This document shows, piece after piece, positions 1-45,824 of a stretch of 45,824 bases of DNA. Every line of letters starts with the position of its first letter. The first letter of the stretch is position 1. The notes under the pieces were generated by a model, which was given only the letters and a program-made list of their open reading frames with translations, searched no databases and had not been told where the DNA came from. The stretch lies in the NCBI RefSeq assembly GCF_000828085.3, contig NZ_JXCA02000027.1, forward strand, positions 155,436 through 201,259, read 5' to 3'. The translations under genes and the position numbers were made by a program. Origin of the DNA: Scytonema tolypothrichoides VB-61278 (GTDB lineage: Bacteria > Cyanobacteriota > Cyanobacteriia > Cyanobacteriales > Nostocaceae).

Positions 1-1074
1 TTGAGTCCAAAGTAAAGCCAGCCAGCCAAAAAATAAGGTAGCCAAAATACTCAATAATAAGGATGCGTAAAGCGGGTTTTTAGGAAGTATGGCACTTAGG
101 GGTTGGTTGATTTTGTCTATATGTTGAGTGACAACGCCAGAGACGATCGCACCTGCACCTAAGCCAACACCAACTACTTGAATGGTGTTTTCTAGAGAGC
201 GATCGCGTTCTGCTTGTTCTATTTCTACTATGCCGCGAATTGAGGATATAGCTTGCTCTAACAAACTAGAACCATGACGAAAATATCCCAAGTCAGCTTG
301 TATTTGTTTTTGGAAGAAAGGAGAACTTTGTTGCCTGAAAGTTTCTAAAAACAGCAAATCAGCAGTTTCAATTATACCACTTATTTGTTGCAATCGCTCA
401 GAATAATTAGACTCATTTATGACGATTGTATTTTGATAGTCTTCTAAATTTCGCAGCAAGCGAGTATATTTTAAACCTAATTGCGGTAATTCTTTCAGCT
501 TGTTTTTCAAGTCTTTTAATTCGCCTGTTGTCACTTCATCCTTTTCACCTTTCTTGGGCAAGTTATCAATTGCGTTTTCTATCTCTTTATAGGCTGAAGC
601 AACGAGGTGATAAGTTTCTCTACTGTCTTGATAAGATTTGACAATCTTGGTGCGAAAAAAGAACAAATCTAAAAGTGGTTGATAACATAGATTCAAATTC
701 TCATCTGCCTTGCGATCGCGGAATAACCAGATGAGGACGTGTTGATAATTTGCTAACTGGCTAAACAAGCCATATTCAAAAATCGGGCTTCCGAATAACT
801 CTCCTTGACGACTCAAAGGTGGACGTTGAGATGCATTTGGAAAAACGGCTTCCAGACACTGTTGAGCAATTTGAGAAAGATGTTTTTCGTCTTTCGCGGC
901 TGTTAGCCAAGCAGTGATTAATAAAGTTTGTCCAAGAAAGAGTTTGCTTTTTTCTAAGGTGAAACAATTATCTGGATTTAACTTGCTCAAGAAAGCAATA
1001 TCGACATCTTCTGTTGGTGTACCATCATCTTCTTTTTCTGGACGACGTAAATTTAACCATAAGTCGCAACTTAT
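1..1074 (-). pseudogene. Methionine-free fragment of a membrane protein, runs off left edge
   Basis: Reading the minus strand from 1074 down to base 1 gives about 358 codons with no stop and no methionine, so there is no ATG start and no convincing alternative start. The protein is clearly coding-like: a polar helical part, then a charged coiled-coil-like stretch (containing SSLLEQAISSIRGIVEIEQA), then two hydrophobic segments near the window edge (VVGVGLGAGAIVSGVV and ASLLLSILATLFFGWLALL). Coiled coil followed by two membrane helices loosely resembles CorA-like two-helix effectors, but that is inference from shape only. The 5' end is fused out of frame to the TPR fragment at about 1060-1075. 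The likely reading is the 3' part of a gene that lost its start by deletion or recombination; a single frameshift joining it to the TPR frame is the alternative. I do not recognise the family. Confidence 0.6.
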
Positions 1075-1960
1075 TCAACTGCGTGCGATTGATATCATGG
1101 GGATTGGATTTTTCTGCTTGTTCTACACGGCGCTTTTCTTCTTCGATGTCTTGGTGTAGCTGTTGGAGTTGATTTTTGAATTCTTCAGGTATGGCTAGTT
1201 TGGGGTACAAGTCAGGGCTAAACAGGAGTTCCAACAAGTTACGGGTTTTGCTACGCTCAATATATTCAATTGCTTCGCTAGATTTTTTTAACTGCAGACA
1301 AACTTGTACCATGCTACGATAAAGATTACTCCATTCTTGGGCTTGTTTGCGCTTGCTTTCATCGCCAGAAACAATTTCCGCCCGCAACAACTCGACTGTT
1401 TCAATGGCAGAATGAAAACTTGTGTAAGCATCGCTGAAGCGTTGTGCGTTTTGGTAAGCAAAACCCAAGTTGGATAATGTCTCAGCATGGTTTTGCGGGA
1501 AAGCGTCTTTGGTTCTAACAGACAAAGTAGCAGTGTAAGATGCGATCGCCAATTCTATATTCTGTGCTTTCTCCTCCAATATTGTCTTAGAGTAAGCATT
1601 CCCCAGATTATTTTGCGTTATCGCCCATTCTTGGGGAAACGCTTGGCGGGTTAATACTTCCAAAGCAGCAGAGTAAGATGCGATCGCCAATTCTATATTC
1701 TGTGCTTTGTCGCCCAATATTCTGTCAGAGTAAGCACTTCCCACATTATTTTGCGTACCCGCCCAATTTTGCGGGAAGGCGTCGTGGGTGAACACGGTTA
1801 ACACGACTTCATAACCAGCAATAGCAATTTCCATGTTGCTGGCTTTGTCACCCAAGGGGAATTCCTGAATGACATTACTAAAATTGGCAATATCTACGGC
1901 GATGGATTGTGCGACATCTGTCTCAACTTCCGCCAGCGTATTTGTGTAGGCAATTCTCCC
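1025..1960 (-). pseudogene. TPR-repeat fragment of a CHAT-type protein, truncated at both ends
   Basis: An open frame with about three 50-residue TPR-like units, each with a PQxWAxTQNNLGNAYS-type core, then a helical linker (YIERSKTRNLLELL) that normally precedes a CHAT protease domain in cyanobacterial TPR-CHAT proteins. The CHAT domain is absent: after QLNKLR the frame ends within 12 codons. An upstream TTG at 1855 would give 276 residues, but recognisable TPR-protein sequence (SNVIQEFPLGDKASN) continues upstream to about 1950, where it abuts the start of the divergent Rpn gene. Both edges are therefore abrupt and no proper start is present. Most likely a relic left by two recombination events; production of a free TPR protein cannot be excluded. 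TPR identification is firm, the CHAT ancestry is from family knowledge. Confidence 0.7.
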
Positions 1961-2827
1961 TTGACTTACGACAACACCTGTAAATACGTTGCCGAAAACT
2001 ACCCAGCCGATTTTGCCAGATGGTTACTCGCGTCTGACACCTCAGATATCGAAGTACTAAAAACCGAACTCAACCTAGAACCAATCCGCGCAGACTCACT
2101 TACCTTCCTGCAAATCTCCAACCAAATCCTGCATTTAGAGTTTCAAACTTCACCAAAATCCACACCGCCACTCGACTTTCGGATGCTGGATTACTACACA
2201 AGATTGAAACGACAATACTGGTGCGATATTGAGCAAGTGTTGATTTTCTTACAAGCCACTTCCTCAAAAATCGTTTTTAACACTCAGTATGTGGACAGGA
2301 AAACCAGACACGAGTATCGAGTCATTCGTCTATGGGAAGAAGATCCAACACCACTGCTAGCTAACCCCGCACTTCTACCACTGGCGACATTGGCGAGAAC
2401 CGACTCACCCCAAGACTTATTAGAACAAGTCGCCGCTGCTGTCGATATGATTGAGGAAAGGGACGAACGACAGAATATATCAGCTTGCGTACAGGTTTTA
2501 GCTGGTTTGAGGTTTCCAAAAAATTTAGTGAGACAGCTATTTAGAGAGGAAATTATGCAAGAATCTGTGATTTATCAAGACATTTTGCAAAAGGGATTGC
2601 AACAGGGAGAAGAACGAGGAAAGAAACAGGAGGCGCTAGAACTAATTGTGCGTCAACTGACACGTCGGTTTGGTGCAATTGAGGCGGAGGTACAACAGCA
2701 GATTCGGACTTTATCCATCACTCAGCTAGAGGAGTTAGCTGAGGCGCTGTTGGATTTCTCTAATCCCAGCGATTTAGTTAATTACCTCGTGAATATTTCC
2801 CCGCCTCAACTTAATCCGGAAGATTAG
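1961..2827 (+). CDS. Rpn family PD-(D/E)XK nuclease/putative transposase with DUF4351 tail
   Basis: The protein starts TYDNTCKYVAENYPADFARW, the usual N-terminus of this cyanobacterial family, so I place the start at TTG 1961; the longer open frame from 1907 reads into the TPR relic. The nuclease core shows ADSLTFL followed by ILHLEFQT, the D...ExQ variant of the PD-(D/E)XK site. The C-terminus (RQLTRRFGAIEAEVQQQIRTL and ITQLEELAEALLDFS) is the DUF4351 helical tail. About 288 residues, normal for the family. Rpn proteins are recombination-promoting nucleases that occur in many near-identical copies in filamentous cyanobacteria. It diverges directly from the truncated TPR gene, and its insertion may have cut that gene. 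No strong Shine-Dalgarno sequence is visible. Confidence 0.85.
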   Translation: MTYDNTCKYVAENYPADFARWLLASDTSDIEVLKTELNLEPIRADSLTFLQISNQILHLEFQTSPKSTPPLDFRMLDYYTRLKRQYWCDIEQVLIFLQATSSKIVFNTQYVDRKTRHEYRVIRLWEEDPTPLLANPALLPLATLARTDSPQDLLEQVAAAVDMIEERDERQNISACVQVLAGLRFPKNLVRQLFREEIMQESVIYQDILQKGLQQGEERGKKQEALELIVRQLTRRFGAIEAEVQQQIRTLSITQLEELAEALLDFSNPSDLVNYLVNISPPQLNPED

Positions 2828-2835
2828 ACATCTCT

Positions 2836-2936
2836 AGGACTTACGCACCATCTGCTAGAAACCCGGTTTCTGAGTTCGTCTTTGGTTGCGAAACAGACGA
2901 TTTTTGGTAGAAACCGGGTTTCTTTGCGTAAGTCCT
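2836..2936. repeat. 101-bp inverted-repeat element (MITE-like)
   Basis: The ends are perfect 12-bp inverted repeats, AGGACTTACGCA at 2836-2847 and TGCGTAAGTCCT at 2925-2936. Inside lie two inverted copies of an AGAAACC-CGGTTTCT type block (about 2858-2871 and 2910-2924). No coding potential. It sits 9 bp after the Rpn stop codon. Structure suggests a non-autonomous miniature element; related GGACTTACGCA repeats are common in Nostocales genomes (general knowledge, not checked here). Confidence 0.7.
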
Positions 2937-2954
2937 GATCTCGTCGTGAGAAGG

Positions 2955-2990
2955 AAGATCCCCAACAACTTTTACGAAGTCGGGGATCTT
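2955..2990. repeat. Dispersed hairpin repeat, copy 1
   Basis: AAGATCCCC and GGGGATCTT form a 9-bp stem around the loop AACAACTTTTACGAAGTC. An inverted copy of the whole unit, with a few changes, lies at 26997-27030, 24 kb away. Both copies are intergenic. Confidence 0.7.
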
Positions 2991-3070
2991 GATTTTTAAA
3001 TTACATATGGGAACACTAAATGAGGTTCTTTGCTTCCTATAGTTGCTTAACCAAAATCCGAGTAGATTAT

Positions 3071-3139
3071 TCCCCTACATCTGTCAACACTTGACTACTC
3101 ATCCTGTGTTTGCCGGTACAGATGTGGGGGATTTTTTTT
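3071..3139 (+). terminator. Strong stem-loop with T8 tract; no gene ends just upstream
   Basis: TCCCCTACATCTGT at 3071-3084 pairs almost perfectly with ACAGATGTGGGGGA at 3118-3131 and is followed directly by eight T residues, as in a rho-independent terminator on the plus strand. The nearest plus-strand gene (Rpn) ends 240 bp earlier, beyond two repeats, so this may terminate a short untranslated RNA starting around 3000-3060 rather than the Rpn message. Confidence 0.5.
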
Positions 3140-3201
3140 CGTTATGAATGTTAAAACTTATCAGCATGTTGTGCCAAACTCAAATGGTGAGACGCTTAAA
3201 T

Positions 3202-3312
3202 CAGTGAACAGTGGACAGTGAACAGTGAACAGTGAACAGTAAACAGTAAACAGTGAATAGAGGAAGCGATTTATTGACTTCCTGATAACTGGTAACTGGT
3301 AACTGATAACTG
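3202..3312. repeat. Two heptanucleotide tandem-repeat arrays
   Basis: Eight 7-bp units of CAGTGAA with minor variants occupy 3202-3257. A second array of four CTGRTAA units occupies 3282-3312. These are short tandemly repeated repetitive sequences of the type typical of heterocystous cyanobacteria. Together with the elements at 2836-3139 they fill the 566-bp gap between the Rpn gene and the DUF1822 gene, leaving only a short promoter region before 3394. Confidence 0.8.
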
Positions 3313-3393
3313 TATTGCTTTTTTTAACTCTTGCGTAAATAGCATGCCTTTAAACGATATGTATGTAGCAGCGTTCTTCACCGGGGATTTGAT

Positions 3394-4362
3394 ATGAGGC
3401 GCACCAACCACAATCTAGACGATTTAGCTTTAACGTTGCCTATAACTCAAGCAGCGTCCAGAACTGCCCAGCAGTTCGCCAATCAGCAACCGACTCCTGA
3501 AAAAGCTGAACAAGTTCGACTAAATACGCTTTGTGTATGGGTGGTCAATGAATATTTGGAAATGATGGATATTCCCACCCAGTTAACAAAAAGTGACAGT
3601 TGGAACTCTGTTCTGCGTCTATGTACTGATGTGGCGGACTTGGAGTTGCTGGGAATAGGGCGTCTAGAGTGTCGTTCCGTGCGTTTTGGCGAAGAAATAT
3701 GTTACATTCCCCCAGAAACTTGGGAAGAACGAGTGGGCTATGTCGTTGTCCAAATAGATGAATCGCTTCAAGAAGCAAAATTGCTGGGATTTGTTCGCAA
3801 TGTGGCAACTGAAGAATTACCTTTGAGTCAACTGCAACCCCTAGAAGATTTTATCGAATATCTCGCACAACTGCGACAAACCCCAATCAGGACATTGGTG
3901 AATTTGAATCAGTGGTTGGTTGGTATCTTCGATGCTGGTTGGCAAACAGTGGAATATTTATGGAATCAGCCCGAACTTAGACCAGGTTATGCCTTTCGCA
4001 GTGGTGAGACGCTTGTGCAAAACGATACTAACAAAACACAAGCACTCACCAGACGGGCGAAGTTGATTGATTTAGGAATCCAAATTGCCAATCAACCCGT
4101 CATATTAATTGTCGAAATTCGACCGAACACTAATCAACAAACTGGCATTCGTCTTCAGTTGCATCCTACAGGTCATCAAATTTACCTTATACCAGGAATA
4201 CAACTGACGGTGCTAGATGAGTCTGGAGCCGTTTTTTTGGAAACTCAAGCCAGAAGTGCAGATAATTACCTGCAATTACAGTTTAGAGGTGAACCAGCAG
4301 AGCAATTTAGCGTTAAAGTATCATTGAATGATGCAAGTGTCACAGAGAACTTTATCATTTAG
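3394..4362 (+). CDS. DUF1822 family protein
   Basis: 322 residues, soluble, with no signal peptide or membrane segment. The N-terminal pattern (LTLPITQAASRTAQQFANQQ, then TLCVWVVNEYLEMMDIPTQL and SWNSVLRLCTDVADLELLG) is the signature of the cyanobacterial DUF1822 family, whose biochemical function is unknown. The C-terminal third is beta-rich (PVILIVEIRP, GIRLQLHPTG, YLIPGIQLTVLD), resembling a small sandwich domain. A GGGGA-type ribosome site precedes the ATG. It is the first gene of a co-directional run with a CHAT-CHASE2 protein and a DUF928 protein, a neighbourhood that recurs in filamentous cyanobacteria, often near a sigma factor that is not present here. A joint role in a membrane sensor system is inference from context. 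Confidence 0.85.
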   Translation: MRRTNHNLDDLALTLPITQAASRTAQQFANQQPTPEKAEQVRLNTLCVWVVNEYLEMMDIPTQLTKSDSWNSVLRLCTDVADLELLGIGRLECRSVRFGEEICYIPPETWEERVGYVVVQIDESLQEAKLLGFVRNVATEELPLSQLQPLEDFIEYLAQLRQTPIRTLVNLNQWLVGIFDAGWQTVEYLWNQPELRPGYAFRSGETLVQNDTNKTQALTRRAKLIDLGIQIANQPVILIVEIRPNTNQQTGIRLQLHPTGHQIYLIPGIQLTVLDESGAVFLETQARSADNYLQLQFRGEPAEQFSVKVSLNDASVTENFII

Positions 4363-4388
4363 TCAAGAGTCAAGAGTCAAAAGTCAAG
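4361..4388. repeat. Heptanucleotide tandem repeat (AGTCAAG x4)
   Basis: Four 7-bp units (AGTCAAG, AGTCAAG, AGTCAAA, AGTCAAG) begin at the last base of the DUF1822 stop codon. Another short tandem repeat of the class seen elsewhere in the window. Confidence 0.7.
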
Positions 4389-4493
4389 ACAAGGCAGTGT
4401 ACCCTTGGTGAGTCAGTGCGCTGTTGAGTGTAACTGCCGTTGAAAACTCAAAAATGATTCTGCTTCCCAACTTCGTGTACTTTTGCTTCAATT

Positions 4494-6848
4494 ATGGGCA
4501 AGCTAGCGGTTCTGAAATTTGCAGATGGTAGCTTTGAACAGGGGTTTCCCGTAACGCTACAAATCGGTGAAGAAGGTGAACGTCCCTCAACTGAAATCAC
4601 GGGTAAGTTACCTGCGGCAGGAGAAATGCCACTGTACTATAGTCACTGGCAGTCTAGTTATCTAAAGTTGGGTAATTGTTATCGTTTGTCTGCTGATAAG
4701 ATGCAGGTGACAAATGTGTCCATCACCCAAGACTGTGATAATATTGCTCATATTTTGCGATCGCGCTTCAACACGTGGCTACGAACCGAGGAGTTTCGCC
4801 CCATCCGGGAGAAATGGTTAGAAAAATTATTACCTACCGATGAAATACGGGTCATTTTACAAACGGAAGATACTCAGTTACAACGTTTACCTTGGCATTT
4901 GTGGGATTTGCTAGAACGATATCCAAAAGCTGAATTTGCTCTAGCATCGCCTACATACGAAAAAATATCTACCAATAAAACATTTAATTGTAAAGTAAAA
5001 ATTTTAGCTATTGTTGGCAATAGTCAGGGGATTGACACAGAGGTTGACCGTGCTTTGCTACAACAGCTAACAGATGCAGATGTTACCTTTTTGGTGGAAC
5101 CTGAACGCAAAGAATTGACTGACTTTCTCTGGGGTAACAGCTGGGATATTCTTTTCTTTGCTGGACACAGTTCAAGTTGTGGCAAAGATGGATTTGGGCG
5201 AATCTACATAAATAAAACCGATAGTCTCACGATCAGCGAATTACGCTATGCCCTGAGAAAAACTGTGCAACGTGGACTGCAACTGGCAATCTTCAACTCC
5301 TGCGATGGACTCGGACTGGCGCAAGAACTGGCTGATTTGCAAATTCCGCAGATGATTGTTATGCGCGAACCGGTTCCAGACTTAGTCGCACAGGAATTTT
5401 TGAAGTCTTTTCTACAAGGGTTTGCTGGCGGTGAGTCCTTTTATCAAGCAGTGCGGGAAGGACGGGAACGTTTACAAGGTCTTGAGGACAAGTTTCCCTG
5501 CGCGACTTGGTTACCAATCATTTGTCAAAATCTCGCACAAATCCCTCCCACTTGGCCCGAGATTACGGGTAAGGTTGAGGTGGAAGTACCAGAACCATTA
5601 GAGCGATCGCCTGTTCTCCCACCGCCTCCACCCAGATTTGCTGTAGCGTTGTTGTCCTCAGTGGTGATCAGTGTCCTAGTTTGTGGACTGAGGTTTTTGG
5701 GGTTAGTGCAAATGACTGAACTCCAAGCTTTTGACCAGATGATGCGTCTACGTTCCCTCATCTTCCACGAGGAAAGCGATCCACGCCTGCTGGTGGTAGC
5801 AATTGATGATGCAGATATTGATGCTCAACGGCACAGGGGCGAGGATGTGAATGGAAAATCCCTCTCAGATATATCTCTCAATAAACTTTTGGAGAAACTT
5901 CAGCAGTACGAACCCTATGCTATTGGCTTGGATATCTACCGAGATTTTAAAGCGCAAGACCCAAATTTAATTCCTCGTCTCAAACAAACTGAAAATTTGA
6001 TTGGGGTTTGCAAGCACAGTGATGCTGCAATACCTGTTAACAGTATTGCGCCGCCGCCAGAAATCCCAAAAGAACGCCTGGGATTTAGCGACTTTATTCA
6101 TGATCCTGATGGCGTGGTACGGCGACATCTCCTGTTTATGGAACAGGAGGCTGTCTCTGCGTGTGCTGCTGATTATGCATTCAGTGCACAGCTAGCATTT
6201 CGTTATTTGCTTGCCGATAAGGGAATTCAACCAAAGTTCACCACACAAGGGGATTTGCAGCTTGGCAATACTGTTTTTCCTGGTTTGAACTCTCACGGTG
6301 GCGGATATCAACGCATTGATGCCAATGGTGGTCAAATTTTGCTGAATTATCGTTCCTCAGAGAATATTGCTCAACAGGTCAGCCTGACACAAGTTTTATC
6401 AAATCAGGTTAATCCAGATGCTATAAAAAACCGAATTGTCCTAATTGGTGTTGTATCTAAAGGAGAGTCTCGTGACTATTGGGGCACACCATATGAAAAT
6501 CACTTTGATCAGCGAATGCCAGGATTGCTTGTACAAGCACACATGGTCAGCCAACTCCTCAGCGCTGTCCTCGATAAACGTCCGTTGTTGCAAGTTTGGT
6601 CATTGTGGGGTGAGGTGATCTGGATTTGTGGCGCTTCTGTGGTAGGAGCAGTTCTGGCTTGGCGGGTGCGTTTACTCCCGAAACTAACCCTTTTGGTTGT
6701 TGTCTGTTCTGGAGTTCTCTACGTCGTCTGCTTTGGTCTACTCATCCAAGGATATTGGGTGCCGTTTGTACCTTCAGCGTTAGCACTTGTCGGAACAATG
6801 AGCATCGTTTTCTTTCAAAATTCGAGATTATTCATAGTTAACAGTTAA
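4494..6848 (+). CDS. CHAT-CHASE2 membrane protein (caspase-like domain fused to sensor domain)
   Basis: 784 residues. Residues about 110-345 form a CHAT (caspase-HetF-associated) domain with the expected catalytic pair: His225 in FFAGHSS and Cys270 in LAIFNSCDG. A proline-rich linker (PVLPPPPP, 373-380) leads to a membrane helix at about 382-404, a CHASE2 extracytoplasmic sensor domain at about 405-690 (AIDDADIDAQRHRGED, YAIGLDIYRDF, GFSDFIHDPDGVVRRHLL), and a hydrophobic C-terminus with about three further membrane segments. CHASE2 senses an unknown signal outside the cytoplasmic membrane, and CHAT domains are caspase-like peptidases, so the protein is probably a signal-gated peptidase; the substrate is unknown. 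It has no kinase or cyclase output domain. The stop codon lies inside a heptamer repeat array (6836-6877), which has apparently formed the last residues. 131 bp follow DUF1822 and 37 bp precede DUF928, consistent with one transcript. Confidence 0.88.
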   Translation: MGKLAVLKFADGSFEQGFPVTLQIGEEGERPSTEITGKLPAAGEMPLYYSHWQSSYLKLGNCYRLSADKMQVTNVSITQDCDNIAHILRSRFNTWLRTEEFRPIREKWLEKLLPTDEIRVILQTEDTQLQRLPWHLWDLLERYPKAEFALASPTYEKISTNKTFNCKVKILAIVGNSQGIDTEVDRALLQQLTDADVTFLVEPERKELTDFLWGNSWDILFFAGHSSSCGKDGFGRIYINKTDSLTISELRYALRKTVQRGLQLAIFNSCDGLGLAQELADLQIPQMIVMREPVPDLVAQEFLKSFLQGFAGGESFYQAVREGRERLQGLEDKFPCATWLPIICQNLAQIPPTWPEITGKVEVEVPEPLERSPVLPPPPPRFAVALLSSVVISVLVCGLRFLGLVQMTELQAFDQMMRLRSLIFHEESDPRLLVVAIDDADIDAQRHRGEDVNGKSLSDISLNKLLEKLQQYEPYAIGLDIYRDFKAQDPNLIPRLKQTENLIGVCKHSDAAIPVNSIAPPPEIPKERLGFSDFIHDPDGVVRRHLLFMEQEAVSACAADYAFSAQLAFRYLLADKGIQPKFTTQGDLQLGNTVFPGLNSHGGGYQRIDANGGQILLNYRSSENIAQQVSLTQVLSNQVNPDAIKNRIVLIGVVSKGESRDYWGTPYENHFDQRMPGLLVQAHMVSQLLSAVLDKRPLLQVWSLWGEVIWICGASVVGAVLAWRVRLLPKLTLLVVVCSGVLYVVCFGLLIQGYWVPFVPSALALVGTMSIVFFQNSRLFIVNS

Positions 6849-6877
6849 CAGTTAACAGTTAACACTCAACAGTTAAA
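6836..6877. repeat. Heptanucleotide tandem repeat (AGTTAAC) overlapping a gene end
   Basis: Six 7-bp units, mostly AGTTAAC, cover the last codons and the stop of the CHAT-CHASE2 gene and the spacer before DUF928. The repeat supplies the final residues VNS and the TAA. Confidence 0.75.
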
Positions 6878-6885
6878 AGTGATTT

Positions 6886-7680
6886 ATGAAAATAATTTTA
6901 CAACCGATGAAACTGTTGTTGGCAGTTGTCGTCGGGTACCTAAGTTTGCTCCCCTGCACAACATCGGTGATGGCTCAATCTGCATCACAATCAAAACCCT
7001 TAACAACAACCTCTTCTCGTAAGCAGCCTCTGCGCCTTGTCCTACCTCCACTTCCGCCAGGACAACCTCCTGGTGGTCGTCGCTATGGGGGAGCCAGTCG
7101 CGGTCAATGTCCAGTTGCTAAACTTGGACTCACGGCTTTAGTTCCTTTGATTGAGCAACCAACTTCGGTGATGAATGTTTGGGGACAAACCACAGCAGAA
7201 CGCCCAACTTTCTGGTTCTACACACCTTATGTCAAAGATTCTGCTTACCCCGTTGATTTTGTGTTGCTTGATGCAGAATCAAATCCAGTCTACCGACAGG
7301 AGATTACCTTACCAAGTCAACCTGGAGTCATGAGCGTTTCTTTACCTGCTAGTGTTTCCCCACTGACTACAGGTAAACAGTACCGGTGGTTTTTGAATGT
7401 CTACTGCGAGCGCCAAAAGCAACAAAGCCCTATTTATGTTGAAGGAGTCATACAACGAGTCAACTTGAATCAGGGAATTGTTCAGCAACTCCAGCAGGCA
7501 CAGCCAAGACAGCAAGTTGCTATCTATGCGAGCAATGGAATATGGTATGAAACATTAACAACAGTGGCACAATTGCGTCAAAAAAATCCTCAAGATGTGA
7601 CTCTTCAGCAAGAATGGCAGGATTTGCTTTCTAGTATCGGCTTGGGTGATTTTGCTAGCAAACCGCTGATTTCCAGGTAA
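6886..7680 (+). CDS. DUF928 domain protein, secreted
   Basis: 264 residues. A signal peptide covers residues 1-31 (hydrophobic LLLAVVVGYLSLLPC, cleavage near VMAQS). The mature protein shows the DUF928 hallmarks in order: a GGRRYGGASRGQC motif with an early Cys, LTALVP, a WGQTTAERPTFWFYTPY strand, and the C-terminal YRWFLNVYC...VEGVIQRV motif with a second Cys that may form a disulphide with the first. DUF928 proteins are cyanobacterial, presumed periplasmic, of unknown function. Position directly after the CHAT-CHASE2 gene suggests it works on the sensory (outside) side of that protein; this is inference. Confidence 0.88.
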   Translation: MKIILQPMKLLLAVVVGYLSLLPCTTSVMAQSASQSKPLTTTSSRKQPLRLVLPPLPPGQPPGGRRYGGASRGQCPVAKLGLTALVPLIEQPTSVMNVWGQTTAERPTFWFYTPYVKDSAYPVDFVLLDAESNPVYRQEITLPSQPGVMSVSLPASVSPLTTGKQYRWFLNVYCERQKQQSPIYVEGVIQRVNLNQGIVQQLQQAQPRQQVAIYASNGIWYETLTTVAQLRQKNPQDVTLQQEWQDLLSSIGLGDFASKPLISR

Positions 7681-7839
7681 TTTTAAAATTGAGCGCTCAA
7701 ATGACAGACGCTATACAACATAGTGTTGCTTGCTTGTGGTAGTTCATCTATCATTTGATGGAGTTAAAATCCTACCTGAAAGGAAACTACTGCAAAAGCA
7801 AGCGTCAAACGTATAGTAGGTGTAACTGTAATTGTCAGC

Positions 7840-8988
7840 ATGAAATTCCAAGTGTTCCTAGCCTCTTTATTTTCTAACGTCAAAGGACGCCATTGGTGGC
7901 TTGGTATCCTCATATGGATAGCTATGGTTGCCCCATCTCAAGCATCATCTGTCATCCTGCGTGTGGCAATTCAAAGGGACGTCAATCAGGTGAAAGTCGG
8001 TAGTTCTACCACTGCGGTGATCAAAGATAGTAGTGGTCGTACTGTGGGAGAATTGCCAGCAATGAGTCCTTACTCTGCTCAAGCTGTTCCTGGTGGAGTT
8101 GCTTTGGATAAGTGGCGCTCTAATCTGTTTTGGGTTGAGCCAACAGGTAAGGGATTTGTTTATATTGGCGATCGCTGGTATCGCGGCAGAACTCTTGTTG
8201 TTCCTTCACAAAAGGGTTTATCTGTTGTTAACTGGGTTGCTTTGGAGGAATATCTCTACAGCGTTATCGGTGGCGAAATGGACTCTAGGTGGCCTTTGGA
8301 AGCCCTGAAAGCTCAGGCGATCGCCGCCCGTACATATGCTCTTTACGAGCGTGAGAGACAGCGCAATAATCCCCTTTATGATTTGGGTGCTTCGCCAGAC
8401 CGTTGGCAAATTTACAAAGGTGTCAGCAGTGAATCTCCTACTACCTACGCTGCAGTTGATGCTACAGATGGGAAAGTACTGACTTACAGAAATAGGGTTA
8501 TTCTCTCTGTCTTCCACGCATGTTCTGGCGGACACACTGAAAACTCGGAAGATGTTTGGGGAAGTGCTCAGCCATACCTGCGTGCTGTTCCAGATTTTGA
8601 CCAAAATATCAGAGAATGTAACTGGAGCAGAACTTTTTCCCCAGCAGAAATTAGCGCCCAAATGCCAGAAATTGGAAATGTCAAGCAAATGATTCCTGAG
8701 AGTACATCACCTTTCGGAAGCGTGAAAGCTTTGAAAATAGTTGGTGACAAGGGTGAGAAAGTGCTAAAAGGTGAGGATGTGCGTACAGCTCTTAAGCTAA
8801 AAAGCACCCGCTTTACCGTCAGCAACGGGAATGGAAGCTTTACACTCACAGGACTTGGTTATGGTCATGCTTTAGGCATGAGTCAGTGGGGAGCTTATAA
8901 TCTAGCATCGCGGGGATACAACCACCTGCAAATTTTGAATTATTATTACAAAGGTGTTGCTTTAGCACCTATTCAGGTTAAGAAGTAG
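7840..8988 (+). CDS. SpoIID/LytB domain protein (peptidoglycan amidase-enhancer type)
   Basis: 382 residues with an N-terminal membrane anchor or signal (WWLGILIWIAMVAPSQASS, about 19-37). The SpoIID core is clear: LEEYLYSVIGGEMDSRWPLEALKAQAIAARTYAL, then VFHACSGGHTENSEDVWG, and the C-terminal YGHALGMSQWGAYNLASRGYN motif, which carries the glycan-binding and catalytic region in SpoIID lytic transglycosylases. In cyanobacteria these proteins are linked to cell-wall remodelling and, in Nostoc, to septal or nanopore biogenesis; the specific role here is not shown. It lies 159 bp after DUF928, enough for its own promoter, and converges on the next gene with only 34 bp between. Confidence 0.88.
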   Translation: MKFQVFLASLFSNVKGRHWWLGILIWIAMVAPSQASSVILRVAIQRDVNQVKVGSSTTAVIKDSSGRTVGELPAMSPYSAQAVPGGVALDKWRSNLFWVEPTGKGFVYIGDRWYRGRTLVVPSQKGLSVVNWVALEEYLYSVIGGEMDSRWPLEALKAQAIAARTYALYERERQRNNPLYDLGASPDRWQIYKGVSSESPTTYAAVDATDGKVLTYRNRVILSVFHACSGGHTENSEDVWGSAQPYLRAVPDFDQNIRECNWSRTFSPAEISAQMPEIGNVKQMIPESTSPFGSVKALKIVGDKGEKVLKGEDVRTALKLKSTRFTVSNGNGSFTLTGLGYGHALGMSQWGAYNLASRGYNHLQILNYYYKGVALAPIQVKK

Positions 8989-9009
8989 ACCAGGATGAGT
9001 GGGTTCCCC

Positions 9010-9041
9010 CACTCCCTACTCCCTACTCTCCACTCCCTCGC
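9010..9041. repeat. Heptanucleotide tandem repeat (ACTCCCT)
   Basis: Four 7-bp units of ACTCCCT with one variant fill the spacer between the convergent SpoIID and membrane-protein genes and run into the 3' end of the latter. Confidence 0.65.
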
Positions 9042-10309
9042 TGCAAGCGCTTTTGCCACTCAGCGTCAGTTTTTTGAGAACGTTCAACCTCCTGTTCTAA
9101 TAAGTCAGTTTCAGTAGAGTAGACCAAATCTTCATCGCCAAGGACTTTTTCTGCTGCAAACTGCTGAGTGTAAGCTATTTTCTGCTGTAAGGCAGAGTCT
9201 GGGTCTGCTAGTTGTCTGGCGCGGGATAGGCGATCGCCGTTACGTTCAGCAATTTTGCTATTTCGCCACCCAATCCAAAAATACCGTATTAACGGAACAA
9301 CTAAAAAACCTGTTCCGTAAGCCAATAATAGCCAATAAATTCCATGTACAAAAGCAACGAGTCCACCTATTTGGGCAGCTACTGTACCATTTCTCAACAA
9401 ACTTCCTAGCACTAATGCGCCAACAAAATTTGCAACACCCAACCCTGCACTCAGCAGAATTTGTCCTGAATTCGCCGCACTAAAGCGCCAAGGAAATTCT
9501 TCCAAATAAGCTGACACAGACTGACGATATTTTTTGGCTGCACTCACCTGCAACTCTGGAAAGTCATAAACAATCTCTCCTTCGGGACTGACTTTGGGTT
9601 GTCCATTGAAGCGAGTGAGAACAGGTAGCATATAGTCTTCGTACTCTTTTGCAGAACCCTCTCCTATATCATCAAGATACGGTGCAATTTGTTCTGCGGC
9701 GATCGCACCCCGATTATGACAAATCACCGCAGCAATTTCTTGCCAGCGGCGTTCTTCTAATTTCGTATTAGGGTTACCATCGCCAAACAAAAACGAAAAT
9801 ACGGCTTCAAAGAAATTGAGATCGCTTTTCTCGCGGCGTCTTTCCCTCTGACGGGCGTCATAATCTGGACTGAGATACCAGAATAAATCTGGAAAATAGA
9901 AGAAGCCACCACTAAAACCGCCTCCTCTATTGTCGCTATCACGGTCTGAGTTAATAGCTGAGATCATTAAAATGATGCTAATAGTTATTAAGGCGATGGA
10001 AACAATTAAGAAAATTCCAAAAGATATCCGAATTAGGTAAAATAGAATACCCCAAACTTTTTTCCACCATTCCTGCAATCGTAATTGCAAATACTTATTC
10101 CGTAAAATTGACCTGAAGTTTTTTGGAAATAAGTAAATAATATCACCCGTATCACTCACTTGCATATGTCCGCCAGCATCAGACGCAAGAGCTAATAACC
10201 CTTGATTTGCCTGAGCGACATTTAATCCTGCCTGAGTTGCCACATCTCCAACAGTGACGCGGTAACCCAATTGTTCAACAGCTTGCATGATGGTGGGATT
10301 TGGAGCCAT
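9023..10309 (-). CDS. Conserved cyanobacterial membrane protein with winged-helix-like N-terminus
   Basis: 428 residues. Residues 1-65 (MQAVEQLGYRVTVGDVATQAG to SDTGDIIYLFP) look like a small winged-helix module repeated in degenerate form at about 190-255 (EERRWQEIAAVICHNRGAIA to GEIVYDFPELQ). A strong hydrophobic stretch at about 90-115 is followed by a glycine-rich loop, and two further membrane segments lie at about 285-350. The C-terminus is charged and helical. The pattern matches a conserved protein of unknown function shared by many cyanobacteria; I cannot name it further. It diverges from the gene at 10646 and has a 336-bp upstream region. Confidence 0.75.
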   Translation of the reverse strand: MAPNPTIMQAVEQLGYRVTVGDVATQAGLNVAQANQGLLALASDAGGHMQVSDTGDIIYLFPKNFRSILRNKYLQLRLQEWWKKVWGILFYLIRISFGIFLIVSIALITISIILMISAINSDRDSDNRGGGFSGGFFYFPDLFWYLSPDYDARQRERRREKSDLNFFEAVFSFLFGDGNPNTKLEERRWQEIAAVICHNRGAIAAEQIAPYLDDIGEGSAKEYEDYMLPVLTRFNGQPKVSPEGEIVYDFPELQVSAAKKYRQSVSAYLEEFPWRFSAANSGQILLSAGLGVANFVGALVLGSLLRNGTVAAQIGGLVAFVHGIYWLLLAYGTGFLVVPLIRYFWIGWRNSKIAERNGDRLSRARQLADPDSALQQKIAYTQQFAAEKVLGDEDLVYSTETDLLEQEVERSQKTDAEWQKRLQRGSGE

Positions 10310-10465
10310 TGCTCTTCCCTCACAGCGAAAAATACTCTTACCTCTTCCAGTATAAAGTTTGATTTTTAAAAACTTGGAAATATCGTACCAGAGACGATAA
10401 AGAAAAACCTTTATATCGCTCTCTTAATTTTTCTTAATTGAGGAAAATGATCCTGATCCTGTTCA

Positions 10466-10535
10466 ACAGTTATCAGTTACCAGTTACTAGTTCCTGTTCA
10501 CTGCGTAGGTAGCTGCGTAGGTAGCTGTTCACTGA
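10466..10535. repeat. Degenerate heptamer repeats with a 12-bp direct duplication
   Basis: CAGTTAT/CAGTTAC/CAGTTAC-type heptamers at about 10466-10490 are followed by two exact copies of GCGTAGGTAGCT (10503-10526) placed inside a CTGTTCACTG repeat. This is the main content of the 336-bp divergent spacer 10310-10645; the rest must hold the promoters of both flanking genes, but I see no convincing boxes. Confidence 0.6.
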
Positions 10536-10645
10536 TTTAACGAACAGTCATTTTTTCACAGTGGATCATTTAATGGTCTTGCAGCTTGATTTCGCGTTAA
10601 TATTATTACCCTGGCTTGGTTTACTTGCAAATTTTCTGCCTAATT

Positions 10646-11125
10646 ATGGTTCAGTACACTCTCGCTCAAAGCCCAGAAATTATCCTCACCGTTCCTGGTA
10701 AAGATTCAGCCAAAGCCCGCGACAAAGCGATGGATCAGTTAATGAAACTGCTGGATGAAGGGAAATTACCTACGGAACTGGAAGATGGATTTGGTCCCAA
10801 ACAACTGATTGAAGTCAAAGAAACACCAACAGATACTGCTGGCGATGAAGACGCTATTACACAGGCTGTGCAAGTTTTGAGCAACTTAGCCACACTCAAG
10901 TTGAAAGTGCAGGAATCACGCACTGAAGCTATGGAAGTTCGTAAGGCGGTTGATGTTTTATTTTCAGATCAGTCTGTGACTGAGGAGGAAATTGCTCGTC
11001 TGAAGGAAGGTTTTAAAATTCTCAAAAACTATGCTCAAGCTAATCTGCGTTATCAAGAAGCAAGAGCAAAAGCAGAACAAGCTAGACAAGTTTTAGATGA
11101 GGCTTTGAAATCTCCTGAGAAATAG
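10646..11125 (+). CDS. Small conserved cyanobacterial protein, helical
   Basis: Start placed at ATG 10646 (MVQYTLAQSPEIILTVPGKD), giving 159 residues; the longer open frame from 10616 adds an unconserved-looking hydrophobic decapeptide. The protein is a short beta-like N-terminus (EIILTVPGKDSAKARDKAMDQLMKLL) followed by a charged linker and two long helices rich in Ala, Glu, Lys and Arg (about 80-155) that should form a coiled-coil hairpin. No signal, membrane segment or enzyme motif. Family is recognisable as cyanobacteria-specific but its function is unknown to me. An imperfect hairpin (AGCCGT...ACGGCT, 11158-11183) follows, between it and the convergent GDSL gene. Confidence 0.75.
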   Translation: MVQYTLAQSPEIILTVPGKDSAKARDKAMDQLMKLLDEGKLPTELEDGFGPKQLIEVKETPTDTAGDEDAITQAVQVLSNLATLKLKVQESRTEAMEVRKAVDVLFSDQSVTEEEIARLKEGFKILKNYAQANLRYQEARAKAEQARQVLDEALKSPEK

Positions 11126-11157
11126 TTTGAGCCTTAACTGAAATTAATTAAAAACAT

Positions 11158-11183
11158 AGCCGTTATTCCTAAGAATCACGGCT
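11158..11183. terminator. Weak hairpin between convergent genes
   Basis: AGCCGT at 11158-11163 pairs with ACGGCT at 11178-11183 around a 14-base loop. No T tract of length on either strand, so only a weak candidate for a shared terminator of the small helical protein and the GDSL gene. Confidence 0.3.
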
Positions 11184-11201
11184 TGCTTCAATTGCTTACG
11201 A

Positions 11202-12251
11202 TTAGTTACTCAGTTCTAAATTTGACTTGCTACTAAAGTCAGATCTGACTGTTTTTCGTCTGCGTTTGAGCATTGCGGCTGCCCCCAAAGCACCAAGCGA
11301 TAATAGAGCTAATGCTGTGGAGGATTCAGGAACGGACTTAGCCTTAATCCCTGCCAGCACTGTTTCTGCTACGATCTTATGAACATTTGTAGTGGGATGA
11401 ACCTCATCAAAAAACAAATAATCATTAGGGTTATTACAACTTTTCAATACTTGGTTGCTTATAATGTCATACACTACGCAAGAAGTGTTAACATCTTTGA
11501 ACCCAAATTCTCCTGGATTGGCGATTATCCTATTAAACCCAGAATAAATATCAACAGGAATGATGTTAACACTAGGGTTGTTGTTACTTAATTGAAATAA
11601 AGCTGATGCCAATGCTGCATTGTGAGCATTTGTTAAAGTCGTTAAATTACTGGAATTTCCAGTTCTAACTGCAAGCGGAGTTTTGCCTATATCTGACAAA
11701 TTAAAGACCAAAATATTTTTTGCACCAGCTTGGGCAAGTGCTCCTACCGCATTTGATAAATTACTAACTGTTTGATTCACATTAGGATTCTGACCAAACA
11801 AGTAATCATTTCCACCTCCCCATACAGCATAGAGTGCATTTGAATCTGCCTTCTGATTATTTGCTAAAAAGGTGTCAACTTGCTTAAGGACTCCTGGAGC
11901 CCCTGGAACAAAAGCATTGTCTTGACCAGAGAGAGAACCTCCAAAGGCAAAATTAATACCTTGAGTTGGTGTTTGAGTACTTAGATTAGCAAATAATGTA
12001 GGAGTCAATCCTATATCTTGTCCAAGATAGTCCACCCAAATCTTATTATTGGAAAACCGTCCTTGAAAGTAGGGTGGATCTGGGGGAATGGGACCTGTAG
12101 GTGAGTTTTGCCCAGAAACAGTGAATACATTACCAGTATCAGAAAGGCTGTCACCAAAGAGGTTAAATTGACTAAAACCTGCAGCCGAAGCCTTGAGTGG
12201 CAAAGTTAAACCGAAGAGGACAAATCCTGCTGTCATCAGTTGTTTTTTCAT
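11202..12251 (-). CDS. SGNH/GDSL hydrolase with PEP-CTERM sorting tail
   Basis: 349 residues. A signal peptide (1-23, ending ASAAG) precedes a GDSL esterase/lipase domain with all blocks visible: block I NLFGDSLSDTGN (catalytic Ser), block II Gly in NFAFGGSLSG, block III GGNDY (oxyanion Asn), and block V FFDEVHPTT (catalytic Asp and His). The C-terminus is a classic PEP-CTERM-like signal: VPESSTALALLSLGALGAAAMLKRRRK, with PE-S motif, a membrane helix and an Arg-rich cluster, followed by an unusual 15-residue polar extension. The protein is therefore exported and processed by an exosortase-like system at the cell surface. Substrate unknown; probably an ester. It stands alone with a 499-bp upstream gap. 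Confidence 0.92.
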   Translation of the reverse strand: MKKQLMTAGFVLFGLTLPLKASAAGFSQFNLFGDSLSDTGNVFTVSGQNSPTGPIPPDPPYFQGRFSNNKIWVDYLGQDIGLTPTLFANLSTQTPTQGINFAFGGSLSGQDNAFVPGAPGVLKQVDTFLANNQKADSNALYAVWGGGNDYLFGQNPNVNQTVSNLSNAVGALAQAGAKNILVFNLSDIGKTPLAVRTGNSSNLTTLTNAHNAALASALFQLSNNNPSVNIIPVDIYSGFNRIIANPGEFGFKDVNTSCVVYDIISNQVLKSCNNPNDYLFFDEVHPTTNVHKIVAETVLAGIKAKSVPESSTALALLSLGALGAAAMLKRRRKTVRSDFSSKSNLELSN

Positions 12252-12691
12252 ACTTATTCAGTTCCTCGTATTTTTTATCACTTACCAAGCTTGATAAATA
12301 GCGATACGCCTTCATGGGTTTGCGCTCCGCGTGCTCGCCCTAGCTTTGTTAAAAACTTTCCCTGTATCTTTTGACAAACAAACTGTCCTGATAACTTTTA
12401 TTTCAGTAATTTTGTGTACTAGTGTATCCAGATATTAGTTCAAAATTTACCACATATAATAGTTATGAATGTTTCTCTTTACCACTTTTTTAGAATTTAC
12501 AATAATTTGGTAAACAAACTGTGAAGACTTCAAGTGACTTAACGAAACAAAACTAAAAACTAAAGGAGCTTTGTCTTTGACAGCGTTTTTCATCTATTTG
12601 AACCACAATCTTTCGTAGAAGCGCAAGGCTTTGCGCCCTTACAATGTGGTCTATTTTACCCGAAAATTGCTGTAAATTCTGCTCATGCGAT
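12252..12691. other. Intergenic region without a supported gene
   Basis: About 440 bp between the GDSL gene start and the M16 terminator. It is AT-rich apart from a GC-rich block at about 12300-12345 that looks like a degraded dispersed repeat and a near-palindrome GCGCAAGGCTTTGCGC at 12621-12636. No open frame with coding character. The promoter of the GDSL gene should lie at its left end. Confidence 0.5.
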
Positions 12692-12727
12692 TAAAAAAGT
12701 AGGGGCTATTTCTAAATCACCCCTACT
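12692..12727 (-). terminator. Rho-independent terminator of the M16 pair
   Basis: On the minus strand AGTAGGGG pairs with CCCCTACT around an AT-rich loop and is followed by TTTTTTAA. It lies 24 bp after the stop of the downstream M16 gene, so it ends this two-gene operon. Confidence 0.8.
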
Positions 12728-12750
12728 GTGTACAAATGTTAAGATGTTGA

Positions 12751-14259
12751 TTAATTTTTCGCTGCTTGTGTCGGTGAACCAGGAATAGTCACATCTATTG
12801 GGGTTACTTGTGTTGCCAACTGCGTCAAAGGTGGTTTAATCGCGTTTTGATTGCCGACGATCAAAGTAACCAAATTGTCTGGTTTAAGGTATTTTCTCGC
12901 AACCCGTTGTACATCAGCTGCTGTGGTTGCAGCTACTGCTTTTTGATAGCGAAACAAAAAATCAGACGGATAACCATAATATTCGTAACGCATGAGGCGT
13001 GACAAGGTTTGCCCAGGATCTTCAAAATTGAAAACAAACGAGTTGAGGGTAGAGTCTTTAGCAAAAGCTAACTCCTGTGGCATGACGCTTTGAGTTTGTA
13101 GGCGCTTGATTTCTTCCTGTAGTGACTTGACGAATTGCACTGTCGCATTCGAGCGTGTTTGTCCGCCAGCAATGAACATTCCAGGGTAGTCGAATCGTGG
13201 ACTCCAAGAACCGTAAACTGAGTAAGCTAAACCCTGACGCGATCGCACTTCATTAAACAAGCGTCCACCAAAACCATTTAACACTCCATTCAACACATCC
13301 AGCGCTGGATAATCAGGACTATTAAACTGTCCTCCCAAATGCCCAATGAGAATATTGCTTTGAGTCAGTTGTGGCTGATTAACAAAAAACACACCAGCTC
13401 GTTTATTTTGCGACACTTTTGGTAACTGAGGTTTAACCAAATTGGGATTGGGTTTCCAGTCAGCAAATTGAGCTTGGATGAGCGTTCGCATTTTCTTAGA
13501 ATCAAAATCCCCCACAATTCCCAAAATCATATTATTGGGATAAAAAGACTGCTCTTTAAACTTCACCAAATCCTCACGGGAAATATTCTTCAGCGTTGCA
13601 TACTCCTGAGTGCGAGCATAAGGACTTTCTTTGCCATAAATCAATTTCTGAAATTCTCGACTTGCAATATCATCTGGATCGTCATTGCGACGAGCGATCG
13701 CACCCCGCAACTGTGTTTTCGCCAAATCCAACTTTTGTTGCGCGAAAACTGGCTCCCTCAGAACCTCACTAAACAACCCAAAAACCGTTTCCAAATCTTC
13801 ACTGAGTGACTGAAAACTAGCATTACCAGCAGTTTCACCAATGCCAGTTTCAACCATCGCCGCGCGTTGCTCCAAAATCTGATTGAGTTGATCCGGTGTA
13901 TGCTTGGTTGTTCCTCCAGAACGCATCACAACACCCGTCAACCCAGCCAACCCAACTTTATCTGCGGGTTCAAAGCGATCGCCCGTACGCACTATAGCCG
14001 AACCACTCACCAATGGTAGCTCATGATCCTCCATCAAATACACAACCATGCCATTTTTCATCACATACCGCTCATACTTCGGTATCTTCACTTGAGGTAG
14101 TGGTGGAAGCTGCAACTCTGTGTAATGCTTTGCCGCCGTCGCCGCCCAAGATGTGTTGTATACTCCAAAGCACAACAACGGAACTAACACAAAACAAACT
14201 AGCAACAAATAAAAACTTCTCACCTTTGCCTTATTCCTTCTACCCCTAAATCTCTTCAT
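12751..14259 (-). CDS. M16 family peptidase, non-catalytic R/Y subunit
   Basis: 502 residues from ATG 14259, which has AGGA six bases upstream; a longer frame to 14313 would add 18 residues (RHEGHEGRD) translated from a dispersed non-coding repeat. An N-terminal hydrophobic segment (FYLLLVCFVLVPLLCFGVY) acts as signal or anchor. The two-lobed M16 fold is evident, but the zinc motif is missing: the expected HxxEH position reads GLAGLTGVV. In contrast the C-terminal half carries the R/Y pair used for substrate binding (FNEVRSRQGLAYSVYGSW). It follows the active M16 gene in the same operon with 54 bp between stop and the preferred start. The complementary losses indicate an obligate heterodimer of the bacterial M16B type, probably degrading or processing peptides outside the cytoplasm. 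Confidence 0.9.
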   Translation of the reverse strand: MKRFRGRRNKAKVRSFYLLLVCFVLVPLLCFGVYNTSWAATAAKHYTELQLPPLPQVKIPKYERYVMKNGMVVYLMEDHELPLVSGSAIVRTGDRFEPADKVGLAGLTGVVMRSGGTTKHTPDQLNQILEQRAAMVETGIGETAGNASFQSLSEDLETVFGLFSEVLREPVFAQQKLDLAKTQLRGAIARRNDDPDDIASREFQKLIYGKESPYARTQEYATLKNISREDLVKFKEQSFYPNNMILGIVGDFDSKKMRTLIQAQFADWKPNPNLVKPQLPKVSQNKRAGVFFVNQPQLTQSNILIGHLGGQFNSPDYPALDVLNGVLNGFGGRLFNEVRSRQGLAYSVYGSWSPRFDYPGMFIAGGQTRSNATVQFVKSLQEEIKRLQTQSVMPQELAFAKDSTLNSFVFNFEDPGQTLSRLMRYEYYGYPSDFLFRYQKAVAATTAADVQRVARKYLKPDNLVTLIVGNQNAIKPPLTQLATQVTPIDVTIPGSPTQAAKN

Positions 14260-14313
14260 ATCTCTTCCTTCGTGCCCTTCGTGTCTTAGCGGTTCATTCC
14301 TCTTATCCGTCAA

Positions 14314-15897
14314 TCAACTTTGCTTCGACAAAATCTTACCAACTGTACGATTTTCCGTTGTAAAAGTCGCTGTCGCCACCCGTTGAATATCCGCAGGCGT
14401 CACAGCGATAATTTGATCCAACTCCTTAAACAAATTCCGCCAAGAGCCAGTTTTCACTTCATACTCCAACAACTGCTGTGCCATTCCCATATTGGAATCA
14501 AGTATGCGTAACAAACCCGCCCGCGCTTGAGTTTTCACGCGCTCCAAATCAGTATCAGACACTGGCTCTGTCTTCAACCTCTCAATTTCCTGACGCAGAG
14601 CCACAGCCACCTCATCAACCGTGTGACCCGGAGCTGTGAGAGCATAGAACAACATCAAATTTGGATACTTATCTCCTGGGAATCCACTAAAACCCTGTGC
14701 TGTGAGCGCTAACTGCTGCTTTTCCACCAAAGACTTATACAGTCGCGACGTACGCCCATTACTGAGCAAGCTACCAATAATTTCATAAACCACATGATCT
14801 GGATGAGTCATTGCGGGGCGATGGTAACCTTCCAGATACCAGGGTTGAGAGCGTAGTTCAACACTCACTTCCCGCGCTTGTGTTTGTTTTGGTTCTGGGG
14901 AGATTTGAGCAACGGCTTTTTCTTTTGCCTTATAACGCCCAAAGTAAATTTGTGCTAGTCTTTTAACCTCATTGGGCTTGACATCACCAACAACAGCAAT
15001 AGTTAAATTACTGGGGACATAGTACGCATCGAAAAACTTCTGTACATCTTTCCGTGTTAAATTACGGATATCTTGATCATAGCCAATCACTGGACGCTTG
15101 TAAGGATGGACTTTGAAAGATGTATCAATCAACTTTTCCATCATGATTCCGATGGGAGAGTTTTCCACCCGCATACGTCGCTCTTCTAAAATGACATCTT
15201 TTTCCTTGTAAAACTCCCGAAACACAGGATCCAGAAATCTTTCTGATTCCAACGACATCCACAGTTCCAACTTATTAGAAGGAAAACTATAAAAATAACG
15301 AGTCGCTTCGGTAGAGGTATTGGCATTTAAACCCACGCCTCCCGCCTGTTCCACAATTCGTCCTAGTTCGTTTTGCTTGGCGATTTTAGCGGCTTGTGCT
15401 TCTATTTTTTTGAACTGGGCTTCTAATTTAGCAACTTCATCTTTTTTATTAGCCGCTTTTGCTGCTATGATTTCCTCTGCCAATTGATCCAAACGATTAA
15501 GTAGTGGTTTTTCTGCTTGGTAATTAGAAGTACCTATGCGCGTCGTACCTTTAAAAGCCAAATGCTCCAGAAAGTGAGCTACACCAGTTTGTCCATCTGG
15601 CTCATCAACACCACCGACATCAGCATAAGTCAAAAAAGAAACTATAGGCGCTTGATGTCTTTCCAAGACAATGAACTTCATACCATTGTCGAGGCGGAAC
15701 TCACTCAACTGCTTCATCACCCGATTCAAATAAGGTTGAATCGAATTTTCAGCAGGCGCTTGAGTCTGAGTTTTTTGTGCCAAAGCGATTCCCGGTAGTA
15801 ATTCCCACCAAAGAAGGACTGCTATAACAAAAGATACGAAAAGTTGACTTGCCTTGTTTTTAACTTTTGTTTGGTATAAGTAATTCGGCTTGTTCAT
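14314..15897 (-). CDS. M16 family zinc peptidase, catalytic subunit
   Basis: 527 residues with a signal peptide (SQLFVSFVIAVLLWWELLPG, cleavage near ALAQ40). The inverted zinc motif HxxEH is His108-Phe-Leu-Glu111-His112 (TGVAHFLEHLAFKGT); the third ligand should be a Glu in the ELWMSLESERF helix (211-219). An unusually long charged helical insert (about 125-180: AAKAANKKDEVAKLEAQFKK) lies between the zinc motif and that helix. The C-terminal region where the R/Y pair should be reads RLYKSLVEKQQLALTAQ, so this subunit lacks the substrate-binding pair that its partner at 12751 retains. Signal peptides on both place the heterodimer in the periplasm or thylakoid lumen. The gene is first in the operon. 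Confidence 0.92.
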   Translation of the reverse strand: MNKPNYLYQTKVKNKASQLFVSFVIAVLLWWELLPGIALAQKTQTQAPAENSIQPYLNRVMKQLSEFRLDNGMKFIVLERHQAPIVSFLTYADVGGVDEPDGQTGVAHFLEHLAFKGTTRIGTSNYQAEKPLLNRLDQLAEEIIAAKAANKKDEVAKLEAQFKKIEAQAAKIAKQNELGRIVEQAGGVGLNANTSTEATRYFYSFPSNKLELWMSLESERFLDPVFREFYKEKDVILEERRMRVENSPIGIMMEKLIDTSFKVHPYKRPVIGYDQDIRNLTRKDVQKFFDAYYVPSNLTIAVVGDVKPNEVKRLAQIYFGRYKAKEKAVAQISPEPKQTQAREVSVELRSQPWYLEGYHRPAMTHPDHVVYEIIGSLLSNGRTSRLYKSLVEKQQLALTAQGFSGFPGDKYPNLMLFYALTAPGHTVDEVAVALRQEIERLKTEPVSDTDLERVKTQARAGLLRILDSNMGMAQQLLEYEVKTGSWRNLFKELDQIIAVTPADIQRVATATFTTENRTVGKILSKQS

Positions 15898-15959
15898 ACA
15901 CGAAAATCAAAGTAAAATTTTCTTGACAATATAAACATTTTAGTCAGTCAAGAGGGTTC

Positions 15960-15980
15960 ACCCTGAGCGTAGTCGAAGGG
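15960..15980. repeat. Short palindromic dispersed repeat
   Basis: CCCTGAGCGTAGTCGAAGGG at 15961-15980, an imperfect palindrome of a type widely dispersed in cyanobacterial genomes. It borders the left copy of the tetR 5'-end duplication. Confidence 0.5.
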
Positions 15981-15984
15981 TTTT

Positions 15985-16170
15985 AGTCTTGTATTAAGTT
16001 TTCTGTCGTTCTTGCATTCAATCTTAGACACATAACGCGACACATCATGTTCCGGATATCTCACTATAGCTATGATTCTGGGAGTTTTTAATTTTTCTCT
16101 ATTCTTAGAAACACAAACACGTATCTGCATTCCAGATGCAGCAAGACGGCTTGTCGTCAAAAGATTCTGA
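15985..16170 (+). pseudogene. Decayed duplicate of the tetR promoter and first 30 codons
   Basis: Bases 15985-16170 align with 16226-16410 at an offset of 237-240 bp, through the upstream region (TTGTATTAAG at 15989 and 16229, then GTCGTTCTTGCATT in both) and into the coding start (GAAACACAAACACG in both). Translated, the left copy reads VFNFSLFLETQTRICIPDAARRLVVKRF then stop, a mutated version of the TetR N-terminus FNAPPSSETQTRTRILDAARRLFASQGF. It is a tandem duplication of the gene's 5' end that has since decayed. Confidence 0.8.
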
Positions 16171-16314
16171 GATAAAGTGTTTTCATCCCTTGCGGGCAAA
16201 ACGTAGTCTATGACATCAAGGTCTTAATCTTGTATTAAGCTTTCCGTCGTTCTTGCATTTAACATTAGACAATAATGCTACACATTCTATTCCAGCGATA
16301 TCATCATAACTTTT

Positions 16315-16929
16315 ATGCGAATTTTTAATGCTCCTCCATCCTCAGAAACACAAACACGCACCCGCATTCTAGATGCGGCAAGACGACTGTTTGCGTCTCA
16401 AGGATTTGATGGCACAACCACCCGCGACTTGGCACAAGCAGCAGGAGTTGCAGAAGGTACCTTGTTTCGTCATTTTTCTAATAAAAAGGCGATTTTGATT
16501 GAGGTTGCAACTCAAGGGTGGGTGGAAATTCTGACAGACTTATTAACAGAATTGAGTGAAATGGGAAGTTATAAGGCTGTTGCTCAGGTTATGCGTCGCC
16601 GGATGTGGAATATGCAAAAAAATGCCGACTTGATGCGGGTTTGTTTTATGGAGGCACAGTTTCACCCGGATTTGCGCGATCGCATCCAATCTGAAGTCAT
16701 TGTCAAAATGACTGATGTTGCCGAAGCCTTCTTTCAAACCGCAATGGATAAAAAAATCTATCGTCAGATGGATGCCAAACTTGTCGCCAAGGTTTTTCTA
16801 GGAATGTTTGCCGTTGCAGGCTTTTCCAACAACACCCTTATGGAACCAAACGCCTCACCCCAACAAATGCAAGAAATGGCAGAAGGATTGGCTGATATCT
16901 TCCTGAATGGAGTCTTGGCAACAGAGTAA
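16315..16929 (+). CDS. TetR/AcrR family transcriptional regulator
   Basis: 204 residues. The N-terminal helix-turn-helix is clear: RILDAARRLFASQGFDGTTTRDLAQAAGVAEGTLFRHFSNKKAIL (18-61). The C-terminal ligand domain (about 75-200) is helical and cannot be matched to a ligand. It is probably a repressor of a nearby or its own gene, but the divergent M16 pair is 417 bp away and the next gene converges, so the target is unknown. The upstream DNA contains a decayed tandem copy of the gene's own 5' end (15985-16170). Confidence 0.88.
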   Translation: MRIFNAPPSSETQTRTRILDAARRLFASQGFDGTTTRDLAQAAGVAEGTLFRHFSNKKAILIEVATQGWVEILTDLLTELSEMGSYKAVAQVMRRRMWNMQKNADLMRVCFMEAQFHPDLRDRIQSEVIVKMTDVAEAFFQTAMDKKIYRQMDAKLVAKVFLGMFAVAGFSNNTLMEPNASPQQMQEMAEGLADIFLNGVLATE

Positions 16930-16969
16930 TCAGTTAACAGTCAACAATTTCTTGTTTTGCATACTAAAT

Positions 16970-17419
16970 TCATCGCTCATTACTCAGTACTCTTTTTGCT
17001 TGTTGACTCCACTGTTGAACTTGCTCAACCGAAGGACACAAATCCCGTCGTTGCATGTTTGCTACCACCAAACGTAGAAGTTGTTGGTGCAATCTGTGAA
17101 TGGGGGTAGCTGCTAACTGTACCACAGAACCAATACCGGCATGGAGTAATAATCCGCAATATTGTGTTCCGACACTGGGGATACGAGCTAAATCAGCCAA
17201 CGCTACCCATTTATTGACATACTGAAGATGGACTTGTAATTTATTTGCCAGCACTAGTCTATCTGCGGGTGTTTTTCCTTGTTTAATAAGTGCTGCCGTG
17301 GTTGTTATTCCACAGTTTTTCAGTTGGGCTTGCTCTTGCTGACTCAATCCAGGTAATTGCTCAATACACCAATCAGAAGATGAGATAGGACTGACGCTTA
17401 CTTTTTGTTTGAGAGACAT
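16970..17419 (-). CDS. DUF4332 domain protein (helix-hairpin-helix type)
   Basis: About 149 residues from ATG 17419 (MSLKQKVSVSP); a frame extension to 17434 adds five residues and cannot be excluded. The sequence QLPGLSQQEQAQLKNCGITTTAALIKQ followed by LADLARIPSVGTQYCGLLLHAGIGSVVQLA is the paired helix-hairpin-helix of DUF4332, a fold related to nucleic-acid-binding HhH modules of DNA polymerase and ligase type. No catalytic motif. Its function is unknown; nucleic-acid binding is inferred from fold only. Convergent with tetR and divergent from pepP. Confidence 0.8.
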   Translation of the reverse strand: MSLKQKVSVSPISSSDWCIEQLPGLSQQEQAQLKNCGITTTAALIKQGKTPADRLVLANKLQVHLQYVNKWVALADLARIPSVGTQYCGLLLHAGIGSVVQLAATPIHRLHQQLLRLVVANMQRRDLCPSVEQVQQWSQQAKRVLSNER

Positions 17420-17635
17420 TTTTTCAAAACACAAATACGCTATACAAATATAGTGAGAAATACACTCATTGATCTGTTTATTCCATCTTGACTTTTCCGT
17501 GCGCCAAAGTGACGGGGCTTTCAGACTCCCGTTAAGTTTTTGGTAATCTTAAGCAAAATTTTGGCTATTGAAAAATCTTCATTTGCTCTGGAAACTGACA
17601 AAAGTTTTAAACATTTGCTTTAATTTGTCAAATTT

Positions 17636-19015
17636 ATGATATACAGAACCTCTACCTCTCTCATCGAAACTCTACGCGACAGACGCCAACGACTTGCCAG
17701 CCTTATTGATTTTCCAGCAATTCTTTGGTCAGGAACTACTAGTCCGCGTAATTATCCAGCAAACGTCTTTCCATTTCGTGCAAACAGTCATTTCCTCTAC
17801 TTTGCAGGGCTTGGACTGCCAAACGCAGCAATTCGCCTGAGTGCAGGTAAGCTAGAACTGTTTATGGATGATCCTCAACCAGAAAGCGCTCTTTGGCATG
17901 GAGAAATGCCTGATCGTGAGGAGATTGCTCAAATAATTGGAGCAGACGTTGCTAAACCAATGGCAGAATTAGAATTGTGCACAGAAGAAGCCGCAACAAT
18001 TGCTGTGCAGGATGCTGCCACTTGGACGCAACAGTCGCAACTTTTGAATAGATGGGTTTTGCCCCAAAAACCACCGCAAGACATTGACTTGGAGTTAGCT
18101 AAGGCAATCATCTCGTTACGCCTGATTCACGACGATGGCGCATTAGCCGAGTTGCGAAAAGCCGCCTGTGTTACTGTAGAAGCACACAAAGCTGGCATGG
18201 CAGCGACAACTCATGCTCAAATTGAAGCACAAGTTCGTGCCGCAATGGAACAAGTCATCATCGCCAATAACATGACGACTGCCTACAACAGTATCGTCAC
18301 CATTCACGGTGAAGTTCTGCACAACGAGCAATATCACCATTCATTGGAAGCGGGCGACTTGATACTTGCTGATGTTGGTGCTGAGACAGAGACGGGTTGG
18401 GCAGGTGATGTCACACGTACGTGGTGTGTTAATGGAAAGTTTTCATCTACCCAAAGAGATATTTATGATATTGTGTTAGCAGCTCATGATGCTTGTATTG
18501 CCAACGTACGCCCTGAAGTTGAGTATCAAGACTTACACTTACTCGCTTGTACTGTGATTGCAGAGGGCTTGGTTCATTTAGGCATTTTGCAAGGAAATCC
18601 GCAAGACTTAGTGGAAATGAACGCTCACAGCCTATTCTTCCCCCACGGAATCGGTCATTTGTTGGGTTTAGATGTTCATGATATGGAAGATTTGGGAGAT
18701 TTAGCAGGTTATGAAGAGGGACGTACAAGGAGCAATCATTTTGGTTTAAGCTACCTGCGTTTAAATCGCCCCTTACGTCCGGGAATGTTGGTCACAATTG
18801 AGCCAGGATTTTATCAAGTTCCAGCGATTCTAAACAATACTAATGTACGATTACAATATCAAGATATTGTAAATTGGGAACGCCTATCTCAATTTGCTGA
18901 TGTGCGAGGAATCCGGATTGAAGATGATGTTTTGGTGACACAAGAAGGTCACGAAGTTTTAACTGCGGCATTACCCACACAAGCTAGTCAGATAGAGAAT
19001 TTAGTTTGTGGATAA
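17636..19015 (+). CDS. pepP: Xaa-Pro aminopeptidase P (M24B)
   Basis: 459 residues, the normal length for the aminopeptidase P group. An N-terminal creatinase-like domain (FPFRANSHFLYFAGL) precedes the pita-bread catalytic domain. The five metal ligands are visible: Asp246 (LILADVGAE), Asp258 (WAGDVTRT), His341 (HGIGHLLGLDVHD), Glu389 (VTIEPGFY) and Glu429 (GIRIEDD). It removes N-terminal residues that precede proline, using two manganese ions, in the cytoplasm. Monocistronic as far as can be seen: the upstream gene diverges and the downstream gene converges. The promoter should be in the 200-bp AT-rich spacer. Confidence 0.93.
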   Translation: MIYRTSTSLIETLRDRRQRLASLIDFPAILWSGTTSPRNYPANVFPFRANSHFLYFAGLGLPNAAIRLSAGKLELFMDDPQPESALWHGEMPDREEIAQIIGADVAKPMAELELCTEEAATIAVQDAATWTQQSQLLNRWVLPQKPPQDIDLELAKAIISLRLIHDDGALAELRKAACVTVEAHKAGMAATTHAQIEAQVRAAMEQVIIANNMTTAYNSIVTIHGEVLHNEQYHHSLEAGDLILADVGAETETGWAGDVTRTWCVNGKFSSTQRDIYDIVLAAHDACIANVRPEVEYQDLHLLACTVIAEGLVHLGILQGNPQDLVEMNAHSLFFPHGIGHLLGLDVHDMEDLGDLAGYEEGRTRSNHFGLSYLRLNRPLRPGMLVTIEPGFYQVPAILNNTNVRLQYQDIVNWERLSQFADVRGIRIEDDVLVTQEGHEVLTAALPTQASQIENLVCG

Positions 19016-19148
19016 TTTTGTTGTTGTGTGATGTAAACACATAAAAAAAATATTAACCCTGTTGCACAACCTCAGGTTAGTGGCAGCAGGGATAAAACTA
19101 TCAAACTCTCGGAGCTTGTTCAACAGCAGGGGAGTGAATTATACAACT

Positions 19149-19448
19149 CTAGGCGCTACCTGTAAAGGCAACTTCAGGAAACTTTAACTGAGCTTCAGCC
19201 ATTGGACGGTTTCTGCCTTCCTCTTGCCAGTAGTTAATAACTTCTGTGGCTTTATTGAGCAACTCCACTCGATCCAGTTCAGTAATCCAGTGTTTTGACT
19301 CTAGCTCTTTTTTTAATTCTTCCCAGGCATCATTCCTCGGCCAGAAAAAGTACTTAGTCAAAGGACTTGTGCCTTTGCCTACAACTTGATCAACCGCCAA
19401 GGCAACGTTTTCATCTAACCACAGTATTTTCAAAATAAACTTGGACAA
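19149..19448 (-). CDS. ycf65: Ribosomal protein PSRP-3 (Ycf65)
   Basis: 99 residues starting [20 protein letters not shown] and ending with [20 protein letters not shown], the full length of the cyanobacterial and plastid PSRP-3/Ycf65 family, a component of the small ribosomal subunit specific to the green and cyanobacterial lineage. The start codon is TTG at 19448, chosen because a strong Shine-Dalgarno sequence GGAGGTG lies five bases upstream and the N-terminus then matches the family exactly. Single gene; convergent with pepP. Confidence 0.92.
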
Positions 19449-19600
19449 TCACACCTCCGGGGAGTATCCGGGCAACACTCACTAACTTTGCGATCGACTA
19501 TTGTAACGCAATATCTACCAGCTTTCCAAACGAAGTGGAAAGTAGCCAGTCAAGAGTGGGCTACAGAGAATGAAATTTTAAAAAGTAAATTGCTTGTTGT

Positions 19601-19748
19601 GACTAACGACTATTGACTAATGACTATTGACTAATGACTAATGAATTTTGGTGCTACAACGCTTAAAGTTGACGCCAGTCGCCTCAACGGAGGGAACCTC
19701 CGCACGGTGAGACAGCGCTGCAGGAGGGTCTCCCTCCGTAGGCGACTG
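19601..19748. repeat. Heptamer array followed by a nested palindromic repeat
   Basis: Six 7-bp units of GACTAAC/GACTATT/GACTAAT occupy 19601-19642. A palindromic element follows: CAGTCGCCT (19676-19684) pairs with AGGCGACTG (19740-19748), enclosing two smaller hairpins, CGGAGGG-AACCTCCG at 19688-19702 and GGAGGGTCTCCCTCC at 19723-19737, with a related GC-rich tail to about 19780. No gene lies in the 368 bp between PSRP-3 and the HAD gene. Confidence 0.7.
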
Positions 19749-19816
19749 CGAACCCGAAGGGCGCTGGCTCCGCGACGCACTACCTACTAATGACTCATCT
19801 AAAATCTCCGTGTTCT

Positions 19817-20644
19817 ATGACTGAACAACTTTCACCAAAGGCGATAGTGGTTTTCGATATTGACGGTGTTGTGCGCGATGTCAGTGGTTCTTATCGACGA
19901 GCGATCGCAGATACTGTACAGCATTTCACAGAAGGAGCTTATCGCTCAACACCACTCGATATAGATCGGCTCAAGTCTGAAGGTGTTTGGAATAACGATT
20001 GGGAAGCATCTCAGGAATTAATTTACCGCTATTTTGAAACTCTCTCTTACACGCGCGAGCAACTACAACTCGATTACAATGCCATTGTCACCTTTTTTCA
20101 ATCGCGTTATCGAGGATCTGATCCCCACAAATTCACAGGATATATTTGCAACGAACCATTATTGCTAGACTCTAAATACCTAGAGGAACTCACAAAAGCT
20201 GAGATTCCCTGGGGATTTTTCAGCGGTGCAACTCGCGGTTCTGCGACTTATATTTTGGAACAACGCCTCGGGTTGAAGTCTCCAGTATTAATCGCAATGG
20301 AAGATGCACCAGGTAAACCAAACCCCACTGGACTTTTTGCCACTGTTCGCACCTTAGAGTCTTCCCAGAGCAAAAATAATGACCATTTAACGCCAGTAAT
20401 ATATGTGGGAGATACAGTAGCTGATATGTACACTGTGAAACAAGCACGTTTGGAAGAACCTTCTCGGACTTGGATTGGTGTTGGTGTTTTACCTCCTCAT
20501 GTACAGCAAATAGTAGCGCGTCGTGATGCGTACGCTGAGAAATTGATAGACGCAGGCGCATCTATGGTTTTCACCAATGTACAACACCTGAGTCTGCTGA
20601 GGATTTCAGAACTAGTGAACGAAACGGGTTTTAGACAAGTGTAG
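19817..20644 (+). CDS. HAD superfamily hydrolase, TIGR01548 type
   Basis: 275 residues from ATG 19817 (MTEQLSPKAIVVFDIDGVV). The open frame can be extended to 19790, but those nine codons lie in repeat-derived DNA. HAD motif I is VFDIDGVVRDV (nucleophile and acid Asp), motif II is FFSGATRGSA, motif III Lys in APGKPNP, and motif IV YVGDTVADM. The cap region between motifs I and II (about 100 residues) is of subfamily IA form. The family groups with phosphoserine/imidazole-glycerol phosphate-type phosphatases; the physiological substrate is unknown. Two hairpins follow the stop. Confidence 0.85.
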   Translation: MTEQLSPKAIVVFDIDGVVRDVSGSYRRAIADTVQHFTEGAYRSTPLDIDRLKSEGVWNNDWEASQELIYRYFETLSYTREQLQLDYNAIVTFFQSRYRGSDPHKFTGYICNEPLLLDSKYLEELTKAEIPWGFFSGATRGSATYILEQRLGLKSPVLIAMEDAPGKPNPTGLFATVRTLESSQSKNNDHLTPVIYVGDTVADMYTVKQARLEEPSRTWIGVGVLPPHVQQIVARRDAYAEKLIDAGASMVFTNVQHLSLLRISELVNETGFRQV

Positions 20645-20663
20645 GTGCTATTTTGTATAAGTA

Positions 20664-20722
20664 GGGTGCAAGTTATTGCACCTCAGTGAACTGTTGGGGT
20701 TTAAATCCCCAACAGTTCACTG
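20664..20722 (+). terminator. Two adjacent hairpins, the second with a perfect 16-bp stem
   Basis: GGTGCA...TGCACC forms a small hairpin at 20665-20682. Immediately after it, CAGTGAACTGTTGGGG (20684-20699) pairs perfectly with CCCCAACAGTTCACTG (20707-20722) around TTTAAAT. The run TCTTTCATTTT follows. Probably ends the HAD transcript, though the T tract is poor. Confidence 0.55.
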
Positions 20723-20729
20723 TCTTTCA

Positions 20730-20759
20730 TTTTGAATTTTGAATTTTGAATTTTGAATT
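20730..20759. repeat. Heptanucleotide tandem repeat (TTTTGAA x4)
   Basis: Four copies of TTTTGAA directly upstream of the tab2 start. The array reaches to within about 20 bp of the start codon, so it is probably transcribed as part of the tab2 leader. Confidence 0.75.
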
Positions 20760-20778
20760 GTTAAAATGCGTACCTCCC

Positions 20779-21570
20779 ATGAAAATTTGGCAAGCCGATT
20801 TTTATCGTCGTCCCCAGACAGAAGCATCTGGACAAGTGATGTGGGAGTTGCTAATTTGTGATGCAACTCGCAGTTTTGAGTATCAAGCAACTTGTCCCCA
20901 GTCACAAGCTTCTTCAAGTTGGGTTGCTTCTCAACTTCAGATAGCAGCGCTTGAACAACTACCAGATCTCATTCAAGTGTTTCGTCCTCAGTCTTTGAGT
21001 TTAGTAGAACAAGCTGGACACAGTTTAGGCATTTCTGTTGAACCAACCCGGCGCACCTTGGCATTAAAACAGTGGTTGCAAGAAAAGCAATATCCTATAT
21101 CTTTGGACAAACCACCCCCAATGCCATTACCAGAAAATCTTTGGGGAGAAGAATGGCGTTTTGCTTCCACGCCTGCTGCTGATGTGGTAGAGGTATTTAG
21201 CGATCGCCTAATACCTATTCTAGAAATGCCAGAATATCTCCTACCTATTAATCTTGGTTTAGCATCGACAACACCCGTTCCCGGTGTCGTCATTTATGGT
21301 GGAAGGCAATCAATGCGTTTAGCACGGTGGTTGCAACAAGTTGACCCTGTGGCGTTGAATTACGTTGCTGGCGCGCCTGATGGTTTGGTGTTAGAAGCTG
21401 GTTTAGTTGACAGATGGATTGTTGCCACATTTGAAGATCAAGAAGTGACAACTGCTGCTAAAGTTTATGAACAACGGAAGCAGCAAAGCCGTGGACTACA
21501 TTTTTTGTTAGTGCAACCTGATGATTCTGGGATGACTTGTAGTGGCTTTTGGTTGTTACGTGAAGAGTGA
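20779..21570 (+). CDS. tab2: Tab2/Atab2 family RNA-binding protein
   Basis: 263 residues from ATG 20779, which gives MKIWQADFYRRPQ, the invariant start of the family; the open frame from 20746 adds 11 residues encoded by repeat DNA. Characteristic blocks are WELLICDATRSFEYQATCPQ, the FRPQSLSLVEQAG region, RRTLALKQWLQ, and the C-terminal DPVALNYVAGAPDGLVLEAGLVDRW. Tab2 in Chlamydomonas and Atab2 in Arabidopsis bind psaB mRNA and aid photosystem I assembly; the cyanobacterial homologue is presumed to have a related role in photosystem expression. Single gene after the HAD hydrolase. Confidence 0.93.
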   Translation: MKIWQADFYRRPQTEASGQVMWELLICDATRSFEYQATCPQSQASSSWVASQLQIAALEQLPDLIQVFRPQSLSLVEQAGHSLGISVEPTRRTLALKQWLQEKQYPISLDKPPPMPLPENLWGEEWRFASTPAADVVEVFSDRLIPILEMPEYLLPINLGLASTTPVPGVVIYGGRQSMRLARWLQQVDPVALNYVAGAPDGLVLEAGLVDRWIVATFEDQEVTTAAKVYEQRKQQSRGLHFLLVQPDDSGMTCSGFWLLREE

Positions 21571-21780
21571 GTCATTATCTGCGGCACTGTACGAAGCGCA
21601 ATTTCACTTTCAAATCTGTGAGTTTATTGTTTGGCATAATACAACGGTATGTACTCACCAGAGTTAAAGTAGTTATATATTACATTTATGTTTTTCAGCT
21701 TTTTTTAGCCATATTTACGAAATTAGCAACAGTGAAAGTGTAGCACCAGTATTAGGTAAAGTTATCCAACCAAAAAGCTC

Positions 21781-22542
21781 ATGAGCGCAACTAGCTACCG
21801 CCGAATTATTATTGGGGATATACATGGTCATTATGAAGGTTTAATGACATTGTTGGAAGCGATCGCTCCCACATCAGATGATCAAGTCTACTTTCTTGGA
21901 GACTTAATTGATCGCGGTCCTAAAAGTTCACAGGTCGTGAGTTTTGTCAAGGACAGTTGTTACCAGTGTTTGTTGGGCAATCATGAGCAAATGTTATTAA
22001 ACATTTTTACTAACAGACATGTTTCCACGTCGATAGTACAAGGATGGCTATACAGTGGAGGGCAAGCAACGGTAGCCAGTTATCAAGAAGCGACAATACC
22101 TCATGAGCATTTGGAATGGTTGAAAACTTTACCTACATATCTTGATTTAGGAGATATTTTCTTAGTTCATGCGGGTGTTGATCCCTCAATTCCCATAGCA
22201 GAACAAACTGTAGAACAGCTTTGCTGGGTACGGGATAAATTTCACAGTATGGAAAAACCCTATCTGCCTGATAAACTGATTATTGTTGGTCATACTATGA
22301 CCTTCACGCTACCTGGAGTGAATCCTGGTAAACTAGCACAAGGACAAGGATGGTTGGATATTGATACTGGCGCTTATCATCCCCGGAGTGGCTGGCTGAC
22401 AGGACTAGACATTACAAATCAGCTCGTTTATCAGACAAATGTTTATAATCATCACTTTCGTACCTTGCCTTTAAAAGAAGCAGTGACTGTTGTCAATCCA
22501 GCTAAAGTCGAGGTTAGAGGTCGCAATAAGCAACGAGTGTAG
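21781..22542 (+). CDS. PPP-type metallophosphatase (serine/threonine phosphatase or diadenosine tetraphosphatase-like)
   Basis: 253 residues. The phosphoesterase motifs occur in order: GDIHGHYEGL (Asp, His), GDLIDRGPKS, GNHEQML, and later VHAGVDP and VGHTMTF with the distal histidines. Two metal ions are expected at this site. The bacterial PPP branch includes protein phosphatases and ApaH-like enzymes, and the sequence alone does not decide which. It is cytoplasmic, has no extra domain, and converges on the M48 gene with 16 bp between. Confidence 0.88.
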   Translation: MSATSYRRIIIGDIHGHYEGLMTLLEAIAPTSDDQVYFLGDLIDRGPKSSQVVSFVKDSCYQCLLGNHEQMLLNIFTNRHVSTSIVQGWLYSGGQATVASYQEATIPHEHLEWLKTLPTYLDLGDIFLVHAGVDPSIPIAEQTVEQLCWVRDKFHSMEKPYLPDKLIIVGHTMTFTLPGVNPGKLAQGQGWLDIDTGAYHPRSGWLTGLDITNQLVYQTNVYNHHFRTLPLKEAVTVVNPAKVEVRGRNKQRV

Positions 22543-22558
22543 TAGGAGTTATAATAGC

Positions 22559-23425
22559 TTATCTGAGCAAAGCTTTGATATTTGCCTGATAATTAGAATT
22601 ATCCAAACCGGCACCCCCACTTTTAGGTTGGTTGTTAATAGCACTTTGCAAAGCTTTGATGCGATCGCCTGTTGCAGGGTGAGTACTCAAAAATGTCGGA
22701 ACGCTGGAACCTTTTTTCATTAGTTTTTCCATAAAGGAAACCATTCCTGATGGGGCATAACCAGAATTTGTTAAAGTTCTTAATCCCCTAGTATCAGCAT
22801 CATATTCATCTCCACGACTACGGGGACGGTTGAGGGCTAAATCTACACCAATCGCCACAGCTTGGTTACGATCCAATCCAGCAGCAGATGCCAAACCACT
22901 TGCAAGTGCTTTTTGTCGCATCTGTTTAACAAGGTGTTTTCCGCCAATATGACCAATTTCGTGCGCCATAACACTTGCTAATTCCGCTTCATTGTCTGCA
23001 GTTTTCAGCAAACCTGTGTTAACATACACAAAACCTCCTAAGGTGGCAAAAGCGTTAATAGTGTCATCCTCAACGACTTGGAAAGTATAGGGGAGATCGG
23101 GGCGATCGCTATTAGCTACCAGACGCTGACCAATTTGTTGTATATAACGATTAAGTGCTGAGTTGCGGTTAAGCTTAACTTGACTGGTTAGCAACTGCTG
23201 ATTAATCTGCTTGCCAATATCCACCTCCTGGCGAGGAGACATATTAGACAACTGAATAACCTGGACTCCCTGAAGAATAAAAGGCAACAACTGCCCAGCA
23301 TCAATCGCTCTTGTTGTCACCGGTGTTACTAAGCAGATGAGTGTGGCGATAATTACTGAGATGAAGGGATAAAACCAGGGTTTTTGAGAAAAACGGAGAT
23401 TGATACAAAAGCGTTTCCTATTCAT
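22559..23425 (-). CDS. M48 family zinc metalloprotease, exported
   Basis: The zinc motif is HEIGH (MAHEIGHIGGKH), with the third ligand Glu in RGDEYDADTRGLR. I prefer ATG 23425 (MNRKRFCINLR), giving 288 residues with a basic start and a hydrophobic signal (YPFISVIIATLICLVTPV, cleavage near TRAID); the open frame to 23482 adds 19 hydrophobic residues that look non-native. Conserved family features include INAFATLGGFVYVNTGLL and FLSTHPATGDRI. Such proteases (BepA/LoiP-like) act in periplasmic quality control of envelope proteins. The enzyme lacks a C-terminal TPR domain. Single gene. Confidence 0.9.
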   Translation of the reverse strand: MNRKRFCINLRFSQKPWFYPFISVIIATLICLVTPVTTRAIDAGQLLPFILQGVQVIQLSNMSPRQEVDIGKQINQQLLTSQVKLNRNSALNRYIQQIGQRLVANSDRPDLPYTFQVVEDDTINAFATLGGFVYVNTGLLKTADNEAELASVMAHEIGHIGGKHLVKQMRQKALASGLASAAGLDRNQAVAIGVDLALNRPRSRGDEYDADTRGLRTLTNSGYAPSGMVSFMEKLMKKGSSVPTFLSTHPATGDRIKALQSAINNQPKSGGAGLDNSNYQANIKALLR

Positions 23426-23695
23426 CACAAATCCGGCTGGAAAAAAGGTTTGAAGCAATATAAAACTATGAGACGGATTCATAGCCGTGTAAGTTGCATA
23501 AGGATATATCTATCTGTGTGACAGCAACTTAAAATAGCAAAAAGTCCATCTAAAACTAAGAAGTTGTGATACACTGTCGCATGATCGTAACGCCCAAGCA
23601 CATTCACTGCTAACCCAGTCACTCAGAATCCTCTGTGCTTTAATAAACCATACTGTTACAATCAGCAACTTTGCTCTTATTTGGAAAAATTTGTT

Positions 23696-24232
23696 ATGGC
23701 TATTATAGATTCCAAAGGTCGTTTATTCGGTAAAATTAACATCCTTGATTTAGGTGCTGCACTCGTTATTCTGCTAGTGATACTTGGCATCTTTATTTTC
23801 CCTGGCGGTTCGGGTTCCGTTGCTCAAGTTGGTGGTAAAACAGTACCTATCGAGGTAGAGTTAATCGTTAGGGGATTAAACGTACTCGATACTAAACAGT
23901 TATACGCCCGAGGATTTGAAAAAGGCGGCAAAACTAAAGTTATTATCCGCAATCAACCCCACGGTCAAATAGATATTAAATCTGTGGAAGAGTTACCCAG
24001 AACTATATTAGTTCCTCAACCAGATGGTTCAATTAAACAATTGCCAGAACCAGAAAGATCAAACAATTTTAGTAAAGATTTACGTTTAACCTTAACAGGC
24101 AATGCAAAAATCACTGACGAAGGACCAGTTCTAGGTAATAGCAAAGTAAAAATTGGAATGCCAATTGAGTTAGATGGCTTCAACTACAACTTTAATGCCA
24201 CTGTAATTGATGTCAGATTAAAAGAAAATTAA
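23696..24232 (+). CDS. DUF4330 domain protein, single-pass membrane
   Basis: 178 residues from ATG 23696 (MAIIDSKGRLFGKINILDLG), the usual start of this cyanobacterial family; the frame can be extended by five residues to 23681. One membrane helix follows (AALVILLVILGIFIF, about 22-36), then a beta-rich extracytoplasmic part containing VPIEVELIVRGLN and the C-terminal KIGMPIELDGFNYNFNATVIDV. DUF4330 is cyanobacterial, of unknown function, resembling the N-terminal part of transport accessory proteins. Divergent from the M48 protease with about 270 bp between. Confidence 0.88.
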   Translation: MAIIDSKGRLFGKINILDLGAALVILLVILGIFIFPGGSGSVAQVGGKTVPIEVELIVRGLNVLDTKQLYARGFEKGGKTKVIIRNQPHGQIDIKSVEELPRTILVPQPDGSIKQLPEPERSNNFSKDLRLTLTGNAKITDEGPVLGNSKVKIGMPIELDGFNYNFNATVIDVRLKEN

Positions 24233-24239
24233 CTTGCAT

Positions 24240-24386
24240 TTGTTAGTCAACAGAACGCAGCGCCGTGGTCAGGCAGCGCGGGAGTCCAGCACTCTAGGAG
24301 AAAACTTATAGGTGTAACAGCTTAACACCTGGCGTCGTTTCTGGCGTTCAAAAGGCAGGAGTCACAATGGTTCCTCGACCATCCAA
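24240..24386 (+). other. Untranslated stretch ending in a strong terminator; possible small RNA
   Basis: Between the DUF4330 stop and the terminator lies a GC-rich block (24250-24300) resembling a fragment of the palindromic repeats seen at 19676, then a small hairpin GGTGTAACAGCTTAACACC at 24310-24328. No open frame. Either a 3' UTR of DUF4330 or a separate small RNA ending at 24428. The rest of the 645-bp gap (24429-24877) shows no supported feature besides the likely promoter of the next gene. Confidence 0.35.
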
Positions 24387-24428
24387 TAGGGTTGTTTGCA
24401 AGACACTTGCAATCAACCCTACTTTTTT
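24387..24428 (+). terminator. Rho-independent terminator
   Basis: TAGGGTTG at 24387-24394 pairs with CAACCCTA at 24414-24421, with an additional inner TTTGCAAG-CTTGCAA pairing, and is followed by CTTTTTT. Terminates transcription from the DUF4330 gene or a small RNA just downstream of it. Confidence 0.8.
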
Positions 24429-24877
24429 ATCTCTTCATCTTGCAGTTTCCCAATGACCTTGAGTAGTTTACTTACGCTTAGAGATAACATTCACACACTA
24501 CTCGTTCATACCTCTAATCAAGTGTATGTCAAATATACATATTTACTGTGTATTTTAGTAAACTTTATAACGATAAAATTATTTTGTGCTTTGAGATATC
24601 TTTGAAAAGATACCCTTAATCTACACTTAATACTAGTAGCAAGTATCACTTATAATTTCCAGCGCACATTAATTTGTTATGGCACTCTATCAGAAACATC
24701 ACTGATATGAGTAAGCGTCCAGAAAAGTGTAAACACTCATTGAATATATTAAGTAGGTAAACCTGGGTGTGCTTCATGCTGCTAGCTGAGCAACTAGTTT
24801 TTGTACCTAGAATCCTATGCAGCTGATCAAAACCAATAAATTTTTATGTTGTTAATCATCTAACTGTTCTCTAGATA

Positions 24878-25480
24878 ATGACAAAGCGGGGTGTCGTGGC
24901 AAAGCATGCTAGTCTTCAATCGCAGACAAAGTCAACCATTAAAGATCATAAATTCTGTCGTAACGAATTTGATTCTAAAAATCAAAGTCAATCTCCAGTT
25001 TCGCAAGGTCAAGTGGAAAAAGTTATTGACACCAAAGTCGTATCAGTACCCACGTGCGTCTACTTAACTTTGGAAGATTTGAAATGTTTTGAAGCAGTGG
25101 AGCAACAATATGAGCAATGGGGAGTCATTTTTAAAAATTGTATAGCAATACAGCCTTCAAACCCAGCATTTCCTACTCATTCTGGTCCGTTAGTGTTAAT
25201 GGGAGCACCTAAAAATGGATATATAGAAGCAACTTTTCTACATCCTGTCCATTTTGTCAGTGCTTTTGTCACCAGTTCACAGCGGCTTGTGCTTTCAGCA
25301 TACGGTCGCGATCAGCAACTGCTGACACAAACGGTATTACCAGGAGCAAATCTTGCTAATTCTGACCCTGGTGGTTCTCCCAACACTTTATTATCTGTAT
25401 CAGCAAAGGAAATTCACCGTATTACCTTCTGCGCTTTTGATGGTCAATTCACCATTGATGACTTTAGTTTCTGTTATTAA
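24878..25480 (+). CDS. Unrecognised protein with lectin-like beta-sandwich C-terminus
   Basis: 200 residues. The first 50 are polar and probably disordered (many Lys, Gln, Ser). From about residue 60 the sequence is beta-rich: TLEDLKCFEAVEQQYEQWGVIFKNCIAI, then YIEATFLHPVHFVSAFVTSSQRLVLSAYG, and finally IHRITFCAFDGQFTIDDFSF, a pattern seen in jelly-roll domains of surface or PEP-CTERM proteins, where the last DDFSF strand closes the sandwich. No signal peptide, membrane segment or sorting tail is present, so the protein appears cytoplasmic or non-classically exported. I cannot assign a function. It has a 449-bp AT-rich region between it and the preceding terminator. Confidence 0.7.
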   Translation: MTKRGVVAKHASLQSQTKSTIKDHKFCRNEFDSKNQSQSPVSQGQVEKVIDTKVVSVPTCVYLTLEDLKCFEAVEQQYEQWGVIFKNCIAIQPSNPAFPTHSGPLVLMGAPKNGYIEATFLHPVHFVSAFVTSSQRLVLSAYGRDQQLLTQTVLPGANLANSDPGGSPNTLLSVSAKEIHRITFCAFDGQFTIDDFSFCY

Positions 25481-25591
25481 CGAGTTAATCTAAAAACTCT
25501 TGTGCAAAATTGATGCACGGGTTTTATTAAAACGCAATATAAGTGTAAGGATATAGGAAATATGATCAATTTTTCTGGTTCACCTATCTCC

Positions 25592-25885
25592 CTACACTCC
25601 TCTTTCGTTATCAAAAGCCGCCAGATTACTGCGATCTTGCCCGCAGGTTGGTCGTTGGTAAATGGCGGGGCGATACCCAAACATTTTCCCTCGAATTTGC
25701 TTAAAGATAAAGTCAGCCTTAATACTGTACCCGACTAACGAGAACACATAACAGACAACTGAAACAAGGCTAGATTTGTCGTGGCTACGACTCCGTAACC
25801 AATTTCCGATATAGCGCACATACAGAGGAAGATAACTAAGGTTTTGCCAAATTGCTGGGAACAACAAGAGCAAATGTGCAATCAT
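25592..25885 (-). CDS. Possible small hydrophobic protein
   Basis: From ATG 25885 the frame encodes about 97 residues: a hydrophobic start (MIAHLLLLFPAIWQNLSYLPL), a basic stretch (RYIGNWLRSRSHD), a second hydrophobic segment (SLVSVVCYVFSLVGYS), and a polar tail. A TTG at 25921 could extend it by 12 residues. No ribosome site is evident and I do not recognise a family. It lies in the same direction as ftsE and downstream of it, in a 600-bp stretch that otherwise has no candidate. Weak call; it may be non-coding. Confidence 0.3.
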   Translation of the reverse strand: MIAHLLLLFPAIWQNLSYLPLYVRYIGNWLRSRSHDKSSLVSVVCYVFSLVGYSIKADFIFKQIRGKMFGYRPAIYQRPTCGQDRSNLAAFDNERGV

Positions 25886-26028
25886 AGTATTTGGCGGTAA
25901 TGCGCCTAAATATTGGGTCAATTTTTTTTTAGAACAAAGCTAGCCTGAGGGTGTTGATTCGACTAACGAAGACGTCGGGAATTGCGTGTTTTGTAGAGGT
26001 TTTTTCCACGGACAACTGTTGGAATCCC

Positions 26029-26059
26029 TCACCAAACTTGGCTTGGTGGTGAGGGAGGG
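26029..26059. other. Stem-loop downstream of ftsE
   Basis: CCCTCACC and GGTGAGGG form a stem of about 8 bp, extended by imperfect pairing, around AAACTTGGCTTGGT. It lies 23 bp after the ftsE stop on the minus-strand path, with no T tract on either side, so it could stabilise a 3' end rather than terminate. Confidence 0.4.
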
Positions 26060-26081
26060 TATCAATAGAAAACTTTCACCT

Positions 26082-26831
26082 TTAAGTTCTTGGATAAAGC
26101 CGCCCATCTTGCATTTGCATCACTCGATGATTGCACCTGCGGACTAACTGTTCATCGTGGGTTGTCACTATCACTGTTGCTCCAAAAGAATTTAACTTTT
26201 GAAAAATTTGCATGACTTGCCAGGAATTATCTGGATCAAGGTTTCCAGTCGGTTCATCAGCCAAAAGAATAGGTGGTGTTCCCGCTATTGCTCGTGCAAT
26301 ACCTACTCGTTGTTGCTCTCCACCCGAAAGCTGTTTTACAAGGCATTCTGCTTTGGAATGTAAACCCACCAGTTTCAAACTAGGTTCTAAACGCCGTTGA
26401 ATCTCCTTGCGCGTATATCCTTGAGCTTTCAGCGCGAGACTAACATTTTCCGCCACTGTCCGCCGAGGAATAAGTTTATAGTCTTGAAACACAACACCAA
26501 TGCGTCGGCGGAAAAATGATAAACGATGACCCCTCAAAGGTACCATATTGTACTCATTAACAATCACATCTCCCTGTGTTGGTAACTCATCTCCATACAA
26601 CAGCTTTAAAAGCGTCGATTTACCAGAACCGCTTGCTCCTGTGATAAACAAAAATTCACCCTTTTTGACTTCCAAGTCTATGTTGGCAAGAGCATGACAA
26701 CCATTGGGGTAGGTTTTCGACACAGAGCGCAATTGCACCATGAATTCAACACTACCATTGTGCTGTTTTGTTTCGCTATTTTGAGTCAGGACAGATTTTT
26801 CAGGAGCTTTTCGCTTGGTTAATAGTAGCAT
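26082..26831 (-). CDS. ftsE: FtsE-like ABC transporter ATP-binding protein
   Basis: About 249 residues from ATG 26831 (the frame reaches 26882; the exact start is uncertain because no clear ribosome site is seen). The nucleotide-binding domain has Walker A GASGSGKST, Q-loop VFQDYKLIP, signature LSGGEQQRVGIARAIA, Walker B ILLADEPTGNLD and the H-switch VTTHDE. The sequence around Walker A (KKGEFLFITGASGSGKSTLLKLLYG) and DYKLIPRRTVAENV are hallmarks of FtsE. With FtsX it couples ATP hydrolysis to septal peptidoglycan hydrolysis during division. No ftsX is adjacent here, as is usual in cyanobacteria, where the pair is often split. Confidence 0.88.
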   Translation of the reverse strand: MLLLTKRKAPEKSVLTQNSETKQHNGSVEFMVQLRSVSKTYPNGCHALANIDLEVKKGEFLFITGASGSGKSTLLKLLYGDELPTQGDVIVNEYNMVPLRGHRLSFFRRRIGVVFQDYKLIPRRTVAENVSLALKAQGYTRKEIQRRLEPSLKLVGLHSKAECLVKQLSGGEQQRVGIARAIAGTPPILLADEPTGNLDPDNSWQVMQIFQKLNSFGATVIVTTHDEQLVRRCNHRVMQMQDGRLYPRT

Positions 26832-26996
26832 TGGAGGAGTAGTAGTTCTAGATTTGAGATTGAATACAATCAGTATTCCCAAGTGAAATCTGGCAACCTT
26901 GAATCCAAAACAAAATTGTTCGGTAGTAGAAAATTTTTCTGAGTACTTAATCGTTGGTAGTTATAGCAATTTGATTTGTAAAAATTGAGAGACATA

Positions 26997-27030
26997 GATC
27001 CCCGACTTCGCCAAACTTGTTGGGGATCTT
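26997..27030. repeat. Dispersed hairpin repeat, copy 2
   Basis: GATCCCCGACTTCGCC to GGGGATCTT, the inverted relative of the unit at 2955-2990. It forms the same GATCCCC/GGGGATC stem and lies between ftsE and the glycosyltransferase gene. Confidence 0.7.
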
Positions 27031-27080
27031 GTTTTTCACAAATGATTGAAAACTGCTATAGTCAAACAACTAACAATAGT

Positions 27081-27848
27081 TTACGAATTTGACGTTATAC
27101 CTATCCCTGATACTTGAAAAAACCGATAAATTAAGGCTTTAAAAGCAAATTCAGGCAAAGCCAACATTCTTCGCCAGCGCCAAGGTTCTTTGTAGAGCCG
27201 ATACAGCCATTCTAAATTGTTATCTCCCAGCCAACCAGGAGCACGGGTTTTTCTTCCCGACCAAATATCAAAACTTCCTCCAACACCAATCCATATTGCT
27301 TGAGGACACAAATGGCGATTCTTAGCAATCCATAACTCTTGACGTGGAACTCCCAAACCAACAAAAATCACTTGTGGCTGTAGTTGGGCAAGACTTTGTC
27401 GCAATTGTTCTTCCTCTTGTTGTGAATGAAAGCCAGAGTGAGTACCGACTACGACCAAACCCGGAATTTGAGAAAGCCAAAACTCTGATGTTTTTGCGGC
27501 TACACCAGGCGCTCCTCCGTAGAAAAATACCTTTGCCCTCTGTGTTTGCCCAAGTTCTTGCAAAAGTGTTTCTGCTAGTTCAATTCCAGGAGTTCTCTGG
27601 ACTTTTTGCTGCAACAGCCATCGCAGGTACAAAACAACGCCTGCTCCATCTGGAACTACTAACTCAGCACTGTGTATGATCTTAGCTAAGGAGGAATTCC
27701 GCTCTGCTTGCATGGTCATTTCTGCATTCAGGGTGACGACATGAGTCCCCATACCCTGTTGCAAACGTTCTAGCAACCAGCCTCGATAGTCAGTTGTCAC
27801 ATGAACTGGTAGTCCTAATACTGAAAATTTTCTAGGCAGTTTAGACAT
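27081..27848 (-). CDS. WecG/TagA/CpsF family glycosyltransferase
   Basis: 255 residues. Family motifs occur in order: VVTLNAEMTMQAERN, ELVVPDGAGVVLYLR (with the catalytic region Asp), KVFFYGGAPGVAAKT, LQPQVIFVGLGVPRQELWIAKN, and WIGVGGSFDIWSGRKTRAPGW. These enzymes (GT26) transfer N-acetylmannosamine-type sugars to undecaprenyl-linked intermediates during synthesis of teichoic acid, enterobacterial common antigen or exopolysaccharide. The acceptor here is unknown, but an envelope or exopolysaccharide role is likely. No signal peptide; peripheral at the membrane. It lies upstream of ftsE in the same direction with about 250 bp between. Confidence 0.9.
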   Translation of the reverse strand: MSKLPRKFSVLGLPVHVTTDYRGWLLERLQQGMGTHVVTLNAEMTMQAERNSSLAKIIHSAELVVPDGAGVVLYLRWLLQQKVQRTPGIELAETLLQELGQTQRAKVFFYGGAPGVAAKTSEFWLSQIPGLVVVGTHSGFHSQQEEEQLRQSLAQLQPQVIFVGLGVPRQELWIAKNRHLCPQAIWIGVGGSFDIWSGRKTRAPGWLGDNNLEWLYRLYKEPWRWRRMLALPEFAFKALIYRFFQVSGIGITSNS

Positions 27849-28723
27849 AGCCTATTCTTTATGAGCCTCGCACCAACTACATAGATAGAACAATAGCTTA
27901 TCAAATTGTTTCCAGAAGCTTAAATTAGGGAATTTTACAAAATAGATGTTGTCAGGGGAAGTAATGGTGATTCTAAGAAGTTGCTCATAACTCAGTGTTA
28001 TAACTGATGCACTGTACAAAGAAATTATGATATGTATCCAAAACTAACGCACAAAAAACTTACGAGTAAAAGTAGTAAATCCTGCCGTGAAAAAAAACTC
28101 CACAAAACGTCAAGCTCGCGTCTTCAGAAAGATTGATTCTGTCCACCAGACTTCAGCCGCAACCCGATCTGCTGGCAAGGAGGTCCTGTTAAGTCTCAAT
28201 AAAAATGAAGTGGCATGACTTGTGGTATCTATTTAAATGTTAGGCTACTCCCTATAGAAATCAGGATGCACAATAGAATCTATCAATATCAGGCTCTCAT
28301 AAGCAGGAGAAACACTTCGCGTTTTTGTTTTTCTTGTTGAAGCTAATGTTTCAGAAAGAGAGTTATAAACTCCACCATTTCTTAATCTAACACACAAGTA
28401 GTGGGCGATTAGCGCTTAAGTATCTTATCAAATATCTGTGGCAAGGAGGGGATACCTTTATAATGTTAGTCTAACTCAAAAAGCTCTCTTATATTTTTTC
28501 ACAGGCATCTTTAAACGTAAGAATTGAGCACTCAAAAGTCAGAAGCCAGAATTTATAAGGAGTCTATTATTGGTATATTCATTTCCTCAAATGTTCTCCT
28601 GATTCTTTAACTATTCTGACTCCTGAATTCTGGCTCCTGAATTCTTACCTTGAAACTGCATCTTCCGAGACTTTTTTGTAAACTCAATTTTACAGCTTTT
28701 GAGTATAAAGGCGGTACTAGACC
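27849..28723. other. 875-bp intergenic region before a response regulator
   Basis: No supported gene. A GTG-started frame at 28087-28218 encodes 43 residues (KKNSTKRQARVFRKIDSVHQ...) but lacks a good ribosome site and any recognised family. Near the right end, AATTCTGGCTCCTGAATTC (28625-28643) and a related block at about 28540 make inverted repeats. The length suggests a complex promoter or leader for the response-regulator operon. Confidence 0.4.
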
Positions 28724-29461
28724 ATGACTAAAATTCGTGTTGCTTTGATTGAAGATCATGACCTGACCCGTGTGGGTATTCGGACAGCGCTCCAACAAAA
28801 GGAAGAAATTGAAATTGTAGGGGAAGCGACCAATGCTGTCGAGGGTTTGAAAATGTTAAATACGCTACAACCAGATATTGCTATTGTAGATATTGGTTTA
28901 CCAGACAAAGATGGAATTGAACTGACACGCGAGATAAAATCTACAGTTGATGGGGAAGAATTCGCAACAAGAGTATTGATTTTAACCCTACGGGATAATA
29001 AAGAAGCGGTGCTAGCTGCTTTTGCAGCAGGAGCTGACTCTTACTGCATGAAGGATATTAGGTTTGACAATTTAATTGAAGCGGTGCGAGTGACTTATAA
29101 CGGTAATGCTTGGATTGATCCAGCGATCGCCCGAATTGTCTTGCAACAAGCTCAACAAAATCCACCACAACCCGAAGTCACACAATTAGACAATAAGACT
29201 AGTTTACAGATATCTGTTGATAGTAGCCCAGATAAAGAAAGTCAGCCCCAGGACACAATCGATCCTTACACTTTAACAGAAAGAGAATTAGAAGTTTTGC
29301 AATTGATTGTAGAAGGTTGTAGCAATGCGGTGATAGCAGAAAGACTCTATATCACAGTTGGAACTGTGAAAACACACGTCCGAAATATTTTGAACAAGTT
29401 ATGCGCCGATGACCGTACACAAGCAGCTGTTCGCGCATTACGTTCTGGACTAGTGGGATAG
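28724..29461 (+). CDS. NarL/FixJ-type two-component response regulator
   Basis: 245 residues. The receiver domain (about 4-125) has acidic pocket Glu10-Asp11, phospho-acceptor Asp56 (IAIVDIGLP), the switch Thr in LTLR, and Lys in YCMKDI. A polar linker containing a glutamine- and proline-rich stretch (about 150-180) connects to a LuxR-type DNA-binding helix-turn-helix (LTERELEVLQLIVEGCSNAVIAERLYITVGTVKTHVRNILNKL, 187-232). No histidine kinase gene is nearby. It precedes a receiver-GAF-PP2C gene by 195 bp and a serine kinase gene, so the three probably form one signalling unit. The phospho-donor and targets are unknown. Confidence 0.92.
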   Translation: MTKIRVALIEDHDLTRVGIRTALQQKEEIEIVGEATNAVEGLKMLNTLQPDIAIVDIGLPDKDGIELTREIKSTVDGEEFATRVLILTLRDNKEAVLAAFAAGADSYCMKDIRFDNLIEAVRVTYNGNAWIDPAIARIVLQQAQQNPPQPEVTQLDNKTSLQISVDSSPDKESQPQDTIDPYTLTERELEVLQLIVEGCSNAVIAERLYITVGTVKTHVRNILNKLCADDRTQAAVRALRSGLVG

Positions 29462-29656
29462 AGTTTCTATTAAACTATGGAAAACTCTTAGGAGACTACC
29501 CAGAATTTAGAGACAATTTTGAGAAATTAGAGAAATCAGGGGTTGAAAGTGAACGAATTTTATTTACTTTTGCTTTTGTCGAGTGTTCTTCAATGATGAT
29601 ATGGAAACAGCAAATAGTTGCCTTAGTATCAAAGTCTTGGGAAAGTCAAATTAAGT

Positions 29657-31402
29657 ATGACTGAGATAGATCAGGGAAAGCTCAAGCTCCTGGTGGTGGA
29701 TGATGAGCCTGACAACCTACACTTACTCTACCGTACTTTTCGGCGAGATTTTCAAGTATATAAAGCAAGTGATGCCCTCACTGCCTTAGACATCTTGGAT
29801 CAATTCGGGGAAATGGCTGTGATTATCTCTGACCAAAGAATGCCAGAGATGAATGGCACAGAATTTCTGGGTAGAACTGTGGAGCACTTTCCTGATACAA
29901 TTCGGATTTTACTCACTGGTTTTACTGATGTCGAAGATTTAGTAGAAGCGATAAACTCTGGTCAGGTCTTCAAATACATTACTAAACCTTGGAAACCTGA
30001 GCGACTCAAAGCAGTTGTTGAGCAAGCAGCTGATATATATCGAGTCGTGAAAAAACGCACACAAGAGTTGAGTCGCGCCTTGCGGAGAGAATCTTTATTT
30101 AATGCAGTCACAACAGCGATTCGAGAATCTCTGGACTACAACAGTATGCTACAAAAAATTGTGGCAACGGTAGGACAGACTTTTGAAGCCAGTTCTTGCG
30201 TGCTTAGACCTGTGGAGGGTGTTAAGCGTTTGCGTTCGCGTAGCGTGCCCGAAGGGCTCAGCGCGCCCTTCGGCGCTAGCTCTGCCGTAGGCAATCGCCT
30301 AACACCAGACCAGTTCTGCTACCAAAATACAACATCCTCAAGTTCAAGTTGTGATTTCGACCTAAATCGTTTGATTTGCGAGGTTCTTGAAACCGGTCAA
30401 TTACAAAAAGCCCTAAGCATACATGATGAGAAATCTTATCAGAAATTGGTTGTGCCTCTAATATGGCAGCAAAACCTGCTCGCTGTTCTTGCTCTCAAGC
30501 AGCATCACCACGCTCGTTCTTGGCAACAAGAAGATATCGAGCTGATTACAGGTGTTGCTGAACAAGCAGCTCTTGCACTCTCTCAAGCAAAACTTTACCA
30601 ACGTCTTCAGCACAAGCAAGAGCAAATCCGCGCTGAGTTGGAAGTTGCTCGCCAAATTCAAAATAACCTACTCCGTCAAACAATGCCCAACATCGAGGGT
30701 GTGAGGGTACAAGCCTGTTGCTACCCTGCTCGTGAAGTGGGAGGCGATTTTTTTGAAGTGTTTGTCCATCCAAAAGGAGACTTGTGGTTGGCTGTGGGAG
30801 ACGTTTCTGGTAAGGGTGTTCCAGCGGCTTTATTCATGGCTAGTGCTATCTCAGTGTTGCGCCGAGAGTTGTCTCAAGAATCACCGCCTCTACCAAATGT
30901 GGTCATGCAAAATCTCAACCATACTCTCAGCGATGATTTGATCAGCAACAATTGTTTTATCACCGTCGTCTTAGCTCGCTATACTCCCAATACTAGGGAA
31001 CTAGTTTATGCTAACGCAGGACATATATATCCCTTGCTCTGGTCATACCGAGAGACTATAGAACAAAAACCCAAATATCTCAAGGTACGCAGCGTTCCTC
31101 TGGGTATCTTGCCTGTATGGCAGGTTATGTCTAGTCAATTGGTTCTTGCTCCCGGAGATATCCTGCTGCTAGCGAGTGATGGTATTACTGAAGCAGAAGT
31201 ATTAAATACTAAAGATTTTACACAAGAAATTGTGGATAGCGCCCAGCCAGTCAGCCGTTCTATCCTGAATCAGGAGGGTTTGTGGCAACTGCTAAATAGG
31301 GAAGCCCAACCACTTGATCTTAACCACTTACTAGCCCGTATTCAAGCAGACAACCGAGTTCAAGAAGATGACCAAACTATACTTTCGCTGGAGGTTTTGT
31401 AA
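29657..31402 (+). CDS. Receiver-GAF-PP2C (SpoIIE-like) protein phosphatase
   Basis: 581 residues. An N-terminal receiver domain (10-125) with phospho-acceptor Asp59 (VIISDQRMP) and the ITKPW motif leads through a coiled coil to a GAF domain (about 145-300), interrupted at about 190-218 by residues coded by an inserted palindromic repeat (see 30218-30306). A second coiled coil (QAKLYQRLQHKQEQIRAELEVARQIQNNLL) precedes the PP2C/SpoIIE domain, with CYPAREVGGDFFEVF, AVGDVSGKGVPAALFMA, YANAGHIYPLL and LLLASDGITEAE carrying the metal-binding Asp residues. Such receiver-gated phosphatases dephosphorylate anti-anti-sigma (STAS) proteins in partner-switching systems. The kinase gene follows after 3 bp. 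Confidence 0.92.
   Translation: MTEIDQGKLKLLVVDDEPDNLHLLYRTFRRDFQVYKASDALTALDILDQFGEMAVIISDQRMPEMNGTEFLGRTVEHFPDTIRILLTGFTDVEDLVEAINSGQVFKYITKPWKPERLKAVVEQAADIYRVVKKRTQELSRALRRESLFNAVTTAIRESLDYNSMLQKIVATVGQTFEASSCVLRPVEGVKRLRSRSVPEGLSAPFGASSAVGNRLTPDQFCYQNTTSSSSSCDFDLNRLICEVLETGQLQKALSIHDEKSYQKLVVPLIWQQNLLAVLALKQHHHARSWQQEDIELITGVAEQAALALSQAKLYQRLQHKQEQIRAELEVARQIQNNLLRQTMPNIEGVRVQACCYPAREVGGDFFEVFVHPKGDLWLAVGDVSGKGVPAALFMASAISVLRRELSQESPPLPNVVMQNLNHTLSDDLISNNCFITVVLARYTPNTRELVYANAGHIYPLLWSYRETIEQKPKYLKVRSVPLGILPVWQVMSSQLVLAPGDILLLASDGITEAEVLNTKDFTQEIVDSAQPVSRSILNQEGLWQLLNREAQPLDLNHLLARIQADNRVQEDDQTILSLEVL
30218..30306. repeat. Palindromic repeat inserted in frame within the phosphatase gene
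   Basis: GGTGTTAAGCG at 30218-30228 and CGCCTAACACC at 30296-30306 are inverted ends of an 89-bp, GC-rich block containing GCCCGAAGGGC and GCGCGCCCTTCGG hairpins, close in style to the element at 19676. It is translated as an Arg/Ser/Pro/Gly-rich insert (KRLRSRSVPEGLSAPFGASS then AVGNRL) inside the GAF domain. Neighbouring sequence has normal composition and the reading frame continues. Confidence 0.75.
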
Positions 31403-31405
31403 GTT

Positions 31406-31837
31406 ATGAAAAGCGAGCTTCATGTACCAAGTGACTTGAAGTTTTTAACCATCGTAGAAAGCTGGTTGCTAGGTTGCTTAGAAGTTGAGTTCAAAGGTTC
31501 AGTGGATTGGTCAAAGCAATCAAATCGCTTGCGGTTAGTTTTGGTGGAAGCCTACTCTAATGTGGTACGTCATGCTCATAAGGATCAACCACTATTACCA
31601 GTTCTCATTCGTTTAGAATTGAAAGACCAGGATCTTGCCTTAGAAGTTTGGGATTACGGCAAAGGCTTCAATTTATCTGATTATTCGCCCCCAAGTCCTG
31701 CTGAACAACAAGAAGGTGGCTATGGTTGGCTAATCATGCATCGTCTCATGGACAAAGTTGAGTACCAGCTACAGGTTGATGGTGGTAACTGTTTGAAGCT
31801 AGAAGTTACTTTGCCAAAAATTACCACTACGGCATAA
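31406..31837 (+). CDS. RsbW-like anti-sigma serine kinase (HATPase_c)
   Basis: 143 residues, GHKL-type ATPase fold. The N box is RLVLVEAYSNVVRHAHK (Glu, Asn, His), G1 is DYGKGF, and the G2 region is GGYGWLIMHRLMDKVEY. Single-domain kinases of this type phosphorylate STAS anti-anti-sigma proteins and, when these are sequestered, bind a partner such as a sigma factor. Three bases separate it from the phosphatase gene, so the kinase and phosphatase are made together and should act on the same STAS protein. No STAS or sigma gene lies in this window. Confidence 0.9.
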   Translation: MKSELHVPSDLKFLTIVESWLLGCLEVEFKGSVDWSKQSNRLRLVLVEAYSNVVRHAHKDQPLLPVLIRLELKDQDLALEVWDYGKGFNLSDYSPPSPAEQQEGGYGWLIMHRLMDKVEYQLQVDGGNCLKLEVTLPKITTTA

Positions 31838-31880
31838 ATAATAACTGCTCTAGCTTTGTTACGGTAATTCACGCGGGACG

Positions 31881-32150
31881 TTGAAAGCGCTCTTTATTCA
31901 TCCCAACCCCAACTGTGGGACTCAGACAGGCAAGGAAGAACTTTCTGAGCGCACTCATGTTTGTTCAAGTTGCGGCTACACAACTGATAGAGATGTTGCA
32001 GCCGCTCAAGTAATCGCAATACGCAGACTTGCAGCCGTCGGGCACACGGGTCTTGCATGCGCGGCTTCGGGTAAATTCATTGGAATCCCTATGATGCAAG
32101 AATCTGCGTGTCAAAAGAGATCACAAGTATCAATCATCGCCGCAAATTGA
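31881..32150 (+). pseudogene. TnpB C-terminal remnant (IS200/IS605-type)
   Basis: The frame encodes the zinc-ribbon and RuvC-III end of TnpB: CGTQTGKEELSERTHVCSSCGYTTDRDVAAAQVI, with the second CxxC, and the DRDVxAA motif holding the catalytic Asp. The rest of the protein (about 300 residues, with the DED active site) is absent, and the first Cys pair is altered (NPNCGTQTG). The C-terminal tail (AAVGHTGLACAASGKF) is typical. No TnpA gene or clear end structure is visible. A relic of an insertion element; its final codons overlap the end of the CTDH gene on the other strand by 17 bp. Confidence 0.85.
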
Positions 32151-32556
32151 GTAACTCTTTGGGAGAGGCTAAAAGTTTTATTCTCGTATAAAGGATTTCT
32201 TTTTCTTGATTGAGAATAAATGTCCACAAGACATTAACACCACACCAAGAAGTTTGTGCTTTACCTGTCACCTGAAATTGGATTTGCTCCCCCTCTAAAG
32301 TCTCGACGACACCCTCACGAGGGTAAGCTTTGACGTTTTGAGCCTCTTGTTGTAGATATCGAGTAATAGCATCTCGTCCCACAATTCCCGATTCAAATGG
32401 AGGATGCATAACACCATCTTCTGCAAACAAAGCAGCTGTTTCCCCAAATTTTCCTGCATTCAAAGTTTGAAAGTAATGCAGTAGAGTTAATTCTGTTATT
32501 CCCGATATCTGGAATTTTTCATCTACTGTTGTGGGTGTAGATTCAGCAGCTGTCAT
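32134..32556 (-). CDS. CTDH, OCP C-terminal-domain homologue (carotenoid carrier, NTF2 fold)
   Basis: 140 residues, closely matching the C-terminal domain of the orange carotenoid protein: TLLHYFQTLNAGKFGETAALFAEDGVMHPPF, then GIVGRDAITRYLQQEAQ, GKAQTSWCGVNVLWTF and the terminal LLASPKELLNL. Trp104 and Trp111 correspond roughly to the OCP tryptophans near the carotenoid ring. Cys105 matches the position of the cysteine used for redox-controlled dimerisation in Anabaena CTDH. Such proteins bind keto-carotenoid as dimers and deliver it to apo-HCP, also in photoprotection. An HCP gene lies 2.6 kb away (35114). Divergent from queG. Confidence 0.9.
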   Translation of the reverse strand: MTAAESTPTTVDEKFQISGITELTLLHYFQTLNAGKFGETAALFAEDGVMHPPFESGIVGRDAITRYLQQEAQNVKAYPREGVVETLEGEQIQFQVTGKAQTSWCGVNVLWTFILNQEKEILYTRIKLLASPKELLNLRR

Positions 32557-32759
32557 AGATTTACCTCTATCACGATAGCTAACAATTCATTCATTTGAAT
32601 ACAAAAGCCACCGCACTCGAAAGCTACTTTTGAGGTATATTTCCTAGGCGAGTACAAATTATCTAGCGTGATAGTAGATCAACGCCCATGTCAGTCACAA
32701 CTTTGACTGGATAGTGTATAATAGGAATAGTGCCTATTAGGTAAATTAAAATAAGATAA

Positions 32760-33716
32760 ATGAATCAATCCCCGCGAACAAATAGCAGTGAGGTGAAAAA
32801 GAAAGCCCTAGAGTTGGGATTCCAAAAGGTTGGGATTGCAGCGATAAATGGAGAAAATATAACAGAGACGCAAAAATTGCAAACTTGGCTAGCCCTGGGT
32901 TATCACGCTGATATGGAATGGATGGCAAATCCTAAGCGCCAGGATATTCGTAAAGTTATGCCAGACGTGCGAACGATAATTAGTGTCGCCCTCAACTACT
33001 ACACACATCATCAGCGTCCCGAAACAGAGGAATACGCAAAAATTTCTCGCTATGCTTGGGGACGAGATTATCATAAAGTCATGCATAAAAAACTTAAGGC
33101 ACTGACAACTTGGCTGCAGGAGCTTGATGAAGGCATTCAAGCACGATACTATGCAGACACAGGTCCTGTGCAAGACAAAGTTTGGGCGCAAAAAGCTGGA
33201 CTTGGTTGGATTGCTAAGAATGGAAATTTGATCACCCGGGAGTATGGCTCTTGGGTTTTTTTAGGAGAAGTGCTAACGAATTTGGAGTTGGAGAGCGATC
33301 GCCCACATACAGAACACTGTGGTACTTGTACTCGTTGTATTGACGCTTGTCCAACAGGTGCTATTACCCAACCGTTTGTCGTAGATGCTAATCGGTGCAT
33401 TGCTTACCACACAATTGAAAATCGCAATGAAAAATTGCCCCAAACAGTGACATCCCACTTACAAGGCTGGGTTGCTGGTTGTGATATTTGCCAAGAAGTT
33501 TGTCCTTGGAATCAGCGTTTTGCCAAAGAAACAGATGTTGCAGAGTTTGAGCCGTATCCTGGGAATGTTGCGCCCAAACTGGTAGAATTAGCCCAAATCT
33601 CAGACCAACAGTGGGATAGACAATTTCCGGCATCAGCGTTGCGACGGATTAAGCCAGATATGTTGCGACGGAATGCCCGTGCTAATTTAGACGCATTCCC
33701 GCAGGCGAAAGAATGA
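32760..33716 (+). CDS. queG: Epoxyqueuosine reductase QueG
   Basis: 318 residues. The N-terminal cobalamin-binding part has VGIAAINGENI and WMANPKRQDIRKVMPDVRTIISVALNYY; the core has YADTGPVQDKVWAQKAGLGWIAKN; and two 4Fe-4S clusters are bound by CGTCTRCIDACPTGAI and CDICQEVCPWN. The enzyme reduces epoxyqueuosine to queuosine at the wobble position of GUN-anticodon tRNAs. The stop codon overlaps the start of the next gene as ATGA, so the two are translationally coupled. Length is normal though slightly short at the C-terminus. Confidence 0.94.
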   Translation: MNQSPRTNSSEVKKKALELGFQKVGIAAINGENITETQKLQTWLALGYHADMEWMANPKRQDIRKVMPDVRTIISVALNYYTHHQRPETEEYAKISRYAWGRDYHKVMHKKLKALTTWLQELDEGIQARYYADTGPVQDKVWAQKAGLGWIAKNGNLITREYGSWVFLGEVLTNLELESDRPHTEHCGTCTRCIDACPTGAITQPFVVDANRCIAYHTIENRNEKLPQTVTSHLQGWVAGCDICQEVCPWNQRFAKETDVAEFEPYPGNVAPKLVELAQISDQQWDRQFPASALRRIKPDMLRRNARANLDAFPQAKE

Positions 33717-34354
33717 CCCAGAAAGTAATTATTTTTGATTTTGATGGCACGGTTGCTGATACAGTAGATGCTTTGGTAAGTATTGCCAATCGTTTAGCTG
33801 GAGAGTTTGGATATATACCAATTACCCAAGAGGAGCTTAGCCTCTTGAGAAACTTAAGCTCTAGGGAAATCATTAAATACTCAGGAATTTCAGTTTTAAA
33901 AATACCTTTTTTGGTCAAAAAAGTGAAGACTGAGTTAAAAAATAAAATCAAAGAATTAAAACCAATTTCAGGAATTAAAGAAGCCTTAGTGGCGCTTAAC
34001 AATGAAGGTTATAGGCTAGGAATCATAACCTCTAATTCTCTAGAAAATGTGACAGCTTTTATCCAAGTCAATGATTTAGATAACTTATTTGAGTTTATCT
34101 ATTCAGGAGTGACAATTTTCGGCAAAACAACAATCATTAATAACGTATTAAAGCAAAAACAGATTAAACCTCAAGAAGTGATCTATGTAGGAGATGAAAC
34201 CAGAGACGTAGAAGCATCAAAGAAAGCAAACATTAAAGTGATTGCAGTTACTTGGGGGTTCAATTCACAAGAAGTTTTAGCAAAACAAAATCCAGATTTT
34301 TTAATTCATCACCCGAGTCAACTGTTAGATGTGGTAAGAGTTATTAAATTTTGA
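33713..34354 (+). CDS. HAD hydrolase, phosphoglycolate-phosphatase-like
   Basis: 213 residues. HAD motif I is IFDFDGTVADTVD, motif II IITSNS, motif III GKTTIINN and motif IV YVGDETRDVEASKKAN. The small alpha cap between residues 15 and 80 places it in subfamily I near phosphoglycolate/pyrophosphate phosphatases. The substrate is unknown. It overlaps the queG stop by 4 bp. The protein is AT-rich and lysine-rich compared with queG, and downstream DNA contains a nested inverted repeat before the convergent gene. Confidence 0.88.
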   Translation: MTQKVIIFDFDGTVADTVDALVSIANRLAGEFGYIPITQEELSLLRNLSSREIIKYSGISVLKIPFLVKKVKTELKNKIKELKPISGIKEALVALNNEGYRLGIITSNSLENVTAFIQVNDLDNLFEFIYSGVTIFGKTTIINNVLKQKQIKPQEVIYVGDETRDVEASKKANIKVIAVTWGFNSQEVLAKQNPDFLIHHPSQLLDVVRVIKF

Positions 34355-34383
34355 TTGAATTGCCCATTTCTCGCTTAATAGAG

Positions 34384-34462
34384 ACTATGTTTCTCGTAAA
34401 TTTCGGGAGGAAGTAGGCCTCCCGAAGGGGTTTTCCGCATACTGTAGAAACGAGAAAACAGT
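34384..34462. repeat. Nested inverted repeat between convergent genes
   Basis: ACTATGTTTCTCGT at 34384-34397 mirrors ACGAGAAAACAGT at 34450-34462, and inside TTCGGGAGG (34402-34410) pairs with CCTCCCGAA (34418-34426). Could be a small mobile repeat or a two-way terminator for the HAD gene and the disordered-protein gene. Confidence 0.5.
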
Positions 34463-34526
34463 GAAATAATCCTGAATACAGATTGAACGCTTATCTTATT
34501 TGATTTTTTGTCAAATCGAATCAAAA

Positions 34527-34898
34527 TTACTTTGATTGACCCTTTTCCTTTGCTTCTTCTATCAAATCATCACTGACATTGGTTACAGCTTCAGTTTTAG
34601 AACCACCTACTTCTTTTGCTATATCTATGTAATCATCAGGATTACCAGTTGAGTTGGCTTGTATTTTTGTCTGTTCTGGGTCATGCAGTTCTTGCTTAGG
34701 TGCAGTCGCCTTTTGGGCCGCTTTCGCACCTTCACCTGTGCGGTCAATTTCACTGACGCTGAGTTGCTGTGCAGCTTGATAATCTTTTTCTACATCGACA
34801 CTTGGTGCTTTTTCTTGACCACTAACGATGTTTTCAGCGGCTAATTGTGCATCCTGGGTAGGAGCTTCCGATGGATTGGGCTTCACTTCTTCAGGCAT
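34527..34898 (-). CDS. Disordered, acidic conserved cyanobacterial protein
   Basis: 123 residues from ATG 34898, chosen because GGAGGAG lies seven bases upstream; the frame to 34928 would add ten residues. The protein is low-complexity and rich in Glu, Lys, Gln, Ala, Pro and Thr, with no hydrophobic core, signal or membrane segment. Motif-like blocks are KDYQAAQQLSVSEIDRTGEGAK and GNPDDYIDIAKEVGG. I recognise the style of a stress-linked hydrophilic protein but no defined family. It stands between the queG-HAD pair and the HCP gene, divergent from the latter by 215 bp. Confidence 0.7.
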   Translation of the reverse strand: MPEEVKPNPSEAPTQDAQLAAENIVSGQEKAPSVDVEKDYQAAQQLSVSEIDRTGEGAKAAQKATAPKQELHDPEQTKIQANSTGNPDDYIDIAKEVGGSKTEAVTNVSDDLIEEAKEKGQSK

Positions 34899-35113
34899 GA
34901 TTAACTCCTCCAAGTATTTCTCTATCAATGGCGTATTGTATCAAAGTCAACTCTTCCATCCTTGATATCTGTGGATAGATTTTTACCTCTACTAAAAGGC
35001 AGATAAAAACCTATTGTGCGAATTTTTAAAACTCTTTCTCTTGGTGGTCGATACTGATTCTCAAACTCTGATACCCCTAAGTTTGATCTGTGAAATAACT
35101 TTGGATAAAAATT

Positions 35114-35644
35114 ATGACATCAAGTTACGATCAAAATGTTCCTCAAGCCCTAAGCGATGAAACTCAAAAAGTGGTAAAGGCATTTAACCGCTTAGACACA
35201 GATGCCAAACTGGCTTGGCTGTATTTTGTGTATAAAAAAATGGGTGACTCAATTACTCCCGCTGCTCCCCCTGCCGCAGAACCAGAACTAGCACCTGTAC
35301 TCTTAGGCGATTACTACAAATTATCTGATGATGAACAATTGGCAATTATGCGGCAAATTGTCAACCGCGAAGATTCAGAATATTCTCGTGCCTATGGTGC
35401 TATAAAAGAAAACAATCAGCTATTCGTCTGGTTTGATTGGGCCCAAAAAATGGGTGATCAAGTCGTTGACATACCAGAAAACTACAAAGCAACTGATGCA
35501 GTTAACAATGTGCTTTCTCAAATCGAAGGACTGGATTTTGAAGGACAAATATCTGTGTTGCGGACAATTGCTGGTGATATGGGCTACAGCGATGTTAAGC
35601 CAATTGCAACACAAGCAGAAACTGGTAAAACACCAAGCCTTTAG
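35114..35644 (+). CDS. HCP, helical carotenoid protein (OCP N-terminal-domain homologue)
   Basis: 176 residues. The whole length matches the all-helical N-terminal domain of OCP: QKVVKAFNRLDTDAKLAWLYFVYKKMGDSITPAAP, then DDEQLAIMRQIVNREDSEYSRAYG, NQLFVWFDWAQKMG and the terminal QISVLRTIAGDMGYS. Carotenoid-contacting residues are conserved in kind: Tyr40 (OCP Tyr44), Trp106 (OCP Trp110), while the OCP Trp41 position is Tyr37. HCPs bind a single keto-carotenoid and quench singlet oxygen; some quench phycobilisomes. It is a stand-alone gene with a hairpin terminator after it. Which of the HCP clades it belongs to cannot be told by eye. Confidence 0.92.
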   Translation: MTSSYDQNVPQALSDETQKVVKAFNRLDTDAKLAWLYFVYKKMGDSITPAAPPAAEPELAPVLLGDYYKLSDDEQLAIMRQIVNREDSEYSRAYGAIKENNQLFVWFDWAQKMGDQVVDIPENYKATDAVNNVLSQIEGLDFEGQISVLRTIAGDMGYSDVKPIATQAETGKTPSL

Positions 35645-35656
35645 TCAGTAGAGGCT

Positions 35657-35701
35657 AATGGCTAATAGCTCATAACTATAAGTAGTACGTTATTAGCCAT
35701 T
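35657..35701. terminator. Hairpin terminator between convergent HCP and GNAT genes
   Basis: AATGGCTAATA at 35657-35667 pairs with TATTAGCCATT at 35691-35701. The plus strand continues CAATAAAAAAT, so the structure likely serves both converging genes. Confidence 0.6.
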
Positions 35702-35714
35702 CAATAAAAAATAA

Positions 35715-36134
35715 TTAACTTTCTTTTGCTGATGTGTTAACTAACCATTTACCTACAACCTTTTCCATACAGATTTCACCTTTGGTGAAGCCAAGTTTTT
35801 TGTAAAAGTTTAAAGCTTTATCAGTAAATAAACAAATATGCTGACCTTGTAACTCATCGAACAGCATTTGCATCATTGTAGTGGCAATTCCTTGGCGGCG
35901 ATATGGCGTAAATGTCCAGACATCAACAATATAAGCATTACAAATACCATCAGAAAGGACACGAACAGTGCCAATAATATGATTATCTGCATAAGCGATA
36001 CAGGTCGCGTAACTATTGGCAAATGATGCTTTAAGTTGATCAGGACTTCTGCCATTATCAAATTCATCTTGACTGAGCGTTGATTTCATTTCCTGCCAGT
36101 CAACATTTTTGAGATCTCGTTTGTAAGTTACCAT
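35715..36134 (-). CDS. GNAT family N-acetyltransferase
   Basis: 139 residues with the acetyl-CoA motif VDVWTFTPYRRQGIATTMMQMLFDEL (Arg/Gln-x-x-Gly-x-Ala) and the C-terminal LFTDKALNFYKKLGFTKG. The N-terminus carries MVTYKRDLKNVDWQEMKSTL and IAYADNHIIGTVRVL. Acceptor substrate is not predictable. It lies 101 bp from the luxR-type gene that follows and in the same direction, so could be cotranscribed with it. Confidence 0.85.
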   Translation of the reverse strand: MVTYKRDLKNVDWQEMKSTLSQDEFDNGRSPDQLKASFANSYATCIAYADNHIIGTVRVLSDGICNAYIVDVWTFTPYRRQGIATTMMQMLFDELQGQHICLFTDKALNFYKKLGFTKGEICMEKVVGKWLVNTSAKES

Positions 36135-36235
36135 TAGGCTACAAATTACTACATTCGTAGTTTTTGCAAGATTACATACATAATACAGTGTTCGACAAAT
36201 GTTTCACTCCTCAAAGACTGCTAATTCTTAAACAT

Positions 36236-36937
36236 TTAAACCGCATGCTCTTTGGATGGGGAAAGACCTATGTTTGAGAAAAGCCGCCCTACTAACTCAG
36301 CACGAGATGAAACTTCAAGCTTTCGGAACATCCGTTTTAAGGCTTGCTTAACAGAATTTTCTGTAATCCAAAGGGCAGCACCGATTTCAGCACTTGTTAG
36401 TCCTTGTGCCACTAGTTCAGCAATTTGAATTTCACGCGGCGTTAAACGATTAATATTGGAAGAATTGAATCCTTTCGGTTGCGACTGTATTCTTTCTAAC
36501 CAGGTGGACAGATGCAAGCAAAGAGCACATACGTCAGCTAGATCCCGATTATTAAAAGCAGGAGTGCCTCGAACGCGGGTGAAGCCAACCCCGCCAACAA
36601 GATGACCTTTTGTGACAATCGGTCCAACCATCACATGTCCATGATCAGAACGCGGGCAAATCATCTTCCATGCCCCAGGAGGTAAGAGCAATTCTTCGTG
36701 AACGGGGGCATGTTGCTCAACCAAGTAGCGCAAAACTGGATTATGTTCTATAGATAAAGCTAATTTCAGGATGGCTGGAAGATTGGGATTGACAGGGGGA
36801 AGTTGATTAAAGAAAAAAAGCCTGCAACGATGGGCAGCAAAGTGTTCGCCAACTTTAACCATGACGTGCTGTCGTAGTTCTTCTTCGTCACCAGCTTGAG
36901 CGATCGCCCCAAATAAAGACTGCAAAGAATTCCCCAT
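36236..36937 (-). CDS. LuxR-type transcriptional regulator (paralogue 1)
   Basis: 233 residues. The N-terminal part (1-150) is GAF-like or autoinducer-binding-like, with HGHVMVGPIVTKGHLVGGVGFTRVRG and LADVCALCLHLSTWLE. The C-terminal LuxR helix-turn-helix is LTPREIQIAELVAQGLTSAEIGAALWITENSVKQALKRMFRKLEV. It is a close architectural twin of the gene at 37083, sharing VGPxxxxGxLxGGxxFxRGxGxPxF and VKQALKRxFRKL. It lacks a receiver domain, so it likely binds a ligand or protein. A 73-bp element shared with the DUF6220 upstream region begins 11 bp from its start codon (36948-37020). Confidence 0.88.
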   Translation of the reverse strand: MGNSLQSLFGAIAQAGDEEELRQHVMVKVGEHFAAHRCRLFFFNQLPPVNPNLPAILKLALSIEHNPVLRYLVEQHAPVHEELLLPPGAWKMICPRSDHGHVMVGPIVTKGHLVGGVGFTRVRGTPAFNNRDLADVCALCLHLSTWLERIQSQPKGFNSSNINRLTPREIQIAELVAQGLTSAEIGAALWITENSVKQALKRMFRKLEVSSRAELVGRLFSNIGLSPSKEHAV

Positions 36938-36947
36938 TATCGTTGCT

Positions 36948-37020
36948 GCAAAGTGTACTCGTTCTTTGGTCTAAGCGTCGTTGATTACTGTTTCTAGTAT
37001 AGATTCTGTTACAATCTTTC
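36948..37020. promoter_or_regulatory. Conserved 73-bp upstream element, copy A
   Basis: Begins GCAAAGTGTACTCGTTC and ends ATAGATTCTGTTACAATCTTTC; matched by copy B at 38464-38535, with about 70% identity overall and identical end blocks. It lies immediately upstream of the luxR paralogue 1 start codon, reading away from it. On the minus strand it offers a TATACT -10-like box for that gene. Likely a shared operator or promoter; the direction of action is not known. Confidence 0.65.
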
Positions 37021-37082
37021 TTAACTATTCTTATAAATCCACTGTTTCTATTCTTGAGTTGAACTGTCAGGTTGATGGGTAA

Positions 37083-37799
37083 TTAAGGATACTTGTACAA
37101 GTTCGTGAGGTCTTTCAATTTAGCAACCATCTCAGTACGGGCCGAAACATTAAGTTTACGAAATATGCGCTTGAGTGCTTGCTTTACACTTTCGCGGCTG
37201 ATGCTCAGTTTAATACCAATTTCTCGGTTACTCAAACCATGAGCAACCAGTTCCACAATTTCCAATTCACGTTTGGTTAAACAATCACAGGATAAATTTG
37301 TTACCAATGCAGGAATTTGCAACATTGACAAACGAGCGGATAAATGCAGACAGAGGATACTCAGACGAAATAAATCACCATCACAAAAGGGTGGGAAACC
37401 ACTTCCACGCATGAAATAAATTCCGCCAATTAGCCGCCCATTCCCCAGCAATGGACCAACCATACCATGTTCAATTCCATACCTTCGGAAAAGATATTGG
37501 TAGATGTTACTTTGCTTCCAGGCTGCGGGAGTTTGGATGGACAAATTGTGGGCGGGAATCTGTTGCTGGATCATGAACTGACTGACTGGATCTCCATCTG
37601 GTCCAACCTCTCGATAATGAGCTCGAAACGTATCAGGTAGCCCATACAAATCAGATTCTTTAATTTGTAAGTGATGATCCAACAGATCTAACCCCCAAGC
37701 ATCAGCATCAACCAGTTGACTTGCACTATCCATAAAACAGGAACGCAATTGGGCTTCAGTTTGGGCACTCGCAAATCGTTGCACAACAGAAAACTGCAT
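37083..37799 (-). CDS. LuxR-type transcriptional regulator (paralogue 2)
   Basis: 238 residues. The N-terminal GAF-like part contains IEHGMVGPLLGNGRLIGGIYFMRGSGFPPF, and the C-terminal helix-turn-helix is LTKRELEIVELVAHGLSNREIGIKLSISRESVKQALKRIFRKLNVSARTEM. It shares length, layout and several motifs with its neighbour at 36236, so the two are tandem duplicates that have diverged strongly. Its start is 78 bp from the divergent MAPEG gene, so a common control region is likely there. Confidence 0.88.
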   Translation of the reverse strand: MQFSVVQRFASAQTEAQLRSCFMDSASQLVDADAWGLDLLDHHLQIKESDLYGLPDTFRAHYREVGPDGDPVSQFMIQQQIPAHNLSIQTPAAWKQSNIYQYLFRRYGIEHGMVGPLLGNGRLIGGIYFMRGSGFPPFCDGDLFRLSILCLHLSARLSMLQIPALVTNLSCDCLTKRELEIVELVAHGLSNREIGIKLSISRESVKQALKRIFRKLNVSARTEMVAKLKDLTNLYKYP

Positions 37800-37877
37800 G
37801 AAAGTTTACCCAGTTGGGGACTTGTAGTAATAGCTTTAAATTTTTATTTTAAGGCTGAGATGATTTTATAATTTCTG

Positions 37878-38387
37878 ATGAGCAACTATCTTATTCCAGT
37901 TTCAACACTCTTGATTGGGTTAAATGGGTTCATTGCCTTTGCACTGTCCTATATTGTGGCTATGGAGCGAACAAGAACTAGAGTTTGGCATGGAGAGTTG
38001 AAAGAAGATGTGGTAATACAGCCAAACTATCTTGAGAAACCGAATAAATGGGCAGCTTTTTTTGAAAATTATACGCAAAAGTTTGTTGCAACCAAAGCAA
38101 GTGACGACGGGGTTTTACAACGTAAAGTGCGTGCTCATGGTAACTTTGCGGAATATGTTCCACATGGATTGCTGTTTATAGCTGCACTTGAATTAATGCA
38201 TTCACCAACCTGGTTTTTGTGGATGCTAGGTGGAACTCTGACATTCGCTCGAATTGCTCATGCTTGGGGTGTGATTCACACCTATGGTCCTTCTTTGGGT
38301 CGCGCAATTGGCTTTTTCCTAACCTGGTTTGTCTATATTGCAGGTGCCAGTGCTTGCCTGTATTACGGCATTGTGGGGATTTTTTAG
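37878..38387 (+). CDS. MAPEG family membrane protein
   Basis: 169 residues with four membrane helices: about 5-28 (LIPVSTLLIGLNGFIAFALSYIV), 90-108 and 113-130 (including LLFIAALELMHSPTWFLWMLGG), and 143-167 (IGFFLTWFVYIAGASACLYYG). The MAPEG motif QRKVRAHGNFAEYVPHGL, which binds glutathione, is present. Members (microsomal glutathione transferase, YecN) conjugate or reduce lipophilic substrates at the membrane. The family's usual length is about 130-150; the extra residues lie in the loop after helix 1. Divergent from luxR paralogue 2, and followed by the DUF6220 gene, suggesting a LuxR-controlled membrane detoxification unit. Confidence 0.88.
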   Translation: MSNYLIPVSTLLIGLNGFIAFALSYIVAMERTRTRVWHGELKEDVVIQPNYLEKPNKWAAFFENYTQKFVATKASDDGVLQRKVRAHGNFAEYVPHGLLFIAALELMHSPTWFLWMLGGTLTFARIAHAWGVIHTYGPSLGRAIGFFLTWFVYIAGASACLYYGIVGIF

Positions 38388-38463
38388 CGATTTGACGCAC
38401 AGCAACGGCGAATGAGACAAGGGAGCCTCATCGCCATGCGGTGGGGTGAAAAAATTTATGACA

Positions 38464-38535
38464 GCAAAGTGTACTCGTTCGAGGACTAGGCGTGATTGGT
38501 TGTTGTTCTTAGGATAGATTCTGTTGCAATCGTTC
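38464..38535 (+). promoter_or_regulatory. Conserved upstream element, copy B
   Basis: Begins GCAAAGTGTACTCGTTC and ends GATAGATTCTGTTGCAATCGTTC, 22 bp before the DUF6220 start codon. Same order of blocks as copy A at 36948-37020, so probably bound by the same regulator or an inherited promoter duplication. Confidence 0.65.
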
Positions 38536-38557
38536 ATTTGTAAAGAAAAATTTCATT

Positions 38558-38989
38558 ATGGCAACGAGTTTTAGCGCTAATACCACACAACCACCTGCAC
38601 GCTGGAGTCAGATTGGTTTTTTCACGATAGTGATACTCTTCAATATCTGCCTGAATGCTCAAGTGTTGACTGTTGGACTGGCGTACTTTTACAACCCCCA
38701 GTGGTGGAATGTCCATGTTTGGCTGGTGCGTGGGTATGGCGGATTGTCACTAGTTCTGCTTTTATGGGTGTATTTGCTTCCATTTCCTCGCAGAGTGCGC
38801 AGCCTCACGGCAAGTATGCCTATGCTGCTGGGACTGCAATTTCTCACGATTCACCTGAAATCACCTTTACCATTGGGAGTGCTTCATCCACTCATTGGAT
38901 TTACACTGTTCTCTGTTTCCACTACACTGGTTCATCGCGTGCAGCGTGCAGTGTTTCCCAAGTCAGATGATGAAAGCGATGCAAGTTGA
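38558..38989 (+). CDS. DUF6220 family membrane protein
   Basis: 143 residues with four predicted membrane helices (IGFFTIVILFNICLNAQVLTVGL, GGLSLVLLLWVYLLPF, MPMLLGLQFLTIHL, LHPLIGFTLFSVSTTLV) and short loops, ending in a polar acidic tail. Motifs WWNVHVWLVRGYGG and LHPLIGF are characteristic of the DUF6220 family found in cyanobacteria and actinobacteria, of unknown function; the histidines in helices 2 and 4 could bind haem as in small quinol or cytochrome-like proteins, but this is speculation. The conserved upstream element (copy B) lies directly before it. Confidence 0.75.
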   Translation: MATSFSANTTQPPARWSQIGFFTIVILFNICLNAQVLTVGLAYFYNPQWWNVHVWLVRGYGGLSLVLLLWVYLLPFPRRVRSLTASMPMLLGLQFLTIHLKSPLPLGVLHPLIGFTLFSVSTTLVHRVQRAVFPKSDDESDAS

Positions 38990-39205
38990 CACAGCAGTGT
39001 CTGCACGAAATGCCTCAACTACCATATTCCAATTTTTCTGCTTCAAAATACTTACCTAAACTTGGCTAAACCTTATTTAGAGATTTCTTCCTGCTTCAGC
39101 CAAGGGAGTCGGCTCCTTCTTGTCCACAGGCGTTGAGTTCCGGCTAAGCCAGCCGTACTTTATCTGAAGGGGCGAATTCAAGATTTACTCTATAAATATG
39201 TGGAG

Positions 39206-39235
39206 TTGACGAGGCATTGGGTAAGTTATTATTAA
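39206..39235 (+). promoter_or_regulatory. Candidate promoter of tetR-devB
   Basis: TTGACG at 39206-39211 as -35 and TATTAA at 39230-39235 as -10, with an 18-bp spacer. Transcription would start at about 39242, inside the palindromic candidate operator at 39236-39253. The upstream stretch 39040-39180 has GC-rich segments that look like remains of a mobile element but nothing firm. Confidence 0.5.
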
Positions 39236-39253
39236 ATAACGGTTGCCCGATAT
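39236..39253. promoter_or_regulatory. Candidate TetR operator, copy 1
   Basis: ATAACGGTTGCCCGATAT, an imperfect palindrome of the form ATAnCGGnnnnCCGnTAT (six of nine base pairs symmetric). It lies between the -10 box and the tetR start codon, where binding would block transcription. An identical 18-bp copy lies at 41023-41040 between devB and devC. The TetR gene is the obvious candidate binder. Confidence 0.7.
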
Positions 39254-39265
39254 AATAAAATAGAA

Positions 39266-39856
39266 ATGCCCAAGATTGTAAATCACGAGCAATATCGCAA
39301 AGAGTTGCTCTACAAGTGCTTTGACTTGTTTGCGGAGAAAGGATACGCCTCGATCACAACTCGACAGATTGCTAAGGAGTTGGGCGTATCCACCGGAACA
39401 CTCTATTACTACTTCCCGCGTAAGGAGGACATGTTTGAACAACTGGTTGAGGAAACGAGTCAGGAGTATCTGCAGATCTTTGCTAACGAATTGAAAGATG
39501 GACAAACACTATCAGAGCGATTTGAGGCGCTAGCCAACTTCGCACTCAGATACGAAGACCGCCTGATAAAGGAAATCTGTATGATGGTTGATTTCTGTCA
39601 GCAGCAAGGATCCAATGCAATCCGCGAGAATCAGGCATTAAGGCGAATCGAGAGACAAGCTAAGCAATCGATCACTGAATTTTTTGGCATCTGCGATCCA
39701 GCTGTAGTTGATTTTATCATGACTCAAGTGCAGGGCTTAATGCTGAGGCGATTGTCAGGGGATGATGTTTCGATCGCCGAACAAATCGTTTTACTAGGAA
39801 AGATGTTGATGACTTATCTAGAAAAATCAAGACCCCTACAATGCTGCAACGACTAA
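39266..39856 (+). CDS. TetR family regulator of the Dev-type exporter cluster
   Basis: 196 residues. The DNA-binding helix-turn-helix is YKCFDLFAEKGYASITTRQIAKELGVSTGTLYYYFPRKEDMFEQL (16-60), a near-consensus TetR domain. The C-terminal half is helical and ends LRRLSGDDVSIAEQIVLLGKML. The stop codon lies 16 bp inside the start of devB, so it is the first gene of the exporter transcript and likely autoregulated through the palindrome at 39236-39253. The inducer is unknown; exporter substrates or their precursors are the usual ligands. Confidence 0.9.
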   Translation: MPKIVNHEQYRKELLYKCFDLFAEKGYASITTRQIAKELGVSTGTLYYYFPRKEDMFEQLVEETSQEYLQIFANELKDGQTLSERFEALANFALRYEDRLIKEICMMVDFCQQQGSNAIRENQALRRIERQAKQSITEFFGICDPAVVDFIMTQVQGLMLRRLSGDDVSIAEQIVLLGKMLMTYLEKSRPLQCCND

Positions 39857-41019
39857 AACCTCTTAATCGGTGGATGATTGCGCTCTATGTTGTAGGGATT
39901 GCGATCGCGGGTGGCTCACTCTACTACAGCTTTTCTCGGTTTGGACAAAAGCCTGCTGAACCTGTAGCATCGGTACCCGTTAATCAACCAATCACAGCTC
40001 TTGGACGGCTAGAACCTGCATCAGAAGTGGTGCGAGTGGCTGCTGCGACGACGCTAAACAATGATCGGGTTGCAAAACTGTTAGTTAAGCGGGGCGATCG
40101 CGTGAAGGCAAATCAAGAGATTGCAATTTTGGAGAGCCGCAACCGCCTACAAACAGCTTTACTTGAGGCACAGGAACGAGTCAGGGCAGCTCAAGCAAAA
40201 CTCTTGCAAGTCAAAGCAGGGGCAAAATCTGGAGAGATTGCAGCTCAGAAAGCGGAAATTGCTCGTCTTGAAGAAGAGTTACAGGGTGAAATTGTCACTC
40301 AAGCAGCTACCATTACCCGTCGTCAATCCGAGGTTAATGTCGCACTCTCAGAATACAACCGCTATCTAGCATTGTATCGAGAGGGTGCTTTCTCGGCTTC
40401 CAACCTCGATCAAAAACGGCTTACTTTAGAAACAGCCCAGGCACAACTGAGCGAAGTCAAAGCGAATCGGAATCGTACTGCTGACACGTTACGTGCCCAA
40501 ATCAATCGAGCCAAAGCGACACTCAACCAGATTGCCGAAGTTCGCCCTGTGGATGTTCAGGTCGCACAAACGGAGGTAGACCAAGCAATTGCAGCAGTTA
40601 AACGAGCTAAAGCTGAGTTGCAGGAAGCAGGCATCCGCGCACCGATCACAGGACAAGTTTTAGAAGTTTACACAAAACCAGGTGAGGCGATCGCTGACAA
40701 AGGAATTGTTGACTTAGGAAAAACTGACCAGATGGAAGTGGTTGCAGAAGTTTACCAAAGCGATATTGGCAAGATTCGCACCGGTCAATCAGCCGTCATC
40801 ACTGGCGAGGCATTTCCCGGAGAACTGCGGGGAACGGTTCGCCTGGTTGGATTGCAAGTCAGCAAGCAAGAAGTCTTCAGCAAAGAACCTGGAGAGAACC
40901 TTGATCGCCGCGTCGTTGAAGTGAGAATTCGCCTCAATTCCAAGGATAGTCAACAAGTGGCAAGCCTGACCAACTTGCAGGTACAGGTAGCAATTCAACC
41001 GGAAGTGAGTTTGAACTAA
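39841..41019 (+). CDS. devB: DevB-type membrane fusion protein of an ABC exporter
   Basis: 392 residues. A single N-terminal membrane anchor (WMIALYVVGIAIAGGSLYYS, 12-31), then the biotinyl-lipoyl-like half LGRLEPASEVVRVAA and VKRGDRVKANQEIAILE, a long coiled coil (about 100-240, rich in Ala, Glu, Arg), the second half ELQEAGIRAPITGQVLEVYTKPGEAI, and a beta-barrel VVAEVYQSDIGKIRTGQSAVIT. This is the HlyD-like DevB family, which bridges the DevCA inner-membrane pump to the outer-membrane TolC homologue. In Anabaena DevBCA exports heterocyst glycolipids; paralogues exist whose substrates are unknown. Overlaps the tetR 3' end by 16 bp. Confidence 0.92.
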   Translation: MLQRLKPLNRWMIALYVVGIAIAGGSLYYSFSRFGQKPAEPVASVPVNQPITALGRLEPASEVVRVAAATTLNNDRVAKLLVKRGDRVKANQEIAILESRNRLQTALLEAQERVRAAQAKLLQVKAGAKSGEIAAQKAEIARLEEELQGEIVTQAATITRRQSEVNVALSEYNRYLALYREGAFSASNLDQKRLTLETAQAQLSEVKANRNRTADTLRAQINRAKATLNQIAEVRPVDVQVAQTEVDQAIAAVKRAKAELQEAGIRAPITGQVLEVYTKPGEAIADKGIVDLGKTDQMEVVAEVYQSDIGKIRTGQSAVITGEAFPGELRGTVRLVGLQVSKQEVFSKEPGENLDRRVVEVRIRLNSKDSQQVASLTNLQVQVAIQPEVSLN

Positions 41020-41022
41020 AAC

Positions 41023-41040
41023 ATAACGGTTGCCCGATAT
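41023..41040. promoter_or_regulatory. Candidate TetR operator, copy 2
   Basis: ATAACGGTTGCCCGATAT, identical to copy 1, three bases after the devB stop and 92 bp before the devC start. Its position suggests a second controlled promoter for devC or a roadblock in the operon; no clear promoter boxes are seen beside it. Confidence 0.65.
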
Positions 41041-41132
41041 CAAGAATCTTAGACTGCTTTAGTTTCTATTGAAACGTACTAGGAAATTAATTTCACCGTT
41101 GTCTTTCTCTGACGTGATACTCCTTCCAAACT

Positions 41133-42299
41133 ATGCTACGCAAACTATTTCGCAAAACACCCTTAGCATGGCTTCAGGTGAAGCGAGAAAAAACCCGCCT
41201 CTTTGTTGCCTTGGCTGGAATTGGATTCGCCGATATCCTGATGTTTTTTCAACTGGGAATGATGGAGTCTGCTTATGTTGCTGCTACAGGGATGCACTAC
41301 AGACTTCGGGGGGACTTATTTCTGATTAATTCTGTGTCTGATAACGTGCAAACTATCAAACCCTTCTCGCGTTCTAGGCTGTTTCAGACAGCGGGTACAG
41401 ATGGAGTCGCTTCCATCAACTCCCTCTATCTAGGAATCGGAAGATGGCGTAATCCTACTAATCGGACATTTTGGCAAGTACAGATCTATGGTCTCAATCC
41501 CAGTAACCCAGCGATGGATGTACCAGATGCGACACACCAATTCAACAAACTCAAAATGTTGAATTATGTGCTTTATGATCAGGCGGCGCGACCCGATTTG
41601 GGTAATGTTGCTGAACAACTTCAGCAATCTAAACTGCTTTCAGCCCAACTTAATGACTTACAAATTAAAGTCACTGGTGTCTTCACAATGGGAGCCTCAT
41701 TCTCGGCTGATGGCAATCTCATTGTGAGTGACTCTACTTTTTTGCGTCTGTTTTCAGAACGTCAATCGAATGATATTGATGTTGGTCTGATCACGTTAAA
41801 ACCGAATGCCAACATTAAGCAAGTGCAAGCAAATTTAAAAGCCAAATTGCCTAATGATGTGCTGATTCTAACAAAAGAAGAATTTATACAACGGGAGAGA
41901 AACTATTGGAGTCAAGTCAGTCCTATCGGCGTTATCTTTGGATTCGGAACTGTCGTAGGGTTTTTGGTCGGGACGGTGATTGTTTATCAGATTCTTTACT
42001 CTGATGTTTCGGATCACTTACCCGAATACGCGACGCTGAAAGCAATGGGGTATGGCGATCGCTTCTTGGTTGGAATTTTGCTTCAAGAGGCTTTGATTCT
42101 AGCAATTTTGGGCTTTATTCCTGGATTTGCAATTTCACTTGGGCTTTACGGGCTAGTTGCACAAGCAACGCTACTTCCCGTCAAAATGTCAGTAGACCGT
42201 CTCGTACTGGTGCTGTCTTTGACTCTTGTGATGTGTATTGCATCGGGGGCGATCGCAATGCGTAAATTACAGTCTGCCGATCCCGCTGATATTTTCTGA
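41133..42299 (+). CDS. devC: DevC-type ABC exporter permease
   Basis: 388 residues. An N-terminal membrane helix (TRLFVALAGIGFADILMFFQLGMM, 21-44), a large extracytoplasmic domain (45-260, VFTMGASFSADGNLIVSDSTFLRLF), and three C-terminal helices (VIFGFGTVVGFLVGTVIVYQIL, FLVGILLQEALILAILGFIPGF, LVLVLSLTLVMCIASGAIAM) in the FtsX/MacB-like arrangement. The DevC signature PLAWLQVKREKTRL is at the start. The gene follows devB by 113 bp and precedes a short GNAT gene. Its ATPase DevA lies 1.36 kb further on, separated by two acetyltransferase genes. Confidence 0.92.
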   Translation: MLRKLFRKTPLAWLQVKREKTRLFVALAGIGFADILMFFQLGMMESAYVAATGMHYRLRGDLFLINSVSDNVQTIKPFSRSRLFQTAGTDGVASINSLYLGIGRWRNPTNRTFWQVQIYGLNPSNPAMDVPDATHQFNKLKMLNYVLYDQAARPDLGNVAEQLQQSKLLSAQLNDLQIKVTGVFTMGASFSADGNLIVSDSTFLRLFSERQSNDIDVGLITLKPNANIKQVQANLKAKLPNDVLILTKEEFIQRERNYWSQVSPIGVIFGFGTVVGFLVGTVIVYQILYSDVSDHLPEYATLKAMGYGDRFLVGILLQEALILAILGFIPGFAISLGLYGLVAQATLLPVKMSVDRLVLVLSLTLVMCIASGAIAMRKLQSADPADIF

Positions 42300-42338
42300 A
42301 GCCAAAAATTCGCTCAATAACTCCTGGAAAAATCAATT

Positions 42339-42671
42339 GTGGAAATTAAACGAAACTCTAAAAACGCAGAAGGTGTTCGCCTCTCGATTGAACACAACGG
42401 TATCGAACTCGCCCATGCTTTTCTATACGTGATGCACAATGATTTACATCATGAGCCTTTTGGGCTGATGGAAGATGTTTTTGTGGATGAAAATTCTCGG
42501 GGAAAAGGATACGGGACTCAGCTAGTCAAGAAGGTTATTGAAATTGCACGGGAATATCGTTGTTACAAGTTAATTGCGACCTGCAGAAACTCTAAACCAA
42601 AGGTACACCAATTGTATCAGCGCCTGGGTTTTGAGGAGCATGGTGTTGAGTTCAGAATCAATCTTTTGTAA
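42339..42671 (+). CDS. GNAT family N-acetyltransferase, short
   Basis: 110 residues from a GTG start at 42339. The acetyl-CoA site is MEDVFVDENSRGKGYGTQLVKKVIEIAREY (RGKGYG), and the C-terminal QLYQRLGFEEHG helix-strand is typical. At 110 residues the protein is smaller than most GNATs, yet the central core is intact. It follows devC by 39 bp. Acetylation of the exported lipid, of a competing protein or of an unrelated metabolite are all possible; its place between devC and devA suggests cotranscription with the exporter. Confidence 0.82.
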   Translation: MEIKRNSKNAEGVRLSIEHNGIELAHAFLYVMHNDLHHEPFGLMEDVFVDENSRGKGYGTQLVKKVIEIAREYRCYKLIATCRNSKPKVHQLYQRLGFEEHGVEFRINLL

Positions 42672-42897
42672 GTTTTAGTTGAACTATGCAAAATCTAAAT
42701 CTTTGGTGCTGCTTGAGAGTATTCCACGGGCGGCGCGCCACCTGTTATGAATGAAAGAAACACTCTTTTCCTTCTTGTTTGTTAAGCGTTCCTTCTTACC
42801 TGTGTTTTTTAAAAGAGTTTGATAAGAAAGCTTTTCAAGAGAAATTAAAGTTGGATACGACCTCAATTACTTAGAGTTTAATTAAGTAAAATTCCCA

Positions 42898-43461
42898 ATG
42901 AGTGAAAATTTTTTCTTGCCTTCTTTCCCAAAATTAGAAACCGAACGCCTTCTTCTTCGTAAGGAAACTCCAGAAGATGCTAAAGCTGTCTTTGCTCTGT
43001 TTTCTGACCCAGCAGTAACCCAGTTTCATGACCTTGATACCTTCACTGATATTGAGGAAGCATTACAACTGATTAAGCGACGGACAAAACGATTTGAGAG
43101 TGGGAGTGGAATACGATGGGGAATTGTTCGTAAACAAGATAATATTTTGATTGGTTCCTGTGGCTTTACGTGGAATAAGCAGACGCATAGTGCTGAGGTC
43201 GGCTACGAACTTGCTAGTTCCTTTTGGAGACAAGGAATTATGACTGAGGCGTTGCGTGCTATTTTGCAATTTGGGTTTGAAACAATAGGCTTACGCTTCG
43301 TGATTGCGGGGGTTATGTTAGACAACATTGCTTCTAAAAAGTTGTTAGAAAATTTAGGTTTTCAGAGCCCAAATATTCTAAAACAGCATGGTTTTTGGAA
43401 GGGCAAGTATCACGATTTAGAGGAATATGTTCTCACAAAAACTACGATAAATACATTTTAG
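42898..43461 (+). CDS. GNAT acetyltransferase, RimJ/RimL type
   Basis: 187 residues. The start ETERLLLRKETPEDAKAVFALFSDPAV is the common RimJ/RimL N-terminus; the acetyl-CoA region is AEVGYELASSFWRQGIMTEALRAILQFGFETIG (Arg-x-Gly), followed by GVMLDNIASKKLLENLGFQ. Family members acetylate ribosomal proteins or small amines and antibiotics. It lies 226 bp after the short GNAT gene and 193 bp before devA. A perfect 28-bp palindrome sits in that second spacer. Confidence 0.88.
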   Translation: MSENFFLPSFPKLETERLLLRKETPEDAKAVFALFSDPAVTQFHDLDTFTDIEEALQLIKRRTKRFESGSGIRWGIVRKQDNILIGSCGFTWNKQTHSAEVGYELASSFWRQGIMTEALRAILQFGFETIGLRFVIAGVMLDNIASKKLLENLGFQSPNILKQHGFWKGKYHDLEEYVLTKTTINTF

Positions 43462-43550
43462 ATAAAGCTTCTGGCGTTCGATTTACAACTAAGTTAAAAG
43501 GCAAAAAAATAATTTTTTTACTAAATAGAAAAGTTTGTAATTCTGCTTTT

Positions 43551-43578
43551 AGTAGCGCTTAAGCGCTTAAGCGCTACT
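43551..43578. repeat. Perfect 28-bp palindrome
   Basis: The half site is AGTAGCGCTTAAGC, mirrored exactly with no spacer. No T tract follows on the plus strand. It lies 77 bp before the devA start, so it may be a REP-type element or a regulator site that isolates devA. Confidence 0.75.
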
Positions 43579-43654
43579 ACGAACCAAGAATGTTGCTCTA
43601 CTGATCAAAAAGATATAAAGCACCTGAACTGTCACTGATATCAATCAACAAACT

Positions 43655-44359
43655 ATGACTGAACCTGTTATTTCTGTTAAACACCTGAATCACTACTTTG
43701 GTGAACGAGAACTGCGAAAACAAGCGTTATTTGACATTAATCTCGACATCTATCCAGGAGAAATTATTATCATGACTGGACCGTCGGGGTCTGGTAAAAC
43801 AACTTTGCTAACGCTTATGGGAGGCTTGCGTTCTGCACAAGAAGGTAGCCTCAAAATTCTGGGGCAAGAAATGAATAAAGCTAATAAGAAAGAAATGATG
43901 CAGGTGCGACAGCGAATTGGCTATATTTTCCAAGCACACAATTTGTTGACTTTCCTAACAGCTAAGCAAAATGTACGAATGTCTCTAGAGCTACATGACG
44001 AGTATCTAGACAAAAATATGGATAAGATAGCTACCGATATTCTCAATACAGTTGGTTTGGGAAATCGTGTCGATTACTACGCTGATAATTTGTCTGGAGG
44101 ACAAAAGCAGCGAGTGGCTATCGCCCGTGCTTTGGTGAGTCATCCCAAAATTGTTCTAGCAGACGAACCCACCGCAGCATTGGATAAAAAATCAGGTCGA
44201 GATGTGGTGGAACTGATGCAGAAATTGGCAAAAGAACAGGGCTGTACGATTTTGCTTGTCACGCACGATAATCGTATTTTGGATATTGCAGATCGTATTG
44301 TTTATATGGAAGACGGTCGCTTGGCAAATCAGCCGGATGCTGTTGCATTAGTGGAGTAG
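43655..44359 (+). CDS. devA: DevA-type ABC exporter ATP-binding protein
   Basis: 234 residues. Walker A is GPSGSGKTT, Q-loop FQAHNLL, signature LSGGQKQRVAIARAL, Walker B IVLADEPTAALD, H-switch LLVTHDN. The start VISVKHLNHYFGERELRKQALFDINLDIYPGE is typical of DevA. It should form a dimer that drives the DevC permease with DevB as the periplasmic adaptor. It is 1.36 kb from devC, with two GNAT genes and a palindrome between, which departs from the usual contiguous devBCA order. Convergent with the next gene, with 13 bp between the stops. Confidence 0.93.
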   Translation: MTEPVISVKHLNHYFGERELRKQALFDINLDIYPGEIIIMTGPSGSGKTTLLTLMGGLRSAQEGSLKILGQEMNKANKKEMMQVRQRIGYIFQAHNLLTFLTAKQNVRMSLELHDEYLDKNMDKIATDILNTVGLGNRVDYYADNLSGGQKQRVAIARALVSHPKIVLADEPTAALDKKSGRDVVELMQKLAKEQGCTILLVTHDNRILDIADRIVYMEDGRLANQPDAVALVE

Positions 44360-44372
44360 TGGTTCACTCAGC

Positions 44373-45137
44373 TTAGGACACCGCCAAATGACCCACATCA
44401 GATGGACTGAGGTGAGAGTGTACAACATCACCGTCACGAAACCAAACTACACGCTGTGTTTGACGAGCAACTTCTGGCTCATGGGTTACCATCACAACAG
44501 TAATACCACTAGCATTCAGTTCACCAAAGATATCTAAAACTTCTTGGGTTGTGCGGGAGTCGAGTGCGCCTGTCGGTTCATCGGCGAGGAGTAAGACTGG
44601 ACGGTTAACAATAGCACGGGCTATAGCCACCCGTTGCTGCTGTCCTCCAGACAGTTGAGTTGGTTTATTATTCAGACGCTTTTCTAAGCCTACTCGCTTG
44701 AGAGCTTCTGCTGCTCTATCACGGCGTTCCTTAGTGTTCACACCAGCATATATCATGGGCAACATGACATTTTCTAATGCTGTCAGCTGAGATAAAAGGT
44801 GGAATTGTTGGAATACAAATCCCAGTTTTTTATTACGAATTTCTGCTAAAGCTGTATCTTCCATTTGGGCGACATCAAGCTTATCCAGGTAATAATGTCC
44901 GGAAGTGGGGCGATCCAAGCAACCAATGATATTCATTGCCGTAGATTTACCAGAACCAGACGGTCCCATGATTGAACAGTATTCACCCTCCTCTATAGTG
45001 AGATTAACACCGTTGAGTGCCCGCACTTCAGCTTCGCCACTACCGTAAACTTTAAAAATATCTTCTAACCGAATAATGACTGGTTGATTTCCCGGATTGG
45101 GAACGCGCGAGTCAGTCAGTAATTGAGTATTTGCCAT
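44373..45137 (-). CDS. MacB/LolD-type ABC transporter ATP-binding protein
   Basis: 254 residues. Walker A is GPSGSGKST, signature LSGGQQQRVAIARAIV, Walker B LLLADEPTGALD, and LRALNGVNLTIEEGEYCSIMGPSGSGKST is typical of the MacB/LolD group. An N-terminal extension of about 20 residues precedes the domain. These ATPases power lipoprotein extraction or small-molecule export with an FtsX-like permease. No such permease is adjacent: downstream is the convergent devA and upstream is an IS630 element. Its partner may have been separated by the insertion. Confidence 0.9.
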   Translation of the reverse strand: MANTQLLTDSRVPNPGNQPVIIRLEDIFKVYGSGEAEVRALNGVNLTIEEGEYCSIMGPSGSGKSTAMNIIGCLDRPTSGHYYLDKLDVAQMEDTALAEIRNKKLGFVFQQFHLLSQLTALENVMLPMIYAGVNTKERRDRAAEALKRVGLEKRLNNKPTQLSGGQQQRVAIARAIVNRPVLLLADEPTGALDSRTTQEVLDIFGELNASGITVVMVTHEPEVARQTQRVVWFRDGDVVHSHLSPSDVGHLAVS

Positions 45138-45218
45138 ATAAATTTTTAACTGAATTTAACTTAACCCACTATCAGTTTACTTAATTGGGTGATGCTGCTC
45201 TAGTCACCTGTTCAGTTT

Positions 45219-45824
45219 TAGGACTTATATCATGTCCGGTTGATTACTTATAATAAAGATGGAATCGTTGCAGTGCGTCTACTTACACTATGCCGAAACG
45301 GATTGCGATCGCCAACTACTTAAGTCCGGAAGAACTGTTTTCCCGTTACCGTAAAGCAACACAAACAACGGAACGTAGTCATTACCAAATAATTTGGTTA
45401 TTGGTAACAGGAAAGACCGTGCTGGAGGTATCTCAAGTAACAGGTTACACGAGAATTTGGATTTATCAACTCGTCAAACGTTACAACCAAGATGGTCCAA
45501 TGGTCTTGGGAGACCAACGGCATCAGAATCGAGGCAAAGAATCATTATTAACAGATGTACAACAAGCCCAACTGTGGCAAGTGCTTTCACACAAGGCACC
45601 AGATGGGGGATTGTGGAATGGTCGTAAGGTGGCAGATTGGTTAAGCGAACTAACAGGACAAAGTATTGATCGTCGGCGTGGATGGGAATACATAAAACAA
45701 ATGACTTTCCGCTTACGTGTGACTCGACCGGAGCATGGCGCTTGCGACCCAATCGAACAAGAAAACTGGAAAAAAAACTCGATTTACGGCTCCAATTCCT
45801 TCAATCCCGATATCCAGATGCCGA
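45219..45824 (+). mobile_element. IS630-family insertion sequence, left part, runs off window
   Basis: The upstream region GGACTTATATCATGTCCGG (about 45220-45239) sits in the place of a left terminal sequence, but the exact end is not determined because the right end lies outside the window. The transposase frame starts at 45290. Confidence 0.6.
45290..45824 (+). CDS. IS630 family transposase, N-terminal part, with -1 frameshift signal
   Basis: From ATG 45290 the frame gives a paired helix-turn-helix DNA-binding region (ANYLSPEELFSRYRKATQTT, VLEVSQVTGYTRIWIYQLVKRYNQDG, GKESLLTDVQQAQLWQVLSHKA, RKVADWLSELTGQSIDRRRGWEYIKQMTFRLRV) and then DPIEQENWKK. At 45770-45777 there is a run of eight A: in the starting frame the protein continues into unrelated sequence, but a -1 shift at A AAA AAC (45772-45778) continues KLDLRLQFLQSRYPDA, the expected IS630 sequence. 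Programmed frameshifting is known in this family. The catalytic DDE half lies beyond the window. Confidence 0.85.
   Translation, partial: MPKRIAIANYLSPEELFSRYRKATQTTERSHYQIIWLLVTGKTVLEVSQVTGYTRIWIYQLVKRYNQDGPMVLGDQRHQNRGKESLLTDVQQAQLWQVLSHKAPDGGLWNGRKVADWLSELTGQSIDRRRGWEYIKQMTFRLRVTRPEHGACDPIEQENWKKNSIYGSNSFNPDIQMP

Follow-up and report, generated by a model that had tools for sequence, protein, structure and literature searches.

A palindromic operator candidate placed twice, at the tetR promoter and behind devB, in a cyanobacterial exporter cluster

Repressors of the QacR, TetR and AcrR type that are encoded beside exporters have a palindromic operator at their own promoter, at that of the adjacent exporter, or at both, and autorepressed TetR-exporter units are common. 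A cluster of Scytonema tolypothrichoides VB-61278 raises the question of what a second operator might do where no promoter is apparent. In this cluster the same 18-mer, ATAACGGTTGCCCGATAT, can be read twice on the plus strand, at 39236-39253 (site 1), in the promoter region of tetR, and at 41023-41040 (site 2), behind the neighboring gene devB; positions are those of the window, by which we mean the whole stretch of 45,824 nucleotides that was analyzed. The likely answer, drawn from sequence comparison, is that both copies are operators of the cluster's own TetR protein, with site 1 blocking the initiation of transcription and site 2 acting as a roadblock. TetR autorepression next to an exporter is ordinary; a conserved, seemingly promoterless operator within the operon is the interesting part. 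The features of the cluster are these:

39206-39235, plus strand: sigma-70-type promoter of tetR-devB, with TTGACG at 39206-39211, 18 nt, and TATTAA at 39230-39235
39227-39232, plus strand: alternative -10 box of the tetR promoter, TATTAT, with a spacer of 15
39236-39253, plus strand: site 1, the operator ATAACGGTTGCCCGATAT over the expected transcription start, a conserved palindrome with putative binding
39266-39856, plus strand: tetR, with TetR_N domain PF00440
39841-41019, plus strand: devB, ABC exporter membrane fusion protein (TIGR02971)
41023-41040, plus strand: site 2, the identical second operator, 3 nt past the devB stop and without a detectable sigma-70 promoter
41041-41132, plus strand: 92-nt gap ahead of devC, the place of a DUF2834 gene in loci L033 and L034
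41133-42299, plus strand: devC, ABC exporter permease (TIGR01185)
42339-42671, plus strand: GNAT acetyltransferase-like gene between devC and devA, with a GTG start
42898-43461, plus strand: second GNAT acetyltransferase-like gene
43655-44359, plus strand: devA, ABC exporter ATPase (TIGR02982)

As in the DevBCA exporters of cyanobacteria, all three subunits are encoded together, and each scores above its curated cut-off: DevB with 345.6 bits against TIGR02971 (cut-off 129), DevC with 468.3 bits against TIGR01185 (cut-off 290.35), and DevA with 375.6 bits against TIGR02982 (cut-off 295.8). Unlike in those exporters, devA is split from devC by the two GNAT genes, and tetR leads the cluster, the six genes all lying on the plus strand. 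Because the start of devB overlaps the end of tetR by 16 nt, the two genes are very likely carried on one transcript. The devB stop codon occupies 41017-41019, and 92 nt separate the end of site 2 from the devC ATG at 41133. Read by eye, the same part of the window holds a second ABC-type ATPase ORF (44373-45137), on the minus strand and convergent with devA, with 35% identity to DevA; further upstream, two adjoining minus-strand ORFs with similar LuxR-type C-termini (36236-36937 and 37083-37799) appear by eye to be a tandem pair.

A preliminary description of this DNA had pointed out the two identical 18-mers, called them palindromic, and placed the first directly behind a -10 box and ahead of tetR and the second just past the devB stop, and in these points it was correct: site 1 starts right after TATTAA and leaves 12 nt to the tetR ATG, 3 nt separate the devB stop codon from site 2, and in ATAnCGGnnnnCCGnTAT, read directly, six of the nine symmetric pairs match. 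The repeat extends over exactly 18 nt, with a differing flanking base at either end, and no third copy with up to three mismatches was found on either strand of the window. In shuffled versions of the window, the 18-mer arose with a mean of 0.02 copies per shuffle and never twice in 100 shuffles. Across the whole genome (G000, 7.89 Mb), matches with up to two mismatches fall in these two places only, and the control pattern, read backward, gives one match. When T or C is accepted at a mid-position, one of 386 genomes of the phylum contains the 18-mer, namely the source genome (G069 and G081 were not among the entries). A 14-mer core is present in 8 of 281 genomes of the order; in G000, G069 and G081 it lies at tetR-devB, and in the other five it occupies a single place each, within other long ORFs. 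The identity of the window's two copies could also come from chance or from a recent duplication without function, but the probability of this is negligible, as L033 and L034 retain the two copies and diverged forms occur in many loci of the order.

Those loci were collected through the TetR protein: of 291 genomes of the order, 86 have a member of its family, which gives 89 places in total, the source genome contributing three. The locus set thus comprises the window and 88 other places, some truncated at contig ends; for a second set we took the best 80 of 463 named relatives in another collection, whose species are partly those of the first. For the conservation count at site 1 we used ATAnCGnnnnnnCGnTAT, a relaxed form of the pattern in the preliminary description. 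Within the 320 nt that precede tetR, 77 of the 89 loci have it with at most one mismatch and a further 11 with two; L070, with three, has no good site 1. The palindrome, again with up to one mismatch, appeared in 7 of 1303 control stretches (320 nt each, taken from these loci with the tetR upstream, tetR-end and devB-devC regions excluded), and Markov-resampled upstream regions yielded a mean of 1.0 of 89 and a maximum of 3 over 20 resamplings. In the second set, the top-scoring site had at most one mismatch in 63 of the best 80 relatives. Symmetrizing the consensus operator gives ATATCGAACGTTCGATAT, which is perfectly palindromic. Across the genome the loose form ATAnCGnnnnnnCGnTAT shows no enrichment, matching 130 places with up to one mismatch vs 168 for the backward control, so nothing points to a large regulon.

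In the window TTGACG-18-TATTAA stands directly upstream of site 1, and we infer a transcription start at about 39242, within the operator. Many loci show a TTGACA-like box, 15-19 nt, a -10-like box and then site 1; in L033 and L034 a TTGACG/TTGACT-17-TACATT promoter is found at the same place as that of the window. In L090, L094, L098, L099, L106 and L109 the site is instead found between TTGACT and TATAAG/TATAAA, and both placements would fit repression of initiation. Scored in the site-1 geometry, 46% of 108 upstream sites have a promoter score above the shuffled 95th percentile. A consensus promoter scan returned 5 sites vs 6.7 in shuffles; its rules excluded the tetR promoter, TATTAA for want of the final T and TATTAT for its 15-nt spacer. 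Judged by its recurrence and its placement, the 18-mer is a genuine operator type. A different paired arrangement is seen in L063, L066, L071, L072, L074, L078-L080, L095 and L096, where tetR is preceded by two operators spaced by about 70 nt and devB is mostly followed by none.

What binds there is suggested by the protein encoded next to it. The preliminary description had a TetR gene leading the cluster, and the product of 39266-39856 indeed matches PF00440 with 58.6 bits (cut-off 24) and has both the N-terminal helix-turn-helix and the all-helical fold of the family. Its AF2 model (mean pLDDT 90.8) has nine helices in a TetR-like fold, with the helix-turn-helix and a large C-terminal domain, and the best Foldseek matches are TetR-family structures at TM of about 0.6-0.7, including QacR 3br2 and KstR-DNA complexes. 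Helix 43-49, which carries Y48, would by analogy be the recognition helix, and R52 lies directly ahead of helix 53-75 in the model. The operators of the window and of its two closest relatives, L033 (genome G081) and L034 (genome G069), have CGG/CCG arms at both sites, with one central base differing at site 2 of L034. Among 88 scored upstream sites, the combination of G7 and C12 (CGG/CCG) is seen at site 1 with all three R52 TetRs and with none of the 85 others, and the same pair is found at site 2 in the window, L033 and L034. Of 157 distinct TetRs, R52 is present in 4, Y48 in 9 and T32 in 27, and five of the nine Y48 proteins carry S52, so neither T32 nor Y48 alone tracks the CGG operator. 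The fourth R52 protein, from L121 (a Thermosynechococcaceae MAG), groups with the other three with a support of 1.0, and its site has a GCCCGAT right half and CGC on the left, that is, CCG on one side only.

Since the CGG/CCG variant goes with Y48 and R52 in three loci, both sites can be tied to the TetR of the window, which very probably binds them both. Because the R52 and operator changes are common to one clade, they count as one evolutionary event and the relation is a correlation, in which both operators appear to have changed along with the protein. That the motif might be absent beside orthologous tetR-devB loci, which the preliminary description had named as evidence against it, did not come about, given its presence at 77 of 89. 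The autorepression proposed there for site 1 is well supported by conservation, promoter placement and co-variation with the TetR recognition region, and with binding as the presumed step, a steric block of initiation with autoregulation is highly probable.

Could the repeat instead work as RNA, as a hairpin in a leader or an attenuator? It is a palindrome and often lies near start codons, and some of its variation has the form expected of RNA: among 35 distinct site-2 sequences, pair 6/13 reads G-U 15 times and A-C 4 times, and among 43 distinct site-1 sequences, pair 7/12 reads G-U 6 times and A-C once, a bias counted for the hairpin because RNA pairing would favor G-U. Pair 6/13 of site 1, however, is A-C in 14 of 43 sequences and G-U in none, and most sequences have A opposite A at pair 4/15, a mismatch seen in 33 of the 43 distinct sequences at site 1 and in 24 of the 35 at site 2. 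These mismatches, and the co-variation of the operator with the TetR recognition region, for which we prefer a DNA site, make a hairpin very improbable.

Site 2 was evaluated with a matrix trained on the site 1 sequences. This matrix gave 37 matches in 49,743 devB-devC positions vs 13 in 513,680 positions elsewhere, and ten of those 13 lie right after the tetR stop. Between -15 and +60 of the devB stop, a site is present in 29 of 74 loci (resampling mean 0.0). At least one downstream site, 50 sites altogether, was found in 45 of 89 loci; of 54 loci with more than 60 nt between devB and devC, 32 have a site there and 22 do not, and of 16 with a shorter gap one does. In the second set (best 80 of 463), 19 of the 55 loci with devB have a site between devB and devC. 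Counted over all 89 loci, two or more sites occur in 56, one in 32 and none in one. The system does not require site 2, since 32 loci have a single site and in 11 loci two sites both lie upstream of tetR. Going by this recurrence, site 2 is a conserved operator type. In relatives it precedes whichever gene comes after devB or tetR, and the genes behind downstream sites include devC and, from a Pfam check of six proteins, DUF2834, GNAT, P450, fatty acid hydroxylase and Coq4-like genes.

The preliminary description had read the pair as two control points. Two control points do hold, the second site being conserved as well, but the second is probably not a promoter, since no sigma-70 promoter is detectable there. 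Our matrices were E. coli-like, with shuffled flanks as control, and would miss other sigma classes. In the site-1 geometry, none of the 50 downstream sites exceeded the shuffled 95th percentile; with a differently built control the figures were 51% of 88 upstream vs 4% of 50 downstream sites. A test of the -10 box only gave 0% at site 2, yet it says little because site 1 itself reached only 11%. On sigma-70 signatures, a second promoter at site 2 was rejected. A weak or alternative-sigma promoter, with site 2 as its operator and an independent transcript of devC (in relatives, of DUF2834 or GNAT), is the form in which this explanation survives, and we regard it as unlikely. It draws on the ORFs of at least 85 aa that begin within 60 nt of 33 of the 50 downstream sites, on L087, L088, L101 and L103, where the site lies directly before a DUF2834 gene that is itself 776-847 nt past the devB stop, and on two of five geometries tested over both strands (0, 8, 0, 10 and 2% of 50 sites), the 8 and 10% lying slightly above the 5% expected by chance. 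The window's own TTCAAC-17-TAAAAC directly ahead of site 2 scores 3.2, near the random-flank median of 2.4.

A second operator can also act at a distance, as lac O2 does in raising operator occupancy by DNA looping. An auxiliary role of this kind, with site 2 raising the occupancy of site 1 through a loop of about 1.79 kb, would suit the nearly constant spacing between the two starts, which is 1787 nt in the window and 1784 nt in both L033 and L034. But other loci place site 2 hundreds of nucleotides further away, with genes inserted, and TetR-family proteins are normally dimers with a single DNA-binding face, so that looping is quite doubtful.

The paired reading, operator at the promoter and roadblock within the operon, would then work as follows. 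At site 1, a TetR dimer would sit over the start of transcription, downstream of the -10 box, and block initiation of a presumably single transcript, tetR-devB with devC to devA possibly following, so that TetR would repress itself and the exporter until a ligand releases it. At site 2, the same TetR, bound inside the operon to DNA without a promoter of its own, would stop any RNA polymerase that had leaked past site 1 before it reached the downstream genes, DUF2834 in relatives and devC-devA in the window. The position of site 2, between devB and devC, would suit a roadblock to RNA polymerase, a role to which we give an even chance. If the paired reading is true, the repressor and adaptor could be made at a low level, and the permease, ATPase and modifying enzymes could be kept tightly off. 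The operator departs slightly from symmetry, positions 4 and 15 being mostly A, and its orientation to transcription is mostly the same at both sites (window, L033-L120). A plain roadblock does not require this kept orientation, and a symmetric dimer would not account for it.

Like repressors of the QacR/TetR/AcrR type, the protein is a predicted helical helix-turn-helix repressor with a putative palindromic operator at a promoter; it differs in its operator sequence and in the extra operator within the operon without a detectable promoter. Among cyanobacterial TetR-family regulators, the available text of one report describes PfsR (sll1392) of Synechocystis PCC 6803 as binding its own promoter by EMSA and calls PrqR (slr0895) of the same strain an auto-repressor (PMC4092027). 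Both resemble the autoregulator proposed here, and, as far as that text extends, the operator palindrome, the devBCA linkage and the second in-operon site are given only here (PMC4092027). Roadblocks are described for LacI O3 autoregulation and the Kpn2I C-protein (PMC3711431, PMC6237814) and in LacI repressor roadblocks studied in E. coli (PMC4132739). There, as would hold at site 2, a DNA-bound regulator inside a transcription unit blocks the elongating polymerase (PMC3711431, PMC6237814, PMC4132739); the protein families are other ones, and in our case the roadblock is a proposed role. In the open literature, which leaves out most subscription journals, neither the four consensus core strings nor a description of the operator and its paired arrangement was found.

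The relatives show what else may have stood behind site 2. In L033 and L034 a DUF2834 gene lies between site 2 and devC, where the window has its 92-nt gap, and because DUF2834 follows site 2 at other loci too (e.g. L043, L047, L052), we infer that it was lost in the window. The source genome has a single DUF2834 homologue (E <= 0.001), behind the tetR paralogue on C6, one of two more TetRs of the family, on C4 and C6, with operators of the CGA type or related. The C4 paralogue (L037, G000:C4:273000-279800) heads a tetR-devB-devC arrangement with three operators, one ahead of tetR, one behind devB and one behind devC, this last directly ahead of a P450 gene; devA was not found in this stretch. 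The second paralogue (L045, G000:C6:227500-234500) has its own operator and the DUF2834 homologue downstream, and devB was not found in its stretch; by eye, the interval between tetR and the DUF2834 homologue may hold a devC remnant. The CGG variant could serve to avoid cross-talk with these paralogues. As a general reason for CGG this insulation is not supported, as the genomes of L033 and L034 have only one match each (E <= 1e-25).

An operator sequence can now be given for the TetR family of 86 of the 291 genomes of the order, and its local targets, DevBCA exporters and DUF2834, GNAT, P450 and fatty acid hydroxylase genes, can be read from sequence. That P450, GNAT and exporter genes share one operator type suggests the handling of small or toxic molecules. 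More tentatively, and on balance a little short of probable, many cyanobacteria would share one TetR family with an operator pair, of which the first stops initiation and the promoterless second stops elongation after a gene or two, and one clade would have shifted the specificity of both operators along with its TetR (Y48, R52). Both a natural elongation-roadblock design and a shift of TetR specificity thereby become testable. In addition to the GNAT pair of the window, at 42339-42671 and 42898-43461, another GNAT gene stands directly after site 2 in the L090 group.
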